DNA of 64,000 nt from assembly GCA_028719205.1 (NCBI GenBank), contig JAQUKH010000003.1:39603-103602 (forward strand). The letters run 5' to 3'. The position numbers and the translations under genes are program-made. The first letter of the stretch is position 1, and every line of letters starts with the position of its first letter. This DNA is from a bacterium (GTDB lineage Bacteria; JACRDZ01; JAQUKH01). Below, one piece after another: positions 1 through 64,000 of the stretch. The notes under the pieces were generated by a model. It was not told the origin of the DNA, searched no databases, and saw only the letters and a list, made by a program, of their open reading frames with translations.

Positions 1-225
1 ACAACTGCTTATTTAACAATGACTTTTGCTAATCCTTTTGAAGTTAATTTATCATCCATATGGTTAAAAATGCAGAGGGTCGGGCCTAATGAGAATAGTT
101 TTGAAATGAATGGAGTGCCGCAAGAGCATCCACAAGTTCCAGAACCGGGTACAATGTTTTTATTGGGGAGTTTAGCTACAGGCTTATTTGGTTTCGCGGG
201 ATTACGCAAGAGATTTACAAGGTAA
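1..225 (+). CDS. PEP-CTERM protein, 5' end outside the window
   Basis: The reading frame is open from base 1, so the start lies upstream and only the last 74 residues are seen; the ATG at 19 is probably internal. The visible part ends in a PEP-CTERM sorting signal: the VPEP motif, a hydrophobic stretch (FLLGSLATGLFGFAGL) and the basic tail RKRF. In this family the tail directs exported proteins to an exosortase, which cleaves or anchors them at the cell envelope, usually with exopolysaccharide production. The tail is almost identical to that of the next gene, so the two are likely paralogues by tail, though the visible bodies do not match. No exosortase gene is in the window. The mature function cannot be told. 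Confidence 0.8.
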   Translation, partial: TTAYLTMTFANPFEVNLSSIWLKMQRVGPNENSFEMNGVPQEHPQVPEPGTMFLLGSLATGLFGFAGLRKRFTR

Positions 226-274
226 GACAATTATCTGACAATATTGTGATTGTTACTTTCAAGGGGGATGGAAA

Positions 275-1114
275 ATGAAAAAATTATTGTTTTTGGTTAT
301 TATAATGATGTTGAGTATTTATTCAGGGGCTTACGCGTCTCGGCTTTCAGTATTTGATTCAAGTTGGACACAATTTGCTGATGATGATGGATACCGGGGA
401 TGTACTGAAGGTTATGTTAATCCCGGGTATGGTGGACAGTTGTTTGATGCTGAATATCTTTTTTATAAACTTCAGGGCAGTATCCTTTCAATCGGATTAC
501 AAACAGGTTTTAATTTAAATACCGGAAAAGTTACTTATGATAATGTTAATTATTATGCGGGTGATTTAGCACTGTCTTTTGACGGGAACTCCTCAACTTA
601 TGAATATGCGGCGGATTTTGGACTTTATACCAAAGATTATGTAACACCTGCTCCCGTTGGCGGTAATAAGGCTTCAGGGATCGATACGGCTGGAATATAT
701 AGAGTTAATAATCCTGGGACAACCGGATGGAACAAAGATGTTTATTTTACAGCCAGCAATCCATTTGCGATGAAATCTGGAAATCTTCTTACCGCGTTTG
801 ATAGTTCAACAAATTTAACCGGCAGTGACAGCACGACAGTTTATCATACTCATGTAGGTTCATATACGTATTATTATGGCGGATATAGTTATTATAGAAT
901 AGTCAGCTTCCCTGTTACTCTTATATCTGAAATATCGGACAAGACAATTAATCTTGCCGCTCATTGGACCATGTCCTGTGGTAATGATGTTTTAAACGGC
1001 TCAGCGATAATTCAACGTCCTGTTGTGCCGGAACCCGATACGATGTTTTTACTTGGCAGTTTAGCGACCGGATTGTTTGGTTTGGCTGGATTACGCAAGA
1101 GATTTACAAAATAA
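275..1114 (+). CDS. exported PEP-CTERM domain protein
   Basis: A 279-residue exported protein. It has a signal peptide at residues 1-21 (hydrophobic core LLFLVIIMML, cleavage likely after AYA). The body is rich in Gly, Ser, Tyr and Asn, with Tyr-rich runs near residue 195. A C-terminal PEP-CTERM signal follows: VPEP at about 252, a hydrophobic segment, then RKRF. The body resembles the beta-rich surface proteins common among PEP-CTERM cargo but matches no enzyme family that I recognise. A purine-rich ribosome site (AAGGGGGATGG) precedes the ATG, and a strong terminator follows the stop. Likely role: envelope or extracellular matrix protein processed by an exosortase. Confidence 0.85.
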   Translation: MKKLLFLVIIMMLSIYSGAYASRLSVFDSSWTQFADDDGYRGCTEGYVNPGYGGQLFDAEYLFYKLQGSILSIGLQTGFNLNTGKVTYDNVNYYAGDLALSFDGNSSTYEYAADFGLYTKDYVTPAPVGGNKASGIDTAGIYRVNNPGTTGWNKDVYFTASNPFAMKSGNLLTAFDSSTNLTGSDSTTVYHTHVGSYTYYYGGYSYYRIVSFPVTLISEISDKTINLAAHWTMSCGNDVLNGSAIIQRPVVPEPDTMFLLGSLATGLFGLAGLRKRFTK

Positions 1115-1145
1115 TAAAGAAGGAAAACATATATATACCAATATA

Positions 1146-1180
1146 AGAGAGGACATTGTAAAAGATGTCCTCTCTTTTCT
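1146..1180 (+). terminator. rho-independent terminator
   Basis: A perfect 10-bp stem (AGAGAGGACA at 1146-1155 with TGTCCTCTCT at 1166-1175) encloses a 10-nt loop and runs into TTTCT. It follows the PEP-CTERM gene. On the minus strand the stem is followed by a less T-rich run, so it may also help end the TPR gene, whose stop is at 1200. Confidence 0.85.
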
Positions 1181-1199
1181 ATTTGTTAATAAGAAAACC

Positions 1200-3269
1200 C
1201 TATTTAATTGAATTCAGTAATTTTCTTGCAGGTTCAGCATCAGGAAAGTTTGGAGATATGTCTAACGCGGCCTTTAATTCTTTTTGAGCTTCAGCAGTTT
1301 TCCCTAATTTAGAATACGTCATTCCCAAATGGTAACGAATACTTGGATTCTTAGGCATTTGTTCTACCGACTTTTTAAAAACATTTAAAGCCTCTTCATA
1401 ATTGCCTTTTTGAAAATAAACAAAACCCAAAGTATCAAGAATTGCGCCTTGTTTTGGAGATATTATAATGGCTTTTAACGCGTATTCCAAGGCTTTATCA
1501 AGATTTTTATTTTCTTTAGCGTAAAGATAAGCCAGATTATTATATGGTACCGGAGAAGGTTGTTTTACTTTTTCTGTTAGCTTTATAGTCTCTTCGTATT
1601 CTTTAATCGCCAGATCGTTCTTGTTTTGTATCTCATAGATAGTGGCCAGCGCGAAATGAAATTGCGGGAATTTAGGCTCAACAGCAATTCCTTTGTTGAA
1701 ATAATTAACAGCATTTTCAACATCTTTTTTCCTCATATATAGATTAGCTATAGTCTGATAAGCCGGCAGATATTTTTCATTAATTTTTATAACTTCCTCG
1801 ATTTTTTTAATAGCCAGATCATATTTTTCCTGCATTTCATATATTGAAGCAAGATTCATTCTGGCTGAAATGCTTTTTGGATTAGTTTTAATGGCATTTT
1901 CTAAACTTGACGAGGCTTGCGGAAAATCTTTTTTATTAAGTGACGCAAGGCTGATCATTGTCTGGGCAACTAAATTATTTGGGTCAACCGCAATAGCTTT
2001 TCTAGCGATTCTAATAGATTCATCATTTAAGCCTTTTCTTAAATAGAGGGAAGAAAGCGTAAGTATTGAATAAATAGATTTAGGATTTTCCTCAACCTTT
2101 TTCTTAAATTCATCAAGAACAATATCCACATTCCCTTTTGCAAGATAAGCGTTTAAAAGCAGGTTTTGAGCCTGCACATCTTCGGGCTTTTTTTCCAATA
2201 TTTTATGTCCTTCCAAAAGCGCCTGATCATATAATTCCTTTTTTATGAATAACATTCCTATGCTATAGTGCGCCCCGGAATGGTCGGGATCGATTTTTAT
2301 AGCTTCCTTAAATTCGTTCATTGCCTGTTCTTCCTGTCCTGCTCCCTGCAGGGCAATTCCAAGTACATAATGAGCTTCAGCAGAAGGGGATATTTCAATT
2401 ATTTTCCATATATATTCAGTGGCTTCTTTATATTTCATTTGATAAATTAATCCCATTGCTATTGCTTGATATATAGCAGGATTATTTGGATAGATTCCTA
2501 ATAGTGCTTTTCCTTGAGCAATGGCCTGGTCATATTTGCCTGTTTTATTATAAATATCAGCTAACATCAGGTTTGCTGGTAAGTAACTGGGATTCTTTTT
2601 TAATGCGATTTTAAATTCAATCAGCGCATTGTCAATGTCTTTTTGCGCAAGGAATAATTCTCCTTTAACTGTATGGACGGCCGAGTTGTCAGGCGACATT
2701 TTTAAGGCTTTGTTAACTTCTTCTTTAGCTTTTTCAATATTATTTATCTGCTGGTACATCTCAGCCAGGATCAAATAAGGTGTTACGGAATCAGGGGCGA
2801 TAGTTTTAGCTTTTTCAAGTAATTTGATGGATTCGTCATATTTTTTCTGGACTATATAAATGTTGGCAATAAGGCTGAACGCAGGTATGTTTGCAGGTTC
2901 TATTTTTAATATTTCTTCACACGCTTTTATACTTTCATCAAAATTTCTTTCAAAAAAATATAAACCCGCTATTGCCAGCCTGGCATCTGTGAGTTTTGGA
3001 TTTAATTTAACTGTTTCCTTAAATTCTTCTATAGCAAGTTTGTTTTGTCCCAGATCTTTGTATGTTAGCCCTAAATAATAATGAGCGTCCGCGAAACCGG
3101 GATCTAATTTGATGGCTTTCTTAAAAGATTCGACAGCTTCAGGTGTTTTTCCGCTTTTAATATAAAGCATACCCTGATCAAGAGCATTTTCTTTTTTAGA
3201 TGATAACCCGCATCCTGAAACAAGAAAACACACAAATATAATTCCTGAAATAATCTTATTTTTCGGCAT
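1200..3269 (-). CDS. TPR-repeat lipoprotein
   Basis: A 689-residue protein with a lipoprotein signal peptide (lipobox VSGC, lipidated Cys at about residue 20). Some eighteen to nineteen tetratricopeptide repeats of 34 residues follow, recognisable by repeated A-x-x-x-Y/F-x-L-G-x-x-Y, F-K-x-A-I and P-x-x patterns (for example near residues 60-95, 300-335 and 610-680). TPR solenoids are protein-protein scaffolds. In PEP-CTERM organisms, long TPR lipoproteins (the PrsT-like family) often accompany exosortase and exopolysaccharide genes, which fits the two PEP-CTERM proteins next door, but that link is inference. The gene converges with the PEP-CTERM gene and stands alone. No catalytic domain is visible. 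Confidence 0.85.
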   Translation of the reverse strand: MPKNKIISGIIFVCFLVSGCGLSSKKENALDQGMLYIKSGKTPEAVESFKKAIKLDPGFADAHYYLGLTYKDLGQNKLAIEEFKETVKLNPKLTDARLAIAGLYFFERNFDESIKACEEILKIEPANIPAFSLIANIYIVQKKYDESIKLLEKAKTIAPDSVTPYLILAEMYQQINNIEKAKEEVNKALKMSPDNSAVHTVKGELFLAQKDIDNALIEFKIALKKNPSYLPANLMLADIYNKTGKYDQAIAQGKALLGIYPNNPAIYQAIAMGLIYQMKYKEATEYIWKIIEISPSAEAHYVLGIALQGAGQEEQAMNEFKEAIKIDPDHSGAHYSIGMLFIKKELYDQALLEGHKILEKKPEDVQAQNLLLNAYLAKGNVDIVLDEFKKKVEENPKSIYSILTLSSLYLRKGLNDESIRIARKAIAVDPNNLVAQTMISLASLNKKDFPQASSSLENAIKTNPKSISARMNLASIYEMQEKYDLAIKKIEEVIKINEKYLPAYQTIANLYMRKKDVENAVNYFNKGIAVEPKFPQFHFALATIYEIQNKNDLAIKEYEETIKLTEKVKQPSPVPYNNLAYLYAKENKNLDKALEYALKAIIISPKQGAILDTLGFVYFQKGNYEEALNVFKKSVEQMPKNPSIRYHLGMTYSKLGKTAEAQKELKAALDISPNFPDAEPARKLLNSIK

Positions 3270-3661
3270 AATTTTAATTAATAATATCAGTTTTTATTTT
3301 AAAAGTAAAGAATATTTTTGTTTGTACCGAAATAATGCGTTATAGATGAGGTTGTTGTGTTTTTGTTTATTTTATTTAATAAGTTATTGACTTAATATTT
3401 TATTTAATTTATAATATACATATTCATATTTTTAATGAAGAAATATGTTTATATATAGATGGTTAGTAGGTACATTCGATTAAAAAATTTATCATATATT
3501 TGATATTTTCTTTCTATAAAAATATGATAAATGTTAAATTCAGTAATCGGTTTTTATATACTTGGTCTTTATTTGTTTAAGTTTGTTCTTATCGAATTTC
3601 CTGTCTAATCATCATTTCATAACTTCATAATCATCAAATATTTACTGTCATTTTCATATTT
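3270..3661. other. 392-bp AT-rich divergent intergenic region
   Basis: No gene is seen. The region separates the TPR lipoprotein gene from rny. It holds a consensus plus-strand promoter (listed separately), which leaves a leader of roughly 260 nt before rny, and an 11-bp perfect inverted repeat within that leader (ATTTATCATAT at 3487-3497 and ATATGATAAAT at 3522-3532). A long leader before rny could be a site of autoregulation by RNase Y, but no known riboswitch is recognisable. Confidence 0.6.
3387..3415 (+). promoter_or_regulatory. sigma70-type promoter for the rny operon
   Basis: TTGACT (3387-3392), a 17-bp spacer and TATAAT (3410-3415). Transcription would start near 3422, about 260 nt before the rny start codon. 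Confidence 0.7.
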
Positions 3662-3682
3662 TTGAAAGGAGTAATTTTAGTC

Positions 3683-5236
3683 ATGGATAAAATAATTTAT
3701 TTAATATTAGGCGGTGGGATCGGTGTTTTAATAGGTTACTATTTAAGAAAGATGGCTGCGGAGAATAAGGTGGTTTCGGCTGAAAGCAGGGCTAAAAAAA
3801 TTGTTGAAGAAGCTGAGAAAGAAGCAGTAAATAAGAAAAAAGAGATCTTATTAGAGACTAAAGATACTTTAATTAAAGAAAAAATAGAACTTGAAAAAGA
3901 ATTTAAGGGCAGGCGTACGGAATTAGTCGTATTTGAAAAACGGTTAAGACAAAAGGAAGAAAGTTTAGACCGGAAGACTGATGCTATAGAAAAAAAAGAA
4001 GAAGATATTAATCAAAAACTGAAGGATATTACTAAAAGATTAGAAAATCTTGATCAGAAAGACAAAGAAATTAAAGTATTGATAGAAGAGGAAAGAAAAA
4101 AATTGGAAATGATTTCCGGCTTAACAGTCGAGGATGCTAAAAAGATGCTTTTATTGGAATTAAAAGATGAGGTTACGCATGAATCCGGCCTTATGATAAA
4201 ACAGATCCAGGATGAGGCAAAAGAGACAGCTGAAAAGAAGGCGCGTGATATTGTAACATTGGCCATTCAGAGATGCGCGGTTGACCAGGTAGTTGATTCT
4301 ACAGTTTCTGTTATTTCACTTCCAAATGAGGAGATGAAGGGAAGGATTATCGGACGTGAAGGAAGAAATATAAGGGCCCTGGAGAACGCCACCGGTATTA
4401 ACTTAATTGTTGATGATACACCTGAGGCGGTAATTTTATCAGGATTTGACAGCGTCCGCAGGGAAATCGCAAGGATTACATTGGAAAAATTAATTTCTGA
4501 CGGAAGAATACATCCGGCAAGAATAGAAGAATTAGTTGAAAAGGTTAAAAAAGAGGTTGAGGCTACAATTTATGAAGAAGGTGAAAATGCTGTTTTTGAA
4601 GCAGGCATACGCGGTATACATCCTGAGGAAATAAAGCTTTTGGGCCGTTTGAAATATCGTACAAGTTATGGGCAGAATGTGCTTCAGCATTCAAAAGAAG
4701 TGGCGCATTTAGCCGGAGTATTGGCTTCTGAATTAAAGGTAGATGTCACGATAGCAAAACGCGCGGGGTTGCTCCACGATATAGGAAAAGCAGTTGACCA
4801 TGACCAGGAAGGCACTCACCCTCAGCTTGGCGCGGATCTTGCTAAAAAATATAATGAGGCGCCTGTTATTGTTAACGCGATAGCTTCACACCATGATGAT
4901 ATACCTCCGCAAAATATTGAAGCGGTACTTGTTCAGGTGGCAGATTCTATTTCAGGTTCAAGGCCGGGGGCAAGAAGAGAGACTCTTGAAAATTATGTTA
5001 AGAGATTAGAAAAACTGGAAAAAATTGCTGATACATTTGCAGGTGTGGAAAAAGCATTTGCTATTCAGGCCGGCAGGGAAGTAAGGGTAATAGTAAAAAG
5101 CGATATAGTTAATGACACGGATGCCGCGATTTTAGCAAGAGACCTTGCTAAAAAAGTCGAAGCTGAATTGGAATATCCCGGACAGATAAAAATAACGGTT
5201 ATAAGGGAAACCAGAGTTGTTGATTACGCTAAATAG
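3683..5236 (+). CDS. rny: ribonuclease Y
   Basis: Membrane-anchored endoribonuclease that starts mRNA decay; 517 residues, the usual length. An N-terminal membrane helix (about 3-22, [18 protein letters not shown]) is followed by a long charged coiled coil (about 28-180). Next come a KH RNA-binding domain with the GxxG loop GREG at about 222 and an HD hydrolase domain with the HD pair in LLHDIGKAV at about 364 and SHHDD further on. An upstream in-frame TTG at 3662 is possible, but AAAGGAG at 3665-3671 sits correctly for the ATG at 3683, so that start was chosen. It leads a block with ymdB and xseA. The rny-ymdB pairing is known from Firmicutes and other phyla. Confidence 0.96.
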
Positions 5237-5242
5237 AATTCT

Positions 5243-6034
5243 ATGAATATTCTAATAGTTGGCGATATTAACGGAAAAGCAGGCCGCAGGGCGGTTAAAG
5301 AATTATTACCTGTTGTTAAAAAAAAATTTGATATTGATTTTTGTGTGGCGAACGCGGAGAACGCGGCGGGCGGTTTTGGCTTGACATCTGAGATAGCTTC
5401 TAAACTTTTTTCCGATGGGGTTGATGTAATCACTATGGGCAATCATACCTGGGATAATAAAGAGTTAGAAGATATTATCGACTATGAGTCAAGGATCTTA
5501 AGGCCGTTGAATTATTCTCCCGGTAATCCCGGAAGCGGTTCGGTCATTATTGATATAAAAAACACGAAGATAGCGGTAATAAACCTTACGGGCAGGGTTT
5601 TTATGGGGAGTTATGATTGTCCCTTCAGGGCTATAGAAGCAGAATTGAAAAGGCTTAAAGAATGTAATCCGATGGTTATTGTTGATTTCCACGCGGAGGC
5701 TACTTCTGAAAAGATCGCGCTGGGATGGTTTTTAGATGGTAAAGTAAGCGCGATAATAGGTACACATACTCATGTCCAGACCGCCGATGAAACGATCTTA
5801 CCCTGTGGAACGGCATATATAACCGATGTTGGTATGACAGGCGCGCACGATTCTGTGATCGGAATAAAAAAAGAATTAGCCATAAAAAAGTTTCTTACCC
5901 AGATGCCTGTAAAATTTGAGGTTGCTTCTGATGATGTGAGGCTTAACGCTTTATTTGTGCAAGTAAATCCAACGGATAATAAAGCGGAAAAAATAGTCAG
6001 GATCCAGGAAAAGTTAACGCCTGTCACACAGTGA
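5243..6034 (+). CDS. ymdB: YmdB-family metallophosphoesterase
   Basis: Calcineurin-like phosphodiesterase of the YmdB family, 263 residues. Members hydrolyse cyclic nucleotide phosphodiesters such as 2',3'-cAMP and influence RNA turnover and cell-fate switching. The di-metal ligands are all visible: D8 and N10 of VGDINGKAGRR, the E in NAENAAGG (about 40), GNHTWD (about 65), FHAEATSEK (about 149) and GTHTHVQTADE (about 172). The gene starts 6 bp after rny and is surely co-transcribed. The conserved adjacency to RNase Y suggests that it acts on products or signals of RNA degradation. Confidence 0.93.
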   Translation: MNILIVGDINGKAGRRAVKELLPVVKKKFDIDFCVANAENAAGGFGLTSEIASKLFSDGVDVITMGNHTWDNKELEDIIDYESRILRPLNYSPGNPGSGSVIIDIKNTKIAVINLTGRVFMGSYDCPFRAIEAELKRLKECNPMVIVDFHAEATSEKIALGWFLDGKVSAIIGTHTHVQTADETILPCGTAYITDVGMTGAHDSVIGIKKELAIKKFLTQMPVKFEVASDDVRLNALFVQVNPTDNKAEKIVRIQEKLTPVTQ

Positions 6035-6052
6035 TCCGTTCCGGAAAAACTG

Positions 6053-7264
6053 ATGTTAAATAAAAAAATCCATGTCTATACGGTTAGCGAGATCAACCAG
6101 AGTATAAAACAAATTCTGGAAAGCAATTTCGGTAATATCTGGATAGAAGGTGAGATCTCTAACCTCAGGCAACCCACGTCAGGCCATATCTATTTTTCTC
6201 TCAAAGACAGCCAGAGCCAGATACGGGCAGTTGTATTCAGTTCGTTTTCCCAAAAAACAAGATTTAAGTTAGAAGATGGTATTCATATAATTGCTTCTTG
6301 TTCGCTTAGTTTGTATGAAAAAAGGGGTGAATATCAGGTAATTATTAATTATCTTGAGCCTAAGGGAATTGGCGCGCTGCAATTAGCCTTTGAACAATTG
6401 AAGAAAAAACTTTTTCAGGAGGGGTTATTTGATCCCTCTCATAAAAAACTTATACCCGTTTTTCCTAAAAAGATCGCTATTGTAACTTCACCGACAGGAG
6501 CGGCTGTCAGAGATTTGATAAATGTTATCAGCCGGAGAGCCCCATGGGTTAAGCTTGTTGTTTATGGTGTTAAAGTCCAGGGAGAGGGCGCGAGGGAAGA
6601 GATAGCGGAGGCTATTTTTAGAGCGAATCAGGATAAAGAGGTGGATCTTTTAATAGTTGGCCGCGGAGGTGGTTCGATCGAAGATCTTTGGCCTTTTAAT
6701 GAAGAGATAGTGGCAAGAAGTATATATAATTCGGATGTACCGGTTATTTCCGCTGTAGGGCATGAGATCGATTTTTGCATCTCGGATTTTACGGCTGACC
6801 TGCGCGCCCCGACTCCTTCCGCCGCGGGTGAGCTGGCGGTACCCGACAGGAAAGAGTTATTAAGGAAAATAGACGATCTGAATATCCGGATAAGACAAAG
6901 GTTGAATAATTTTATTGATAACAAAAGATTGAGGCTGGATAATTTAATTAATTCGCCGTCTTTTTCAATGCCGATAGAAAAGGTTAATGATTGCCGTCTG
7001 GAAATTGATGATTATTTGGATTCTCTGCAGAGAAATTACCTGCGTAATCTTGAGTTGAAAAAGAGGATGTTTCACGATATAATGAAAAAGTTGAATATTT
7101 TAAATCCTTTGAATGTTCTTGCCAGGGGTTATTCCCTAAGTTATCTTATGCCGGAAGGGAATTTATTGAAGGATACGTGTCAAATTAAAGTTGGAGATAA
7201 GATTAAGGTTAGATTATGCAAGGGTGAGATGCTGTGTCTTGTAGAAAAAACAAACCTCCTCTAG
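6053..7264 (+). CDS. xseA: exodeoxyribonuclease VII large subunit
   Basis: Catalytic subunit of exonuclease VII, which degrades single-stranded DNA from both ends; 403 residues. An N-terminal OB-fold (about 5-100, YTVSEINQSIKQ) is followed by the nuclease domain with SPTGAAVRD (about 147), GRGGGSIEDLWPFNEE (about 203) and VGHEIDF...D..ADLRAPTPSAA (about 236-265). A coiled-coil and C-terminal tail region ends in LARGYS, a family hallmark. It lies 18 bp after ymdB. The small subunit gene follows after a 53-bp gap that contains a small palindrome. Confidence 0.96.
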   Translation: MLNKKIHVYTVSEINQSIKQILESNFGNIWIEGEISNLRQPTSGHIYFSLKDSQSQIRAVVFSSFSQKTRFKLEDGIHIIASCSLSLYEKRGEYQVIINYLEPKGIGALQLAFEQLKKKLFQEGLFDPSHKKLIPVFPKKIAIVTSPTGAAVRDLINVISRRAPWVKLVVYGVKVQGEGAREEIAEAIFRANQDKEVDLLIVGRGGGSIEDLWPFNEEIVARSIYNSDVPVISAVGHEIDFCISDFTADLRAPTPSAAGELAVPDRKELLRKIDDLNIRIRQRLNNFIDNKRLRLDNLINSPSFSMPIEKVNDCRLEIDDYLDSLQRNYLRNLELKKRMFHDIMKKLNILNPLNVLARGYSLSYLMPEGNLLKDTCQIKVGDKIKVRLCKGEMLCLVEKTNLL

Positions 7265-7267
7265 TCC

Positions 7268-7284
7268 CCTCCTTTGTAAGGAGG
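7268..7284. repeat. small palindrome between xseA and xseB
   Basis: CCTCCTT, a 3-nt loop and AAGGAGG, embedded in a CCCCTCC...GGAGGAGATAAAGGGGTGG context. It resembles the second half of the element at 11047-11137 (CCCCTC...GAGGGGATCAAGGGGAG), so the two are probably copies of one dispersed repeat family. Confidence 0.6.
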
Positions 7285-7317
7285 AGATAAAGGGGTGGTT
7301 ATGAAAGGAAGGTCGCG

Positions 7318-7560
7318 GTGAAAATTAAATTTGAAGATGCGATGAAGAAATTGGAAAATATAATTAAAAAATTTGAAACAGAAGAAGTTGACCTTGATGA
7401 TTCGGTAAAATTGTTTGAAGAGGGGATGAAGTTGTCGGTTGAATGTTCGAAAAAACTTGATGAAATTGAAAAGAAAATAGAATTTATTACCAAAAATAAA
7501 AATGGCGAATCTGTAATAAAGTCTTGTAGCCCGGACGGAATCGAGGATAAAGATGATTAA
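7318..7560 (+). CDS. xseB: exodeoxyribonuclease VII small subunit
   Basis: Small helical subunit of exonuclease VII, 80 residues, the typical size. The family pattern FEDAMKKLENIIKKFE, then DLDDSVKLFEEGMKL, then a lysine-rich helix is clear. It starts with GTG, supported by GAAAGGA about 8 bp upstream. The last eight bases overlap the start of the prenyl synthase gene, as is common in xseB-ispA operons. The subunit binds the C-terminal coiled coil of XseA. Confidence 0.94.
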   Translation: MKIKFEDAMKKLENIIKKFETEEVDLDDSVKLFEEGMKLSVECSKKLDEIEKKIEFITKNKNGESVIKSCSPDGIEDKDD

Positions 7561-8422
7561 AAATAATATTACTAGTTATTTGGAAGCGAAAAGAAGATTA
7601 GTGGATAAGGCTTTAAAAAAAAATCTTCCTAAACTCAGCGAATATCCTCCAATTATTCATGAAGCTATGCATTATAGCGTGTTTTCAGGCGGGAAAAGGA
7701 TTAGGCCGGTTCTTTCTATGGCGGTTTATGAATTATTTGATCCTGATCCGAAAAAGATACTTAATTTTGCAAGCGCGATAGAATTTATTCATACATATTC
7801 TCTGATCCATGACGATCTGCCGTGTATGGATAATGATGATTACCGCCGCGGTAAATTATCATGCCACAAGAAATTTGGAGAAGACATTGCCCTTTTGGCG
7901 GGTGACGCGCTTTTAACTTTGGCTTTTGAGGTATTGAGTTGTACTGATAAAAAAAATTTCTCATCAGAAAAGGTGTTAGAAGTAATAACTGAAGTTTCCA
8001 GGGCTGTTGGAACAAAAGGAATGATAGGCGGGCAGGTAGTTGATTGCCGGACGAAAATGAAAGGGATAGATGTTCCTCTGCTGCAATACATTCATATTCA
8101 TAAAACAGGCGAGTTTTTTCTCGCGGCTGTTAAAGCAGGAGCTATTTTGGGAGGAGCAAATAAGGATGAATATTTATGTCTTTCCCGTTTTGGAGAGAAT
8201 ATTGGTTTGGCGTTTCAGATCGTAGATGATATACTTGACAAAGATACCGATAATATCCTGGAAAAAAGCAAAATTACTTATCCTGCTGTTTTTGGTGAAT
8301 CGGGATCCCGAAAAAGGGCTAGAGATCTTATTGATACGGCTAAAAAACAGCTTGAAATTTTTGAGGAAAAAGGCGAAATCCTGCAAAATATAGCGGAATA
8401 TATTATTCAAAAGGTTAAATAA
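7553..8422 (+). CDS. ispA: polyprenyl diphosphate synthase (farnesyl/geranylgeranyl type)
   Basis: Trans-prenyl chain synthase, 289 residues, condensing IPP with allylic diphosphates. The substrate-binding pattern GGKRIRP is at about 43-49. The first aspartate-rich motif DDLPCMDND (about 85-93) has two extra residues between the Asp pairs, the usual bacterial FPP/GGPP synthase form. The second motif DDILDKDTD is at about 224. Product length cannot be fixed from sequence, though IspA-like farnesyl synthesis is likely from the family and from dxs next door. It overlaps xseB by 8 bp and is followed by dxs after 8 bp. Confidence 0.93.
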   Translation: MIKNNITSYLEAKRRLVDKALKKNLPKLSEYPPIIHEAMHYSVFSGGKRIRPVLSMAVYELFDPDPKKILNFASAIEFIHTYSLIHDDLPCMDNDDYRRGKLSCHKKFGEDIALLAGDALLTLAFEVLSCTDKKNFSSEKVLEVITEVSRAVGTKGMIGGQVVDCRTKMKGIDVPLLQYIHIHKTGEFFLAAVKAGAILGGANKDEYLCLSRFGENIGLAFQIVDDILDKDTDNILEKSKITYPAVFGESGSRKRARDLIDTAKKQLEIFEEKGEILQNIAEYIIQKVK

Positions 8423-8430
8423 AAGATAAT

Positions 8431-10323
8431 ATGAAAAGAATTTTGGATGACATTAACGGTCCTGAGGATCTGAAAAAATTACCTCTTTGGAAATTAAAAA
8501 TTCTCGCGAAAGAAATAAGGGAAGAAATAATTCAGACAGTTTCCAAAACCGGGGGACATTTGGCGGCGAATCTGGGTGTAATTGAGCTTACTATCGCGCT
8601 TCTCTATGTTTTTGATTTCCCAAAAGATAAGGTTATCTGGGATGTCGGGCATCAATGCTATACTTATAAAATTTTGACAGGCCGGAAAGATAAATTTAAT
8701 ACTTTGCGGCAATTCGGCGGGCTCAGCGGTTTTCCCTGCCGGAGTGAATGTTTGTACGATGCCTTTGGGACAGGCCACAGCAGTACTTCGGTTTCAGCCG
8801 GGGCAGGTATTGCCACAGGCTTGAAATTAGATAAAAAAAACGACAATACAATAGCTGTGATAGGTGACGGCGCGTTGACCGCAGGGATGTCATTTGAAGG
8901 GTTGAATTTTTCAGGGCATATCAGAAGCAATCTTAAGGTCATTGTTAACGACAATGCCATGTCAATATCTCCTAATGTGGGCGCTCTGGGTGGATATTTA
9001 AGCCGTATTACAACCGCCCCATGGTATAACAGGATGAGAAGTGATATGGAAAAGAGGCTGAAGGAAAAAAGCCCTGGAATGCTTTTCGCTTTAAAAAAAA
9101 TGGAAGAGAGCCTAAAAACTCTTTTTACACCCGGTGTTTTATTTGAGGAATTGGGCTTCCGATATTTTGGGCCGATCGATGGCCATGATATTAATATATT
9201 AATAACTACTTTCAACAGGATAAAAAATTTTAACGGGCCGATACTGGTCCATATTTTGACTAAAAAAGGGAAAGGATATTTGCCCGCGGAAAGTAACCCT
9301 GAAAGATTTCACGGGATCGGGAAATTTGATCCTGTGACCGGAGGGGATATTGATACAGGCAAAAAGAAAAAAACGTTTACTGATGTTTTTAGCGAGGCGA
9401 TAATCAAACTCGCTAGGGAAAATGACAAAATTGTCGCTTTAACAGCAGCTATGCCGGATGGTACTGGCCTTTCTGATTTTGCTAAAGAGTTTCCTGAAAG
9501 ATTTTATGATGTCGGGATAGCGGAACAAAATGCCGCTACTTTCGCGGCAGGGTTAGCCTGCGGCGGCTATAAACCTATAGTCGCGATATATTCGACTTTT
9601 TTACAAAGGGCTTATGACCAGGTCATTCATGATGTCTGTATCCAGAATCTGCCTGTAATATTTTGTCTTGACAGGGCAGGGATCGTCGGAGCGGATGGCG
9701 TAACTCATCAGGGGATCTTTGATATTTCCTTTTTGCGTTTGGTTCCTAATATAACGATCATGGTGCCGAAAGACGAGAATGAGTTGCTTGCGATGTTAAA
9801 GACCGCGCTCGCGCTGAATCGTCCAGTTGTTATCAGGTATCCGCGAGGGGAAGTCAGGGGAAATGATATTGACAAGATAATTGATATTATTCCCTTTGGG
9901 CGCGCGGAGATATTAAAAGAGGGATATGACGCGGTGATCTTGGCCGTAGGCCCGATAGTTTACGACGCTTTAACAGTATCGGATGAATTCGAAAGACAAG
10001 GGAAAAAGATCGGTGTGGTTAATATGAGATTTGTAAAACCTCTTGACAGGGAGTTGATAAAAGAGGTTTGCGGAAAAACAAAAAATATTTTAACCTTAGA
10101 AGAAAATGTCCTTGCCGGCGGTTTCGGCAGCGCGGTTTTAGAGGTAATTTCTGAAGAGGGGCTTTCAGTCAAAACAGCATTAATAGGGCTTCCTGATACT
10201 TTTATTGAACATGGTTCTCAGGGAATTTTAAGAGAAAAATACGGGTTGGATAAAAAACATATCATGGAAAAGCTTGAAATACTATTAAAATCCGGTAATA
10301 ATTATGCCAAAGATAAGGCTTGA
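8431..10323 (+). CDS. dxs: 1-deoxy-D-xylulose-5-phosphate synthase
   Basis: First enzyme of the MEP isoprenoid pathway, a thiamine-diphosphate enzyme joining pyruvate and glyceraldehyde 3-phosphate; 630 residues, full length. Visible are the N-terminal GGHLAANLGVIELT region, DVGHQCYTYKILTGR, the ThDP motif GDGALTAG...N with NDNAMSISPNVG, and in the transketolase-like middle domain GIAEQNAATFAAGLA (catalytic Glu) and DRAGIVGADGVTHQG. The C-terminal transketolase domain is complete. The gene overlaps tlyA by 20 bp. The ispA-dxs-tlyA order is widespread in bacteria. No other MEP gene is in the window. Confidence 0.97.
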   Translation: MKRILDDINGPEDLKKLPLWKLKILAKEIREEIIQTVSKTGGHLAANLGVIELTIALLYVFDFPKDKVIWDVGHQCYTYKILTGRKDKFNTLRQFGGLSGFPCRSECLYDAFGTGHSSTSVSAGAGIATGLKLDKKNDNTIAVIGDGALTAGMSFEGLNFSGHIRSNLKVIVNDNAMSISPNVGALGGYLSRITTAPWYNRMRSDMEKRLKEKSPGMLFALKKMEESLKTLFTPGVLFEELGFRYFGPIDGHDINILITTFNRIKNFNGPILVHILTKKGKGYLPAESNPERFHGIGKFDPVTGGDIDTGKKKKTFTDVFSEAIIKLARENDKIVALTAAMPDGTGLSDFAKEFPERFYDVGIAEQNAATFAAGLACGGYKPIVAIYSTFLQRAYDQVIHDVCIQNLPVIFCLDRAGIVGADGVTHQGIFDISFLRLVPNITIMVPKDENELLAMLKTALALNRPVVIRYPRGEVRGNDIDKIIDIIPFGRAEILKEGYDAVILAVGPIVYDALTVSDEFERQGKKIGVVNMRFVKPLDRELIKEVCGKTKNILTLEENVLAGGFGSAVLEVISEEGLSVKTALIGLPDTFIEHGSQGILREKYGLDKKHIMEKLEILLKSGNNYAKDKA

Positions 10324-11035
10324 TGAATTCCTTCTGAAAAAAGGCTATTGTTCAAGTATAAAAGACGCGTTAGGATTAATACTCGCGGGAGAAGTTTTTA
10401 AGGATGGCCAAAGATTAGATAAACCGGGCATACTTGTAGATGACGGAAGTATTATTAATATAAATATAAAGAAAAAATATGTAAGCCGCGGGGGAGAAAA
10501 ATTAGAAAAAGCGCTGGATGAGTTTAAGCCTGATATTAAAGATAAAATAGCAATTGATGTCGGGGCATCTTCAGGAGGATTTTCTGATTGCCTTTTAAAG
10601 AATGGCATAAAGAAAATATATTGTATTGATGTCGGGTATGGTCAGTTAGATTGGAACCTGCGGAATGACCCGAGAGTGGTTTTAAAAGAGAAAACAAATA
10701 TACGTTACTTAAAAAAAGAAGATTTTGAAGACGCAATTGATCTTGCGGTTATCGATGTTTCTTTTATTTCATTAAAAAAGGTGATACCGGTTGTTCTGGA
10801 TATATTAAAGCCGGATGGTGAAATCATAGCCTTGATAAAGCCGCAATTTGAGGTTGAAGCTAAAAATGTAAAGAGAGGCGGCGTGGTAATAGATGAAAAT
10901 TGCCGGAAAGAGGCAGTTGACGGTATTTTAGATTTTGCCGAAAAAAATAACTTAAAGAATAAAGGTGTTGTTACTTCGCCGATAAAAGGGCCCGCGGGAA
11001 ATGTGGAATATCTTTGCTATTTGGGAAAGAAGTAG
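10304..11035 (+). CDS. tlyA: TlyA family rRNA 2'-O-methyltransferase
   Basis: A 243-residue protein with an N-terminal S4 RNA-binding domain (about 1-60, RLDEFLLKKGYCSS...AGEVFKDG) and a FtsJ/RrmJ-type SAM methyltransferase domain with AIDVGASSGGFSDCLL (about 83-98) and IALIKPQFE (about 178-186). TlyA proteins 2'-O-methylate cytidines in 16S and sometimes 23S rRNA; the older name hemolysin A is misleading. A site inside the end of dxs drives translation, giving a 20-bp overlap. The exact target nucleotides cannot be inferred. Confidence 0.93.
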   Translation: MPKIRLDEFLLKKGYCSSIKDALGLILAGEVFKDGQRLDKPGILVDDGSIININIKKKYVSRGGEKLEKALDEFKPDIKDKIAIDVGASSGGFSDCLLKNGIKKIYCIDVGYGQLDWNLRNDPRVVLKEKTNIRYLKKEDFEDAIDLAVIDVSFISLKKVIPVVLDILKPDGEIIALIKPQFEVEAKNVKRGGVVIDENCRKEAVDGILDFAEKNNLKNKGVVTSPIKGPAGNVEYLCYLGKK

Positions 11036-11046
11036 TAAGATAATAT

Positions 11047-11137
11047 GAACTCCTCCCAGCCTCCTCTTTAAAAAAAAGAGGAGGAGTAAGAGTATTGTTT
11101 TCCCCTCTTTTTTTAAAGAGGGGATCAAGGGGAGTTC
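11047..11137. repeat. bipartite palindromic element
   Basis: Two hairpins lie in tandem, CCTCCTCTTT/AAAGAGGAGG (11060-11084) and CCCCTCTTT/AAAGAGGGG (11102-11123), framed by an outer inverted pair GAACTCCTC (11047-11055) and GGGGAGTTC (11129-11137). The layout resembles a BIME-like mobile repeat. There is no T-run, so it is not a standard terminator. Confidence 0.7.
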
Positions 11138-11160
11138 GGATTAATATAGCAGGAGAACAA

Positions 11161-11610
11161 ATGATAAGAAAAGCTTATGTTCATGAAATAAAAGAGATAT
11201 ATAAGATCATCCAGAAAAATTCTGAAGCCGGAAAACTTTTGCCAAGGTCCTATAACCAGCTTTATGAAAATATCAGGGATTTTTTTGTATTTGAAAAAGA
11301 TAAAAGTATAATCGGGATATGCGCCCTGCATATCAGCTGGGAAAATCTGGCTGAGATAAAGTCCCTGGCGGTATTGGAATCCGAAAGAAAAAACGGTATC
11401 GGCACTGAATTATTAAAAGCCTGCTTAAAAGAAGCCCGTGATCTGGGGATAAAACAGGTTTTTACGTTGACTTATGTAGTGGAATTTTTTGAGAAAAACG
11501 GTTTTAAACAGGTAGAAAAAAACAGTTTGCCGCATAAGATCTGGAGTGAATGTGTCAATTGCGTGCATTTTCCGGATTGTGATGAAATTGCGTTAATGAT
11601 CGATCTATAG
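11161..11610 (+). CDS. GNAT N-acetyltransferase, short ArgA-like
   Basis: A 149-residue GCN5-related acetyltransferase. It matches the short, stand-alone N-acetylglutamate synthase-like family: IRKAYVHEIKEIYKII at the start, the acetyl-CoA loop SERKNGIGTELLK (about 75-88), and the hallmark tail LPHKIWSECVNCVHFPDCDE. The likely reaction is acetylation of glutamate, the first step of arginine synthesis, but no arg gene is nearby, so the substrate is inferred from family only. The ATG at 11161 follows AGGAG with good spacing. A longer in-frame TTG start at 11095 would translate the palindromic element and was rejected. Confidence 0.8.
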   Translation: MIRKAYVHEIKEIYKIIQKNSEAGKLLPRSYNQLYENIRDFFVFEKDKSIIGICALHISWENLAEIKSLAVLESERKNGIGTELLKACLKEARDLGIKQVFTLTYVVEFFEKNGFKQVEKNSLPHKIWSECVNCVHFPDCDEIALMIDL

Positions 11611-11627
11611 AAAGAGGAGCTGCAATA

Positions 11628-13706
11628 ATGAAAAAAATTTATTTATTAATTTTAATTATGTGTTTGTTGACAACCAGAGGTTTTGCGGAAGAAACCGCGA
11701 TAACCGCAAGTATGCCTTCTGAGGAGATCGGAGATGCGCTATCGGCTAAAGCTCAAAGCACTGCCGAGAAGATCAAGCAGATCATTTCGGAACGGGGGAA
11801 AGACCTTCTGATACTGTCGAAAGGTATAACTTCTTTCGGGCAGGCGGGCAGGCAGGAATGGGCGAAGGGGATCGTAAGTTTTTCCAAGGAATTTAAGGAT
11901 TATTCATTAATAAGGATAATAAATACCAGAGGCGTTGAGGAAATGAAAGTGGCTTACGGCAGGGAAATAAAATCAGGATACGCGGATGTAAGCTCCGATG
12001 AATTTTTTAAGGAATGTATTAAATTAAATAAGGATCAGATCTCTGTTTCTTCCCTGGAATTTAATTCTGAAGGTGTTGTGGTCCTTCGGATGTCTACCCC
12101 AATCTATGGCTTATCCGGTATGGAAAAGGCGATCTTGAGTTTTGACTGGGATATCAGCGAGATAACCGAATTAATAAAAAAACTTAAAGTTTCCGATGCA
12201 AGTTATGGTTTTATTATTAATCCCGAAGGCAAAATATTAGTACATCCTGAAAAGAGTAAAATGTTAAAGGAAAAACTTGAAACGGATATAAATCCCGAAT
12301 ACAAGGCTATAGCTCAGAGGATGCAGTTAGGGGAGAGCGGCTGGGGGAAATATAATTTACAGGATAAGGAATATATCATTGGTTTCTATTTTTATCCTGA
12401 ATTGGACTGGTCTGTAGGTATTTCTTATCTTCGCGGGGATAAAGTTGCTGATGCCGGGGAGGCACAGGCAAATATCTCTCCTTCGGTTTCCGTTCAGGCA
12501 ACGGAACCTGTTAAACAGATTACTCAGGAGTTAAAGCCTGTTCAGGCGGTTGTTCCGGTTGTTCTTGCTCAATCTGAGGCCTTGCCGTTATCCGCGCTTT
12601 CATTAAAAATATTAAAGGGTTCACTGAGATCCAGAAATATAGAGAACTTTAAGGCTAATATAAAAATAGAAGGTAAAATATCCCCTGAATTAACGAACAC
12701 AATAATTCTTAAGCTGCAGGGTGTGCATTCTAACCCATCAGAGCATTTACTTGCCTTGTGGAAAATAAATGAGAATTCATATAAACAATTCCGCTGGGAG
12801 ATAACAAGCCCGGATCTGATGGCAGAAGTAAGGGTTTTGAACGAAAACGAGTCATTTATTTATTATCCCTTAGAAAAGAAATTAATGATGTTTAATAAAG
12901 AAGATTTTATCGAATATTTTAAAATAAATTCAGGAAAAGAGAATAAAATGTTATTGCCCCTGCAGTCAATAGATATCGAAAATTATTGTAATGATAAAAT
13001 TGATATGCAGACAGAGAACGACAAGATGTTTTATGTACTTGAGATGGATATGAAAACTCCTTTGGAATATTTTGGAGTTTCTTTAAAACGGGTTAAAATG
13101 AAGATCGGTAATGAATATTTTCTGCCGGTTTTAATAGAGTGGTATACAGGTGAAAAGGAAAAAATAGTTTCCGCCAGTATGGAAGATTATAATATTAACA
13201 CGGATTCATCTATGGATTTTTCCTATTTGCCGAAACCGGATGATAATATTGTGAAATATCAGGATGTTAAGGCGCAATTACTAAAAGAAGCGGGATTATC
13301 AGTTGAACCGAAAAAAGAGAATGAAGTACAATTGAATTCTTCAACAGTTAAAGGGCTTTTGCAGGAAGAAATAAAAAAACGCGGGTTAATAACGGCTAGA
13401 ATTTTAGCTTCAGGAAGCAATAATTTTATTTTAAATAAAAATATAGAAGAATTGAAAAACGTATTGTTAAGTGTCTGGAGCGAGGATTGGGTTGATTATA
13501 TCGCTATTTTAGACAATGAAGGGAAAAAAGTCATTCAGACAGGCGTAAAAGAATCTTTAAAAAATGATGAGGTAACTGTAAGATATCAAAGAGAGGAATT
13601 ATCGGTTCCTGTTATTTATCAGGGCAGGCCGGTTGGTTCTGTAAAAATTGGAGTTAATCTGGAAAAAGCGGATTATATTTTAAAAGAATTTCTAAAAGGT
13701 AAGTAA
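11628..13706 (+). CDS. exported Cache / LolA-like / Cache protein
   Basis: A 692-residue secreted or periplasmic protein of unusual build. A signal peptide (1-21, ending GFAEE) is followed by a Cache-type ligand-binding domain (about 25-285; KAQSTAEKIKQIISERGKDL helix, then GFIINPEGKILVHPEKSKML and ELDWSVGISYL, typical of the membrane-distal part of dCache sensors). A Pro/Val/Gln linker (about 288-325) leads to a domain resembling LolA/outer-membrane lipoprotein-sorting proteins (about 330-545; LKLQGVHSNPSEHLL, SFIYYPLEKKLMMFNKEDF). A last, smaller Cache-like segment covers about 560-692 (AILDNEGKKVIQTG...GSVKIGV). No membrane helix, HAMP, kinase or methyl-accepting region is present. A response regulator follows under its own promoter. 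I do not recognise a named family. Confidence 0.7.
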   Translation: MKKIYLLILIMCLLTTRGFAEETAITASMPSEEIGDALSAKAQSTAEKIKQIISERGKDLLILSKGITSFGQAGRQEWAKGIVSFSKEFKDYSLIRIINTRGVEEMKVAYGREIKSGYADVSSDEFFKECIKLNKDQISVSSLEFNSEGVVVLRMSTPIYGLSGMEKAILSFDWDISEITELIKKLKVSDASYGFIINPEGKILVHPEKSKMLKEKLETDINPEYKAIAQRMQLGESGWGKYNLQDKEYIIGFYFYPELDWSVGISYLRGDKVADAGEAQANISPSVSVQATEPVKQITQELKPVQAVVPVVLAQSEALPLSALSLKILKGSLRSRNIENFKANIKIEGKISPELTNTIILKLQGVHSNPSEHLLALWKINENSYKQFRWEITSPDLMAEVRVLNENESFIYYPLEKKLMMFNKEDFIEYFKINSGKENKMLLPLQSIDIENYCNDKIDMQTENDKMFYVLEMDMKTPLEYFGVSLKRVKMKIGNEYFLPVLIEWYTGEKEKIVSASMEDYNINTDSSMDFSYLPKPDDNIVKYQDVKAQLLKEAGLSVEPKKENEVQLNSSTVKGLLQEEIKKRGLITARILASGSNNFILNKNIEELKNVLLSVWSEDWVDYIAILDNEGKKVIQTGVKESLKNDEVTVRYQREELSVPVIYQGRPVGSVKIGVNLEKADYILKEFLKGK

Positions 13707-13823
13707 AAGAAGATTTCTTAATTATTTTGTAAAAGTTTGATATAACTTTCTTTAAATAAGAGTATATATTAAGTAATGGTGTATTAATTGAAAGAAAGCT
13801 TCTTATTTCGGGGAAAACTTCAC

Positions 13824-13851
13824 TTGACAATTCTATAAATTGGTTTATAAT
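13824..13851 (+). promoter_or_regulatory. sigma70-type promoter for the response regulator
   Basis: TTGACA (13824-13829), a 16-bp spacer and TATAAT (13846-13851). Start near 13858, about 43 nt before the ATG at 13901. Confidence 0.8.
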
Positions 13852-13900
13852 CCCGTATTATATTTTATAGTTACAAATTGCCTTAAACATATACTTAATT

Positions 13901-14299
13901 ATGAAAAATTTAAATAAGAAAAAAATACTTATTGCTGACGATGAAAAAGATATTCGCACTTTAGTCTCCCAGATTTTAGGTGAAGAAAATTATAAGATTT
14001 ATTTCGCAAAGAATGGCCGTGAGGCTATAGATGCCGCGAATGAGAATATGCCTGATTTACTGATACTTGATCTTATGATGCCTGAGATTGACGGTATTGA
14101 GGTCTGTAAGTGTTTGAAGCAAAATAAAAACACGAAAAAGATACCGATCATCATGTTGACCGCGAAAACCGGTGTCGCTGATAAAATTGAAGGTTTTGTT
14201 ACAGGTGCTGATGAATATATTACAAAACCTTTTGATCCCTTAAAACTCGAAATTGCTGTTGAAAAGGTTCTTCGCCGGGCTGAAAAAGATAACCGCTAA
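13901..14299 (+). CDS. single-domain response regulator (receiver only)
   Basis: A CheY-like receiver domain of 132 residues without an output domain. Phospho-acceptor Asp is at about 57 in LILDLMMPEIDG; the acidic pair is in ADDEKD near the start; Thr and Lys switch residues are in MLTAKTG and YITKPFDPLKL. The sequence is close to the PleD/CheY-like receivers that work as phosphate shuttles or protein-interaction switches. The promoter just upstream makes it independent of the Cache protein. No histidine kinase is in the window, so the partner is unknown. There is no clear Shine-Dalgarno before the ATG. Confidence 0.93.
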   Translation: MKNLNKKKILIADDEKDIRTLVSQILGEENYKIYFAKNGREAIDAANENMPDLLILDLMMPEIDGIEVCKCLKQNKNTKKIPIIMLTAKTGVADKIEGFVTGADEYITKPFDPLKLEIAVEKVLRRAEKDNR

Positions 14300-14388
14300 A
14301 AAACTTCTATTTCAATTCCAGTACTCAACTATTTTCCTGAAATGCCGATTATAATATTTATAATTTAAAGATATTTCAGGAGATCAGA

Positions 14389-14688
14389 ATGAAAAAAAAT
14401 TCTATAAGATTAGTAAGGGTTATAAGAACTCCAAATTCTGAGCAATATTATATCCGCAGGGATGAAGAAAATTTAGGACAGCTTGATATCCATTACCAGA
14501 ATGAGATCCACGCGACATTTATACTGTTATCTAAAAATATGTCTATTGGAGATATTGCGTTTCTTCTGAAGAAGATAGAAGAGCTATTAGTAAAAGAGGA
14601 TGCCAATTCTAAAAGTTTCGTCGTTACAGTTTATAAAGCTGAAGATATCGGTGATAAGATCTCTGAATATATCAAATCCAATCCCTAA
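14389..14688 (+). CDS. small protein of unknown function
   Basis: A 99-residue soluble protein that I do not recognise. It starts with a basic stretch (KKNSIRLVRVIRTP), continues with predicted strands (YYIRRDEENLGQLDIHY, ATFILL) and a helix (IGDIAFLLKKIEELLVKED), and ends with IGDKISEYIKSNP. The alternating strand-helix pattern suggests a compact alpha/beta fold. A good ribosome site (CAGGAGATC) before the ATG and a TATAAT box at 14350-14355 support a real, separately transcribed gene. It converges on yajC with a 2-bp gap. Confidence 0.75.
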   Translation: MKKNSIRLVRVIRTPNSEQYYIRRDEENLGQLDIHYQNEIHATFILLSKNMSIGDIAFLLKKIEELLVKEDANSKSFVVTVYKAEDIGDKISEYIKSNP

Positions 14689-14690
14689 GT

Positions 14691-15017
14691 TTATTTACCG
14701 CCCTGTATATTAGCAATAGCAGATCTTGTGACGTCTAAATTCACTTTATCAGCAACTTCTAAGGTTACAATATTATTATTTTCTCCCTTAAAACCGGATA
14801 TTGTCCCGTATATTCCGCCGCCCGTAATTACTTTATCACCCTTTTTTAAATTTTTTAATAATTCCTGATGTTTTTTCTGCTGCTGCATTTGCGGGCGCAT
14901 TAAAAGAAAATAGAATATTACAAAAATAATAATGAGCGGTAAAAAACTTAATATTGTTCCCTGCGTTGATTCTCCGCCTGCGGCGGACTGTCCCATTGCG
15001 TAAACCATACTGATCAT
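14691..15017 (-). CDS. yajC: preprotein translocase subunit YajC
   Basis: A 108-residue inner-membrane protein associated with SecDF. A single membrane helix (about 24-42, LSFLPLIIIFVIFYFLL) is followed by the family signature MRPQMQQQKKHQELLKNLKKGD and the cytoplasmic beta domain with VITGGGIYGTI. It is a little longer at the N-terminus than many YajC proteins; a Met at residue 8 is an alternative start. GGAG in GGAGATCCA before the upstream ATG supports the longer form. It has its own consensus promoter and no secD or secF neighbour here. Confidence 0.94.
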   Translation of the reverse strand: MISMVYAMGQSAAGGESTQGTILSFLPLIIIFVIFYFLLMRPQMQQQKKHQELLKNLKKGDKVITGGGIYGTISGFKGENNNIVTLEVADKVNLDVTRSAIANIQGGK

Positions 15018-15045
15018 TGGATCTCCTTTTTAATTATAATTTAAT

Positions 15046-15073
15046 ATTGTATCAGTATAAATATTTTTGTCAA
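15046..15073 (-). promoter_or_regulatory. sigma70-type promoter for yajC
   Basis: On the minus strand, TTGACA (15073-15068), a 16-bp spacer and TACAAT (15051-15046). Start near 15039, about 22 nt before the ATG at 15017. Confidence 0.75.
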
Positions 15074-15099
15074 GATTTTATTAGCTTTTATGGTAAACT

Positions 15100-16059
15100 A
15101 TGGCGATTATGAAGAAAAAAGTCGGTATACCGAGATGTTTATTGTATTACAATTATTACACGGTTTATGAGACATTTTTCAGGGAAATAGGTGCTGAAAT
15201 TGTGTTATCAAATCCTGCTAATATTACTCTCGAAAAGGGTTTAAAATTGGTGCCTGATGAGGTATGCCTGCCTATTAAAAATTGTTTTGGCCACATTCTT
15301 GACTTAAAAGAGAAAAATACTGATTTTATTTTCCTGCCGCGTTTTATGAGGGTTGAAAAACATACTACGTTTTGTCCGAAAATAATCGGACTGCCTGATC
15401 TTGTGAAAAATATTATTCCAAACCTTCCTCCTTTAATTGAGCTTGATATTAATTTTTCAAAAAAAATAAAGTTTTATAATGATATTAATAATATTGGCGG
15501 ATTATTCAATTCGGGTCTGATAAATAATTATAGGGCTTGGAAAATGGCGCTAAAAGATCATCATGCATACAGAAATTCTTTAACAAATAAGAAAATCCTT
15601 CCTTCTTCCTTTGTTAATACACCGGCCCATCAACTAAATATTGCTGTTGTCGGCCATCCCTATAATATCTATGATCCAAATTTGAATTTAGATCTTATGG
15701 ATAAACTGAAAAAAAAGAATGTCGCCATTTACACGCCCGATATGATTCCAATGGAAATCATTATGAATGAATCAAATGAACTGCCTAAAAGGATATTTTG
15801 GACATTGAGCCGCGATATTGTCGGGGCATCTAAATATTTTATAAAGCATCCTGATATCGATGGAATAATTAATATAGCGTCTTTCGCTTGCGGGCCTGAT
15901 TCGATAATAGGTGAGTTGATAAGTTTTTTAGTCAAGGAATATGGCAAAAAACCCTATTTACTTTTAATTCTTGATGAGCATACCGGTTCCGCGGGCCTGG
16001 AGACGAGAATAGAAGCTTTTATTGAAATGATCAGAATGGTGAAAGACAGGAATTCATAA
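15100..16059 (+). CDS. acyl-CoA dehydratase activase-related protein (DUF2229-like)
   Basis: A 319-residue protein of the group related to the activase and HgdB-like subunits of 2-hydroxyacyl-CoA dehydratases. Recognisable motifs are VGIPRCLLYYNYY at the start, DEVCLPIKNCFGH (Cys residues at about 53 and 59), SFACGPDS (about 264-271) and LDEHTGSAGLETRIEAF near the end. Conserved Cys in these proteins are probable iron-sulfur ligands. A paralogue follows 1 bp after the stop, so the pair is one operon and may form a complex. No ATPase activase (HSP70/actin type) is adjacent. The start is uncertain: ATG at 15100 or 15109, neither with a ribosome site. Substrate unknown. Confidence 0.75.
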   Translation: MAIMKKKVGIPRCLLYYNYYTVYETFFREIGAEIVLSNPANITLEKGLKLVPDEVCLPIKNCFGHILDLKEKNTDFIFLPRFMRVEKHTTFCPKIIGLPDLVKNIIPNLPPLIELDINFSKKIKFYNDINNIGGLFNSGLINNYRAWKMALKDHHAYRNSLTNKKILPSSFVNTPAHQLNIAVVGHPYNIYDPNLNLDLMDKLKKKNVAIYTPDMIPMEIIMNESNELPKRIFWTLSRDIVGASKYFIKHPDIDGIINIASFACGPDSIIGELISFLVKEYGKKPYLLLILDEHTGSAGLETRIEAFIEMIRMVKDRNS

Positions 16060-16060
16060 A

Positions 16061-17146
16061 ATGCCGGTTATTACTTTCCCCCACATGGGCTATGTTTATA
16101 TAGCTTTAAAATCAATTTTCAAAACTTTAGGCGGCGAGGTTGTTGTACCGCCGCGTCCGAATAAAAATACAATCACACTTGCCTCAAAATACGCGCCTGA
16201 GCTTGTCTGTCTGCCGTTAAAAATAAATCTTGGGAATTTTATTGAAGCGATAAATTTAGGAGCAAATCTAATTGTCACAGGCGGCGGCGAAGGGCCGTGC
16301 AGATATGGGTATTATGGTGAGATTCAGAGAAGGATCCTTAAGGATCTAGGTTATGATTTTGACCTTGTTATGGTTAATCAGACAAAGGGAATAGAGATTA
16401 TAAAAAAGTTTAAATATATAACTAAAACAAAATCCACGTGGGATACTTTAAAAGCATTGTATTTTGGATGGAATAAAATGAAATTAATAGAACTAGCGGA
16501 GGATAATTTAAGAGCGAGCCGACCTTTTGAAATGGTTGAAGGGGAGAGCGAGAGGGTATTCCTTAAAATATTGCAGGAGATCGATAATATGAAAATTTTA
16601 AAAGAAATAAAAGATTTCAGCGGATATATTAATGAAAGTTTTTCAAAGATTAATATTGAAAAGAAAGACGGTTATCTGAAGATAGCGATAGTTGGTGAAG
16701 TTTTTATGGTTTTGGAACCGTTTGTAAATTTTAATATTGAAAAAAGGCTCGCGGAGATGGGGATATTTGTAGACAGGACCGTGAAAATCACGAACTGGTT
16801 GAAACGGGTATGGCTGTTTGATAGTGAAGCCCGGTCTGAAATTAAAATGATAAAAGAACTTGCGAAACCCTATCTTAAAGAGCATATCGGCGGGGAGGGA
16901 ATATATTCCATCGGCCAGAGTATTTTATCCAAGGCGCGTGGTTATGACGGTGTAATACAAATCGCGCCTTTTACCTGTATGCCGGAGATCGTAGCTTATA
17001 GTATTTTCCCTAAGGTCATGCAAAAAGAAAAAATACCGGTTCTTTCGTTATTTTTGGATGAACATTCCGTTGAGACCGGGATAATGACCAGGGTAGAAGC
17101 TTTTGTCGATCTAATAAAAAGGCAGGGTAAAAATAAACATCAATAA
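16061..17146 (+). CDS. acyl-CoA dehydratase activase-related protein, second subunit
   Basis: A 361-residue relative of the preceding gene. It shares the layout and the motifs ELVCLPLKINLGNF (Cys at about 49), GGGEGPCRYGYYGEIQR (Cys at about 82), APFTCMPEI (about 306) and LDEHSVETGIMTRVEAF at the end. The GEGPCRYG motif is typical of the larger member of such pairs in the HgdB/BcrB-like superfamily, where Cys residues hold a [4Fe-4S] cluster. AGGA precedes the start. Together the two may form a heterodimeric iron-sulfur reductase or electron donor. This is inference from family; no biochemical role is established for this group. A strong terminator follows. Confidence 0.75.
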   Translation: MPVITFPHMGYVYIALKSIFKTLGGEVVVPPRPNKNTITLASKYAPELVCLPLKINLGNFIEAINLGANLIVTGGGEGPCRYGYYGEIQRRILKDLGYDFDLVMVNQTKGIEIIKKFKYITKTKSTWDTLKALYFGWNKMKLIELAEDNLRASRPFEMVEGESERVFLKILQEIDNMKILKEIKDFSGYINESFSKINIEKKDGYLKIAIVGEVFMVLEPFVNFNIEKRLAEMGIFVDRTVKITNWLKRVWLFDSEARSEIKMIKELAKPYLKEHIGGEGIYSIGQSILSKARGYDGVIQIAPFTCMPEIVAYSIFPKVMQKEKIPVLSLFLDEHSVETGIMTRVEAFVDLIKRQGKNKHQ

Positions 17147-17188
17147 AAAAACCGTCTGATAAACAATATGTTATATCAGACGGTTTTT
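17147..17188. terminator. bidirectional rho-independent terminator
   Basis: A 15-bp stem (AAAAACCGTCTGATA at 17147-17161 with TATCAGACGGTTTTT at 17174-17188) and a 12-nt loop. With A-tract on one side and T-tract on the other it can end both the activase-like pair and the convergent RRM gene. Confidence 0.9.
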
Positions 17189-17201
17189 GATTTATAATAT
17201 G

Positions 17202-17594
17202 TTAATAGCTGCTACGGCCGCCTCTATCGCCGCCGCCGCGTCCGCCGCCGCCGAATCCGCCTCTGCTCCCGCCAGCTCCGCCGCCAAATCCGCCTCTGCC
17301 GCCACCAGCTCCGCCGCCGAATCCGCCTCTACCGCCGCCAGCCGGGCGAGCTTCACGAGGACGAGCCTCGTTTACATTAAGGTTTCTGCCTTTTAAATCC
17401 TGGCCATTTAAGCCGGCGATAGCAGCTTTAGCTTCTGCTTCAGTTGGCATCTCTACAAACGCGAATCCTTTAGATTTACCGCTATATTTGTCTATTATGA
17501 TGCTAGCTGATTCAACCGTTCCGAATTGTGAAAAAGCCTGCTTTAATTCATCTTCGGTGGTCTCGTACGATAAGTTCCCTGCGTAAATCTTCAT
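17202..17594 (-). CDS. RRM RNA-binding protein with glycine-rich tail
   Basis: A 130-residue protein with one RNA recognition motif (about 1-80): RNP2 is IYAGNL (3-8) and RNP1 is KGFAFVEM (about 42-49), with the aromatic residues needed for RNA stacking. The tail (about 84-130) is built of repeated GGGRGGFGGGA units and ends DRGGRSSY, an RGG-like low-complexity region that usually adds non-specific RNA binding or promotes condensation. This Rbp family is known in cyanobacteria and many Gram-negatives and is often cold-induced. It has its own promoter with a leader of about 50 nt and a strong ribosome site (AAAGGAGAAG). Confidence 0.93.
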   Translation of the reverse strand: MKIYAGNLSYETTEDELKQAFSQFGTVESASIIIDKYSGKSKGFAFVEMPTEAEAKAAIAGLNGQDLKGRNLNVNEARPREARPAGGGRGGFGGGAGGGRGGFGGGAGGSRGGFGGGGRGGGDRGGRSSY

Positions 17595-17653
17595 TTTCTT
17601 CTCCTTTTGTAAAAATTATAGTAATATTCGAAATAAATAACCACTATTAATAT

Positions 17654-17682
17654 ATTTTAGTTTAATATTTAAGATATGTCAA
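17654..17682 (-). promoter_or_regulatory. sigma70-type promoter for the RRM protein
   Basis: Minus strand: TTGACA (17682-17677), 17-bp spacer, TAAAAT (17659-17654). Start near 17647, giving a leader of about 53 nt. The promoter begins only 8 bp beyond the lgt stop. Confidence 0.75.
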
Positions 17683-17690
17683 GTAATTTA

Positions 17691-18467
17691 CTATGCAAAT
17701 TTAATTTTATTTTTTCTGAGAATTAAAAGCATAATGACAGCCGTTAATCCGGTAAAAATACTGATCCATTGTGAAGTAGAGAATATCCAGTATATTCCTC
17801 TTTCAACATCTCCCCTTAAGATTTCATTCATACTGCGGAGAATTGAATAAAGAAGAATAAACAACCAGAATAACTGTCCATGAAATTTTTTATATTTTTT
17901 TAAAACAATAAGTAATATAAATAATAAAAAACAATATGTAAATTCATAAAGTTGAGTAGGGTGAATAAATACATTTTTTCCATAAAAAGTTCCGGCAGGG
18001 CTGTCAATAGTACAATTTATTCCAAAGATAGAATTAGTTTCTTTTCCAAAACAACAGCCGTTTAAAAAACATCCTATTCTTGTAATACTTATACCCAGAG
18101 CTAAATAGGGCGCAATTAAATCAGATATCTGCCAGGTTTGCAAATTATGTTTATTAATATAGATATATGAGGCAATGAACGCGCCGATAAGGCCGCCGTA
18201 AAATACCAATCCGCCATGGTTAAAAAGTATGATCTCTAACGGGTTTTCCAAGAAGAATTTAATGTTTACAATAATATAAAGGATCCTGGCCCCGATAATA
18301 GCTGATAAAACGATATAAAAACCAAGATCAAATAAATAATCTTTTCTAATGCCTTCTTTTTCCGCGTCAGAAGCTGCCCTGTAAATGCCTATCATGAAAG
18401 CTATAGCCAGCATAGTTCCATAAGCGTATATTTTAATCGGCCCTAATTGAAAAAGGATCGGGTGCAT
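17691..18467 (-). CDS. lgt: prolipoprotein diacylglyceryl transferase
   Basis: Membrane enzyme that transfers diacylglycerol from phosphatidylglycerol to the lipobox Cys of prolipoproteins; 258 residues from the chosen start. The sequence opens MHPILFQLGPIKIYAYG, followed by about seven membrane helices. The Lgt signature HGGLVFYGGLIGAF (about 87-100) and RIGCFLNGCCFG (about 132-143) are present, and HPTQLYE lies at about 170. An in-frame upstream start at 18521 would add 18 residues, but GGGAAAAAG stands just before the ATG at 18467. It overlaps the end of lspA by 35 bp, so the two lipoprotein-processing enzymes are translationally coupled. Confidence 0.95.
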   Translation of the reverse strand: MHPILFQLGPIKIYAYGTMLAIAFMIGIYRAASDAEKEGIRKDYLFDLGFYIVLSAIIGARILYIIVNIKFFLENPLEIILFNHGGLVFYGGLIGAFIASYIYINKHNLQTWQISDLIAPYLALGISITRIGCFLNGCCFGKETNSIFGINCTIDSPAGTFYGKNVFIHPTQLYEFTYCFLLFILLIVLKKYKKFHGQLFWLFILLYSILRSMNEILRGDVERGIYWIFSTSQWISIFTGLTAVIMLLILRKNKIKFA

Positions 18468-18909
18468 CTTTTTCCCTTTCTTTTGTAAAAAATATAATAA
18501 TGAATAATATAACCACTCCAATTACAATAAAAGCATCAGCCAGATTAAATACGGGCCAAACTCGAAAATCAATAAAATCAATTACAACATTATACTGTAT
18601 GCGGTCAAGGAGATTTCCGGCCGCGCCGCTTACGATGAAAATTAATGCTGTTCTTATCCATAAATTGCCTGAATTTGTTTTTCTATAAATGGAAAAAAGC
18701 AAAAAAATAGTAACTATGGACAAAATAATTATTATTATGTTCATTTTAGGAAATAGCCCAAACGCTATGCCCGGATTACGGACATAAGTAAAATGAAGTA
18801 TTCCATCAATAACCGGTATGGATTGGCCCAGATCTAATTTGTCTGTTATTAACAATTTAGTAACCTGGTCAATGATGATAAGGATAATTCCCAATATATA
18901 AAAAAACAT
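18433..18909 (-). CDS. lspA: signal peptidase II
   Basis: Lipoprotein signal peptidase, 158 residues, an aspartyl protease with four membrane helices that removes signal peptides after lipidation. Family motifs: VIDGILHFTYVRNPGIAFGLF (around 32-52; quoted loosely, key NPG at 45-47), GAAGNLLDRI with catalytic Asp (about 107), and FNLADAFIVIG with the second catalytic Asp (about 130). It lies 10 bp after the DksA-like gene and overlaps lgt. This order (ileS, zinc-finger protein, lspA, lgt) is common outside the enteric bacteria. Several lipoproteins in the window are its likely substrates. Confidence 0.95.
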   Translation of the reverse strand: MFFYILGIILIIIDQVTKLLITDKLDLGQSIPVIDGILHFTYVRNPGIAFGLFPKMNIIIIILSIVTIFLLFSIYRKTNSGNLWIRTALIFIVSGAAGNLLDRIQYNVVIDFIDFRVWPVFNLADAFIVIGVVILFIIIFFTKEREKDAPDPFSIRAD

Positions 18910-18919
18910 GAGAGGTTTA

Positions 18920-19312
18920 TTATTCCAGCGAATTTTGTCTTTCTTGTTTACACTTTAGGCAGTAAGACGCGCACAAGACCGCTTTCAATCGTTCCTTACT
19001 TATCGGTTTTCCACAACCAGCGCAAATCCCAAAGGTACCGCTTTTTATTTTATTCAGAGATTCCTCTAGTTTATAAAAATATTTCTCGGTTTTTTCTCTG
19101 AAAAGAAGTAATTTTTCTGTTTCGTTAGTGTCTGTTCCCTGGTCCGCCAAATGAATACTGTACGCGGACAGGTCCCCAGCGTCATCACGCGGGCTTTTTT
19201 TAATATTCTCTTCAGTTTTTCGCAAATTTTTACGGATTTCATCAAGTTCGTTTTCAATTAAAACTTTAAATTTAGTAAGTTCTTTTTTATTTAATTTAGA
19301 TGGTGTTGGCAT
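18920..19312 (-). CDS. TraR/DksA-type zinc-finger protein
   Basis: A 130-residue protein with an N-terminal charged helical region (about 8-85) and a C-terminal four-Cys zinc finger, CAGCGKP...CASYCLKC (about 99-122), as in the DksA/TraR family. In DksA the coiled-coil tip carries an acidic DxxDxA motif that enters the RNA polymerase secondary channel. Here the region DDAGDLS (about 41-47) partly resembles it. A transcription-modulating role is therefore likely but not certain. Its ATG shares one base with the ileS stop (TAATG), so it is translated with ileS, a placement seen in many bacteria (YteA/YocK-like). Confidence 0.85.
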   Translation of the reverse strand: MPTPSKLNKKELTKFKVLIENELDEIRKNLRKTEENIKKSPRDDAGDLSAYSIHLADQGTDTNETEKLLLFREKTEKYFYKLEESLNKIKSGTFGICAGCGKPISKERLKAVLCASYCLKCKQERQNSLE

Positions 19313-22119
19313 TAGAGTAATTCTCCTTCCTTAATAATTTTTAAGCATTTAGGGCACAAATCGGGATGTTCCTTATCAATTCCTGAATCTTTTGTATAGG
19401 TCCAACAGCGTTCGCATTTTTTCCCCTGGGATTTTTCAATATATATTTTTAAATTAGGAATGCTAACCGCGGTGAATAAATTATCTGCGTCGTTTTTAAT
19501 ATTCGAAATATCTACTGATGATACAATGAAAATTGTCGGGAGTTCATTTTTATATTTATTAAGAATTGTCTCAAGTTTTTTGTCTTCAACGTAGAGTGTA
19601 ACGTTTGCTTCAAGGGACTTAGCGATTGTTTTAGACTGACGGGCAATTTCTAAAGCGGAATAGACCTCTTTTCTTATGGAAAATAAATTTGTCCAGTTTT
19701 CTTCAAGGTGCTTTTGCATATAATCTTCATTTAGCTTGGGCATTTCGGTTAAATGAATACTTATTTCTTTGCCGTGGGATTTTGGTATATACTGCCAAAC
19801 CTCATCAGCTGTGTGACACATAATAGGGGCGATAACTTTTGTGAGATTTGTAATTATTTCGTATAGAACGGTTTGAGCCGCGCGTCTTTCAGTTGATTTT
19901 CTCCCGCTTGTATATAACCGGTCTTTTAATATGTCAAGGTAAAAAGCGCTTAGATCATTAACGCAATAATTATATAACGCGTGATAAAAATAATGGAATT
20001 GAAAAGAATTGTATCCCTGCATGCTTTTTTCCAATAGTTTCTGCAATTGAAGAAGGGCAAACTGGTCTATTTCCAGGAGATTGCTATAATCAATTTTATC
20101 AGTTTCCGGATTAAAATCATGAAGATTACCCAGAATATATTTACATGTATTCCTGATTTTGCGGTAAGCGTCTGTAAGCCTGACCAGAATTTCATCTGAT
20201 ATCTTTATATCATTTTGATAATTTTCCGCCGCGACCCATAACCGGAGGATATCAGCTCCATATTTTTCTATTATTTCCTGCGGGGCAATCACATTTCCGG
20301 TGGATTTGGACATTTTTTTACCTTCTCCGTCCACGACAAATCCATGGGTAAGCACACTTTTATAAGGAGCCGTTTTTTCCACAGCTACCGATGTGAGCAG
20401 TGAACTGTGGAACCAGCCGCGGTGCTGGTCACTTCCTTCAAGATAAAGATCCGCTGGCCATGACAGTTCAGGCCTTTGTCTGAGTACTGCCGCATGGCTG
20501 ACTCCCGAGTCAAACCATACATCAAGAATATCTGTTTCTTTCCTGAATTTTTTTCCGTGGCATTCAGGGCAGGATTTATTCTCGGGTATTAATTCTTCAG
20601 CGCTCATAGTGAACCAGATATCAGCCCCGTGTTTTTTTACAAGGTTATGAACTCGAATCATGGTGTCATCATCAATAAAATCGCGATTGCAGTTTTCACA
20701 GAAAAATACAGGTATAGGAACACCCCATGCCCGCTGTCTGGAAATACACCAGTCAGGGCGGTTCGCGATCATTAAGGAGATTCTTTCTTCACCCCATGAA
20801 GGGATCCAAACTACTTTTTTTATTTCTTCAAGAGCGTTTTTCCTTAAATAATTTTCACCGTCGAGCCTGATAAACCATTGTTTTGTAGCCCTGAAAATAA
20901 CAGGTTGTTTACATCTCCAGCAGTGAGGGTATGAATGTGAAAATTTTTCAGAAAAAATTAAAACTTTTTTTTGAGCCAGCAGGTTAATAATCCCCGGATT
21001 GGCCTCCAAAACTTTTTGTCCAGCGAATAGTTCAACATCAGCTGTGAAACATCCTTTTCCGTTGACAGGCGCTATTACCGGAAGGTTATACTTTTGCCCG
21101 ACTTCAAAATCTTCTTCGCCATGCCCCGGGGCAATATGAACACAGCCGGAACCTGTTACCATATCAACAAAATCAGCAAGAATTATCTGGCCGGTCCGGT
21201 CTATAAAAGGATGTTTATATATTAATCCTTCTAAAGCTTTCCCTTTCCATGTTTCGAGGGTGTCTTCAGGTTTTTTATTTATCTTTCCAAAAAAATTATT
21301 TTCTAATTCATCAGCAATAATTAATATTTCATTTCCGACTTTATACGCGCTGTAATCTTTATCGGGATGAATAGCGACAGCTACATTCCCCGGAAGGGTC
21401 CATGGCGTGGTAGTCCAGATGACAATATAAATATTTTCTTTTCCATCCAGATCAGGCAGAAGTTCCTGAGGGTTAGCCAGCTGGAATTTTACATAAACAG
21501 AGTCTGTAGTGTCATCTTCATATTCTATTTCAGCTTCCGCCAGCGCGGTTTCACAGGTTCCGCACCAATAAATAGGTTTTACACCATGATAGATATAACC
21601 AAGATTAGCTAATTTTCTGAATTGATCGATTATTGTAGCCTCATATTCAAAGTTCATAGTGAGGTAAGGATGGTCCCAATCGCCGTAATTGCCTAATCTT
21701 TTAAATTCCTCTCTCTGGATACTGACAAATTTAGCGGCATATTCTCTGCATTTTTTTCTGATCTCAATAACAGGTGTTTTATCTTTATCTTTTAAATCTT
21801 TGGTAACATGATGTTCTACCGGCAATCCATGGCAGTCCCATCCCGGCACATAAGGGGCATCGTATCCCTGCATGGATTTATAACGGACTATTATGTCTTT
21901 TAATATCTTATTAAACGCCGTACCGATATGGATATGCCCGTTCGCGTATGGAGGGCCGTCATGAAGGATATATTTTGTTTTGCCGGCCTTTTTTTCACGT
22001 AATTTATTATAGATTTCCTCTTTATGCCAAACTTTAATCATCTCCGGCTCGCGTTTTGCAAGTTCAGCTCGCATAGGGAAATCCGTATGAGGTAAGTTTA
22101 TAGTTTTTTCATAGGTCAT
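19312..22119 (-). CDS. ileS: isoleucyl-tRNA synthetase
   Basis: Class I aminoacyl-tRNA synthetase, 935 residues, bacterial type. The HIGH motif is [13 protein letters not shown] (about 55-67); the CP1 editing domain covers about 190-400 with [10 protein letters not shown] and the [15 protein letters not shown] region; KMSKS is KKMSKSTGN (about 600). The anticodon-binding domain follows, with a C-terminal zinc knuckle CERCWTY...CPKC (about 900-925). This is the ordinary type inhibited by mupirocin in many bacteria, judged by the zinc C-terminus. It has a strong own promoter and leads the operon with the DksA-like gene, lspA and lgt. I see no T-box in its short leader. Confidence 0.97.
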
Positions 22120-22147
22120 AATAGTTCCTTAAATATTAAGATTCAAA

Positions 22148-22175
22148 ATTATAACATATTAGTATTTATTGTCAA
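22148..22175 (-). promoter_or_regulatory. consensus promoter for ileS
   Basis: Minus strand: TTGACA (22175-22170), 16-bp spacer ending in an extended TG, and TATAAT (22153-22148). Start near 22141, about 22 nt before the ileS ATG. It lies back to back with the tRNA-Ala promoter. Confidence 0.85.
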
Positions 22176-22200
22176 CAATATTACAAAAAATGGAAATTTA

Positions 22201-22228
22201 TTGACAAAAAAATAATTTGAGATATAAT
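22201..22228 (+). promoter_or_regulatory. consensus promoter for the tRNA-Ala / leuS unit
   Basis: TTGACA (22201-22206), 16-bp spacer, TATAAT (22223-22228). Start near 22235. The transcript would carry the broken tRNA copy, tRNA-Ala and probably leuS. Confidence 0.85.
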
Positions 22229-22259
22229 ATTTTTTTATAATTCATGATAGTAATTTGTC

Positions 22260-22335
22260 TATAGTGGGGTCCTGATAGCATCGGGATTGGGAGAGCGTCC
22301 CGATGTGATAATCGGGAAGGTCGTCAGTTAAGATT
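22260..22335 (+). pseudogene. degenerate tandem copy of tRNA-Ala
   Basis: The stretch shares four blocks with the intact tRNA-Ala 91 bp downstream: TATAGTGGGG including 5' flank (22260-22269), TTGGGAGAGCG of the D-arm (22287-22297) and AGGTCGTCAGTT of the variable/T-arm start (22318-22329). The segments between them are replaced by palindromic sequences: TCCTGATAGCATCGGGA in the D-arm and TCCCGAT-GTGATA-ATCGGGA in place of the anticodon arm. The T-loop TTCGA and the acceptor 3' strand are lost, so it cannot be a functional tRNA. Confidence 0.65.
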
Positions 22336-22356
22336 AAGAAACAAGAAATATATAGT

Positions 22357-22432
<76 letters not shown>

Positions 22433-22596
22433 GATTTTCTGCCGGAGGCAGAAAATCAGAGCAATCGAAAATAGAAAATCGAGATTTGATTCAAAAAGCT
22501 TTTCGATTGCGGTCCCTGCCTGCGGTAGGCAGGAATTCTCGATTATCGATTTTCAAAAGAGTTATACATAGATTGAGATTTAGCAGGGAGTTCCAT
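22433..22596 (+). other. structured leader between tRNA-Ala and leuS
   Basis: A 164-nt spacer full of inverted repeats: GATTTTCTGCC/GGCAGAAAATC (22433-22457, perfect 11-bp stem, GGA loop); GCAATCGAAAA (from 22461) with TTTTCGATTGC (to 22510); and CCTGCCT/AGGCAGG (22515-22533). No T-box AGGGTGG motif is present. The hairpins look like dispersed palindromic repeats, but a regulatory role for leuS cannot be excluded. Confidence 0.65.
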
Positions 22597-25089
22597 TTGG
22601 AAAATAATTATCCTTTCAAAGAAATAGAATCAAAATGGCAGAAAAATTGGCTGGATAGAGGCCAGTTCAAGACTGAAGAAAAAAATAAATATAAAAAATA
22701 TTATGTCCTGGAGATGTTTCCATACCCATCAGGGCGTATACATATGGGACATGTCCGGAATTATACCATTGGTGATGTTATTGCCAGATATAAAGCAATG
22801 CAGGGATTTAATGTTCTGCATCCGATGGGATGGGACGCGTTCGGGCTGCCTGCGGAAAACGCGGCCATTAAAAATAAGATACCGCCCGCAAAGTGGACCA
22901 ATGAAAATATTAATTTTATGCGCGCACAGCTTAAAAAACTGGGATTCAGCTACGACTGGGAAAGGGAGATAAATACTTCTTCACCGGAATACTATAAATG
23001 GAATCAATGGTTGTTTCAGAAATTTTTTGAAAAGGGACTGGTATACCGCAAAAAGTCCGCTGTTAACTGGTGCCCTTCCTGTAATACGGTTCTGGCAAAT
23101 GAACAGGTGGTGGATGGTAAATGCTGGCGCTGCCAGAGTGTTGTGGTCCAAAAAGATATTGAGCAATGGTTTTTGAAAATAACAGCTTACAGCGACGAAT
23201 TACTCGCGGATCTTGAAAATTTAAAGACATCCTGGCCTGAACAGGTTCTTGTTATGCAGAAGAACTGGATCGGGAAAAGTCAGGGGGTTGAAGTTAAATT
23301 TTCTATTAAAGATTCCAAAGATGACCTTATTATTTTTACCACACGGCCTGATACTCTTTGCGGTGTTACATTTATGGTTTTAGCGCCGGAACATCCTTTA
23401 TTATTAAAACTAATTAAAGGAAAACCTCAGGAAAAAGAGGTAACTGGTTTTATAGAAAAGGTAAAAAAAGAGGATCTGACCGTAGGGACATCCTTAAAAA
23501 AAGACAAAAAGGGACTATTTACCGGATCATTTGCTGTTAATCCCATAACAAAGGAAGAGATCCCGATATGGGTGGGAAATTTTGTCTTGATGGAATATGG
23601 TACCGGCGCGATCATGGCTGTGCCGGCTCATGATGAAAGAGATTTCCAATTCGCTAAAGAGTATAATATCCCGATAAAGGTCGTTATTCAAAATAAAGAC
23701 AGGTCACTTGATGCGGATAAAATGACGGGCGCTTATGAAGATGAAGGGGTATTGGTAAATTCTCTCTCATTTGATAATATCCAAAGCTCATCCGCTAAAG
23801 ATAATATCTCTCAATGGCTTGAAAAGAAAAATCTTGGCGCTAAAAAAACAATTTATCGCCTCAGGGATTGGGGAGTTTCAAGACAGAGATATTGGGGAAC
23901 TCCTATTCCAGTTATTTATTGTGATAAATGCGGAGTAGTGCTTGTGCCTGAAAAAGATCTTCCTGTAAAATTACCTGTTGATGTGGAATTTTCAGGTACT
24001 AATTTATCGCCTCTTTTACAGGATAAAGCTTTTTTGAATGTTGAATGCCCAAAGTGCGGCGGGAAAGGAAGAAGAGAGACTGATACTCTGGATACCTTTT
24101 TTGATTCTTCATGGTATTACCTGAGATACACTAGCCCGAAGGAAAACAAGTCTCTTTTTAACAGTAAATCCATTGAATTTTGGATGCCGGTTGATCAATA
24201 TATTGGCGGGATCGAGCATGCCATTTTGCATTTGCTATATTCCCGTTTTTTTACAAAGGCGATGGCTGATGTTGGCCTTTTTGATATCCGTGAACCGTTC
24301 AAAAATTTATTAACTCAGGGAATGGTGATAAAAGACGGCTATAAGATGTCGAAATCCAGGGGGAATACAGTTGATCCGGACAGTATCCTTGATTATTACG
24401 GGGCGGATGCCGCGAGATTATTTATACTTTTTACCGCGCCTCCTGAGAGGGATCTGGAATGGAATGACGATGGAGTAGAGGGAGCCGCGCGTTTTATCAA
24501 TAGAGTATGGAGATTGGTTAACCGGTATATCGATGGGCATGACAGTAATTTTATTTCAATTCCAAAAGATCTGGATCTTGAAAAAGAAGAAAAGAAGTTA
24601 AATAATATTTTAAATAAGACAATAAAAAAGGTCACTGAGGATATTGAGGACAGGTTCCATTTTAATACAGCTATAAGCAGTATTATGGAGCTGGTAAATG
24701 AATTATATCTTTTTGACGATATAAAGGTTGAAGGGATAAAACAAAAACCAATTTATATTAATACCATAAAAAGCCTGGTTCTAATGTTGGCTCCTTTCGC
24801 GCCGCATCTTTGCGAAGAATTATGGGAAAAGTTGGATTCACATACAAGTGTTTTAAAGGAAACATGGCCAAAGTTTGACAGTAAGGCGCTGATAACCGAA
24901 GAATATAATCTGGTGGTCCAGATAAACGGGAAGGTTCGCAGCCGTATTTTACTGCCTGCTAATTTAAAAGACAGGCAGATCAGAGAAAAAGTTTTATCTG
25001 ATGAAAAAGTTGCAAGCTGGCTAACCGGGAAAACTGTAAAAAAAGTTATACTTGTTCCAGAAAAGTTAATGAATATAGTAACAGAATAG
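22597..25089 (+). CDS. leuS: leucyl-tRNA synthetase
   Basis: Class I synthetase, 830 residues, bacterial type. It opens [15 protein letters not shown]. The HIGH motif is [17 protein letters not shown] (about 38-54), the Zn/CP1 insertion contains [21 protein letters not shown], the editing domain includes TTRPDTLCG, and KMSKS is [14 protein letters not shown] (about 585). The C-terminal anticodon and C-terminal domains are complete ([11 protein letters not shown]). The start is taken as TTG at 22597, because AGGGAG lies 6 bp upstream and the protein then begins where the family begins. The frame runs open back into the tRNA, but that extension cannot be real. It is followed by a CNB gene after 8 bp. 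Confidence 0.95.
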
Positions 25090-25097
25090 GAGGAATT

Positions 25098-25571
25098 ATG
25101 AATGTATTTGATTCTCTCAGGAAAATTCCGCTTTTTCACAGCCTGAATAATGATGAGCTAAAAAAAATTGCGCTTATTGCGAAAGAAAGCAAAGTCAAGG
25201 TGAAGAGTGTTATTTTTGATGAAGGGATGCCGGGGGATGCTATGTTTGTGATAAAAAACGGGTCAGTCAGGGTAATAAAATCTTTAGGACAGGGGAAGGA
25301 AGAAACACTTTCCATACTTGGGGAAGGCGAATTTTTCGGTGAGATGGCGCTTTTAGACGGAGGTTTAAGATCAGCAAAGAGTGTTGCTGAAGAAGATTCG
25401 GTACTGTTTGTTATTAACAAAGACGATTTTATGAATTTGCTTATAAAAGACGGGCCTTTGGCCGTGAAATTCTTTATTACGATCATTAAGGTTTTTAGCT
25501 TGCGTTTAAGGCAAACAGATGATAATTTCAAAAATATATTACTGAAATATGTAATGGAAGGTAAAAAATAA
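25098..25571 (+). CDS. cyclic nucleotide-binding domain protein
   Basis: A 157-residue protein consisting of one cNMP-binding (CAP-like) beta-roll (about 5-125) and a short C-terminal helix. The phosphate-binding cassette FFGEMALLDGGLRSAKSV (about 79-96) keeps the Gly-Glu and Arg that contact the nucleotide, so binding of cAMP or a related ligand is plausible. There is no helix-turn-helix, so it is not a transcription factor itself. Such single-domain proteins often act as regulatory subunits. A strong site (AGGAGGAATT) precedes the start. It lies between leuS and a BamD-like gene on the same strand. Confidence 0.88.
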   Translation: MNVFDSLRKIPLFHSLNNDELKKIALIAKESKVKVKSVIFDEGMPGDAMFVIKNGSVRVIKSLGQGKEETLSILGEGEFFGEMALLDGGLRSAKSVAEEDSVLFVINKDDFMNLLIKDGPLAVKFFITIIKVFSLRLRQTDDNFKNILLKYVMEGKK

Positions 25572-25584
25572 GGTACTAATAAAT

Positions 25585-26652
25585 ATGAAAAAGTTATTGT
25601 TGTTTGCCATCGTTTTGTTTAGCGTTTTTTTGCATATAAATTGCGCGCATAAAGAATTAACTGAAGAGGAAAGGATTATTTACAATAAAAAAGCTGAAGA
25701 CCTTTATAACTCAGGATTAAACTATAAAAAAGAAAAAAGATACTGGAAGGCGAGAAGAAAATTCAACAAAGTAATTGATAATTATGTAGACAGTGATTTT
25801 GCCGATAGGTCCGCGTTTGAAGTCGCGGAGATCTTTAATGAGGCAAAAAGTTATTGGCGCGCTTATGAAAAATATCAAAGGGTTGCGGATGATTTTCCGT
25901 CAACCCGTTTAATGCCGCAGGTGTCTGAAAAACAGATCGGGATAGGAAATTACTACTGGGATAAGGATAAAAAATATGAAGCAGTCGAGATATATAAAAA
26001 GGCGTTAGAAAATGATCGTTTTGGAGAACTTGCGGCAGATATACAATATCGTCTGGCAGGTTATTATTTTGAATACGCGAAGAATTATAAGGGATTGTTT
26101 AGATCTATTTATAAAGAAGACAATTTCGAGGAAAGCATTTTGGAATATAAGAGCGCTTTAGCAAATTACCCAAATCATCCATTATCCATATTGGCAAAAT
26201 ATCATCTAGCTTTGGCCTACTACTATACCAGCCGGCCCTGGTACAATGACCAGGAAAATACTGAAGAAGCAATTAGCTTATTCCAGGATCTATGGACAGA
26301 AAATGGGTCAGAGGTATATATTGATGATGCAAAAGAAAAAATGACACAGCTATTTGATAAAAAAGCTGAGAGTGAATACAATATCGGATCGTTTTACTTA
26401 AGGCAAAATTTACTTAAATCTTCGCGGATCTATTACCAGAGTGTTATTGGAAATGATTATTCAAAAATATGGAATGGTAAAGCATACTTTGGGTTAGGGG
26501 AAAGCTATTTTAAAGAAAAGAAATGGGGTGAGGCAAAAGACAATTATGACAAATCTGTTTTTGAAAGCCCGGAAGCAGTTAATAAAAAAATGTTACAAAA
26601 AAGACTTATCAAGATAGAAAAAGAATTAAATGCTTCAAATGAGCAAAAATGA
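25585..26652 (+). CDS. BamD-like TPR lipoprotein
   Basis: A 355-residue exported protein with a lipoprotein-like signal peptide; Cys at residue 20 is in HINCAHK, an unusual lipobox with Asn at -1. Helical TPR-like repeats follow: YNSGLNYKKEKRYWKARRKFNKVIDNY (starting about 34; YNSGL key), AYEKYQRVADDFPSTRL (about 93) and further repeats to the end. This arrangement resembles BamD/YfiO, the lipoprotein of the beta-barrel assembly machine, and YbgF-like proteins. BamD is normally about 240-280 residues, so this is longer and could be another TPR lipoprotein. Its stop overlaps the ANTAR gene start by 4 bp, which implies translational coupling. Confidence 0.7.
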   Translation: MKKLLLFAIVLFSVFLHINCAHKELTEEERIIYNKKAEDLYNSGLNYKKEKRYWKARRKFNKVIDNYVDSDFADRSAFEVAEIFNEAKSYWRAYEKYQRVADDFPSTRLMPQVSEKQIGIGNYYWDKDKKYEAVEIYKKALENDRFGELAADIQYRLAGYYFEYAKNYKGLFRSIYKEDNFEESILEYKSALANYPNHPLSILAKYHLALAYYYTSRPWYNDQENTEEAISLFQDLWTENGSEVYIDDAKEKMTQLFDKKAESEYNIGSFYLRQNLLKSSRIYYQSVIGNDYSKIWNGKAYFGLGESYFKEKKWGEAKDNYDKSVFESPEAVNKKMLQKRLIKIEKELNASNEQK

Positions 26653-27371
26653 AGAAAAAAGAAAATTACCAGATTTATATCAAACAGATCGAGGCTCTTT
26701 CAAAGATCGCGAATCTTATTACGTCGGGTTTATATATGGAAGAGCTTTTACGTCTTGTAGTTCAAGTTACCGCTGAGATAATGAATTCCAAAATTTCTTC
26801 TTTGATGCTTTTAGATCCTCAAAAAAATGAACTTGTTGTAAAAGCAACACAGTCAATTTCAGAAGAATATAATAAAAAACCCAATATAAAACTGGGGGAA
26901 GGTATTGCCGGCCTTGTTGCGCGCGATAATAAGTCTATATGTGTTTTAGACGTGAAGGAAGATAGCCGCTATTTGAACCAGGATATCGCGAAAAAAGAGG
27001 GGCTTTGTTCTCTTGCAAGCGTGCCATTAGCTGTAAAAGGCCGGGTTATAGGCGTGTTGAATTGTTATACCTCACGTAAACATAAATTCACAAAACATGA
27101 ATTGGATATTCTAAATGCCCTCGCGAGCCAGGCCGCTGTCGCGATCGAGAATGCTGAATTGGATTTGCGCGTTCGTACCGCGGAAGAAGCTTTAACTACG
27201 CGAAAAAATATCGAAAGGGCAAAAGATATTCTTTCGCAAGACCTGAATATTTCCTCTACAGAAGCTTACAAATTAATTCAAAGACAAAGCATGGATTCCC
27301 GCAAATCCATGCGTGAGATTGCTGAAGCTATAATTTTAGCAAAAGACATAAAGACCGTTATAAAAAAATAA
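26649..27371 (+). CDS. GAF-ANTAR regulator
   Basis: A 240-residue two-domain regulator. The GAF sensory domain (about 15-165: ITSGLYMEELLRLVVQVTAE, GEGIAGLVARDN, ASVPLAVKGRVIGVLN) is followed by an ANTAR RNA-binding helical bundle (about 180-232: ERAKDILSQDLNISSTEAY, then QRQSMDSRKSMREIAEAI). ANTAR proteins act as antiterminators by stabilising paired hairpins with hexanucleotide loops in target leaders. The ligand of the GAF domain is unknown. It starts within the end of the BamD-like gene (ATGA overlap) and lies just before phosphofructokinase. Its RNA targets may be elsewhere in the genome. Confidence 0.92.
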   Translation: MKKKENYQIYIKQIEALSKIANLITSGLYMEELLRLVVQVTAEIMNSKISSLMLLDPQKNELVVKATQSISEEYNKKPNIKLGEGIAGLVARDNKSICVLDVKEDSRYLNQDIAKKEGLCSLASVPLAVKGRVIGVLNCYTSRKHKFTKHELDILNALASQAAVAIENAELDLRVRTAEEALTTRKNIERAKDILSQDLNISSTEAYKLIQRQSMDSRKSMREIAEAIILAKDIKTVIKK

Positions 27372-27398
27372 TATAAACCTGCAGATCTGATACCGGAT

Positions 27399-28499
27399 AT
27401 GAATAAAAAATCTAATATAAACAGAATTGGAGTGCTTACAGGCGGGGGAGATTGTCCCGGCTTGAACGCGGTTATACGGGCTGTTTTCAGGACCGCGCAT
27501 AATCATTATGGTTTTCAGGTTATTGGAATTTCGGATGGTTATCGCGGATTAATCGAGAAAAAATGGAAAACTCTGGAGAATAGGGATGTTACCAATATAC
27601 TTTCTTTAGGCGGCACTATCCTTGGGACTACAAACAGGGACAATCCATTTAAATATCGCGTGGAAAACAAAGGTAAAGTTAAATATAAAGATTTATCCGG
27701 ACGGCTTATTAAAAATGTCAAGGACATGGGTTTAAAAGCGTTAATAGTTATTGGCGGCGATGGTACCTTGCGGGTGGCAAGTGAATTAATAAAGAAAGGT
27801 TTGCCGATAGTCGGTATTCCTAAAACTATCGATAATGATCTTTCCTGCACGGATGTTACTTTTGGTTTTGATACAGCTTTAAACATTGCCACGGAAGCAC
27901 TGGACAGGTTAAAAACGACGGCTGAATCACATCACAGGGTTATGGTATTGGAAGTAATGGGCAGGGATTCCGGCTGGATCGCTTTAGAATCAGGGATTGC
28001 CGGCGGGGCGGACGTAATTCTTATCCCTGAAATTCCTTATAAGATAGAAAAAGTATGCGATTTTATCAGAGAACGTAAAAAACGGGGAAAACGTTTCAGT
28101 ATTGTTGTAGTTGCTGAGGGCTCAATTCCTGTAGGCGGAACTGTTACTATCCAAAGGACTGTGGCAGATCCGAGCATGCCATACCGCCTTGGAGGCGTAG
28201 GTAATAAAGTTGGAAGCCAAATAGAGGAACTGACAGGGATTGAAACGCGCGTGACGGTATTAGGCCATGTTCAGCGCGGTGGAACTCCAACCGCGTTTGA
28301 CAGGATACTGTCCACCAGATTTGGTTCAACGTCCGTAGATCTTGCTATGGAAGGTAAATTCGGACACATGCTTTGTTTAACCGGAGAGCATATTAAATAT
28401 GTTCCCTTGACTGAGGCCGTTGGTAAATTACGGGTGGTTCCCGCGGATGGTGATTTTGTAAAAACTGTCCGCCGAATGGGTGTTTGCGTTGGAGATTGA
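27399..28499 (+). CDS. pfkA: 6-phosphofructokinase, Gly104/Lys124 type
   Basis: Glycolytic kinase for fructose 6-phosphate, 366 residues. Motifs: GVLTGGGDCPGLNAVIR (about 10-26), GGDGT (about 118-122), PKTIDNDL (about 140-147), and EVMGRDSGWIAL (about 185). At the two positions that track phosphoryl donor use (E. coli 104 and 124) it has Gly and Lys. PPi-dependent enzymes carry Asp and Lys, and the classic ATP enzyme has Gly and Gly. Gly/Lys occurs in the clade containing ATP-using actinobacterial enzymes, so ATP is the better guess but needs assay. It is 27 bp after the ANTAR gene and before an epimerase gene. Confidence 0.93.
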   Translation: MNKKSNINRIGVLTGGGDCPGLNAVIRAVFRTAHNHYGFQVIGISDGYRGLIEKKWKTLENRDVTNILSLGGTILGTTNRDNPFKYRVENKGKVKYKDLSGRLIKNVKDMGLKALIVIGGDGTLRVASELIKKGLPIVGIPKTIDNDLSCTDVTFGFDTALNIATEALDRLKTTAESHHRVMVLEVMGRDSGWIALESGIAGGADVILIPEIPYKIEKVCDFIRERKKRGKRFSIVVVAEGSIPVGGTVTIQRTVADPSMPYRLGGVGNKVGSQIEELTGIETRVTVLGHVQRGGTPTAFDRILSTRFGSTSVDLAMEGKFGHMLCLTGEHIKYVPLTEAVGKLRVVPADGDFVKTVRRMGVCVGD

Positions 28500-28514
28500 G
28501 TTTAGGGGATATTG

Positions 28515-29429
28515 ATGAAAATTGTAGTTACAGGGGCGACTGGTTTTATTGGGAGCGTGTTGTGCGAAAGATTGCATAAATACGGGTATAAAGTTACCGC
28601 TTTTTCGCGTGAGCCTGATAAAGCAAAGATATTAGCTGATTATGCTGAAATTATAGAGTGGGACGGCAGTTCGGTTGATGTTTTATCAAATTGTTTTGAA
28701 GGCGATTATGGTATTGTTAATCTTATCGGGGAAAATATTGGTTCAGGCTTATGGACTCACGCGAAAAAGAAAATGATCCTGGAAAGCAGGGTTAACGCGG
28801 GGAAAGCGATTACCGAAGCTATTAAAAAAGTTAAAATAAAACCCCGGGTTTTGATCCAGGCTTCTGCAGCAGGATATTACGGGTCTCATGGAGATGAAAT
28901 TATAGATGAGTCATTTCCCGTCGGTACAGGTTTTTTACCAGGTGTTGCCGCGGAATGGGAAGATTCAACAAAAGAGGTTGAAGACCTGAATATTAGAAGA
29001 GTGATCGTTCGAACCGGGGTTGTCCTTGGAGAAAACGGCGGAGCTCTTCCGCGTTTAAAGACTACATTCCATTTATTTTTAGGAGGGCATATTGGAAACG
29101 GTAAACAATGGTTCTCCTGGATTCATATTGATGACCAGGTTGAAGCTATCTGTTTTTTACTAAAGAATAATGCGCTTAAAGGAATCTATAATCTGACAGC
29201 GCCTAATCCATTGGAAATGAAGGAATTCTGCCATATATTAGGAAAAGTGATGGGACGTCCGTCGAGTTTATTTGTTCCCGGTTTTGTCATTCGGATGCTT
29301 ATGGGTGAAATGGCAAAGGAAATGCTTTTATCAGGGCAGAGGGTATTTCCTAAACGATTGATTGACGCAGGATATAAATTTATATATTCTGACGCGAAAG
29401 ACGCGCTTGAAGCAATCTTTAAGAAATAA
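28515..29429 (+). CDS. TIGR01777-family NAD(P)-dependent epimerase-like protein
   Basis: A 304-residue extended short-chain dehydrogenase of the YfcH/SDR39U1 family. The Rossmann start is VVTGATGFIGSVL (4-16). The family signatures are NLIGENIGSGLWTHAKKKMILESR (around 74-97; key NLIGENI), SAAGYYGSHGDE (active-site Tyr), FSWIHIDD (about 198) and NLTAPNP (about 227), and the C-terminal DUF1731-like region ends the protein. The substrate of this family is not established. The ATG at 28515 was preferred to the TTG three bases earlier because AGGGGAT is well spaced. It closes the strand run that starts with leuS. Confidence 0.88.
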   Translation: MKIVVTGATGFIGSVLCERLHKYGYKVTAFSREPDKAKILADYAEIIEWDGSSVDVLSNCFEGDYGIVNLIGENIGSGLWTHAKKKMILESRVNAGKAITEAIKKVKIKPRVLIQASAAGYYGSHGDEIIDESFPVGTGFLPGVAAEWEDSTKEVEDLNIRRVIVRTGVVLGENGGALPRLKTTFHLFLGGHIGNGKQWFSWIHIDDQVEAICFLLKNNALKGIYNLTAPNPLEMKEFCHILGKVMGRPSSLFVPGFVIRMLMGEMAKEMLLSGQRVFPKRLIDAGYKFIYSDAKDALEAIFKK

Positions 29430-29449
29430 TACCTTTCAAATTTTAAATT

Positions 29450-29857
29450 CTATTTCTTAAAATATTTTTTTACTTTTGCCTCGATTTGACGGTCAGTGAT
29501 CTTGTCAATAGTTTCTATCCCTGTTATTCTTTCTCCGAGATTTTCTTTTTCCATTCGTTTTTTTAATTCATTTTTTGATTCGCCGGGCCCGAAGATAAAA
29601 ATAGATTTCGCGTTACGAATATTCGAAATTATATTATCATAGTAGATATTGAGGTGTCCCGTTAAGTCTCTTTCACGGGAATCATCTGCCGGCAGCTGGA
29701 ATTGGTCATACCTGCTGGTATTAGTGTCAGAACCTCTTGAATGACGGATCTGTTCTTCGACGTTTGATTCTATCTTTTTTATTTCTTCTCCTTTATCCGA
29801 AACAAAAACGATAATAGCTTTTCTATGATCGATCCACAAACCGGCTTTTGTTTCCAT
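29450..29857 (-). CDS. eRF1-domain-like / host-attachment-type protein
   Basis: A 135-residue protein resembling the bacterial eRF1-like (baeRF) families. It opens KAGLWIDHRKAIIVFVSD, a typical beta-hairpin start with WIDHRKA. The charged middle (EEQIRHSRGSDTNTSRYDQF) is followed by RERDLTGHLNIYYDNIIS and the nucleotide-binding-like IFIFGPGESKNELKKRM. The last part matches the eRF1 domain 2-like stretch in which GPGESK/GPGEAK is conserved. Proposed roles for this family in translation or ribosome rescue are predictions only. GGAGGG precedes the start. It is transcribed away from the epimerase gene with a short gap. Confidence 0.65.
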   Translation of the reverse strand: METKAGLWIDHRKAIIVFVSDKGEEIKKIESNVEEQIRHSRGSDTNTSRYDQFQLPADDSRERDLTGHLNIYYDNIISNIRNAKSIFIFGPGESKNELKKRMEKENLGERITGIETIDKITDRQIEAKVKKYFKK

Positions 29858-29917
29858 AAAATTCCCTCCTACTGATTTTTAAACTTAAATATTTTATTTA
29901 TTTAGAAAATGCCTATT

Positions 29918-30106
29918 TTATTCTTCAACAGAAATGGCTTCTGAGGGACAGCCTTCGGCTGCTTCCTGGCATTTTCCTTCAAAAATTTCAGGGATTTTAT
30001 TAATTTTTACTCTGGCTGTATCTCCATCCATTTCAAAGACTTCTGGACAGGTCTCTACACAAAGGCCGTCCCCGGTACAGAGTTCCTTGTTGATTTTTGC
30101 TTTCAT
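29918..30106 (-). CDS. ferredoxin with Asp at the second ligand position
   Basis: A 62-residue monocluster ferredoxin. The cluster motif is CTGDGLCVETCPE: Cys10, Asp13 where most ferredoxins have Cys, Cys16 and Cys20. The distal Cys lies in GCPSEAI (about 53). The Asp form is known from Pyrococcus-type [4Fe-4S] ferredoxins and can also give a labile [3Fe-4S] cluster. It is strongly acidic, as usual for an electron carrier. A near-identical paralogue lies 14 bp upstream. It may serve the Wood-Ljungdahl enzymes nearby, which need low-potential electrons; that link is inference. Confidence 0.9.
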   Translation of the reverse strand: MKAKINKELCTGDGLCVETCPEVFEMDGDTARVKINKIPEIFEGKCQEAAEGCPSEAISVEE

Positions 30107-30120
30107 TTATCCTCCTTATT

Positions 30121-30309
30121 TTAATCCTCAATAAAAATGGCTTCTGACGGACAGCCATCAACTGCATCATAACATTTAATTTCAAGTAATTCTGGTATTG
30201 TTGCAATTATTACTTTTGATGTATTACCATTCATTTTAAAAATCTCTGGACAGGTACTTACGCAAAGACCATGTCCCGTACATGCTTTTCTGTTGATTTT
30301 CGCCTTCAT
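30121..30309 (-). CDS. ferredoxin with His at the second ligand position
   Basis: A 62-residue paralogue of the next ferredoxin with the same frame (MKAKINRKACTGHGLC, distal GCPSEAI). The second ligand position is His13 rather than Asp or Cys, which matches the CxxHxxC ferredoxins that carry a [3Fe-4S] or His-ligated [4Fe-4S] cluster and often partner cytochromes P450 or other oxidoreductases. The pair arose by tandem duplication and has diverged at the ligand that tunes potential. Good ribosome sites (AAGGAG-type) precede both genes. It is the promoter-proximal one of the two. Confidence 0.9.
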   Translation of the reverse strand: MKAKINRKACTGHGLCVSTCPEIFKMNGNTSKVIIATIPELLEIKCYDAVDGCPSEAIFIED

Positions 30310-30383
30310 TTTCTCACTCCTTATTAAGGCATCATCATATACTTTATTTTTAAATATGTAAACCTGCTAAAGCCACTTTTTTC

Positions 30384-30430
30384 TGACTTATTCCCACATT
30401 TATATATTTATTTCCAGTGGGAAAAAGTCA
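30384..30430. repeat. 14-bp inverted repeat in a divergent spacer
   Basis: TGACTTATTCCCAC (30384-30397) and GTGGGAAAAAGTCA (30417-30430) pair with one mismatch around a 19-nt AT-rich spacer. It lies between the divergent ferredoxin and two-CW genes. It may be an operator or a hairpin element. Confidence 0.6.
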
Positions 30431-30451
30431 AAAAAAAGTATAATTAGCCAA

Positions 30452-30480
30452 TTACTTTTTATAATTTGTGATATTATAAT
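30452..30480 (+). promoter_or_regulatory. promoter giving a near-leaderless transcript
   Basis: TATAAT at 30475-30480, with a weak TTACTT (30452-30457) 17 bp upstream. Transcription would begin near 30487, only about 3 nt before the ATG at 30490, which has no ribosome site. Confidence 0.5.
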
Positions 30481-30489
30481 CGTTTTAAA

Positions 30490-30792
30490 ATGATTAAACA
30501 AAATTGTTGGGAATTTAAAAAATGCGGAAGAGAAGAAGGAGGAATAAGAGTCCCTGAACTTGGAGTTTGCCCCGCTGCGGTATTTACCGCCGGAGATGGA
30601 TTTTGTAGCGGCAAAAATGGCGGAAGGGCTTGCGTGTATATAACTGGCACATTTTGCGCAGGGGTTATTCAGGGGACATACAGAGAAAAAGCAAAGGAAT
30701 GCGGGGAATGCGATTTCTATAATTTATTGAAACAAGAACATGGAAAAGATCTGACTGTTATGTCATTCAATAGATACGCCAGGAAAAAGTAA
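30490..30792 (+). CDS. two-CW domain cysteine-rich protein
   Basis: A 100-residue soluble protein with eight cysteines, of the type called two-CW domain: NCWEFKKCGRE (CW at 6-7, next Cys at 12), then CPAAVF, FCSGKNGGRACVYITGTFC and AKECGECDFY. The regular Cys spacing suggests a metal or iron-sulfur site. The domain is found alone or fused to signalling modules in anaerobic bacteria; its function is unknown. It sits divergently from the ferredoxins and appears to be translated from a leaderless or nearly leaderless mRNA. The element after its stop is the Wood-Ljungdahl operon terminator read on the other strand. Confidence 0.8.
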   Translation: MIKQNCWEFKKCGREEGGIRVPELGVCPAAVFTAGDGFCSGKNGGRACVYITGTFCAGVIQGTYREKAKECGECDFYNLLKQEHGKDLTVMSFNRYARKK

Positions 30793-30822
30793 AAAAAAGG
30801 GCGCTCCAATGTATTGGGCGCC
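30791..30822 (-). terminator. terminator of the Wood-Ljungdahl operon
   Basis: Read on the minus strand, GGGCGCCCAAT pairs with ATTGG-A-GCGCCC (one bulged base) and runs into a seven-T tract. It lies 33 bp after the acsE stop. The stem belongs to the same GGGGCGCC/CCCCTAC palindrome family as the elements at 31792 and 39170. Confidence 0.75.
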
Positions 30823-30854
30823 CCTACAAAATCAAAACTAATTTAAACAATAAA

Positions 30855-31700
30855 TTATAATTCCAAAAATGAATCCGCGAACATTATTTCGCCTTTGAAC
30901 ATGCGGATCGTTTTATCGACGTGGTTTGCCGGGAATACTTTTCTTATGTCTTCACCTTTAACTACTGCCATGAATTTTTCATCATTGACGTCAACAATGG
31001 CTCCGCTTAATCCGGCCTCGCGCAGGATCGTCCAATAGACAGATGTTAAAAGCGGTTTCATTGGAGCAGGGGTCATATTAACGACGTTGCTTAAGCCGAC
31101 TAGGGAATGCATTGGCGGTTCATTCATGGTCTGGAACATTTTTATCGCTTCAACAACAAATCTTGATTGATCCTGGTTGCCTTTTACGGTCATGGCAAGC
31201 GGGTCCAGATAGATGCTTTCCATCGGAACGCCGAGTTCAGCGGCTTTGGTCATAATATCAACCGCGATTGAAGCCCTTGTTTCGGCATCAGGAGGAAGTC
31301 CGACACCTGCCAAAGTTAAACCTATTATATTGCATTTATATTTTGCGGCCAGAGGCATGAACGCGTCAAGGCGTTTTGCCTCGCCTGAACAGGAATTTAT
31401 CAGGGCTTTTCCATATTTATCATTATAATGCTGTAATCCCATTTCCATCGCCTTTGGATTTGTCGTATCAAGAGAAAGCGGGACTTTAGCCACCGCATGG
31501 ATGATCTCGCATAACCATGGCAGCCTTTCCGGATCATCTTCAACAGGGCCGATATTCATGTCAAGCATATTTGCGCCGCATTCGATCTGTTTTACGGCCA
31601 TTTCCTGCAGAGGGCCTTTGTCGCGGTCTTCCATTGCCTTACGCATGACTTTTGTTACTACATTGATTCTTTCACCGATCAAAAGTGGATTTGGATACAT
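30855..31700 (-). CDS. acsE: methyl-THF:corrinoid iron-sulfur protein methyltransferase
   Basis: Transfers the methyl group of methyltetrahydrofolate to the cobalt of the corrinoid iron-sulfur protein AcsCD; 281 residues, a TIM barrel. Pterin-binding-family motifs include LLIGERINVVTK at the start, GANMLDMNIGPVEDD (about 43-57), PLSLDTTNPKAMEMG (about 78) and GLSNVVN (about 202). A strong site (GGAGGTT) precedes the start. It is the last gene of the operon, separated from fhs by 138 bp that hold a 26-bp palindrome, so its level may differ from the genes upstream. Confidence 0.96.
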   Translation of the reverse strand: MYPNPLLIGERINVVTKVMRKAMEDRDKGPLQEMAVKQIECGANMLDMNIGPVEDDPERLPWLCEIIHAVAKVPLSLDTTNPKAMEMGLQHYNDKYGKALINSCSGEAKRLDAFMPLAAKYKCNIIGLTLAGVGLPPDAETRASIAVDIMTKAAELGVPMESIYLDPLAMTVKGNQDQSRFVVEAIKMFQTMNEPPMHSLVGLSNVVNMTPAPMKPLLTSVYWTILREAGLSGAIVDVNDEKFMAVVKGEDIRKVFPANHVDKTIRMFKGEIMFADSFLEL

Positions 31701-31791
31701 TAAAATAACCTCCTTAAATTATTTATTTTATTTTACGGTATTATAACAACTAAATATATAAAAACCACAATTTTATATATTTAATTGTAAA

Positions 31792-31817
31792 GGCGCCCCG
31801 ATGTACATCGGGGCGCC
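31792..31817. repeat. perfect 26-bp palindrome between fhs and acsE
   Basis: Each half is GGCGCCCCGATGT and its exact complement, with no loop at all; flanks extend to AAAGG and CCCCTAACA. On the minus (operon) strand it is followed by TTTAC, so it could act as a weak terminator or an mRNA-stabilising hairpin that shifts acsE relative to fhs. Sequence shared with the 30798 and 39170 elements marks it as a dispersed repeat. Confidence 0.75.
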
Positions 31818-31838
31818 CCTAACAAATTAAATTCAGGT

Positions 31839-33605
31839 CTAGAACAATCCTTTAACTTTGCCGGTTTCCACATCCACATCCACTCTACGATAAGCCGGAT
31901 CGGAAGATGTTCCGGGCATGAGTTTAATAGCGCCCGCGATCGGTACAACAAAACCTGCGCCCTTGTATGTCAGGATATCCCTGATCTGGAGCCTCCAGCC
32001 TTTAGGAGCGCCTTTAATATTTGGATTATCAGAAAGTGAAAGATGCGTTTTAACCATACATGTTCCAAGTTTTGCAGATTCCGGGTCTGCTTCAATATTT
32101 TTTGCTTTTGTTAAAGCTTCAGGTGAATAATCAACTCCATCAGCACCGTAAACTTCTCTTGCGATCAAGTCAATTCTATCTCTCAATGGAGTGCTTAACT
32201 CATAGAGAAATTTAAAATTATTAGGTTCGTTACACGCGTCAATGACAGCATCGGCTAGTTCCAATGCTCCTTCGCCGCCTTTTTCCCAATGTTTGGAAAG
32301 CGCGACACGCGCTCCGGCTTTTTCAGCTATTTTGCGAACAGCATTAATTTCATCATCTGTATCAGTATAAAAAGCGTTGATACAAACAACAGGATTAATA
32401 CCCGATTTTTTAACAACTTTAATTAAGTGTGCCAGATTGCTTGATGCACCGGCTTCTACCCAACCGACGTTTTTCATCTTATATTCTTCAGGTAATGGAC
32501 GCCCCGGTACCGGTATAGGAGCCCCGCCATGGCACTTTAAAGCTCTTATAGTAGCAACAACAACCGCTGCATTAGGCTTACTGCCGGAATAACGGCATTT
32601 AAGGTTCCAGAATTTTTCAAACCCGATATCAGCCCCGAATCCTGACTCCGTTACATGATAATCCCCCAGCTTTAATCCTATTCTATCCGCAATTATTGAA
32701 GACTGGCCGATTGCGATGTTCGCGAATGGCCCCGCGTGAACAAATACCGGTTGGCCTTCGACAGTCTGCATCAGGTTCGGATTTATCGCTTCAACCATCC
32801 AGGCGGTCATTGCGCCATCCACTTCCAGATCGGCAGTAGTAACAGGATTTCCGGATTTATTATAAGCAACTACTATTTTACCCATTCTTTCACGCATATC
32901 TTTCAGGTCTGTAGCAACTGCCAAGATCGCCATAATTTCAGAGGAAACAGCAATAGCAAATCCTGATTGCATCATAAAACCGTCCATTTTATTGCCAATA
33001 CCGATCACGATATCGCGGAGCGCCTGAGCACAGAAATCAATGATCCATTTCATCTGAACATTTCTCGGATCAATATCCAGCCGTTTAAGCTTAATTTTAG
33101 CCAGGTGAGCATCATTGTAATTAGCTTCATGCTGTATTCTTGATGTCAGCGCTACCATTGCCAGATTATGAGCGTTCATGATAGCATTGATGTCTCCGGT
33201 TAATCCCAGAGAAAACGGAGTTAGCGGAATACATTGTGAAAGCCCCCCGCCTGCGGCAGACCCTTTAATATTCATTGTTGGCCCGCCTGACGGTTGTCTG
33301 ATTGCGCCTACGACGTTTTTATTTCTTTTTCCCAATCCCTGAATTAAACCAATTGTAGTGGTTGATTTCCCTTCACCAAGAGGAGTAGGGGTAATAGCGG
33401 TTACGTCAATAAATTTTCCATCTGGTTTATTTCCCAGACGGTTTAAAACTTTTTTATAGTCTATTTTAGCAACATAATGCCCGTGAGGCAGCAATTCTTC
33501 TTTTTTAAGGCCTAACTTATCTGCCAGCTCATAGACAGTCTTCATACTTTTTTCAGAATCTTCAGCTATTTCCCAATCTGCATGTTTTTTAGGATCCAGT
33601 GCCAT
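31839..33605 (-). CDS. fhs: formate-tetrahydrofolate ligase
   Basis: ATP-dependent activation of formate to 10-formyl-THF, the first folate step of the methyl branch; 588 residues, the normal size being about 555-590. Clear motifs: [17 protein letters not shown] (P-loop, about 62-78), [35 protein letters not shown] (about 365) and [12 protein letters not shown]-like regions. A start 8 codons upstream is possible, but AGGAGGAGAA lies right before the ATG at 33605. It is about 34 bp after acsA and thus co-transcribed. Formate must come from a formate dehydrogenase elsewhere or from outside the cell. Confidence 0.97.
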
Positions 33606-33639
33606 AAAAATTCTCCTCCTTATTTGCAATTAATAGAAA

Positions 33640-35532
33640 TTATATCCCTAATTTTTTTCTTTTTGCAGCAATATGATTTAAAATAAGCTCGCAAGCTTTG
33701 TATGGATCTGCTTCGACCGCGAATTTCCCTCCTGTAATTCCTTCGATGTCTTCATACATTAATTTTTTAAGTTTTGGCGCGCCTGTAACCATATGTGGAA
33801 CACCGATAACAACAAGGGCTCCTTGCGCCACAAAATAATTACCGATGGTTATAGCCTTTTCAGACATCCATTCCAGCGCGGCACCCGCGATTGGAAGTTC
33901 GTCATAATCGGTTCCTAATCCATGTTTTATCATTTCCGTGCATGCTACCAGGATACGGCTGTTATCCACACATGAACCCGCGTGGAGGATAGGTGGGCAT
34001 CCGATAGCTTCGCAGACCTCTCTTAAGCCCGGTCCTGCGAGTTCCATTGCCTCAGGGACCATAAGTCCTGCTTTTGCCGACGCGATCGCCGCGCAGCCCG
34101 TATTTACCACAAAGACATTATTTTTGATCAATTCTTTAGCCAATGTTACATTCGCGAAATCCTGCTGGACTTTACAGTTGCTGCAGCCCACAATACCAAC
34201 GACTCCGAATATCTTTCCATTTTTTATATTTTCCACAAGCGGATTATAGGAAGCTCTATAAACACCGCCCTGCATATAACTTAAAGTTTCTGAGCTGAAC
34301 CCGGCGATAATATCCATAGACTCACTTGGTATATTAACTTTGTTTTTGTCGCGATTTTTGAAATTATCTATCGCGATCTTCAGAATATCTTTCGCGGTTT
34401 CATAAGCTTTTGTTTCTTCAAATTGAACATGTATGGCGTCGCGAACCTTTGCCTTTTTAGAAGTTGAAATTATTTTTGTATGATAACAAGCGGCGACTGA
34501 AGGAAGTGACGGCATTATACATTGAACATCAACTACCATTGCCTCTACCGCGCCTGTAACTATGGCTAATTCCTGCTGTAAAAAATTTCCTGCCACAGGA
34601 ATCCCTTCACGCATTAATATTTCATTCGCGGTACAACAAATACCTGCTATGTTAACACCTTTTGATCCTGCTTTTTTCGCAAGTTCAACTATCTCTTTAT
34701 CCTGTGAAGCCTCTACGATCATCATGGAAAGGAGAGGTTCATGTCCGTGGACCAGAACATTAACCATGTCTTCGGAAAGAACTCCAAGGTTAACTTTACT
34801 TCTTATCGGTTTCGGTGTTCCGAACAAAATATCAGTTAATTCGGTCGCGATCATCGCACCTCCCCAGCCGTCCGCGATTGAAACCCGCAGGCTGTTCATA
34901 AAAGTGTCATAATAATCTGAACCCATACCCATATTTGTGCGGTGCAATGAGGTAACGATCTCTGAATTTACGCCTTCAGGAACAATACCTAACTTTTCCC
35001 ATAATTTTAATCTTTTTTCAGGCATCCGTTTTAGAAACCGGAGTCCGCCGTGCGCCTTTTCAAATTCTGATATCGCGGTTTCGGCAACAAGTACTCCAAT
35101 TTCATTCACGCTTTTACCGGTGGTATCTATTCCGTATTCTTTCGCGATAGCCATTAATTTTTTTGTATCTTTTATTTTATAATTTGGAAGCTCCCCTTTA
35201 GCCGCTAAGAGAAGGGTGTGAGCCACATCATAACCATGGTCTGAATGAGCAGCGCATCCTGCCGCCGCGGACCGCAGTAATCCTCTGCTTGCCATTGTTT
35301 CCGCGTCAGCGCCGCAGATGCCTCTGCTTGATTCATCATTCGGATTAATTCTGCAGGGCCCAAGCATGCAATGACGGCAGCATATTCCTTTAACGCCATA
35401 GGAACATTGTACTTTTACCGCTTCGAATCTGTCCCAGGCGGTTGAAACTTTTTCACTTGTCGCTTTATCCATCATCTTTTCAGACGCTTTATCTATCGTT
35501 CTCGATTTTGAAGTTTTTGGTTCTTGAGACAT
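33640..35532 (-). CDS. acsA: carbon monoxide dehydrogenase catalytic subunit
   Basis: Ni-Fe CODH (CooS/AcsA), 630 residues, interconverting CO2 and CO. The N-terminal cluster Cys are in CSYGVKGICCRHCMLGPC (about 40-57) and GICGADAET. C-cluster ligands are His in VHGHEPL (about 265) and Cys in GICCTANE (about 301), VGCSNC (about 345-460 region), VVNTGCAAI and HAGSCVDNSR. All main ligands are kept, so it should be active. Next to acsB it is the alpha2beta2 CODH/ACS partner that feeds CO through the tunnel. Two CooC-like ATPases in the operon fit nickel loading. Confidence 0.97.
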   Translation of the reverse strand: MSQEPKTSKSRTIDKASEKMMDKATSEKVSTAWDRFEAVKVQCSYGVKGICCRHCMLGPCRINPNDESSRGICGADAETMASRGLLRSAAAGCAAHSDHGYDVAHTLLLAAKGELPNYKIKDTKKLMAIAKEYGIDTTGKSVNEIGVLVAETAISEFEKAHGGLRFLKRMPEKRLKLWEKLGIVPEGVNSEIVTSLHRTNMGMGSDYYDTFMNSLRVSIADGWGGAMIATELTDILFGTPKPIRSKVNLGVLSEDMVNVLVHGHEPLLSMMIVEASQDKEIVELAKKAGSKGVNIAGICCTANEILMREGIPVAGNFLQQELAIVTGAVEAMVVDVQCIMPSLPSVAACYHTKIISTSKKAKVRDAIHVQFEETKAYETAKDILKIAIDNFKNRDKNKVNIPSESMDIIAGFSSETLSYMQGGVYRASYNPLVENIKNGKIFGVVGIVGCSNCKVQQDFANVTLAKELIKNNVFVVNTGCAAIASAKAGLMVPEAMELAGPGLREVCEAIGCPPILHAGSCVDNSRILVACTEMIKHGLGTDYDELPIAGAALEWMSEKAITIGNYFVAQGALVVIGVPHMVTGAPKLKKLMYEDIEGITGGKFAVEADPYKACELILNHIAAKRKKLGI

Positions 35533-35571
35533 AATAGTTCTCCTTGTTTTAAATTCGAATTCGAAACATAT

Positions 35572-37761
35572 TTACATTATTGGATCCATTGTTAATGCAG
35601 GGTGATTTACCTTCTGCAAAAATTCAAGAACCGTATTTACGTCTGTGCCGATCGTTTCATCCGCGATCTTATCGATCAATTCAGCCGCTCCGGCTTCCGT
35701 GCCGCGTTTTTGGATACCTTCTTTTAGTTGTTCTTTTAGTTCCTTAGGCATCCAGACTATTCTTTTAATGCCGCCGTCGGCTAATAAAAACTTCTTACTT
35801 GTTAAATACAAGCGTCCGACTCCTAAAAATCCGGGGGTCTGGTTCCCGCCGCCGACCGAGCCCGCGAGTGTTGAAAATTTCATCCCGCAAGGGGTCATTT
35901 CAGTAAATCCGCGATTTACGATCATTACTCCATTAGCTTCGGGGAGCAGGGCGATTATACATTCAAAACATCCGCAGGATGTCATTGGATTGTCCATCAT
36001 TGAATAGGCGTTAAAAAAGTTTATTGCCTGATTGGATTTATTATATACAAATTCGTTGACACCTTCCCACTGGCCTTTTACAGGATCAATAGTTCTTCCT
36101 TTGACTATCGGCTGATTTGGGCCGATCGGGTCGATCTCAAATGCGGCTTTTCCGTCGAGCCAGTTGTAAGCGCCGCAAAGTCCAAGGCGCTCAGGTGTAA
36201 TGACGCATACATGGTTAGGAGCATAAGACTGGCACAATGAGCAGGAGTAAAACAGGTCCACACTCTCATCCGTGAGCCCGGCAACCCTTTCATCACGTTC
36301 TTTATAAGCTTTTTGGGCTTCCACCATTATCTTTTTAGCTTTGGCTTCATCGGTTATTAATGTAACTTCAACCTTGTCAACGATCGCCGGGAATTCCGAA
36401 TGCATTCTCGCGTGAAGTATCTTTCCCAGATGTTCTAATCTGAAGCCTGCTTCATAAGCCTCTTTGCTGATACGGATCCAGTTCATGTCACGTTGGCCCA
36501 TATGGAATATACCATGAGCTTCGCTTAAAAAATGATGGATCTTTCGTTCCAGAATTGACTCAAAATCCTTTTGCATTTTTCTTCCGGCGACTTCTACAAA
36601 AATTCCTAACGGATAAAGACCTGCTTTTTCATCAACCTTAGGGCCGTCAATAATAATTTTTCCGTCAGATACTTCGTCCATATTTTTCATGCGAAGATAT
36701 TCGAACGTGGTAGATTTATTTCCGCCGAATTCAAGCTGTGTATCTTCTTTCCTGACACGTTCACCTTCAAACGCCGGGCCGTATGGGACAGGGACAGGGA
36801 CTTTTTCTATTTCAATTTTTAAGCCGCGAACCTCAATCGAAGTATCAACTATTTTATCAATATCAGGCTGCCAGACAACTGCTTCATAACGGGTGACCCC
36901 GGATGGCCTGACTTCCGGAACTTTACTGTGTGATATTGCCGGGAAGCCCATGCTGATAGCTCCCGCTCCGGTAGCCCATTTAATCTCATCTAATTCGCCT
37001 AAGACTAAAGCAAACGCATGAACTCTGTCCAATGTATATTTAAGAATATCTTTATAATTGCCTTTTTTGATACCGCCGAACATCATTGTCGCCCGTATAG
37101 CCCAATTTAGAGCGTATATTACTGAGATTGTGTCTTTCCCAAGAGGGACGATATATGTTTCCCATCCAAGTTCAATATTTTCCTGGCGTAACTGTTTAGT
37201 TACGCTGTTTCCATTTTTATCTTCACCGGCAAGAAATATAAGGATCTTTCTTTCCTGTAACTGCCGGATAATTTTTACCGCCTCTTTGCTGTCTTTCGCG
37301 GCGCCAAGAACAGCCGCGAATCCTGGCATTCTTCCGTCAACCAATTGAATTCCGAGTTCTCTTAATATGGTATCAGTAATAAATCCGTTATATGTGAATC
37401 CATCCGGTTCTTTTGCAGGTTCTTCGCCATAAACATAACGGACAGCTTCGATTATTTCTTCCGCGAAAAGAGTTGCTATCCCGCCATCCAGCGCTTCTCC
37501 AAGATAAGGCAGCCATGATTTTTTATCAGGTTCCGAGGAAAGCATGGATTTAGCGTGATTTAAGGAGATTTCCATGTCCCCTAAAGTTTTCAATTCTATT
37601 CCTGTAATCGCATAGTAGAACGGAAGATAAAATGCCGTGTCCGGAAATTCAAATTTGAGATCCTTTCCTTTTTCAGAAATTGCTTTTTTTAGCAAAGTTT
37701 CCGCTTGTTTTACTACTTGATGTGAACCTCTAATTACAGCTGTTGCGATAAATTTGGACAT
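35572..37761 (-). CDS. acsB: acetyl-CoA synthase (CO-methylating)
   Basis: Bacterial-type, full-length acetyl-CoA synthase, 729 residues, joining CO, a methyl group and CoA. The N-terminal CODH-binding domain is present, unlike in archaeal forms. A-cluster ligands: the [4Fe-4S] Cys set in CSLCQSYAPNHVC and GLCGAYNW (about 505-530) and the nickel-binding Cys-Gly-Cys in TSCGCFEC (about 595). The C-terminal GSVGGGNQTPGFLGVG region is typical. Strong ribosome site CAGGAGGATT. It lies between acsA and acsC, as in acetogens. Presence of the full ACS indicates carbon fixation or acetogenesis rather than CO oxidation alone. Confidence 0.97.
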   Translation of the reverse strand: MSKFIATAVIRGSHQVVKQAETLLKKAISEKGKDLKFEFPDTAFYLPFYYAITGIELKTLGDMEISLNHAKSMLSSEPDKKSWLPYLGEALDGGIATLFAEEIIEAVRYVYGEEPAKEPDGFTYNGFITDTILRELGIQLVDGRMPGFAAVLGAAKDSKEAVKIIRQLQERKILIFLAGEDKNGNSVTKQLRQENIELGWETYIVPLGKDTISVIYALNWAIRATMMFGGIKKGNYKDILKYTLDRVHAFALVLGELDEIKWATGAGAISMGFPAISHSKVPEVRPSGVTRYEAVVWQPDIDKIVDTSIEVRGLKIEIEKVPVPVPYGPAFEGERVRKEDTQLEFGGNKSTTFEYLRMKNMDEVSDGKIIIDGPKVDEKAGLYPLGIFVEVAGRKMQKDFESILERKIHHFLSEAHGIFHMGQRDMNWIRISKEAYEAGFRLEHLGKILHARMHSEFPAIVDKVEVTLITDEAKAKKIMVEAQKAYKERDERVAGLTDESVDLFYSCSLCQSYAPNHVCVITPERLGLCGAYNWLDGKAAFEIDPIGPNQPIVKGRTIDPVKGQWEGVNEFVYNKSNQAINFFNAYSMMDNPMTSCGCFECIIALLPEANGVMIVNRGFTEMTPCGMKFSTLAGSVGGGNQTPGFLGVGRLYLTSKKFLLADGGIKRIVWMPKELKEQLKEGIQKRGTEAGAAELIDKIADETIGTDVNTVLEFLQKVNHPALTMDPIM

Positions 37762-37793
37762 AAAATCCTCCTGTGAAAGGCCTTTAGCCTATG

Positions 37794-39137
37794 TTATTTC
37801 CATTCATTTTTAAAAAATACAGGTATAGCATTTGCCTCTCTTGGCCCTACAATAATATTCCAGTCAGGCAACTTTTCTTGTAATGATCCGCTTAAAACAG
37901 ATACATAGCCCGGTATAATTAATTTTTTATGGTTGACTAATTCTGCTGCTTTTATCGTGTTAATAAAATTAGCGATTGAGCCCGCGGAAAATTTCCCCGC
38001 TGCCCAGGCTGTCATTACTGAAAGCCCTTCGGAATCCTGTACCGCGAGCCATGCGGATACCTTGCTGTTCTCGATCTCACCAGCGACCAGAAAGTAGGTG
38101 AGGGAGAAATTTGTTGTTATCATTAAAGGAGAATTCTTGTCAGGATCACCTATCTTGTATATCTTTTGTTCAACCTTCATAGGTTTTTGAGGATCTGTGT
38201 AAATATTTTGTCTTAAAGCGAATAAAGGAAGAACCTTCCACATTTCAGCTGATGAAAGCCCGATAATGGACCCGTATTTTGAGATCGCTACGCTTGCAAG
38301 CATAACTTCCATCATGCTGTCGCCGGATTTATGAAAAAAGGACATTACAGGATAACCGAATGGTTTAAAAGCTTTCTTTATCGCGGATCTCCTGATAATA
38401 GTAAATTTTTCAATAATATCTTTTGCCTTTAATGCGCCCGGATCAAGAACCAAATCCTTCACACCAAGCGCTGTGATCTTTTCCACAAGATCACTTAGTT
38501 TATTCAGGTCAGGTTCATAGACTGCCAATGAACATCCGTTTTCCTTTGCAGCCTGCGCGAAATCATGATAGTTTGTTTCATTTGCCGCCCAGATAAGAGG
38601 TTTTTTACCGTTAAGGAATGGCAGGGCGGATTTCAGGCTGTCTATTTTATCACTTTTTAAAATTAACGGTAAACTGGTTAAGCCCGTAATTAATTTAACA
38701 GCCTCAGCAAATTTTTGCGGATCACCTGATTCGTTCTCGATCGCGATAAGATCAACTTTTAAGTGCTGGCCGACACGTTCGACAGCTGCTTTTACAGTTT
38801 TATCAACTTTTTGTTTGATCTCATCAGCTGATGATTTGTCGGATATTACAACAGCGATACCCGGTGTATGATAAAATGTTTTCTCGTGCCTGAACATGAT
38901 CGTTTCTTCACCGACTGAAACTGCATTTTCTCCTGTCCCGATAGTTATTAACCTGATAGGCGGGGCTGACGCGTCGCTTAATTTCGCTTTTGACTCCGGC
39001 GAAACATCAGGGCATTGGTCGAGTGACGCCTGTTTTACAGCGAGTTTCATCGCGAACGCGAGGCATGTCGGAAATTTGCATTTACCGCAATTTGTTTTAG
39101 GTAGATATTTGAATATTTCAATTCCTGATAAAGCCAT
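37794..39137 (-). CDS. acsC: corrinoid iron-sulfur protein, large subunit
   Basis: Gamma subunit of CFeSP, 447 residues, which carries the methyl group on cobalamin to AcsB. The N-terminal [4Fe-4S] domain shows NCGKCKFPTCLAFAMKLA (about 16-33) with a fourth Cys in DQCPDVS (about 42). A TIM-barrel middle and a C-terminal cobalamin-binding domain (GYVSVLSGSLQEKLPDWNI) follow. AGGAGGAACAT stands before the start. A bipartite palindrome lies between it and acsD. The methyl donor enzyme AcsE and the reductive folate enzymes are in the same operon. Confidence 0.96.
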   Translation of the reverse strand: MALSGIEIFKYLPKTNCGKCKFPTCLAFAMKLAVKQASLDQCPDVSPESKAKLSDASAPPIRLITIGTGENAVSVGEETIMFRHEKTFYHTPGIAVVISDKSSADEIKQKVDKTVKAAVERVGQHLKVDLIAIENESGDPQKFAEAVKLITGLTSLPLILKSDKIDSLKSALPFLNGKKPLIWAANETNYHDFAQAAKENGCSLAVYEPDLNKLSDLVEKITALGVKDLVLDPGALKAKDIIEKFTIIRRSAIKKAFKPFGYPVMSFFHKSGDSMMEVMLASVAISKYGSIIGLSSAEMWKVLPLFALRQNIYTDPQKPMKVEQKIYKIGDPDKNSPLMITTNFSLTYFLVAGEIENSKVSAWLAVQDSEGLSVMTAWAAGKFSAGSIANFINTIKAAELVNHKKLIIPGYVSVLSGSLQEKLPDWNIIVGPREANAIPVFFKNEWK

Positions 39138-39169
39138 ATGTTCCTCCTGTTACCATTTATTTTTGTATT

Positions 39170-39228
39170 TGTAGGGGCGAACCTATGTGTTCGCCCTCTT
39201 TGGGCAGACACATGGGTCTGCCCCTACA
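39170..39228. repeat. bipartite palindromic element in the acsD-acsC spacer
   Basis: Outer inverted ends TGTAGGGGC (39170-39178) and GCCCCTACA (39220-39228) frame two hairpins, GGGCGAAC...GTTCGCCC and GGGCAGAC...GTCTGCCC. Similar elements are scattered in many anaerobe genomes. Here it lies inside an essential-looking operon. Confidence 0.8.
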
Positions 39229-39233
39229 TACGT

Positions 39234-40151
39234 TTATATCATTTGGTTAACTGTCTGTTTAACTAATTTCATTGCTTCCGGGTGTCTCATTATCAGGAAA
39301 TTTCCACCGGCAGTTAAAAAAGTTATACCGGTAACCGCTTCCCAGAGTATCCCGCGTTTTTCTGTGTCTCCCCATTCCGCGATATCCGCTTTTGCCTCCT
39401 TAGCTTTCCAGGCCTCAGGCCCAATGTCGTTTACAATAGGCATCTGCATCATATTGTCATTTTGATGCAGAGCGGCAAGTTTACATCTTTCAATTACAGA
39501 ATATGTGTATTCAAGCCCGTATCCTAAAGCGCTTGACATGGTATCCATAATAATTTTTTCTTTGGGAAAACCTGATTGCGAAAGAAGTATATTTAACTGT
39601 TTCGCAAGATTAATATCCAGATCGGAAAGGGCGATCAGATAATGGTTAAATGCCTGGGCCGCGGCGGCAAATGTTTTAAAGTTTTTTTCCTGCGCCTTTC
39701 CGATAATCGAAGGTTTAGCGCACGCGGAGGCACAGGGATTTATTAGTTCGGTATCTTTTTCAGCATGGTTGCAGCCTAATAAGATCAATGGAACAGAAAT
39801 ACTTGAAGATACCTTGGCTACAACATCCGCGGCTTCTTTTACAGATCTGTTTTCTTTATCAGGATGCGTTCCGGCCAATCTCAGGCAAATTGCGTCTGCC
39901 TTTAATTCTGTTTCACAAAATTTTGCCCACACGACAGGGTCTTTCATTACTTTGCCGTAAATCTTTGTAAGTGCTTCCGGCCAATCCTGAGGAACAACAT
40001 CCTGAACCTCCAGGGCAACTATCGGCTTTTTAGCAACTGTACCTTCAAAAGAGAGAAAAGGAAGGGTGTTCTCTCCGCCAATGTCGATGCTCCCGATCTT
40101 GACTTCATTAATTTTTCCCGAATACGTTTCTTTTGGCAGTGTAAATGGCAT
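39234..40151 (-). CDS. acsD: corrinoid iron-sulfur protein, small subunit
   Basis: Delta subunit of CFeSP, 305 residues, a TIM barrel that pairs with AcsC to bind cobalamin. It begins MPFTLPKETYSGKI, then IGSIDIGGENTLPFLSFEG, with ICLRLAGTHPDKE (about 86), LLGCNHAEKD (about 122) and MDTMSSALGYGLEYTYSVIER (around 200; key MDTMSSALGYG). The ATG at 40151 is preferred over one 18 bp upstream because GGAGGAG directly precedes it; the upstream ATG overlaps the cooC stop. Its end abuts the palindromic element before acsC. Confidence 0.96.
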   Translation of the reverse strand: MPFTLPKETYSGKINEVKIGSIDIGGENTLPFLSFEGTVAKKPIVALEVQDVVPQDWPEALTKIYGKVMKDPVVWAKFCETELKADAICLRLAGTHPDKENRSVKEAADVVAKVSSSISVPLILLGCNHAEKDTELINPCASACAKPSIIGKAQEKNFKTFAAAAQAFNHYLIALSDLDINLAKQLNILLSQSGFPKEKIIMDTMSSALGYGLEYTYSVIERCKLAALHQNDNMMQMPIVNDIGPEAWKAKEAKADIAEWGDTEKRGILWEAVTGITFLTAGGNFLIMRHPEAMKLVKQTVNQMI

Positions 40152-40165
40152 AAAATCTCCTCCGT

Positions 40166-40921
40166 TCATTTTATATATTTATTCAATATTTTTGTTAAAC
40201 CAATGTAGCATTTTGAATCCGGAGGCAACCCGATCAGCGGTTTGCCTTCAATATCAAATCTTCTTACTTCATCATCTTCAGGAATTGTTCCGCCTAAAAC
40301 CAGATCATTTTTAGTAATTTCATCTGAGACAGAACTTTCTATTTTTTCAGGGCTTCTGTTTAAAATAAGATATTCATTTTCTATCTTTAAGTTTAACTGT
40401 TTAACCAGTTCTTTAATTTTTCCTGCCGCTCTTATTCCCCTGAGATTGTAATCTGAAACCATTAAAAGCAGATCCACTTTTTGGGTGGTTCTGCGGCTAA
40501 AATGTTCCATTCCTGCTTCAGTATCAATTATTACAAACTTATATTCAGTCGTTAACTGATCAATAAATTTTCTTATCAGGTTATTGGCATAACAGTAACA
40601 ACCCGGGCCTTCAGGCCTGCCCATAGCGAGAAGGTCAAACCCTGAAGCTTCAACAAGCGTTCTGTGTATTTCATATTTAACAAAATCAGGTTTACTCATT
40701 CCCGTAGGAATGTTTTTTTCTCTTTCAAGAGAATTTTCCCTTATATCCGCGACATTTGCGCTTATACTAACACCTAAACATTCGTTAAGGTTAGAATTAG
40801 GATCAGCATCAACCGCGAGAATAGGGGAAAGGTTCTTTTCTTTCAAATATCTTACACAAAGAGAAGCGAGGGTAGTTTTTCCTGTTCCTCCTTTGCCGGA
40901 AAAAGCAATGGTAAAAGACAT
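40166..40921 (-). CDS. cooC: CooC-type nickel-insertion ATPase
   Basis: A 251-residue P-loop ATPase of the MinD/CooC group that matures the nickel cluster of CODH. Deviant Walker A GKGGTGKTTLASL (10-22), switch DADPNSNLNECLGV (about 39-52), the CooC hallmark GPGCYCYANNLIRK (Cys-x-Cys, about 106-119), and VIIDTEAGMEHFSRRT (about 132-147). The CxC pair binds nickel at the dimer interface in the family. It lies directly between metF (start abuts) and acsD. A second member is found five genes upstream. Confidence 0.93.
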   Translation of the reverse strand: MSFTIAFSGKGGTGKTTLASLCVRYLKEKNLSPILAVDADPNSNLNECLGVSISANVADIRENSLEREKNIPTGMSKPDFVKYEIHRTLVEASGFDLLAMGRPEGPGCYCYANNLIRKFIDQLTTEYKFVIIDTEAGMEHFSRRTTQKVDLLLMVSDYNLRGIRAAGKIKELVKQLNLKIENEYLILNRSPEKIESSVSDEITKNDLVLGGTIPEDDEVRRFDIEGKPLIGLPPDSKCYIGLTKILNKYIK

Positions 40922-41791
40922 TTATATCCCGGATCTTTCCAAAATCATAGGAACCTTATCTTCCATACCAATAGCCATAATATGAACTCCATCACAGATA
41001 GACCTGAGCTCATTGATCTGGCGGGCAGCTATTTGTATTCCTGTTTCTAAAGGTTTTTCTGATTTTTCCAATTCATTTATGAGGTCTTCTGTGACCCTGA
41101 TCCCAGGCACAAATTTATTTAAAAATCTTGCCATTTTAGCGCTTTTAAGAAGTAAAATGCCTGCAATGATCTTTACCTGAAATTGACGGGCAGTTTTCAT
41201 GAATTCTTCCATTTTTTTTGTATCATAAACTGCCTGTGTTTGAAAAAATTGCGCGCCGGCTTTAACTTTTTTCTCAAATTTTAGAAGCTGAGGTTCAATA
41301 GGGTCTGCTTCGGGGGTAACGGTCGCACCTGTGACAAATGCTGTTTTACCTTTAAGCTGATTACCATTCATATCCGTTCCTCTATTAAGTGTGTTAATAA
41401 CCTGCAATAGCTGGACAGATTCAATATCAAATACCGGCTTTGCCTGTTTATGGTCGCCGGCCTGAGGATGGTCGCCGGTAAGCGCGAGCACATTTCTTAT
41501 ACCTAAGACCCATGCGGATAAAAGATCAGACTGGATAGCCAGACGGTTCCTGTCACGGCAGGTCAACTGATATATCGGGTCTAAACCCTGATCTAAAATT
41601 AATTTTGAAGCTCCAAGAGAACCTAACCGCATTACGGAGCTTTGATTGTCAGTTACGTTGACCGCGTCAACTTTTCCTTTTAAAAGCGAAACGCAATGGA
41701 TCATTTCATTTACATCAGTTCCTTTTGGAGGGCCTGATTCCGCGGTAATTATAAATTTACTTGTTTCGAGAGCGTTTTTTAATGTATTCAT
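40922..41791 (-). CDS. metF: methylenetetrahydrofolate reductase, MetF subunit
   Basis: A 289-residue TIM-barrel flavoprotein reducing 5,10-methylene-THF to 5-methyl-THF. Signatures: FIITAESGPPKGTD (about 13-26), VNVTDNQSSVMR (about 44-55), QLTCRDRNRLAIQSDLL (about 76), GIRNVLALTGDHPQAGDH (about 98) and AQFFQTQAVYD (about 185). It is the short form that works with a MetV partner in acetogens; metV lies just upstream with a 4-bp overlap. The electron donor is not shown: there is no rnfC2 or hydrogenase here. Confidence 0.95.
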   Translation of the reverse strand: MNTLKNALETSKFIITAESGPPKGTDVNEMIHCVSLLKGKVDAVNVTDNQSSVMRLGSLGASKLILDQGLDPIYQLTCRDRNRLAIQSDLLSAWVLGIRNVLALTGDHPQAGDHKQAKPVFDIESVQLLQVINTLNRGTDMNGNQLKGKTAFVTGATVTPEADPIEPQLLKFEKKVKAGAQFFQTQAVYDTKKMEEFMKTARQFQVKIIAGILLLKSAKMARFLNKFVPGIRVTEDLINELEKSEKPLETGIQIAARQINELRSICDGVHIMAIGMEDKVPMILERSGI

Positions 41792-42450
41792 TTCTTTCTT
41801 TCTAAAATTAACCTGTCGGGTTTTAAATGTTTGCTGTAATTTTTTGCCGGTTGAATATTTTTAAATTTATCTAAATGGTTCAATTTTTTCAGGCGCTCAT
41901 ATATCAAAACCCACGCGCAATCCACAGGCCTGTCTTCCGTTGAGATCTCGCATTTTCCTTTATTCATTCCGCCGCATGGCCCGTTCAATAATCCTTTAGC
42001 GCAATTGGTGATAGGGCATATGCCGTCGGTAAAGGCAATTACGCATTCACCGCACATTGAGCAATGTTCGTAAAAATGCCCGTGGCGTTCCACGTTGCCT
42101 AAAAATAACGTATCAACAGCGGGCCTTACAGGCTTTTCTATAACCTCTGAAACTGACTGGGCTCCGGCACCGCACGCGGTAACTAAAATTGAATCTGACT
42201 TGTCAATGAATTCTCTATGCGGTTTCAGGTCTTTTTTAGTAACGAGAACATGACAGGGTGAATTAATAACAGCAAAGCCTGTAACATTTTTGCCTTCAGC
42301 TTTAAGCGTTTCTATAAGTTCTTTAGTCGCGCATTCACCGCCTGTCTGGCATTCATCCGCGCAGACGGAGCACCCAACGAGGAAAATATTGGTTTCGCCT
42401 TCGAGAGATTTAAGTATTTCCTGAAATGGTTTTTGTTTTGTAATTATCAT
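41788..42450 (-). CDS. metV: MetV, zinc/iron-sulfur partner of MetF
   Basis: A 220-residue Cys-rich protein of the methylene-THF reductase C-terminal (MTHFR_C) family. Conserved Cys: GCSVCADECQTGGECATK (about 25-42), VTACGAGAQS (about 91), HCSMCGECV (about 130) and CPITNCAKGLLNGPCGG (about 144). MetV in Moorella and Acetobacterium forms a complex with MetF and passes electrons to it. The overlap of 4 bp with metF implies a fixed ratio. It follows folD by 6 bp. Confidence 0.93.
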   Translation of the reverse strand: MIITKQKPFQEILKSLEGETNIFLVGCSVCADECQTGGECATKELIETLKAEGKNVTGFAVINSPCHVLVTKKDLKPHREFIDKSDSILVTACGAGAQSVSEVIEKPVRPAVDTLFLGNVERHGHFYEHCSMCGECVIAFTDGICPITNCAKGLLNGPCGGMNKGKCEISTEDRPVDCAWVLIYERLKKLNHLDKFKNIQPAKNYSKHLKPDRLILERKK

Positions 42451-42456
42451 AAAATT

Positions 42457-43311
42457 TTATTTTATTCCGTTGGCTATTTTTGCCGATTTTACGGTGTTAA
42501 GCATAAGCATTGTTATAGTCATGGGCCCGACTCCGCCTGGTACCGGGGTTATCTTGGATGTAATATCCTTTACATCATCAAAATCCACATCTCCGCAGAG
42601 GGTGCCGTCAGGCAGCCTGTTAACACCAACATCTATAACTACCGCGCCTTTCTTAATATATTCTTTTGTAACCATTTTTGGTTTTCCGATCGCTGCTATT
42701 AAAATATCAGCACGCCGGCATACAGAAGGCAAGTCCTTTGTTTTTGAATGACAGATCGTTACAGTCGCGTTTTCCTGCATTAAAAGCATCGCGACAGGTT
42801 TTCCGACAATATTACTTCTTCCGATAATTACAGCTTCTTTTCCAGCCATATGGACTTTGGAATGTTCCAGCAGTTTTATTACCCCATAAGGTGTGCACGC
42901 GACAAATGTCGGCAAACCAGCGACAAGTTTTCCGACATTGTAAGGATGAAATCCATCCACGTCTTTTTCAGGGACTATAGTTTCTAATACCAGATTTGTA
43001 TTTATCTGATCAGGCAGAGGTAATTGGACCAGGATCCCGTTTATTTTGGGATCAGCATTTAAACTCTTTATTAACTCAAGTAGTGAGTCCTGTGACGTAT
43101 TTTCTTCAAGTTTGTGCTCTTCAGAATAAATACCAAGGTTGGCGCAAGCCTTTTGTTTCATACTGACATAAACTTTGGAAGCAGGATTACTGCCTACAAT
43201 AATAACCGCGAGCCCGGGAGTAATTCCTTTATATCTAAGCTGGTCAACTTCCAGTTTAATTTTAGACTGTATATCATTACTTATTTTCTTACCATCGATA
43301 ATTTCAAACAT
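42457..43311 (-). CDS. folD: methylene-THF dehydrogenase / methenyl-THF cyclohydrolase
   Basis: Bifunctional FolD, 284 residues, linking 10-formyl-THF and methylene-THF with NAD(P). Signatures: VGSNPASKVYVSMKQKACA (about 39-57, catalytic Tyr and Lys), GILVQLPLPDQI (about 92), VDGFHPYNVGKL (about 118), AVIIGRSNIVGKPVAMLL (about 155) and PVPGGVGPMTITML at the end. AAGGAG precedes the ATG at 43311; a longer start 12 codons upstream overlaps the previous gene more and was rejected. It supplies both middle folate steps, so no separate cyclohydrolase is required in the operon. Confidence 0.96.
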   Translation of the reverse strand: MFEIIDGKKISNDIQSKIKLEVDQLRYKGITPGLAVIIVGSNPASKVYVSMKQKACANLGIYSEEHKLEENTSQDSLLELIKSLNADPKINGILVQLPLPDQINTNLVLETIVPEKDVDGFHPYNVGKLVAGLPTFVACTPYGVIKLLEHSKVHMAGKEAVIIGRSNIVGKPVAMLLMQENATVTICHSKTKDLPSVCRRADILIAAIGKPKMVTKEYIKKGAVVIDVGVNRLPDGTLCGDVDFDDVKDITSKITPVPGGVGPMTITMLMLNTVKSAKIANGIK

Positions 43312-44095
43312 TTTTATTCTCCTTAAGTTTTTTTTCCAAATTATCAATTATAACTTTTATCTCTTTTGTTATTTTACTGTTTTTGTCAAAATGATAATTT
43401 CCAGTTTGATCCTGTTTAAGTATATCCTGGTCGAATGAGATAAATCCCAGTACCGGTAATTTGATCTCATTCTGTATTTTATTTATATCATCATCCGTTC
43501 GTATCCGGTTGATAACGACAAAAACATTTTTTATAGCCAGTTCTTTCGCTAATCGTTCTATGGTATAGGCTGTCTGTAAACTTTTTTTGCCGGAATCAAT
43601 TACAATGATAAGAGCGTCGACAGATTCTGAAGTACCCCGGCTGAGATGTTCAATACCTGCCTCCATATCAATTAAAACAATCTCCTGCATATTTACTAAG
43701 AGATGTTTCAATAAGGTTTTTAAAAGAGCGTTTTCAGGACAGAAACATCCGCCTCCGCCTGTTTTTAATCCGCCCAAAACAAGCAATTTTATGCCATCAC
43801 TTATACTTTTACTATACTTTTCAGGGATGTCATCCACCTTAGGATTCATCCTGAAAAAAGGGCTGTGTATACCGGGTTTTGTCCCGGTTCTTTCAGCAAT
43901 GAGCTCCTTCATTTCTGAAAGAGGAACTATCTCTTTTGTTTCTTTTAAACTTAAACCTAATGATAATCCCAGGTTTGAATCAGGATCAGCATCGAGGGCT
44001 AATACTTTATTTCCTTTAGAAGCAAAAGTAAAAGCAAGCAAACTGACTAATGTTGTTTTTCCAACTCCGCCTTTTCCTGATACAGCAATTTTCAT
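43304..44095 (-). CDS. second CooC/AcsF-type ATPase
   Basis: A 263-residue MinD-like ATPase paralogous to the cooC gene at 40166. Walker A GKGGVGKTTLVSL (7-19), LALDADPDSNLGLSLG (about 33-48), GGGGCFCPENALLK (CxC, about 112-125) and VLIDMEAGIEHLSRGT (about 138-153). AcsF, the ACS-specific nickel ATPase of Moorella, belongs to this group, so one of the two may load acetyl-CoA synthase and the other CODH; which is which cannot be told from sequence. It is the first gene of the operon, has no ribosome site, and follows a leader with a 22-bp near-palindrome. Confidence 0.88.
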   Translation of the reverse strand: MKIAVSGKGGVGKTTLVSLLAFTFASKGNKVLALDADPDSNLGLSLGLSLKETKEIVPLSEMKELIAERTGTKPGIHSPFFRMNPKVDDIPEKYSKSISDGIKLLVLGGLKTGGGGCFCPENALLKTLLKHLLVNMQEIVLIDMEAGIEHLSRGTSESVDALIIVIDSGKKSLQTAYTIERLAKELAIKNVFVVINRIRTDDDINKIQNEIKLPVLGFISFDQDILKQDQTGNYHFDKNSKITKEIKVIIDNLEKKLKENKNV

Positions 44096-44109
44096 AAATA
44101 TTTTGTTTT

Positions 44110-44131
44110 TTAAACAGTTTGAACCGTTTAA
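44110..44131. promoter_or_regulatory. 22-bp near-palindrome upstream of the Wood-Ljungdahl operon
   Basis: TTAAAC-A-GTT / AAC-C-GTTTAA matches its complement at 18 of 22 positions. It ends 14 bp before the first operon start codon. On the minus strand a TATAAT lies about 55 bp further upstream (44187-44182) without a clear -35. The symmetric site could be an operator for a dimeric regulator. Confidence 0.45.
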
Positions 44132-44262
44132 CTCAAGTTTACATCTACAGTTATAGATAGTACATTCTAAATCATATTTAAATTATATAATAATATTTCT
44201 ATTTGAAAGGTTGTTTTCCTGGTTGGATGGTAAAAAATATATTGTCAATGGTAATCCTGAGA

Positions 44263-44775
44263 TTACTTGATTTCCAGATATTTTTTGATCTCATCTTCGA
44301 TCTTTGGATTATAGCCGATATTCCTGTTTTTAATTTGGCCTTCATTATCCAGAAAGAAGGTGGTAGGAACAGCTTTTATTCCGCCATAAGCGGACGATAA
44401 ATCAGAATTAGACATCATAATTTTAATCAGCAGATTATTTTCTTTATTAAATTTAATAACTTCAGCAACATTTTCATCGACACTAAAAGCAATAATAGAT
44501 AATCCCTTATCTTTATATTTTGGATAATATTTTTCAAGTTCAGCCAGTTCCTGCCGGCAGGAGGGGCACCATGTTGCCCAGAAAAGAAAGAGAGTAAGTT
44601 TACCATTAACAAGGGTTTTTACTTCAACATCTTTACCGTCCAAATCTTTGACAGTTACATTTGGTACATATTTTTTACTTACATTTGTAGATTCAGTGCC
44701 GGCATTGTTGTTAAAAAATAAAACAACTGATACCACACCGATCAGGATTATTGTTATTAGTAATATTTTTTTCAT
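44263..44775 (-). CDS. TlpA-like thioredoxin-fold protein
   Basis: A 170-residue exported thioredoxin-like protein. An N-terminal membrane anchor or signal (about 4-21, ILLITIILIGVVSVVLFF) is followed by a TlpA/ResA fold: VPNVTVKDLDGKDVEV, active site FWATWCPSCRQEL (CPSC at about 71-74), the cis-Pro stretch AVPTTFFLDNEG (about 136). It probably reduces disulfides outside the cytoplasmic membrane, for example in cytochrome or metalloprotein maturation. trxB is 24 bp upstream on the same strand, so a reducing-power link is possible, although TrxB itself is cytosolic. Confidence 0.9.
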   Translation of the reverse strand: MKKILLITIILIGVVSVVLFFNNNAGTESTNVSKKYVPNVTVKDLDGKDVEVKTLVNGKLTLFLFWATWCPSCRQELAELEKYYPKYKDKGLSIIAFSVDENVAEVIKFNKENNLLIKIMMSNSDLSSAYGGIKAVPTTFFLDNEGQIKNRNIGYNPKIEDEIKKYLEIK

Positions 44776-44799
44776 TCCGCTTTTTTCCCCAACAGGAAA

Positions 44800-45726
44800 T
44801 TAAGAAATTTCGCTCAAATATTTTTCAACGGCCATTGCCGCCGTAGCTCCATCTCCGACGGCTGTAACTACCTGTCTTAAAAACTTTTTTCTTATATCCC
44901 CCGCCGCGAAAATACCGGGAATATCCGTTTTCATTTCATCATCTGTAATTATATAGCCTTTTTCATCCGTTTGCACTATTTTTTTTAATAAATCAGTATT
45001 AGGTTTATGTCCCGCGTAAATAAATATTCCGGAGCAATCAATAAATGAAATTCCTTTAGTTTGGACATTTTCTATTTTTATTTTTTCGACCTGATTATTT
45101 CCAGCGATTTCTTTTACTATTGAATTCAAAACGATTGTGATTTTGGGCTGTTTTAAAATGCGTTCCTGAAGTATTTTTCCCCCGCGGAATTCGTCGCGCC
45201 TGTGTATCAAATAAACTTTATTCGTGAATTTTGTAAGGAAAATAGCTTCTTCAAGGGCCGCATTGCCTCCCCCGACCACAGCAACATCTTTATTCTTGAA
45301 AAAAGCGCCGTCACAGGTCGCGCAGTAGGAAACGCCTCTTCCCCTGTATTTTTTTTCGCCGGGAACTTCCAGTTCATTAGGTTTCGCGCCGGCCGCGATA
45401 ATGATCGCGTCGCATTGAATATTTGTTCCGTCTTCCAGAACAATTATTTTTTCTTTAGCACCTGCGTTTTTTATTTCAGCTACCTGCCCGAATTCTATTT
45501 TTGAGCCGAAATGTTTTGCCTGTTTTTCCATATTACTCATCAGGTCAGGGCCTTTTATCCCGTCAGGGTAACCCGGATAATTTTCAATAATATCTGTAGT
45601 GGCCGCCTGCCCGCCAGTACCTGTGCTTTCCAGAATTAAAGTAGAGAGAAATGCGCGGCTGGTATAAATCCCGGCAGACAATCCCGCCGGCCCACCGCCG
45701 ATTATTACGACTTGGTATTTTTCCAT
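44800..45726 (-). CDS. trxB: thioredoxin reductase
   Basis: A 308-residue low-molecular-weight thioredoxin reductase. FAD motif VVIIGGGPAGLSAGIYTSRA (5-24; key GGGPAG), redox-active CATC in YCATCDGAFF (about 133-142), NADPH motif VAVVGGGNAALEEA (about 148-161) and the second FAD motif GIFAAGDIR (about 276). All catalytic elements are intact. It is the last core gene before the repeat-rich island: the first palindrome copy begins 32 bp upstream of its start. GGAGAC serves as a ribosome site. Confidence 0.95.
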   Translation of the reverse strand: MEKYQVVIIGGGPAGLSAGIYTSRAFLSTLILESTGTGGQAATTDIIENYPGYPDGIKGPDLMSNMEKQAKHFGSKIEFGQVAEIKNAGAKEKIIVLEDGTNIQCDAIIIAAGAKPNELEVPGEKKYRGRGVSYCATCDGAFFKNKDVAVVGGGNAALEEAIFLTKFTNKVYLIHRRDEFRGGKILQERILKQPKITIVLNSIVKEIAGNNQVEKIKIENVQTKGISFIDCSGIFIYAGHKPNTDLLKKIVQTDEKGYIITDDEMKTDIPGIFAAGDIRKKFLRQVVTAVGDGATAAMAVEKYLSEIS

Positions 45727-45757
45727 TTATTTAGTCTCCATATTTATATTATTGAAG

Positions 45758-45777
45758 CAAGGGGTCATGACCCCTTG
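45758..45777 (+). repeat. palindromic repeat, copy 1
   Basis: CAAGGGGTCATGACCCCTTG, a perfect 20-bp palindrome followed by TCTT. All four copies share this 24-nt unit in the same orientation, and three of them are preceded by GAARCAAG. Confidence 0.95.
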
Positions 45778-45867
45778 TCTTTATATTAGGATAATAATAT
45801 ACCATATTATGTTTCGGTTGACAAAAGAAATATGGGGGAGGGGGCGCAAATATATTGTATATTGAAA

Positions 45868-45887
45868 CAAGGGGTCATGACCCCTTG
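45868..45887 (+). repeat. palindromic repeat, copy 2
   Basis: Identical to copy 1 over the 20-bp palindrome and the TCTT tail, with the shared 5' flank ATTGAA. It is 110 bp from copy 1. Confidence 0.95.
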
Positions 45888-45917
45888 TCTTATTTCGGAG
45901 ATTAAGATTAAAAATGC

Positions 45918-45945
45918 TTGACAAAACAATGGGGTGATATAAGAT
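45918..45945 (+). promoter_or_regulatory. probable promoter for the island protease
   Basis: TTGACA (45918-45923), 16-bp spacer and TAAGAT (45940-45945). Start near 45952, leaving a leader of about 160 nt. Confidence 0.5.
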
Positions 45946-46114
45946 ATAAAAGTAAGGAATTAAGAAAATAACTGTAAATTTGATATATGCACCTAAAATG
46001 TTAATGGATATGATTTCTCTCTGTAATTTAAGAGAATAGGACATATCAATTCAAATATTATCTTGTCGGTTTAGCTGATTCTAAAAACTTTGATTGTAAA
46101 ATGCCATTTTGAAA

Positions 46115-47269
46115 ATGTCTAAGAGAAAAAGAAAGAAATATGAAAGAATGAAAAGTGATAAAATATTAATTTGTGTTAGCTTAATCATTTTTTATATGAT
46201 TATGAGCGTATCGTATGCCGAATTGACTACTTCCCAAATTGCCAATGAATATTCTGCATCAGTGGTAACTATAGTTGCATTAGATGAAAATGATCAACCT
46301 CTATCGTTAGGTAGTGGATTTTTTATAAGTTCTGATGGCGAAATTGCGACTAATCATCATGTTCTTGAAGGCTGTTCCAAAGCAATTATAAAAACAACAA
46401 AAGGAGATAGAGGAGATATTATTGAAATTATAAAAGATGATCCTGTGTTAGATTTACTTGTTGCTAAAACTTCGCTTAAAAATACAAAACCTTTGCCTTT
46501 GGGAGATTCAGACATACTAGTAGCTGGTGAGGATATTGTTGCAATAGGAAATCCTGCAGGTTTAGAAGGAACTATATCAAAAGGTATTATCAGTGGAATT
46601 AGAAAAAGTGGCGTTGTAAAGTTTATACAAATTACAGCTCCAATATCACCGGGGAGTAGTGGTGGGCCTGTATTTAATTTAAAAGGAAAAGTAATTGGAA
46701 TTGCGACAGCATATCTTGATGTGGGGCAGAACCTTAATTTTGCCATGCCTATCAATTATCTAAAATTACTCGATTCTAAAAAAATACAATTAAATGCTTT
46801 ACAAAAAGCCGCGTCTTCAAAGGATATTGAAAATGCATCTCAAATTGAAGCAACCCAAATTTATTATAATCAGTGTGACGATGGTACTTCGTTATGTAGT
46901 ATCGATTTTGTATTAAAAAACAATAGTAATTATTTAATTAAAAATATAAAGCTATTATTTATTTATAAAACACACCATAAGGAATACCCTGAAGAATATA
47001 ATAATTATAATCTTTCATATGATGAACGACAGAAAATAAAGCCCACAAAAGAATGGGATGAGGTTGTTAGTTACTCGGCATCTACGATAGGAAAAACTAT
47101 ATTGCCTAATCTAGCATTACAATTTTCTCACGAACATGTGGTGAAACATTATATGTATAAAAATCAATTTAATACTTTTGAAACAAGAGGATACGTAGAA
47201 ATAAGGGTTTTAGACTATGACATTGAAAGATCGGCAGGGTCATCAACAATAGACCTACTGTTGAAATAA
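46115..47269 (+). CDS. trypsin-like serine protease (HtrA-type, no PDZ)
   Basis: A 384-residue exported S1C-type protease. The very basic N-terminus (KRKRKKYER) leads into a signal helix (ICVSLIIFYMIMSVSYA). The catalytic triad is His in IATNHHVLEG (about 87), Asp in DDPVLDLLVAK (about 115) and Ser in ISPGSSGGPVFN (about 190). There is no PDZ domain. The last 160 residues (from about 230) are an unrecognised beta-rich domain with CDDGTSLCSIDF, perhaps a disulfide. A Met at 46148 is an alternative start. It stands alone on the plus strand inside the island, with an AT-rich composition. Confidence 0.85.
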   Translation: MSKRKRKKYERMKSDKILICVSLIIFYMIMSVSYAELTTSQIANEYSASVVTIVALDENDQPLSLGSGFFISSDGEIATNHHVLEGCSKAIIKTTKGDRGDIIEIIKDDPVLDLLVAKTSLKNTKPLPLGDSDILVAGEDIVAIGNPAGLEGTISKGIISGIRKSGVVKFIQITAPISPGSSGGPVFNLKGKVIGIATAYLDVGQNLNFAMPINYLKLLDSKKIQLNALQKAASSKDIENASQIEATQIYYNQCDDGTSLCSIDFVLKNNSNYLIKNIKLLFIYKTHHKEYPEEYNNYNLSYDERQKIKPTKEWDEVVSYSASTIGKTILPNLALQFSHEHVVKHYMYKNQFNTFETRGYVEIRVLDYDIERSAGSSTIDLLLK

Positions 47270-47347
47270 TTTTAAATAAAATTTTACCAAAAAATGCTAA
47301 CGTATGATATTTTCTCGCAAGGGTTAGTTGACCATATTTAAAAACTT

Positions 47348-48058
47348 TTATTTTTTAATTAACTCCTGTTTTATCTTTTCATTTTCAACATATAATTTTT
47401 CAAGTTTTCTAATAAAACCATCATCTAATTTTACTATGGGATAATCTTTAATAACTTTTTCAAATAAATCTAGTAAACCATAAGAAATATTAGCAATCCA
47501 CCATAACCGGTGTTTTGTGAATAATATATCCACTTCATCAAGAAATGTTATAGTTCTTAGATTCTCTGCAAAATTACAATTATTTAGAGTTTGAGCTATA
47601 TTTGGATGAGCAGAATTTTTATTTATTATATCCTTCATATCTTTTATTTTTTCTGAGTAACTCCTATACTTTTCATCGAGCCATTTATAGGCCTTATCCT
47701 TTACTTTATCATTTGGATTTAAAATTCCATCAGTATTAACCGTTCCAAATTCATTTGTATTAGCTTCAAATAACCCATAGCATGCAAGAACAGCTGATTC
47801 TAATGCATGCCGTAACATCAAATTCATTTGTACATCATGTTTTCTTAATGTTGATAATAATGCAAGGGTTAATGATTTTTGCACCTGAGACAAAAAATAA
47901 ATAAAATTTAAGGCTTTATCTTCATAACCTTCAACAAATTCCCAAAGTAAACCGACAAAATCATTTGCATTAACAAGCACACATCCATATTCTATAAGGG
48001 CTTTTTTAATTTGTTCATTTTCAAGTACTGCTGCGGTTTCAATTTGAAAGTATTTCAT
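47348..48058 (-). CDS. all-helical protein paired with the cyclase-like gene
   Basis: A 236-residue protein that I do not recognise. It is predicted almost wholly helical. The clearest block is SLTLALLSTLRKHDVQMNLM followed by LRHALESAVLACYGLFE (about 82-98), a pattern like that in helical-bundle proteins with an Arg-x-Ala-Leu-Glu core (DUF5677-like; weak likeness). No nuclease, TIR, protease or membrane segment is visible, and the RX4-6H motif of HEPN RNases is absent. It starts 2 bp after the stop of the cyclase-like gene, so both are made together. If the pair is a signalling system this would be the effector or adaptor; that is inference only. Confidence 0.6.
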   Translation of the reverse strand: MKYFQIETAAVLENEQIKKALIEYGCVLVNANDFVGLLWEFVEGYEDKALNFIYFLSQVQKSLTLALLSTLRKHDVQMNLMLRHALESAVLACYGLFEANTNEFGTVNTDGILNPNDKVKDKAYKWLDEKYRSYSEKIKDMKDIINKNSAHPNIAQTLNNCNFAENLRTITFLDEVDILFTKHRLWWIANISYGLLDLFEKVIKDYPIVKLDDGFIRKLEKLYVENEKIKQELIKK

Positions 48059-48060
48059 GT

Positions 48061-48897
48061 TTAAAGTATTTTTTCAAATTTTTTTAAGTCAATTGCTAAG
48101 TCCTCAAAATTTAGTTCGTCTTTACTGACTTTTCTATTATGGTATTTTGCAAAATATATTAATTTGCTTAATTCTTTTAGTTTATCAATATGCTTGTTAA
48201 GGTTATATGTAACATTTTTTTGTATTTCAGATAATTTATTTTGAGGTAAATTGATATAGTTCAGAATAGAGTAGAAATCAAAACACGAATTGCCGTCTAT
48301 ATCCTTAAAAAAAGACTTGTTAAGATAATCGTTACCTAAAGTTTTAAAATAAAGCAAAAGTTTATAGCCAATAAGTATCCTGGGATTTTCTGCTTTTTTT
48401 TCTAATTTAACGGCTTCAAGATAAGCTTCACTAAAAACGAATAAACTGGTAGTTAAAGAGTTAATTTCTTTTTCATAATGTGCGCCGATAGAAATACCAC
48501 CTCTAATAACATACCCAGTTTGTTCTATAAACTCCATACAAAAGTTCCCTATAAGCATAAAATATAAATAAATACAATCGGAAATAACATTTTCTTTCGA
48601 AAAATTAGAATAAGAAAAATCTATCTTATTTAATGGTAAAGTAAACAAAATACTATCCGAAATAAACCTGACATTTATGATATTAAAAACTTTCTCCCAA
48701 TAATTTTTTAGCTCGGTAACATCGGAAACAGGGACATTTTTCAACATTACTGCCAGATATTTATTTTTAAATTCACTTGTTTCATTAATCAATATATCCT
48801 CTATTCCTTGAATTGATTCAATATTATCTTTGAGTTTTTCTACAAGTTCCCCATATCCTAATATATCTATATATCCAACTATTGCCTTATCAATCAT
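48061..48897 (-). CDS. class III nucleotidyl cyclase-like protein
   Basis: A 278-residue protein with the layout of a class III cyclase domain: VGYIDILGYGELV (metal Asp at 11), RFISDSILFTLP (second metal Asp at 81), the glycine turn YVIRGGISIGAHY (about 145-157) and FSEAYLEAVKLEKKA (about 172-186), in the place of the helix with the transition-state Asn and Arg. Both metal-binding Asp are kept, but the Asn/Arg pair is not obvious, so activity is uncertain. Such stand-alone domains occur in signalling and, as Pycsar cyclases, in phage defence. A TATAAT at 48923-48918 and AAGGA support expression. Partner gene 2 bp downstream. Confidence 0.6.
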   Translation of the reverse strand: MIDKAIVGYIDILGYGELVEKLKDNIESIQGIEDILINETSEFKNKYLAVMLKNVPVSDVTELKNYWEKVFNIINVRFISDSILFTLPLNKIDFSYSNFSKENVISDCIYLYFMLIGNFCMEFIEQTGYVIRGGISIGAHYEKEINSLTTSLFVFSEAYLEAVKLEKKAENPRILIGYKLLLYFKTLGNDYLNKSFFKDIDGNSCFDFYSILNYINLPQNKLSEIQKNVTYNLNKHIDKLKELSKLIYFAKYHNRKVSKDELNFEDLAIDLKKFEKIL

Positions 48898-48917
48898 AAA
48901 TAATCCTTTCCCTTTGT

Positions 48918-48923
48918 ATTATA
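48918..48923 (-). promoter_or_regulatory. -10 box for the cyclase-like pair
   Basis: TATAAT on the minus strand, with only a weak -35 (TGTAAA) 16 bp upstream. Start near 48911, about 14 nt before the ATG at 48897; AAAGGATT serves as ribosome site. Confidence 0.45.
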
Positions 48924-48960
48924 ACTCAAACACGGGAATTTACATCCTTTCATTTCTGAT

Positions 48961-49362
48961 TTAACAAGGGGTCATGACCCCTTGTCTTTGTGTAATGGTA
49001 ACCCCTTGCTTTTCGGCCATTTGTCCTTGGGTATTCCCATGATTGATATTGTATTTTCGTGAACTGATTGATTTTAGTTTTTGTACTATTAAATCCCGTT
49101 CTGATTCTTTGCATACCAGTAAAAGATGAACATGATCTTGGCAGATGTTGTAGGCTATAATTCGTAGTTTCTCTTGATGGGCGATTGATGCGATATATTT
49201 GGTTATTTCTATTCCGTCTTGATCATCCAGCAAAATGGGTTCAACAAACGGCTGCATTCCTTTGTCGATACGCGATTGTTTGATCACTGCTTCGAATTCA
49301 ATCATTCTTTCGCTTACGCGGCTATTGTGTGTAGCCCAAGTAATATGATAAACTTTATACAT
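48961..49362 (-). pseudogene. truncated REP-associated (Y1, IS200-like) transposase
   Basis: 133 residues of a Y1/HUH transposase of the RAYT group. It begins MYKVYHITWATHNSR, has the family run ITKYIASIAHQEKLRIIAYN and the HUH motif DHVHLLLV (His77, His79). After SSRKYNINHGNTQGQ the frame enters the palindromic repeat, which encodes the last residues and supplies the stop. The usual C-terminal helix with the catalytic Tyr (a YIxxNR-like segment) is missing, so it cannot be an intact transposase. The repeat stands at both ends of the gene, at 48965 and 49377, which ties the gene to the repeat family. Confidence 0.75.
48965..48984 (+). repeat. palindromic repeat, copy 3
   Basis: Same 20-bp palindrome and TCTT tail, lying over the stop of the truncated transposase. 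A degenerate half copy, GGTAACCCCTTGC, follows at 48997-49009. Confidence 0.95.
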
Positions 49363-49376
49363 ATTAATTAATGAAA

Positions 49377-49396
49377 CAAGGGGTCATGACCCCTTG
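49377..49396 (+). repeat. palindromic repeat, copy 4
   Basis: Same unit, 14 bp upstream of the transposase start. Its TCTT tail touches the stop codon of nnr (TAA complement at 49400-49402), marking the right edge of the island. Confidence 0.95.
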
Positions 49397-49399
49397 TCT

Positions 49400-50950
49400 T
49401 TACGTTATAATTAACCTCATTGCTTTATAAAAATTCTCTGGCAAATCCTTTGCAGTAAAACCCGTTATTCCTTTTTTCTCCGCCAGTAAATCACCAGTTT
49501 TCCCATGCAAAAAACATGCAAGTTTTAAAGCGTCAGCGGGGCTTAATTTCTGGCCTGAAAAGGAGACAACCATTCCGGCTAATACGTCACCCATGCCGGC
49601 CTGCGCCATGCCGGGATTGCCTGTGGGATTAATGAACTGCTCTCCGTTCGGCAGGGAGATAATTGAATAAGCGCCTTTAAGTACAAGATAAATATTATGT
49701 TTTTTAGCAAAGTTACGGCTTATTGTTAAACGGTTTGCTTGAACTTCATTTGAAGTTATTTTTGATAATCTGCCCATTTCTCCGGGATGAGGTGTTAGAA
49801 GTGTGGGATATTTTCTTTTTCTTAAAATAGATATATTTTCTGAAAGGGCGTTCAGCCCATCGGCGTCAATTACCAGCGGTTTATCTATCTTTTCTGTTAA
49901 AATATTTATTAATTTTATTGTTTCTTCATCCTGCGACATTCCGGGCCCTAATAAAACTGCATCTTTTGTTTCTGCCAGTTTTAATATTTTTCCTAAAGAG
50001 GAAAGGGCGAAGCTCTTGTTCTTGGTTTCAGGCATTGGATGCAGAATAATTTCAGTTACGCGTTTGCTTAAAGAATTATAAAGTGATTCAGGAACCGCGA
50101 GTTCAACAAGGCCCGCGCCGCTTTTTAAAGCCGCTTGAGCTGCAAGGAGAGGCGCCCCTATATAATTCTTTGAGCCGGCTATAATAAGGACCTTACCCCT
50201 TGAACCTTTGTGTGTGGAGGCCGGCCATGAAGGAATAAGCGGTTTAATGTCTTTTTTTTCTAAAAGATTAATTAAAATCTTATTGTTATTTAAAAGCTCC
50301 GGTGGAAATCCTAGTTTTATAACTTCGAGTTTTCCCGTAAAATCTATCGCGGGCGGCATAAATAATCCGGGTTTTGGCAGATCCATTGTTATAGTTAAAT
50401 ACGCTTTTACAGCGATTGTTTCTATTTGTCCTGTATTTGCGTCTACACCGGAAGGGATATCAAGTGAGATTACAGTCCTTTGAGATCTATTTATTGATTC
50501 AATTACTTTTTGGTGAAGGTCAGGCATTATGCCTTTAAATCCTATTCCAAATATCGCGTCAATTATCAGATCGCAATCTTGCAAATATTTATTTATAATA
50601 CTGACATTTTTCTGAGTAAGAAGGGTGATATCAAATCCGGATTTATGAAGGATATCAAGATTTGTTTTAGCCTCATTTTTAAATTTAGCTGGGTTTGATA
50701 AAAGAAAAATTTTTAAACTGGCATTAGAAATAAAACTAAAGTGCCTTGCAAGGCATAATCCGTCGCCGCCATTGTTTCCATGCCCCGCGAAAACTATTAT
50801 TTCTTTATTTTCAAGATCGCCGAAATAATTATTAATAATTTTATTTGAAGCCCGGCCCGCATTTTCCATCAAAATGATACCGGGTATGTTATATTTTTTC
50901 AGGGCAAGATGGTCAATATTTTTTATTTCATCTGGAAAAGGGATTTTCAT
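49400..50950 (-). CDS. nnr: bifunctional NAD(P)H-hydrate epimerase / dehydratase
   Basis: A 516-residue fusion that repairs damaged NAD(P)H hydrates. The N-terminal YjeF_N epimerase domain (about 1-215) shows IILMENAGRA, FAGHGNNGGDGLCLARH (about 54-70) and DAIFGIGFKG (about 120). The C-terminal ribokinase-like ADP/ATP-dependent dehydratase (about 225-515) shows HKGSRGKVLIIAGS, LLTPHPGEMGRL (about 388) and GNPGMAQAGMGDVLAGMV (about 443-460), where the Asp is catalytic. Full length, as in E. coli. Its stop codon abuts the island repeat, so insertion did not damage it. It follows a membrane protein gene by 2 bp. Confidence 0.95.
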   Translation of the reverse strand: MKIPFPDEIKNIDHLALKKYNIPGIILMENAGRASNKIINNYFGDLENKEIIVFAGHGNNGGDGLCLARHFSFISNASLKIFLLSNPAKFKNEAKTNLDILHKSGFDITLLTQKNVSIINKYLQDCDLIIDAIFGIGFKGIMPDLHQKVIESINRSQRTVISLDIPSGVDANTGQIETIAVKAYLTITMDLPKPGLFMPPAIDFTGKLEVIKLGFPPELLNNNKILINLLEKKDIKPLIPSWPASTHKGSRGKVLIIAGSKNYIGAPLLAAQAALKSGAGLVELAVPESLYNSLSKRVTEIILHPMPETKNKSFALSSLGKILKLAETKDAVLLGPGMSQDEETIKLINILTEKIDKPLVIDADGLNALSENISILRKRKYPTLLTPHPGEMGRLSKITSNEVQANRLTISRNFAKKHNIYLVLKGAYSIISLPNGEQFINPTGNPGMAQAGMGDVLAGMVVSFSGQKLSPADALKLACFLHGKTGDLLAEKKGITGFTAKDLPENFYKAMRLIIT

Positions 50951-50952
50951 AA

Positions 50953-52188
50953 TTATTTTACATTAGAATATAATGGATCTGTTTCTTCCGGATCTGTTTC
51001 AAGATAATAATCGCAGACAAATTTGAAAAAGATTATTATTAATCCATAAATTGCCCCTAAAATACCATAACCTAAAAGATAGAAAAATGTTTGATTTTTT
51101 GATGTCACGTTTAAAAGCGCGCTGATTAAAAGAGCTAAAAATCCAAAAGCGGGAGAAAGTATTAACGTCAGGATACGTTTTTTATTTTCATCAATTGCTA
51201 TAATATTACTTACTAAAACACCAAGCCCGATACCTATACCCAATAATAATCCATCCATGGGAAATAATACAAATGAAAAGTAATTACGGACAAAACCTGG
51301 CGCCAGAAATCCCGCGATAGCGCCTGAAATTACAAATAGAGGATTTTCTATTTTTTTATAAGTAATAATATTATGTAATATAGTAAAGAGAAAACCAAAA
51401 CATAAACCAAAACCGGCATCTCTTAAAAAACTTAAAGTAATCGCCTGGCTAAGTGATGTTGCTCCTGTCGCAGTCATATCAAAATTAGTATTGGTATAAG
51501 TTATTGTTTCTATAATAGCTCCAAATAGTCCCGTACCGATCGCAATGAATATCCCATGCATCGCGGATACTAATACCGGCGGAATAATATGCTTTATTAA
51601 TGGTTTTAAATATGATATTGAAAGTTTTGTTCCCATTATAATTAATCCTCCCCATATTGCTCCGTATAATGCCCCTGTTAAAATAATAGTAATATTTGTT
51701 GACTGTAAAAGGCTGATTTCAACAGAGGCATTAAAAACAAAATTGCCGATAAATCCGGCTGCTGATCCGGCCAGTAAATAGAAAAAAAGCATTTTTATGA
51801 GCTCTCCCGGTTTTTTTGCGAAATATTTTTCTAAAAAGGCAAAAGAAAAGCACAAAAGGCTGCTGCTTAAACCGGAGGTATAGAAAATAAGTTTGTTGTT
51901 TAATATGATGCCCGGGATCCCGCCGATAAAAAAACCAATAATTATAGAATTTAAAACAGGGTATTGGCATATTTTAGAGCGTTCTAGGAAAGGAATTTTT
52001 GTTAAAAAAATTGAGAGAAAAATCGCGGAACTTATGAAAAATCCATCTAAAATACCGGAATACAATTCTATTCCGGATATTAATCTTCCAAGCCCCGAAA
52101 AAATGCTTCCTGCTATGATGATACTGACAAAAATGCTTACAATATCAAAAAAATTCTCTTTTTTTTCATTTTCCATTTTTTTCTCCAA
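50953..52188 (-). CDS. polytopic membrane protein of unknown function
   Basis: A 411-residue integral membrane protein with about ten to eleven hydrophobic helices and a charged N-terminus ([13 protein letters not shown]). Glycine-rich helix ends recur (FFIGGIPGIIL, GAIWGGLIIMG, GAIAGFLAPGF, GLLLGIGIGLGVL, GAIYGLIII), suggesting tight helix packing or a small internal duplication. No transporter or enzyme motif is recognisable. It lies between acpS (23-bp overlap) and nnr (2-bp gap), hence in one operon with core genes. Because the overlap with acpS is long, the Met at residue 5 is an alternative start. Confidence 0.75.
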   Translation of the reverse strand: MEKKMENEKKENFFDIVSIFVSIIIAGSIFSGLGRLISGIELYSGILDGFFISSAIFLSIFLTKIPFLERSKICQYPVLNSIIIGFFIGGIPGIILNNKLIFYTSGLSSSLLCFSFAFLEKYFAKKPGELIKMLFFYLLAGSAAGFIGNFVFNASVEISLLQSTNITIILTGALYGAIWGGLIIMGTKLSISYLKPLIKHIIPPVLVSAMHGIFIAIGTGLFGAIIETITYTNTNFDMTATGATSLSQAITLSFLRDAGFGLCFGFLFTILHNIITYKKIENPLFVISGAIAGFLAPGFVRNYFSFVLFPMDGLLLGIGIGLGVLVSNIIAIDENKKRILTLILSPAFGFLALLISALLNVTSKNQTFFYLLGYGILGAIYGLIIIFFKFVCDYYLETDPEETDPLYSNVK

Positions 52189-52546
52189 TTGCCATAGCTA
52201 CGGCGTAATTTTCTGTGTGAGAGATGCTGATCAAAAATTTTTTAAATCCCAATTTTTTCGCAAGAAGTTTTGTCCCTCCGGAGAGTGACACTCTGGGTTC
52301 TCCATTCGCGCCGTTTTTTATTTCGATCTCTTTGTATATTACCGGCTTAATATTTTCTCCGAATAACTTGGCGATAGCTTCTTTTGCCGCGAATCTTCCC
52401 GCGTAATTAATATAAAAATTTCGTTTTGCCCGGCAATATTCTATTTCCGGATCAGTAAATATTTTTTTTATAAATTTACCGTTTCTTTTGATGATATTTT
52501 TTATTCTTTTTACTTCAACAATATCAGTGCCGATGGAGTGGATCAT
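52166..52546 (-). CDS. acpS: holo-[acyl-carrier-protein] synthase
   Basis: Phosphopantetheinyl transferase that activates ACP for fatty acid synthesis; 126 residues, normal length. Motifs: [15 protein letters not shown] (5-19; metal Asp), [13 protein letters not shown] (about 53-65) and [14 protein letters not shown] (about 108-121). It overlaps pdxJ by 4 bp at its start and the membrane protein gene by 23 bp at its end. The pdxJ-acpS pairing is found widely in Gram-negative bacteria. Confidence 0.95.
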
Positions 52547-53256
52547 TTTAGCATTTCTTTCATTTCCCTTACAGCTTTATCAAGTCCTACTAATACAGAC
52601 CGGGAAATAATACTGTGCCCGATATTTAGTTCTTCAATGCCGGGTATTTGTGTTATCGGCTTGACATTTATATAGTTGAGGCCATGTCCGGCATTTACCC
52701 GAAGGCCTGATTTTTTTGCAAGAGCCGTGCAATCCTTTAATTTCTGCAATTCACGTTTGATATCTTTTTCTTTTTTCGCGTTAGCGTAATTTCCTGTATG
52801 AAGTTCAATAAATTCCGCGCCTGTTATGCTTGCTTTTTTAATTTGTTCAGGATCCGGATCAATAAAAAGGCTGACACTGATTTTTCCTTTAGAAAGTTTT
52901 TTTACGGCATTATAAATTTTATCAAAATTTTTAACGCAATCCAAACCGCCTTCAGTTGTTAATTCCTCTCTCTTTTCAGGAACAAGCGTGCATTGTTCAG
53001 GTTTTGTGATAAGCGCGATTCTTATAATTTCGTTAGACACGGCCATTTCCAGATTCAATTTTGTCTGGACTATTTCACGCAAAAGCCTTATATCGCGATC
53101 CTGAATATGGCGGCGGTCTTCGCGTAAATGTACTGTTATCCCGTTCGCGCCGGATAATTCAGCGATAATAGCTCCCGCGACCGGATCGGGTTCAACGCCG
53201 CCACGCGCCTGGCGGAGGGTAGCGATATGATCGATATTTACTCCAAGTTTTATCAT
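52543..53256 (-). CDS. pdxJ: pyridoxine 5'-phosphate synthase
   Basis: Forms pyridoxine 5'-phosphate from 1-deoxyxylulose 5-phosphate and aminoacetone phosphate derivative in the DXP-dependent vitamin B6 route; 237 residues. Signature start [18 protein letters not shown], with [14 protein letters not shown] (about 43-56), [16 protein letters not shown] (about 91-106), ELHTGNYA (about 150) and VNAGHGLNY (about 187). It draws on the same DXP that Dxs makes. It is the first gene of the pdxJ-acpS-membrane protein-nnr unit. Confidence 0.96.
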
Positions 53257-53324
53257 AACAAAGTATTCTATACTAAATTTGTTTTTAATGCAAATTTATT
53301 ATATTAATAAATAGGAAAATGAAT

Positions 53325-53330
53325 TATAAT
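53325..53330 (+). promoter_or_regulatory. -10 box giving a leaderless transcript
   Basis: TATAAT ends 8 bp before the ATG at 53339. Transcription would begin at about 53337-53339, practically on the start codon, and no ribosome site is present. No good -35 is seen in the AT-rich upstream sequence. Confidence 0.5.
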
Positions 53331-53338
53331 TATACTAA

Positions 53339-53866
53339 ATGTCAGATATTAACAGTATTATGTTACCTTTATCAAAATCGCAAATATTCGCTGCAATTGA
53401 CTTTGAAACCGCGGATTACGGCCCCGACAGCGCGTGCGCAGTCGCGGTGGTACGGGTCGAAGGTAATGTTATTGTAGATCGTGTTCACTATTACATCCGT
53501 CCTCCTCGAAGGGAATTCGTGTTTTCGTATTTGCATGGTATTTCATGGAATGATGTCGCGGATGCTCCGACTTTTCGCGAGTTGTGGCCCACTCTTTGCA
53601 AAAAGCTTGATGGGGTAGAGTTTATCGCGGCGCATAACGCGAGTTTTGACCGCTCTGTACTGAAAGCGTGCTGCCAAAAAGCTTATCTGGTTATGCCTTC
53701 ACACTCGTTCAAATGTACGGTAAGGCTTGCCCGGTCAGTCTGGAATATTTACCCGACAAAGCTCTCCGATGTCTGTAAACATCTTAAAATTCCTCTTCAT
53801 CATCACCATGCTGATTCTGACGCGGAAGCGTGCGCGAGGATTGTAATAGCGGCGTCGTTATCCTAA
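53339..53866 (+). CDS. DEDDh 3'-5' exonuclease
   Basis: A 175-residue DnaQ-like exonuclease. The acidic sites are all present: FAAIDFETADYG (Exo I, Asp21 and Glu23), FIAAHNASFDRSVL (Exo II, about 97-110) and HHHHADSDAEACA (Exo III with the catalytic His and Asp, about 153-165). It resembles the short stand-alone proofreading-like nucleases used in repair or RNA trimming. The four-His run at 153-156 is natural sequence. It is convergent with glmM, whose end it overlaps by 9 bp. It appears to be translated from a leaderless mRNA. Confidence 0.9.
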   Translation: MSDINSIMLPLSKSQIFAAIDFETADYGPDSACAVAVVRVEGNVIVDRVHYYIRPPRREFVFSYLHGISWNDVADAPTFRELWPTLCKKLDGVEFIAAHNASFDRSVLKACCQKAYLVMPSHSFKCTVRLARSVWNIYPTKLSDVCKHLKIPLHHHHADSDAEACARIVIAASLS

Positions 53867-55195
53867 ATTATTTTTAAACGCGGACGCGATCTTTTGGGCT
53901 AATTGGTTAATATGGTCCTGGTTTTGTCCTTCGATCATTACGCGGGCCAAAAGTTCAGTACCCGAATAACGCACGGAAAGGCGGCCTTTATTATTTAATT
54001 CTTTTTCTACTGCTTCAATTGCTTCTTTAACACCTGGAATTGTTGAAAAATCTTTTCGTTCTTTTATAGGAACATTTAACAGAATTTGAGGATAATTTTC
54101 AAATTTATCTTTTAATTTAGACAGTTTTTCACCGGTTTCTTTCATAATACAGGCTAGGTGCAACGCGGTCAGTAATCCGTCTCCGGTTGTCTGATGCTCA
54201 AGATTAATGATATGCCCCGATTGTTCTCCTCCTAATATCGCGTTTCTCTTTTTCATTTCCTCCAAAACATATCGGTCGCCTACATTTGCCCTGATAAATT
54301 CTACACCCAGATCTTTTATATATTTTTCAAGGCCCAGATTGCTCATTATGGTTGAAACCAGTATATTGTTTTTTAATTTGCCTTTTGATTTTAAATGAGT
54401 TGCCCAGATGGCCATTATCCGGTCGCCGTCAACAATATCTCCATTTTCATCGATCGCGATTACACGATCGCCGTCTCCGTCGAAACAAAAGCCTATATCA
54501 GCCTTTAACCGGGTTACTTTCCTGCTTATATTCTCAGGATGCAATGATCCGCAATTTTTGTTAATATTTATCCCGTCAGGCAAAATATGATAATTTTTTA
54601 TCTGCGCCTTTAATTTTTTAAATAACCTTGGGGCAATATTGAAAAGGGCGCCGTTGCTTGAATCAATAACAATTTTAAATTGAGAGAAATCATAAGTGGA
54701 AGGAATAGTAGAAATAAGATATTTTATGTAGTCGTCTTTATCTTTATGATGAGGAATCACCCTGCCGATCGCGAAAGGTGGTGGCGTAAATTTTACTTCA
54801 CCTATATTGTTTTCTATTTCTTCTTCCTGTTCGTCGCTTAGTTTAAATCCCGCAGAATTAAAGATCTTTATACCGTTATCTTCGAAAGAATTATGGGAAG
54901 CAGAGATGACTATTCCTGCGTTAGCATTATAAATTTTTGTAAGATAAGCGATTGCTGGTGTTGGAATAATTCCCAGAGGAAGGACGTTGACTCCCGCTGA
55001 ATTAATACCAGCGCTTAGCGCGCACTCAAGCATATCGCATGAAATTCGCGTATCTTTTCCTATTGCGATAACTCCGGTTTTGCCTTTAGTAAGGCACCAC
55101 CCGATGCTTTGTCCGATTTTGAATACAAATTCAGGCGTTAGCGGGAATTCATTAGCCTTGCATCTGATGCCATCTGTTCCGAATAAATTTTTCAT
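53858..55195 (-). CDS. glmM: phosphoglucosamine mutase
   Basis: Converts glucosamine 6-phosphate to the 1-phosphate for peptidoglycan and LPS precursors; 445 residues. Motifs: LFGTDGIRCKANE (3-15), catalytic Ser in VISASHNSFEDNGIK (about 96-110), metal loop DGDGDRVIAID (about 238-248), sugar loop GGEQSGHII (about 321-329) and the phosphate loop RYSGTELLARVM (about 414). It follows ybbR and cdaA in the same direction; the cdaA-ybbR-glmM set is a known unit in which CdaA activity is controlled by the other two. Confidence 0.96.
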   Translation of the reverse strand: MKNLFGTDGIRCKANEFPLTPEFVFKIGQSIGWCLTKGKTGVIAIGKDTRISCDMLECALSAGINSAGVNVLPLGIIPTPAIAYLTKIYNANAGIVISASHNSFEDNGIKIFNSAGFKLSDEQEEEIENNIGEVKFTPPPFAIGRVIPHHKDKDDYIKYLISTIPSTYDFSQFKIVIDSSNGALFNIAPRLFKKLKAQIKNYHILPDGININKNCGSLHPENISRKVTRLKADIGFCFDGDGDRVIAIDENGDIVDGDRIMAIWATHLKSKGKLKNNILVSTIMSNLGLEKYIKDLGVEFIRANVGDRYVLEEMKKRNAILGGEQSGHIINLEHQTTGDGLLTALHLACIMKETGEKLSKLKDKFENYPQILLNVPIKERKDFSTIPGVKEAIEAVEKELNNKGRLSVRYSGTELLARVMIEGQNQDHINQLAQKIASAFKNNLG

Positions 55196-55277
55196 TTTAA
55201 AGACCTTTTCTTTATATTAAGTTCAAAAATTTAATTTATTATACCAAAAAACAGGGTAAATATAAACATATTGTAAT

Positions 55278-56186
55278 TTAACGGGGTTTTATTGTAACAT
55301 TAACGGTCTTAGGGTTGTAATTGAGGCATTCTATACCGGCAGGCATAGATATATCGACTTTTCGTTGATATGCGCCCGGGGGAAGTTCATAAAGATCTAT
55401 TGAGGTTTTTATTTCCTCTTTTTGTAATAGATCAATTTTATTTTCTAAACCCTGCAAAGTTATATTTATAGTCTCCGGTAAAGGCCTTGCTTCCAGATTT
55501 TTGTTCAGATTAAGAAGTGTTATTTCGTGATTTTGAAAAGTTTTTTCCTTCCATAATACAACAGTAACTTTTACAGAATTAATATTTTTTATTCCTATTT
55601 TTTTTTCTGCTTTTAAATTTACTTCGCGCGTAAAATTGCCGCGAATACCGTCTATAATAATGGGAGTTGTTTCAATATGTGATATTATTTTTAATTCCCG
55701 TTCCGCGCCTTCAATAATAACAGTAGGAGGAACAACAATAAAATCATAAATTAAAAAATTCGAGGCAGGCTGGCCTGTAGTGATCACTTTTATAGGAACC
55801 TCTTTTGAAACATTATAATCCAGGTCAATGGTAATCTGATCAGGCTCAATTTTTACAACCTCGATCCCTTTTGGAGTGAAAATATTATTTGGTGTCAGCC
55901 TGTAGCTTATTTTGCTTGATTCACGGTCTGAGAGGTCTAATTCTGCCTTCAGCTGATCTTTTGATAAACCGCTAATAACATTTCTTCGTCCCTTGAATGT
56001 AACATTGATAAATTCAGGAGTATCTCCAAAGATCGCCATATTTGGGGCTTTGGTTATCTGTAAAGGCAGATTAAATGTTATTTCTGATCTGCTGTCTGCT
56101 TGGACATAAACCCACAGGAATATGGCCAGCAATAAAGAAATAATTTTAAGAATAATATTTTTTGTTATCGGATAAATTAAGTTCAT
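55278..56186 (-). CDS. ybbR: YbbR-domain protein (CdaA regulator)
   Basis: A 302-residue membrane-anchored protein with an N-terminal helix (about 9-28, NIILKIISLLLAIFLWVYV) and three consecutive YbbR beta domains outside the membrane (about 30-110, 118-205 and 210-300). Repeating patterns such as VEVVKIEPDQITIDLDYNV-like and PTVIIEGAERELK mark the repeats. In Firmicutes the homologue CdaR binds CdaA and modulates c-di-AMP synthesis. It lies 12 bp after cdaA. Three rather than four repeats is within the family range. Confidence 0.9.
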   Translation of the reverse strand: MNLIYPITKNIILKIISLLLAIFLWVYVQADSRSEITFNLPLQITKAPNMAIFGDTPEFINVTFKGRRNVISGLSKDQLKAELDLSDRESSKISYRLTPNNIFTPKGIEVVKIEPDQITIDLDYNVSKEVPIKVITTGQPASNFLIYDFIVVPPTVIIEGAERELKIISHIETTPIIIDGIRGNFTREVNLKAEKKIGIKNINSVKVTVVLWKEKTFQNHEITLLNLNKNLEARPLPETINITLQGLENKIDLLQKEEIKTSIDLYELPPGAYQRKVDISMPAGIECLNYNPKTVNVTIKPR

Positions 56187-56198
56187 AATTACTAAATG

Positions 56199-56990
56199 TT
56201 ATTTCCCCTTTTTCCCCCAGGTAAAACTCTCTTTTTTAGGCATCAAAATTTCTTCAAGCGATTTTTTCAGAGTCAGCGAGTCTATTCCCTGAGAGATTAT
56301 TCCACCTTTTACGAGAGAAATACTTCCGGTTTCCTCTGAAAGAACAATTACTATAGCATCTGTTTCTTCAGTCAGGCCGAGTGCCGCCCGGTGTCTTGTA
56401 CCGAATTGTTTAGGAATATGAGGATCTTTGCTCAAAGGTAAAATAGAACCGGCAGAAGCGATTTCATTATGCTGGATAATAATAGCCCCGTCATGCAGAA
56501 TGGTATTCGGCGCGAAAATGGTGTTTAAAAGTTCTGTGGAAAGATACGCATGCATCTTTACGCCTGTCTCGATCAGGCTTTGAAGGCCGACATCTCTTTC
56601 TATAACTATAAGCGCGCCATATTTAAGCGAAGTTAAATAATTAACGGATTTTATTATTTCATCGATCAAATATGTTTTGTCACTAAAATAGTATCCAAAT
56701 ATTTTTCCGGTTCCAAGTCTCGCGAGCGCGCTTTGGAGTTCGGTTTGAAAAACAATTATGAAAACTATTATCCATATGGTCCAGAGATTTTTTAATAACC
56801 AGGTAAGTGTCTGGAGCTCAAATCGCTGGGCAAAAAAGGTTGCAATAAGAATAATGGCCAACCCAATGGACATCTGGACGGCCTTTGTTCCCTTTATTAG
56901 ATTAAAAAGCCAGTAAAATATTAATGCGACAATAGTAATGTCTACTACATCAAAAAACCGGATATGGGTGAATAAATTTAATAAAAACAT
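56199..56990 (-). CDS. cdaA: diadenylate cyclase CdaA
   Basis: Membrane-bound synthase of c-di-AMP, 263 residues. Three N-terminal membrane helices (about 12-90) are followed by the DAC domain with LHDGAIIIQ (DGA motif, about 166-174), GTRHRAALGLTEETDA (RHR motif, about 197-212) and SEETGSISLV (about 219). All catalytic residues are intact. c-di-AMP controls osmolyte and potassium balance and wall homeostasis. It is co-transcribed with ybbR and glmM; folP lies 35 bp upstream in the same direction. Confidence 0.96.
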   Translation of the reverse strand: MFLLNLFTHIRFFDVVDITIVALIFYWLFNLIKGTKAVQMSIGLAIILIATFFAQRFELQTLTWLLKNLWTIWIIVFIIVFQTELQSALARLGTGKIFGYYFSDKTYLIDEIIKSVNYLTSLKYGALIVIERDVGLQSLIETGVKMHAYLSTELLNTIFAPNTILHDGAIIIQHNEIASAGSILPLSKDPHIPKQFGTRHRAALGLTEETDAIVIVLSEETGSISLVKGGIISQGIDSLTLKKSLEEILMPKKESFTWGKKGK

Positions 56991-57025
56991 GATTTATCAG
57001 TTGTATCGGCGACTGTAAACTTATA

Positions 57026-58228
57026 CTAAACACTTAATATTTTTTCAGTCATTTTTATGGCCTTTTTTACAGATCTTACATCATGAACTCTCAGGAAGTT
57101 AGCTCCGTTCAAAAATCCTGCGACAGAGCTTGCGATCGTTCCTTCAAGACGCTCTTCAACTCCAAGTCCTAATATCTTTCCAATAAAAGATTTACGTGAT
57201 GTCCCAAGCAGGATAGGGTGTCCAAGTATTTTAAATTGCCTGAGATTTTTTATTAATTCCAGGTTGTTATCAATATTTTTACCAAATCCGATACCGGGAT
57301 CAATAACTATTTTTTCTTTTTTAACTCCTGCCTTTTCGGCAATTTCAATACTATGCCTAAGATAATCTGTTATTTCAGAAAAGATATTGTTATATGATGG
57401 ATTAATCTGCATATCTTTAGGTTTTCCTTTAATATGCATAATAATTACAGGAACTTTGTATCGAGCGGCAAGCGCGGCCATTTTTTTGTCAAATCGAAGG
57501 CCGCTTATATCATTAATTATTTCTGCTCCTTCGTCTAATGCCGCTTGAGCTACAGATGATTTATATGTATCTATTGAAACAGGTATTTTAATTTTGCCTG
57601 ATAGTTTTTTTATGACAGGGAGAACCCTTTTTTTCTCCATAGAGACAGAAACTTTATCAGATCCGGGCCTGGTAGATTCTCCGCCGATATCTATTATATC
57701 GGCGCCGTCCTCTATCAGTTTGAGGGCCTGTTCACAAGCCATTTCAGGTTCAAGAAATTTGTTGCCGTCAGAAAAAGAATCAGGGGTGACATTAACAATA
57801 CCTATAATATAACATTTTTTATCGAAAGAAAATGTTTTTGATCTGGAGACCAGCGGCTGGGGAATATTTTGATAATTTTTCAGGGCTACATTTAAATCTT
57901 GCCCGAATTTTTTAAATCCGCTGAACGGTTGAATATTTAATTTGGATATGAGATATTTGTATTGTTTTATGGTGCCAAAGATAAGTATATCTGTTTTATT
58001 GTTTTTTAAGGCGTAGATCTCCTTGCTGACGGCTGCCTCTCCGCCTAACGCGAGCATTTCCTGTTTTAGTATATTCGCGTGCGCACAATCTACTGAATAA
58101 AGTTTTACAGGAAGTATTACGGCTTTTCCTGCCATAATTTCAATGGCTCGGTTGTCTACACCAATATTAACCAATTCTTTTCTGGCGTCTGCTAAATTCT
58201 TAATGGATATAATTTGCAAATTATACAT
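57026..58228 (-). CDS. folP: dihydropteroate synthase with N-terminal extension
   Basis: Condenses p-aminobenzoate with dihydropterin diphosphate in folate synthesis. The TIM-barrel core (about 135-400) has IIGIVNVTPDSFSDGN, IIDIGGESTRPGSDKVS (about 182-198), EIINDISGLRFD (about 232) and DPGIGFGKN (about 307). The first 130 residues are an extra alpha/beta domain found in DHPS of several phyla but not in E. coli; its role is unknown. The ATG at 58228 is taken as the start; an in-frame TTG at 58240 is possible, and neither has a clear ribosome site. Folate made here serves the Wood-Ljungdahl route. Confidence 0.93.
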   Translation of the reverse strand: MYNLQIISIKNLADARKELVNIGVDNRAIEIMAGKAVILPVKLYSVDCAHANILKQEMLALGGEAAVSKEIYALKNNKTDILIFGTIKQYKYLISKLNIQPFSGFKKFGQDLNVALKNYQNIPQPLVSRSKTFSFDKKCYIIGIVNVTPDSFSDGNKFLEPEMACEQALKLIEDGADIIDIGGESTRPGSDKVSVSMEKKRVLPVIKKLSGKIKIPVSIDTYKSSVAQAALDEGAEIINDISGLRFDKKMAALAARYKVPVIIMHIKGKPKDMQINPSYNNIFSEITDYLRHSIEIAEKAGVKKEKIVIDPGIGFGKNIDNNLELIKNLRQFKILGHPILLGTSRKSFIGKILGLGVEERLEGTIASSVAGFLNGANFLRVHDVRSVKKAIKMTEKILSV

Positions 58229-58251
58229 ACTGCTTTTCAAGTTTTATGGTT

Positions 58252-58830
58252 CTATTCTTTTATCAGTGTAAAGGCTTCGGCTCTGGTAGCAGGCTTTCTG
58301 AATATGCCGCGGATAGCGGATGTAATTGTTCGGGCTCCCGGTTTTTTGATTCCGCGCATTGTAATACACATATGTTCAGCCTCAATTACTACGAGTACGC
58401 CTTTAGGAGAAAGTTGTTTCATTAATGAATCTGCGATTTCAGTTGTTAATCTTTCCTGGAGCTGGGGCCGTTTAGAAAAGAAATCAACGATCCGGACTAA
58501 TTTACTTAGTCCTGTGATTTTGTTCTTGTTTGGGATATATGCTACATGTGCTTTTCCGAAAAATGGCAAAAGGTGGTGCTCGCATATTGAGTAAAGAGGT
58601 ATATCTTTTACCAAAATCATTTCGTCTTCATTTTGTGTGGAAAATATTTTCAGGTCTTCATCAAGAGAGCAAGGATTAACATTGCATAATATTTCTTCGT
58701 ACATTTTGGCTACCCTTGACGGTGTGTCTAAAAGTCCTTCCCGTTTAGGGTTTTCACCAATAGCCTCCAAGAGCATTTTTATTGCCTGTTCAATTTTTTT
58801 CTTATCAATTGATAAATTTTTATTTTTCAT
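58252..58830 (-). CDS. folE: GTP cyclohydrolase I
   Basis: First enzyme of folate synthesis, 192 residues. Zinc ligands: Cys and His in [13 protein letters not shown] (about 78-90) and the later Cys in HMCITMRG (about 148). The substrate motif [23 protein letters not shown] (from about 103; key SKLVR) is intact. The classic FolE-I form rather than the zinc-free FolE2. It lies 12 bp after ftsH and 23 bp before folP. A large folate pool would be needed in an organism that uses the acetyl-CoA pathway. Confidence 0.96.
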
Positions 58831-58842
58831 ATATTTTATTTT

Positions 58843-60726
58843 TTAAGAAACTTTAGTTTCTTTTTCAGCAATTGGTTCCTGTACTGTTGTATTTTTGTCT
58901 TTATTATGGCCGTCAGAAAAGAATTTTTCTAATTCTTCGGGTGTACTTTTTAAAATTACAGTTACATCCTCGGCATCAAGAACTTCTTTATCCAGGAGAA
59001 CATTTGCCAGAATATTCAATTTATCCTTCTTTTCTTCAAGAAGTTTTTCGGCTCTATTATAGCATTCTTCAATAATCCTGCGTATTTCTTCGTCAATTTC
59101 TACGGCAGTTTTTTCACTGTAGTTTTTATCTTTGACAATGTCGCGGCCAAGGAATATCTGTTCATTTTTTTTACCGAAAGTCATAGGCCCGAGTTTTTCA
59201 CTCATTCCATATTCACATACCATTTTATGGGCGGCTTCGGTAGCCCGCTCCAGGTCATTTTGAGCGCCGGTAGTGATTTCGCCAAAAATCATTTTTTCGG
59301 CAACACGGCCGCCGAGAAGAACAACCATTCTATTCATAATTTCACTTTTTGTGATCAGGTATCTGTCTTCAGTGGGGAGCTGCAGTGTGTAACCTAACGC
59401 GGCTATACCGCGCGGTATGATGGACACTTTATGGACGGGGTCGGAACCCGGGATCATTTTAGCAAGAAGGGCATGACCCGATTCATGAAAAGCAACGATC
59501 TTTTTTTCCTTTTCGCTTATTACTCTGCTTTTTCTTTCAGGACCTGCTACAACCCTTTCAATTGCTTCCTCGAATTCAACCATTTCTACCTTAGTTTTAT
59601 TTCTTCTGGCGGCTAATAAAGCAGCCTCATTTACCATATTCGCGAGATCCGCGCCCGAAAAACCGGGTGTCCGGCGCGCCATGATCTTTATATTGACAGC
59701 AGGATCGATCGGTATATTTTTAGAATGAACTTTTATGATCCCTTCACGCCCGACAATATCAGGCCTGTCAACTACTATTTGCCTGTCAAACCTTCCTGGT
59801 CTGAGCAGTGCGGGGTCTAATACATCCGGCCTGTTCGTGGCAGCGATAATTATTACACCTTCATTGGATTCAAATCCATCAAGTTCAACAAGAAGTTGAT
59901 TAAGTGTTTGTTCGCGTTCATCATGCCCGCCGCCAACACCGGCAAACCTCTGGCGGCCTACCGCGTCGATTTCATCAATAAAAATAATGCACGGCGCGTT
60001 TCTTTTTCCTTGTTCAAAAAGGTCACGTACGCGGGATGCTCCGACTCCGACAAACATCTCAACAAAATCAGAACCGCTGATATTAAAAAATGGTGTATTA
60101 GCTTCTCCGGCGACCGCGCGTGCTAAAAGCGTTTTTCCTGTTCCCGGAGGCCCGAAAAGCAAAACGCCTTTAGGTATCTTTCCTCCAAGTTTCTGGAATT
60201 TAGGAGGATCTTTAAGAAATTCTATTATTTCCTGCAATTCCTGTTTTGGTTCATCACATCCCGCAACATCAGCAAACGTTATTTTTGGAGACTTTTCTGA
60301 ATGCAGTTTAACCCTGGCTTTTCCAAAAGACATAGCCTTGTTGCCGGGCCCTTGCATTTGACGCATAAGAAAAAACCATAAGCCGATAAATAAAATCATC
60401 GGTAAAAGTAAATTTAAAGCACTTAACCACCATGAAGAATCAATCGGCTCAACTTTAATGATCACATTTTTACCTCTGAGCATTTTTATCAGTTCGGGAT
60501 CTTCCGGCGCGAAAGTGGTGAAATTTGTACTGTCATTAAAAACTCCTGTAATATTTTTATCTTTGATCTCTACTTGTTTTATTTTACTCTCTTCCAGCTT
60601 ATTCAAAAATTCGCTGTAATTAATTTTTACATCCGGTTTCTGTGTGATATTTCCCAGGTAAAATACTGAGATCGCTACTGCAAAGATAATAAGCCAGATA
60701 CTTAGATTTTTATAGAATTTATTCAT
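58843..60726 (-). CDS. ftsH: ATP-dependent zinc metalloprotease FtsH
   Basis: Membrane-bound AAA+ protease, 627 residues. Two membrane helices (about 9-26 and 102-121) flank a small periplasmic domain. The AAA module has Walker [17 protein letters not shown] (about 194-209), the pore loop [15 protein letters not shown], Walker [13 protein letters not shown] (about 248-259) and the second region of homology with RPGRFDR. The protease site is [11 protein letters not shown] (HExxH, about 413-423), with the third zinc ligand further on. SD GAGGTAA. It heads ftsH-folE-folP and has a possible own promoter inside the end of tilS. Confidence 0.97.
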
Positions 60727-60776
60727 TAAATTACCTCAAATTTGTGTTTAATTTTATTGTTATGAATTAAACAGAC

Positions 60777-60805
60777 ATTATATATAATATTTTTAATTAT
60801 TACAA
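60777..60805 (-). promoter_or_regulatory. possible promoter for ftsH
   Basis: Minus strand: TTGTAA (60805-60800), 17-bp spacer, TATAAT (60782-60777). It overlaps the tilS stop region and would begin about 44 nt before ftsH. The region is AT-rich, so chance matches are likely. Confidence 0.45.
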
Positions 60806-61782
60806 TAGAATAATAATTTATCACCAATTTTTTCAACTGTTAATTTTTGGGGAAGATTAAATTTAGATCTTTTATTCTTTAAAATATTTTGTATAGCTCT
60901 TATGTGATCAAAATTCAGATTATAACCTGAAGTGAAATTTCTTGCGTAAAGCTGAAGGATACGAGCTTGGATAGCAGGGTGGGACCTTATCAATTTTTTA
61001 GCATTTACTACTAAGATTTTATCTGCAGTGTTTTTTAAAACAAATCTTTTTGCGTTTTTTTCTGAAATATTTTCCAGATATTCATTTTCTAAAGCCCAAA
61101 TTTTAGCCAAATCATTTAAGTGTTCTTTGATCCGGGATTGATATTTTTTTTCAAGGAAAGGAATTAATTCCAGTCTGATCCTGTTTCTCGTATATAATGT
61201 TTTATTATTTGAACTATCTTCTCGGAAACATGTATTTTTGTTTTTTAAAAAATTAATTATATCCTTACGGGATATTGGGAGCAGGGGGTGGATCAGCTGT
61301 ATTTTTGGCGCAAATAGCCTGTGTCCGGATATCCCGGATAATCCCTGTTTACCGCTTCCTCTTAATAAATTCATCAGCACAGTTTCAGCCTGATCGTCAG
61401 CCTGATGGGCAAGGGCAATTTTATTCGCCTTATGTTTTTTCGCAATTCTTAAAAAGTACTCATGGCGTATCTTTCGCGCGGTATTCTGCAAAGAATGTTT
61501 GTTATTAAAAATATTTTTTTTTACTGAATGAAGGAATAACGGCAGTTCAAGTTTACTCGCCAGATCTTTACAAAATTTCTCGTCTTTTTCTGAATCTTTT
61601 CCGCGCAGATGATAATTAACATGGGCTAAAGAGAGTGAAAGGTTATATTTGTTTTTTAGTTTGTCTAAAAGAAGCGCCAGCGCGGTTGAATCCGGGCCGC
61701 CGGACAGGCCTATAACTATACGGTCATTTTTTTGAATCAAACCGGAAGTTGTAATCTTTTCAAGTAAGATTTTCTCAGACAT
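60793..61782 (-). CDS. tilS: tRNA(Ile)-lysidine synthase
   Basis: Modifies C34 of tRNA-Ile(CAU) to lysidine, so that it reads AUA. 329 residues, the short form without the C-terminal domain, as in Aquifex. PP-loop motif GLSGGPDSTALALLL (about 24-38), LAHVNYHLRGKDSEKDEKFC (from about 52; key HVNYHLRG), ALAHQADDQAETVLMNLLRG (about 123-142) and REDSSN...TRNRIRLELIP (about 187-208). It lies just downstream of two tRNA genes with CAT anticodons and shares their promoter. Confidence 0.95.
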   Translation of the reverse strand: MSEKILLEKITTSGLIQKNDRIVIGLSGGPDSTALALLLDKLKNKYNLSLSLAHVNYHLRGKDSEKDEKFCKDLASKLELPLFLHSVKKNIFNNKHSLQNTARKIRHEYFLRIAKKHKANKIALAHQADDQAETVLMNLLRGSGKQGLSGISGHRLFAPKIQLIHPLLPISRKDIINFLKNKNTCFREDSSNNKTLYTRNRIRLELIPFLEKKYQSRIKEHLNDLAKIWALENEYLENISEKNAKRFVLKNTADKILVVNAKKLIRSHPAIQARILQLYARNFTSGYNLNFDHIRAIQNILKNKRSKFNLPQKLTVEKIGDKLLFYCNN

Positions 61783-61811
61783 TAGGATTGTAATTAGTGT
61801 GAGTGTTGTTT

Positions 61812-61888
61812 TGGTAGCGGTGGTAGGAGTTGAACCTACGACAACACGGGTATGAGCCGAGTGCTCTAACCAACTGAGCTACACCGCC
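61812..61888 (-). tRNA. tRNA-Met elongator (anticodon CAT)
   Basis: 77 nt with encoded CCA; acceptor GGCGGTG/CACCGCT, D-arm GCTCAGTTGGTTAGAGC, anticodon loop CTCATAC (CAT at 61854-61852), T-arm GTAGG-TTCAACT-CCTAC. The overall sequence is much closer to elongator Met tRNAs than to tRNA-Ile2, so Met is the call. One mismatch (U-U) lies in the anticodon stem. Confidence 0.85.
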
Positions 61889-61961
61889 ATGTAAACAATT
61901 TAAAAAAGGGTTCGCTTTTTACGCAAACCCCTATTTTTTTTATTCGTGAAGCTGAAAATTT

Positions 61962-62038
<77 letters not shown>

Positions 62039-62058
62039 ATTATCTGTACAAAAATATT

Positions 62059-62086
62059 ATTATATACTAAGATTCTATATTGTCAA
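62059..62086 (-). promoter_or_regulatory. consensus promoter for the tRNA-fMet, tRNA-Met, tilS unit
   Basis: Minus strand: TTGACA (62086-62081), 16-bp spacer, TATAAT (62064-62059). Start near 62052, 14 nt before the initiator tRNA. It begins just after the stop of the small membrane protein gene. Confidence 0.85.
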
Positions 62087-62089
62087 GTA

Positions 62090-62338
62090 TTAATGGTGTT
62101 TTTCACCTTTAATATAGAAATGGGCCAATGGGGCAATAAAACTAAAGAGCATAAAAGTAAACATTATTTCGGAAAAAATCACCATCTTTCCATAATACGG
62201 CCAGATATGGGATGAAATAGGGGCAGCGCTTTGCTCTACAATTTCTTCTTCAGCCGCCGGAACATTTCTAAAAGATATCGGGGTGAAAAGAATTACAGCT
62301 ATCAGGCAGGTGAAAATAAATTTATTTATTTTTCGCAT
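62090..62338 (-). CDS. small membrane protein of unknown function
   Basis: An 82-residue protein with two hydrophobic segments: an N-terminal signal-like helix (about 7-22, FIFTCLIAVILFTPISF) and a second helix (about 53-73, VIFSEIMFTFMLFSFIAPLA), ending in GEKHH. The acidic middle (AAEEEIVEQSA) would be outside if the first helix is an uncleaved anchor or a cleaved signal. GGAGGAATTATT before the ATG strongly supports expression. I recognise no family. The His-rich end could bind metal, but this is a guess. It is divergent from the deacetylase-like gene. Confidence 0.65.
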   Translation of the reverse strand: MRKINKFIFTCLIAVILFTPISFRNVPAAEEEIVEQSAAPISSHIWPYYGKMVIFSEIMFTFMLFSFIAPLAHFYIKGEKHH

Positions 62339-62424
62339 AATAATTCCTCCATATTTTGGTAAAATAATATTATAATACTTTTTAATATTTACTACAAGCG
62401 ATTTAAAAGAATTAAACAGAAAAA

Positions 62425-63480
62425 ATGGTAAAGAAAAAAAATTTAATATTATTTAAGATCATAATTTCATTTTTAGCGTTTAGTCATTTGTCCTGTGATC
62501 AGGATAAAAATAAGAACAATAGATCAGAACCAGCTGTTAAGAATATTCCAAATGAGAGCGGAAAGTTGGCCGGGTATGAAAAATATTTTGCTGAATGCAA
62601 TTTAAAAGGAGATAAACAAACCTTGATCTCGCTGCGAAAATATAGTTTAGAAGGAAAAGATTATTTTCTGCTGGTTGACCCTCAAACTTTGGAAACAAGT
62701 ACCCGCAGGATAGATGAATTAGATATAATTCAAGATACTGCTAATGTCATTGAAGAAAAATATGCTAATACAGTTTATTTTAAGGCAATTAAATATTCAA
62801 AACTAAATTCGCAAAAAACTCAGGATGCAGGGATAACACAATTACTGCCGTCAAAACACGGAATTGATCTGACGATTGATCTATGCCCTTCAAAACTTCC
62901 GCTTGATACCACTCTTTTCAATGAACTTATTAAAGAATTAGGTAAAATAGAAAAACCCGTGCCGGTCGCGATAGCTATTACAGGTAAATGGCTGGAGAAA
63001 CATGAAAAAGACCTGAAATGGCTGATGAGGCTTCAAAAAAATAATGATTTGTCAATAACATGGATAAATCATTCTTATAACCATAAATATAACAAAGAGC
63101 TGCCATTAAATGAAAATTTTCTTTTAGAGACTGGTACCGATATTAATTATGAAGTATTGCAGATAGAGGTAAAGATGCTTGAATCCGGCATAATACCGTC
63201 GGTGTTTTTCAGATTTCCGGGCCTTGTGTCAAACGACAAAATTTTTAAAAATATTACTGACTTTGGTTTGATCCCGATTGGAAGCGATGCCTGGTTGTCG
63301 AAGAATCAAATTGTTAAAGACGGCAGTATCGTGCTGGTTCACGCGAACGGGAACGATCCTATAGGCGTCAGTAAATTTTTACAATTGTTAACGAAAGAAA
63401 AAGGCAATATATTAAACAAACAATGGTTTCTTTATGACCTTAGGGAAAGTGTTGTGAAATTAGGGGAAGAAAACTTTTAA
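62425..63480 (+). CDS. polysaccharide deacetylase-like lipoprotein
   Basis: A 351-residue exported protein with a lipobox-like SHLSC (Cys at about 24). The C-terminal half has the order of NodB/polysaccharide deacetylase motifs: DLTIDLCPSK (about 150-159) in the place of TFDDGP, WINHSYNHKYN (about 212-222) with the two His of motif 2, and FFRFPGLVS (about 262-270). The first metal Asp seems kept but the catalytic-base Asp is replaced by Leu, so activity is doubtful. The N-terminal half (30-145) is unrecognised. No clear ribosome site; a TATAAT lies at 62371-62376. It overlaps the end of the DUF501 gene by 4 bp, convergently. Confidence 0.75.
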   Translation: MVKKKNLILFKIIISFLAFSHLSCDQDKNKNNRSEPAVKNIPNESGKLAGYEKYFAECNLKGDKQTLISLRKYSLEGKDYFLLVDPQTLETSTRRIDELDIIQDTANVIEEKYANTVYFKAIKYSKLNSQKTQDAGITQLLPSKHGIDLTIDLCPSKLPLDTTLFNELIKELGKIEKPVPVAIAITGKWLEKHEKDLKWLMRLQKNNDLSITWINHSYNHKYNKELPLNENFLLETGTDINYEVLQIEVKMLESGIIPSVFFRFPGLVSNDKIFKNITDFGLIPIGSDAWLSKNQIVKDGSIVLVHANGNDPIGVSKFLQLLTKEKGNILNKQWFLYDLRESVVKLGEENF

Positions 63481-63926
63481 AAACATTTTTTAGCGCACTT
63501 TTGGTTATTTAGTAAATGTTTTGCTATGATCTTTCCGACAGGATTTTTTTTTGTCGCTAGATAATGCGCGAAGTGGCTGTGGAGGCATTTAATGGAAGAC
63601 AGATCTTTTATGCCGTCAATGCCTTTTTCCTGTGATATATCAGAATGTCCTATGTTTTTTCGATATATAATATAATTTTTATTTTTTTCTAATATTTTTT
63701 GCTTTAAAAGCGGGTCAGCTTTTATTTTTTTTATCAAGCCATCCGATTCTAAACGGGAGATAAGATAGGTTTCGTAAGGGCAGGTTAGCCAGAAGATGGT
63801 GGGAGAAAGTTCAGGTGAGCTTAAAATTACCCTGGGAAGTTTGAAACGGCATCTGTTAACTACTTTAAGAAACGCCCTGGGTTTTCGCCCGAGTTGTTTT
63901 TCAACTATTTCTAATATGTCTTTCAA
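63477..63926 (-). CDS. DUF501 family protein
   Basis: A 149-residue soluble protein of the DUF501 family. Its signatures are FWLTCPYETYLISRLESDG (about 45-63), IGIKDLSSIKCLHSHFAHYLA-like (CLHSHFAHYLA, about 113-123) and KKNPVGKIIA (about 125-134). The Cys/His-rich pattern (CP, HSH, and C-terminal NQKCAKKC) hints at a metal site. Members are often near ppx/gppA or divIC-type genes in other genomes; the function is unknown. Its 5' neighbour is outside the window. Confidence 0.85.
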   Translation of the reverse strand: MKDILEIVEKQLGRKPRAFLKVVNRCRFKLPRVILSSPELSPTIFWLTCPYETYLISRLESDGLIKKIKADPLLKQKILEKNKNYIIYRKNIGHSDISQEKGIDGIKDLSSIKCLHSHFAHYLATKKNPVGKIIAKHLLNNQKCAKKCF

Positions 63927-64000
63927 AACAGATTCCTATTTTTTAACCGGTAACGGAAGGTTTTTTGCTTTTACTCAGGGGTGATCTGAAATACAATTTC
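63927..64000. other. window end
   Basis: The last 74 bp show no gene, repeat or regulatory signal that I can support. Confidence 0.5.

Follow-up and report, generated by a model that had tools for sequence, protein, structure and literature searches.

An exported Cache-LolA-Cache protein without a membrane anchor, conserved in Candidatus Desantisbacteria

The window, by which we mean the whole stretch of 64,000 nucleotides analysed here, comes from a member of the phylum labelled Candidatus Desantisbacteria, to our knowledge known only from metagenomes. An intact open reading frame at 11628-13706 on the forward strand encodes a protein of 692 amino acids, with an AGGAG sequence at 11615-11619 immediately 5' of its ATG. 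The gene and its surroundings comprise the following features.

11161-11610, forward strand: upstream neighbour, a GNAT acetyltransferase of the PRK07757 type (NCBIfam, 213 bits)
11628-11687, forward strand: signal peptide, residues 1-20, MKKIYLLILIMCLLTTRGFA, read by eye
11718-12434, forward strand: dCache_1 domain, residues 31-269 (Pfam, AlphaFold2, Foldseek)
12435-12578, forward strand: fast evolving low-complexity linker, residues 270-317 (orthologue identity, pLDDT)
12579-13307, forward strand: predicted LolA/RseB-superfamily domain, residues 318-560 (hhalign; Foldseek on a low-confidence model)
13329-13703, forward strand: C-terminal sCache_3-type single Cache, residues 568-692 (hhalign, pLDDT, Foldseek)
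13824-13851, forward strand: TTGACA-N16-TATAAT, matching a sigma-70-type promoter, in the interval from the Cache gene to the receiver gene
13901-14299, forward strand: receiver-only response regulator (Pfam Response_reg, 107 bits)

Between a tlyA-like gene and the GNAT gene, at 11036-11160 of the window, lie short inverted repeats such as cctcctctttaaaaaaaagaggagg, which may form a small repeated element.

The signal peptide was judged by eye; it is N-terminal and constitutes the sole hydrophobic stretch both here and in three relatives, and signal peptidase I would probably cut after A20. Outside it, no segment of 19 residues reaches a Kyte-Doolittle value of at least 1.6, either in this protein or in the mature parts of the three relatives. 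Pfam detects no output domain, and the protein is without a HAMP, PAS, kinase or HD-GYP part. In a Cache receptor, transmembrane helices flank the sensor, which is connected to an output domain; this arrangement is absent here. The hydropathy scan and the Pfam search thus bear out the initial annotation, which had described a signal peptide with no transmembrane helix and with no HAMP, kinase or cyclase. The signal peptide may also be retained uncleaved and serve as an anchor.

Judged by sequence match and predicted structure, the N-terminal Cache is a complete dCache. The Pfam dCache_1 family matches residues 111-266 with 64.1 bits, above its curated cut-off of 45, the AlphaFold2 model of residues 31-269 (pLDDT about 80) consists of a long helix at 31-70 and two PAS-like lobes, and Foldseek relates it to chemoreceptor dCache domains with E about 1e-9. 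A PDB sequence search agrees with Foldseek in matching the domain to the dCache sensor domains of chemoreceptors and kinases, and the first Cache region, as originally proposed from the sequence, is confirmed by the Pfam score, the model and the structural matches together. In every pair of orthologues the dCache is the most conserved domain. The amino-acid-binding motif of dCache_1 amino-acid sensors includes R-x-W-Y. This stretch, present in the canonical in-phylum receptor L009, is absent from the dCache described here, which has DVSSDEFF where L009 has DPRDRNWY, and because it is missing an amino acid is not favoured as the ligand. The linker that follows shows 8-32% identity among orthologues, the lowest of all mature parts, and a pLDDT of about 30.

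The C-terminal domain (residues 568-692) was matched by hhalign to the sCache_3 profile of receptors at 99.2% (E 1.2e-19, 114 columns), with a score of 113.7 against at most 16.9 after column shuffling. Its Pfam scores of 19.8-25.8 bits lie under the curated cut-off of 28.4. The AlphaFold2 model of this domain has a pLDDT of about 83, and its Foldseek matches are the periplasmic domain of a LapD orthologue (TM-score by target 0.74) and WalK/YycG. A second Cache at the C-terminus, likewise proposed earlier, is therefore substantiated by hhalign over the whole domain and by Foldseek. Two receptors of the phylum, a histidine kinase (L010/L165) and an HD-GYP receptor (L002/L160), provide its top-ranked relatives in their periplasmic domains. 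The fusion protein ends at the point where sCache_3 receptors enter their second transmembrane helix. As a separate observation on these receptors, a gene for a PhnD-like substrate-binding lipoprotein lies directly before that of an sCache_3 receptor in two genera (L002 489-3132, with the HD-GYP receptor; L010 1-2855, with the histidine kinase), which suggests a binding-protein/receptor pair, and in the sister species a gene for a phosphate-binding-like periplasmic protein immediately precedes that of a dCache histidine kinase (L005 118-3182).

The middle domain was compared by hhalign, as a profile of the four orthologues, with target profiles built from other genomes, and on this basis is assigned to the LolA/RseB superfamily: it matched LolA at 95.7%, LolA_like at 92.6% and an RseB-like profile at 87.8%. 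Against the same targets the dCache and C-terminal profiles reached at most 2.4% and the reversed profile 0.3%; the middle profile itself scored 52.9, and the best of its 100 column shuffles 31.7 (23.5%). Searched alone, the middle domain has no Pfam match at the curated cut-off and NCBIfam returned nothing usable; matches to DUF6921 and Pih1 below the cut-off were disregarded. When 386 genomes were searched with it, three standalone proteins were matched, two of them assigned to LolA_like by Pfam. The alignments behind the AlphaFold2 models, made from the window sequence and related loci, were shallow (three to four rows), and in neither of the two models is the middle domain modelled with confidence (pLDDT 30-60). 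For the second of these low-confidence models Foldseek places E. coli LolA first, and LolA-type carriers make up four of the five best matches, aligned locally and with poor global superposition. The LolA/LppX-like middle domain of the initial annotation therefore stands by the profile-profile comparison, with its near-zero controls, while the structure model supports it weakly and at low confidence. A single unrelated fold in place of the Cache and LolA-like folds is accordingly contradicted for both Caches, and for the middle domain by the profile and, weakly, by the model.

Relatives were sought in two genomes at the family level, two at the class level and four at the phylum level in all, and the fusion gene is present in each of the four phylum genomes: the window's own, the sister species, L014 (genome G003) and L015 (genome G002). 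Identity to the window protein is 69% in the sister species and about 26-29% in the two other families; the L014 copy is full length, whereas that of L015 is split by a run of Ns, with the C-terminal Cache resuming past the gap. The order of signal peptide, Cache, LolA-like domain and Cache read from the window thus recurs in near and distant relatives alike, and its persistence in all four genomes, even at 26-29% identity, indicates that the protein is under selection as a unit. Outside the phylum the fusion was not found in 382 genomes, which gave single-domain matches only, and an alignment-based pattern scan of about 85,000 species, from which records near the window's genome were possibly omitted, returned only two members of the phylum. 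Because both searches are limited in sensitivity, the fusion can be described as confined to the phylum only as far as tested. A single-sequence scan of genome contigs gave no match, and a match on G000:C15 (L003), which spans ordinary housekeeping reading frames, was taken as chance. No relevant publication on exported, soluble Cache proteins turned up in a search of the literature. In a census of Cache proteins, transmembrane helices were present in 36 of the 40 readable loci (L051 and L038, which were not properly readable, were left out); the four anchor-free entries are three members of the Cache-LolA-Cache family and one exported protein of G002 (L008/L062). The latter (L008, 116-1387, reverse strand), a second exported Cache protein without an anchor, has a signal peptide, an unassigned region of about 150 residues at the N-terminus that looks CsgG/TolB-like by eye, and a terminal dCache of the DxSxxxYF subtype, as in the Cache-LolA-Cache protein. 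We conclude that the Cache-LolA-Cache protein is a real, conserved and new combination of known domains.

The surroundings of the gene are conserved only in part. The upstream GNAT gene is kept near it in all three phylum members in which the region is readable (the window, L004/L013 and L014), the contig of L015 ending upstream of the Cache gene. In L014 the GNAT gene, at 2991-3518, lies 1.3 kb upstream with a Kelch-like lipoprotein region in between; the Cache gene follows this region after 9 nt and precedes an O-antigen ligase/TPR gene by 3 nt. The Kelch-like exported lipoprotein region itself (L014 3644-4834) consists of two adjacent open reading frames, possibly through a frameshift or an assembly error. 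The downstream neighbour varies, being the receiver in the window and the sister species, the O-antigen ligase/TPR gene in L014 and a gene for a P-II-like protein in L015. No receptor gene lies beside the Cache gene in any of the four phylum genomes, and none of these neighbours (GNAT, receiver, O-antigen ligase/TPR, P-II-like) is an anti-sigma factor gene.

With a probability of about 0.5, the protein is an exported, soluble periplasmic sensor or adaptor that passes a signal in trans to a receptor or to another partner in the envelope. Of the readings considered this is the best one, and it corresponds to the role that the initial annotation proposed, a periplasmic ligand carrier or lipid/lipoprotein-sensing factor acting through another receptor. 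The handing of a signal to a partner protein is probable because the membrane helices and the signalling half of a receptor are lacking. In such a mechanism the protein would be soluble in the periplasm, where its dCache would bind a small ligand, its LolA-like half-barrel would hold a hydrophobic group (an acyl chain, a lipid or a lipoprotein) and its C-terminal sCache_3 would dock onto a membrane receptor of the phylum or another envelope partner; the signal would be handed on in trans, as in RseB/MucB with its LolA-like domain, without a transmembrane helix of its own. This sensor/adaptor reading draws on three folds that were each identified independently, on the lack of an anchor in every orthologue and on the constant domain order in the four genomes; the low confidence of the middle model and the absence of an adjoining receptor gene count against it. 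Suitable receptor partners exist, since the phylum's kinase and HD-GYP receptors have the periplasmic domains that the C-terminal domain matches best, and LolA itself was found in all four genomes, so that an outer-membrane lipoprotein route probably exists. A more specific and doubtful proposal is that a phylum-wide soluble Cache transducer joins ligand and lipid sensing and hands the result to a membrane receptor by pairing sCache_3 to sCache_3 in trans; if true, this would run counter to the literature, in which an extracellular Cache can signal only through its own transmembrane helix.

The alternative that survives best, although we consider it unlikely, is a carrier of lipids or lipoproteins: its LolA-like part would move lipophilic cargo between envelope sites while the Caches gate loading or dock it to membrane partners, with no signalling involved. 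The relationship of the middle domain to the LolA superfamily, the lipoprotein carriers among its best Foldseek matches and the envelope setting in L014 all agree with such a role, but LolA and other LolA_like proteins are already present in each genome, the dCache and not the LolA-like part is best conserved, and almost every known Cache protein has the domain as a sensor (PMC4822843). It is less likely still that the protein is a soluble dCache binding protein that presents a small molecule to a receptor or transporter and uses its other domains for scaffolding or dimerisation. Its dCache is indeed complete and its most conserved domain, and Cache domains can serve dimerisation (PMC8694187); yet a simple binder would not need the LolA-like and sCache domains that are kept in order in all four genomes, and the R-x-W-Y of the in-phylum receptor is missing from the dCache. 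The initial annotation had also raised a link with the adjacent receiver-only regulator, and a two-component partnership, in which the exported protein would feed this receiver via a kinase encoded elsewhere, can be envisaged from the adjoining genes in the window and the sister species. We regard it as improbable: the promoter-like site between the two genes fits the consensus at 12 of 12 positions and occupies the corresponding position in the sister species, and thus occurs in both species of the genus, whereas the adjacency is seen within the genus only, the two other families having a different downstream gene. Because the site is conserved in both species, the receiver is probably transcribed on its own, as a separate transcription unit; the conserved linkage and shared transcription of an operon are not apparent from the sequence, and, while read-through from the Cache gene may occur, the receiver is probably an unrelated neighbour. 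Least credible is a broken receptor that has lost its signalling half and drifts without function, since the protein, although it stops where a second transmembrane helix would start, is intact in every phylum genome examined, with the same order at 26-69% identity, and carries a LolA-like domain that ordinary receptors do not have.

Among known systems, the receptors of the dCache_1 type (Tlp3, PctA/B/C, Mlp24 and dCache histidine kinases) share with the Cache-LolA-Cache protein a complete dCache_1, but not its lack of flanking transmembrane helices, HAMP and output domain. Similarly, its C-terminal domain matches the whole periplasmic domain of the phylum's sCache_3 receptors (HD-GYP in L002, histidine kinase in L010), from which it differs in having no transmembrane helices, HAMP, PAS, kinase or HD-GYP domain. 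The alpha2-delta proteins of calcium channels are eukaryotic and have other companion domains, and are not known to include a LolA-like domain. They too carry extracellular dCache_1 domains outside the classical bacterial receptor (PMC9901441). Extracellular Caches have otherwise been described as parts of membrane receptors that signal only via their own C-terminal transmembrane helix (PMC4822843). The present protein, with two Caches and a LolA-type domain, no anchor, and an intact and conserved gene, suggests that Cache sensors are detachable and can work as soluble periplasmic factors.

LolA proper has a hydrophobic cavity that binds acyl chains, which are exchanged with LolCDE. The LolA and LolA_like carriers (PF03548, PF17131) are exported, as is the Cache-LolA-Cache protein, and its middle domain is related to them at 92.6-95.7%; unlike them it is fused between two Caches, and standalone LolA and LolA_like proteins are encoded in the same genome. 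MucB/RseB, the nearest working precedent, is a LolA-like, soluble sensor of lipids whose target is a membrane protein (PMC7400510), and the resemblance extends to soluble export, a LolA-like domain and the proposed sensing of a lipophilic signal toward a membrane partner. The two differ in that two Caches replace the C-terminal domain of RseB and no anti-sigma factor gene lies alongside; PF03888 (RseB) has no match in the protein's own genome, and membership of RseB/MucB is not claimed because the defining features were tested and are lacking. Most likely, the protein is RseB-like in its logic while being no RseB, a soluble periplasmic sensor or carrier that would act in trans by the mechanism we infer; if true, the sensing of small molecules would be tied in this phylum to the handling of lipids or lipoproteins.
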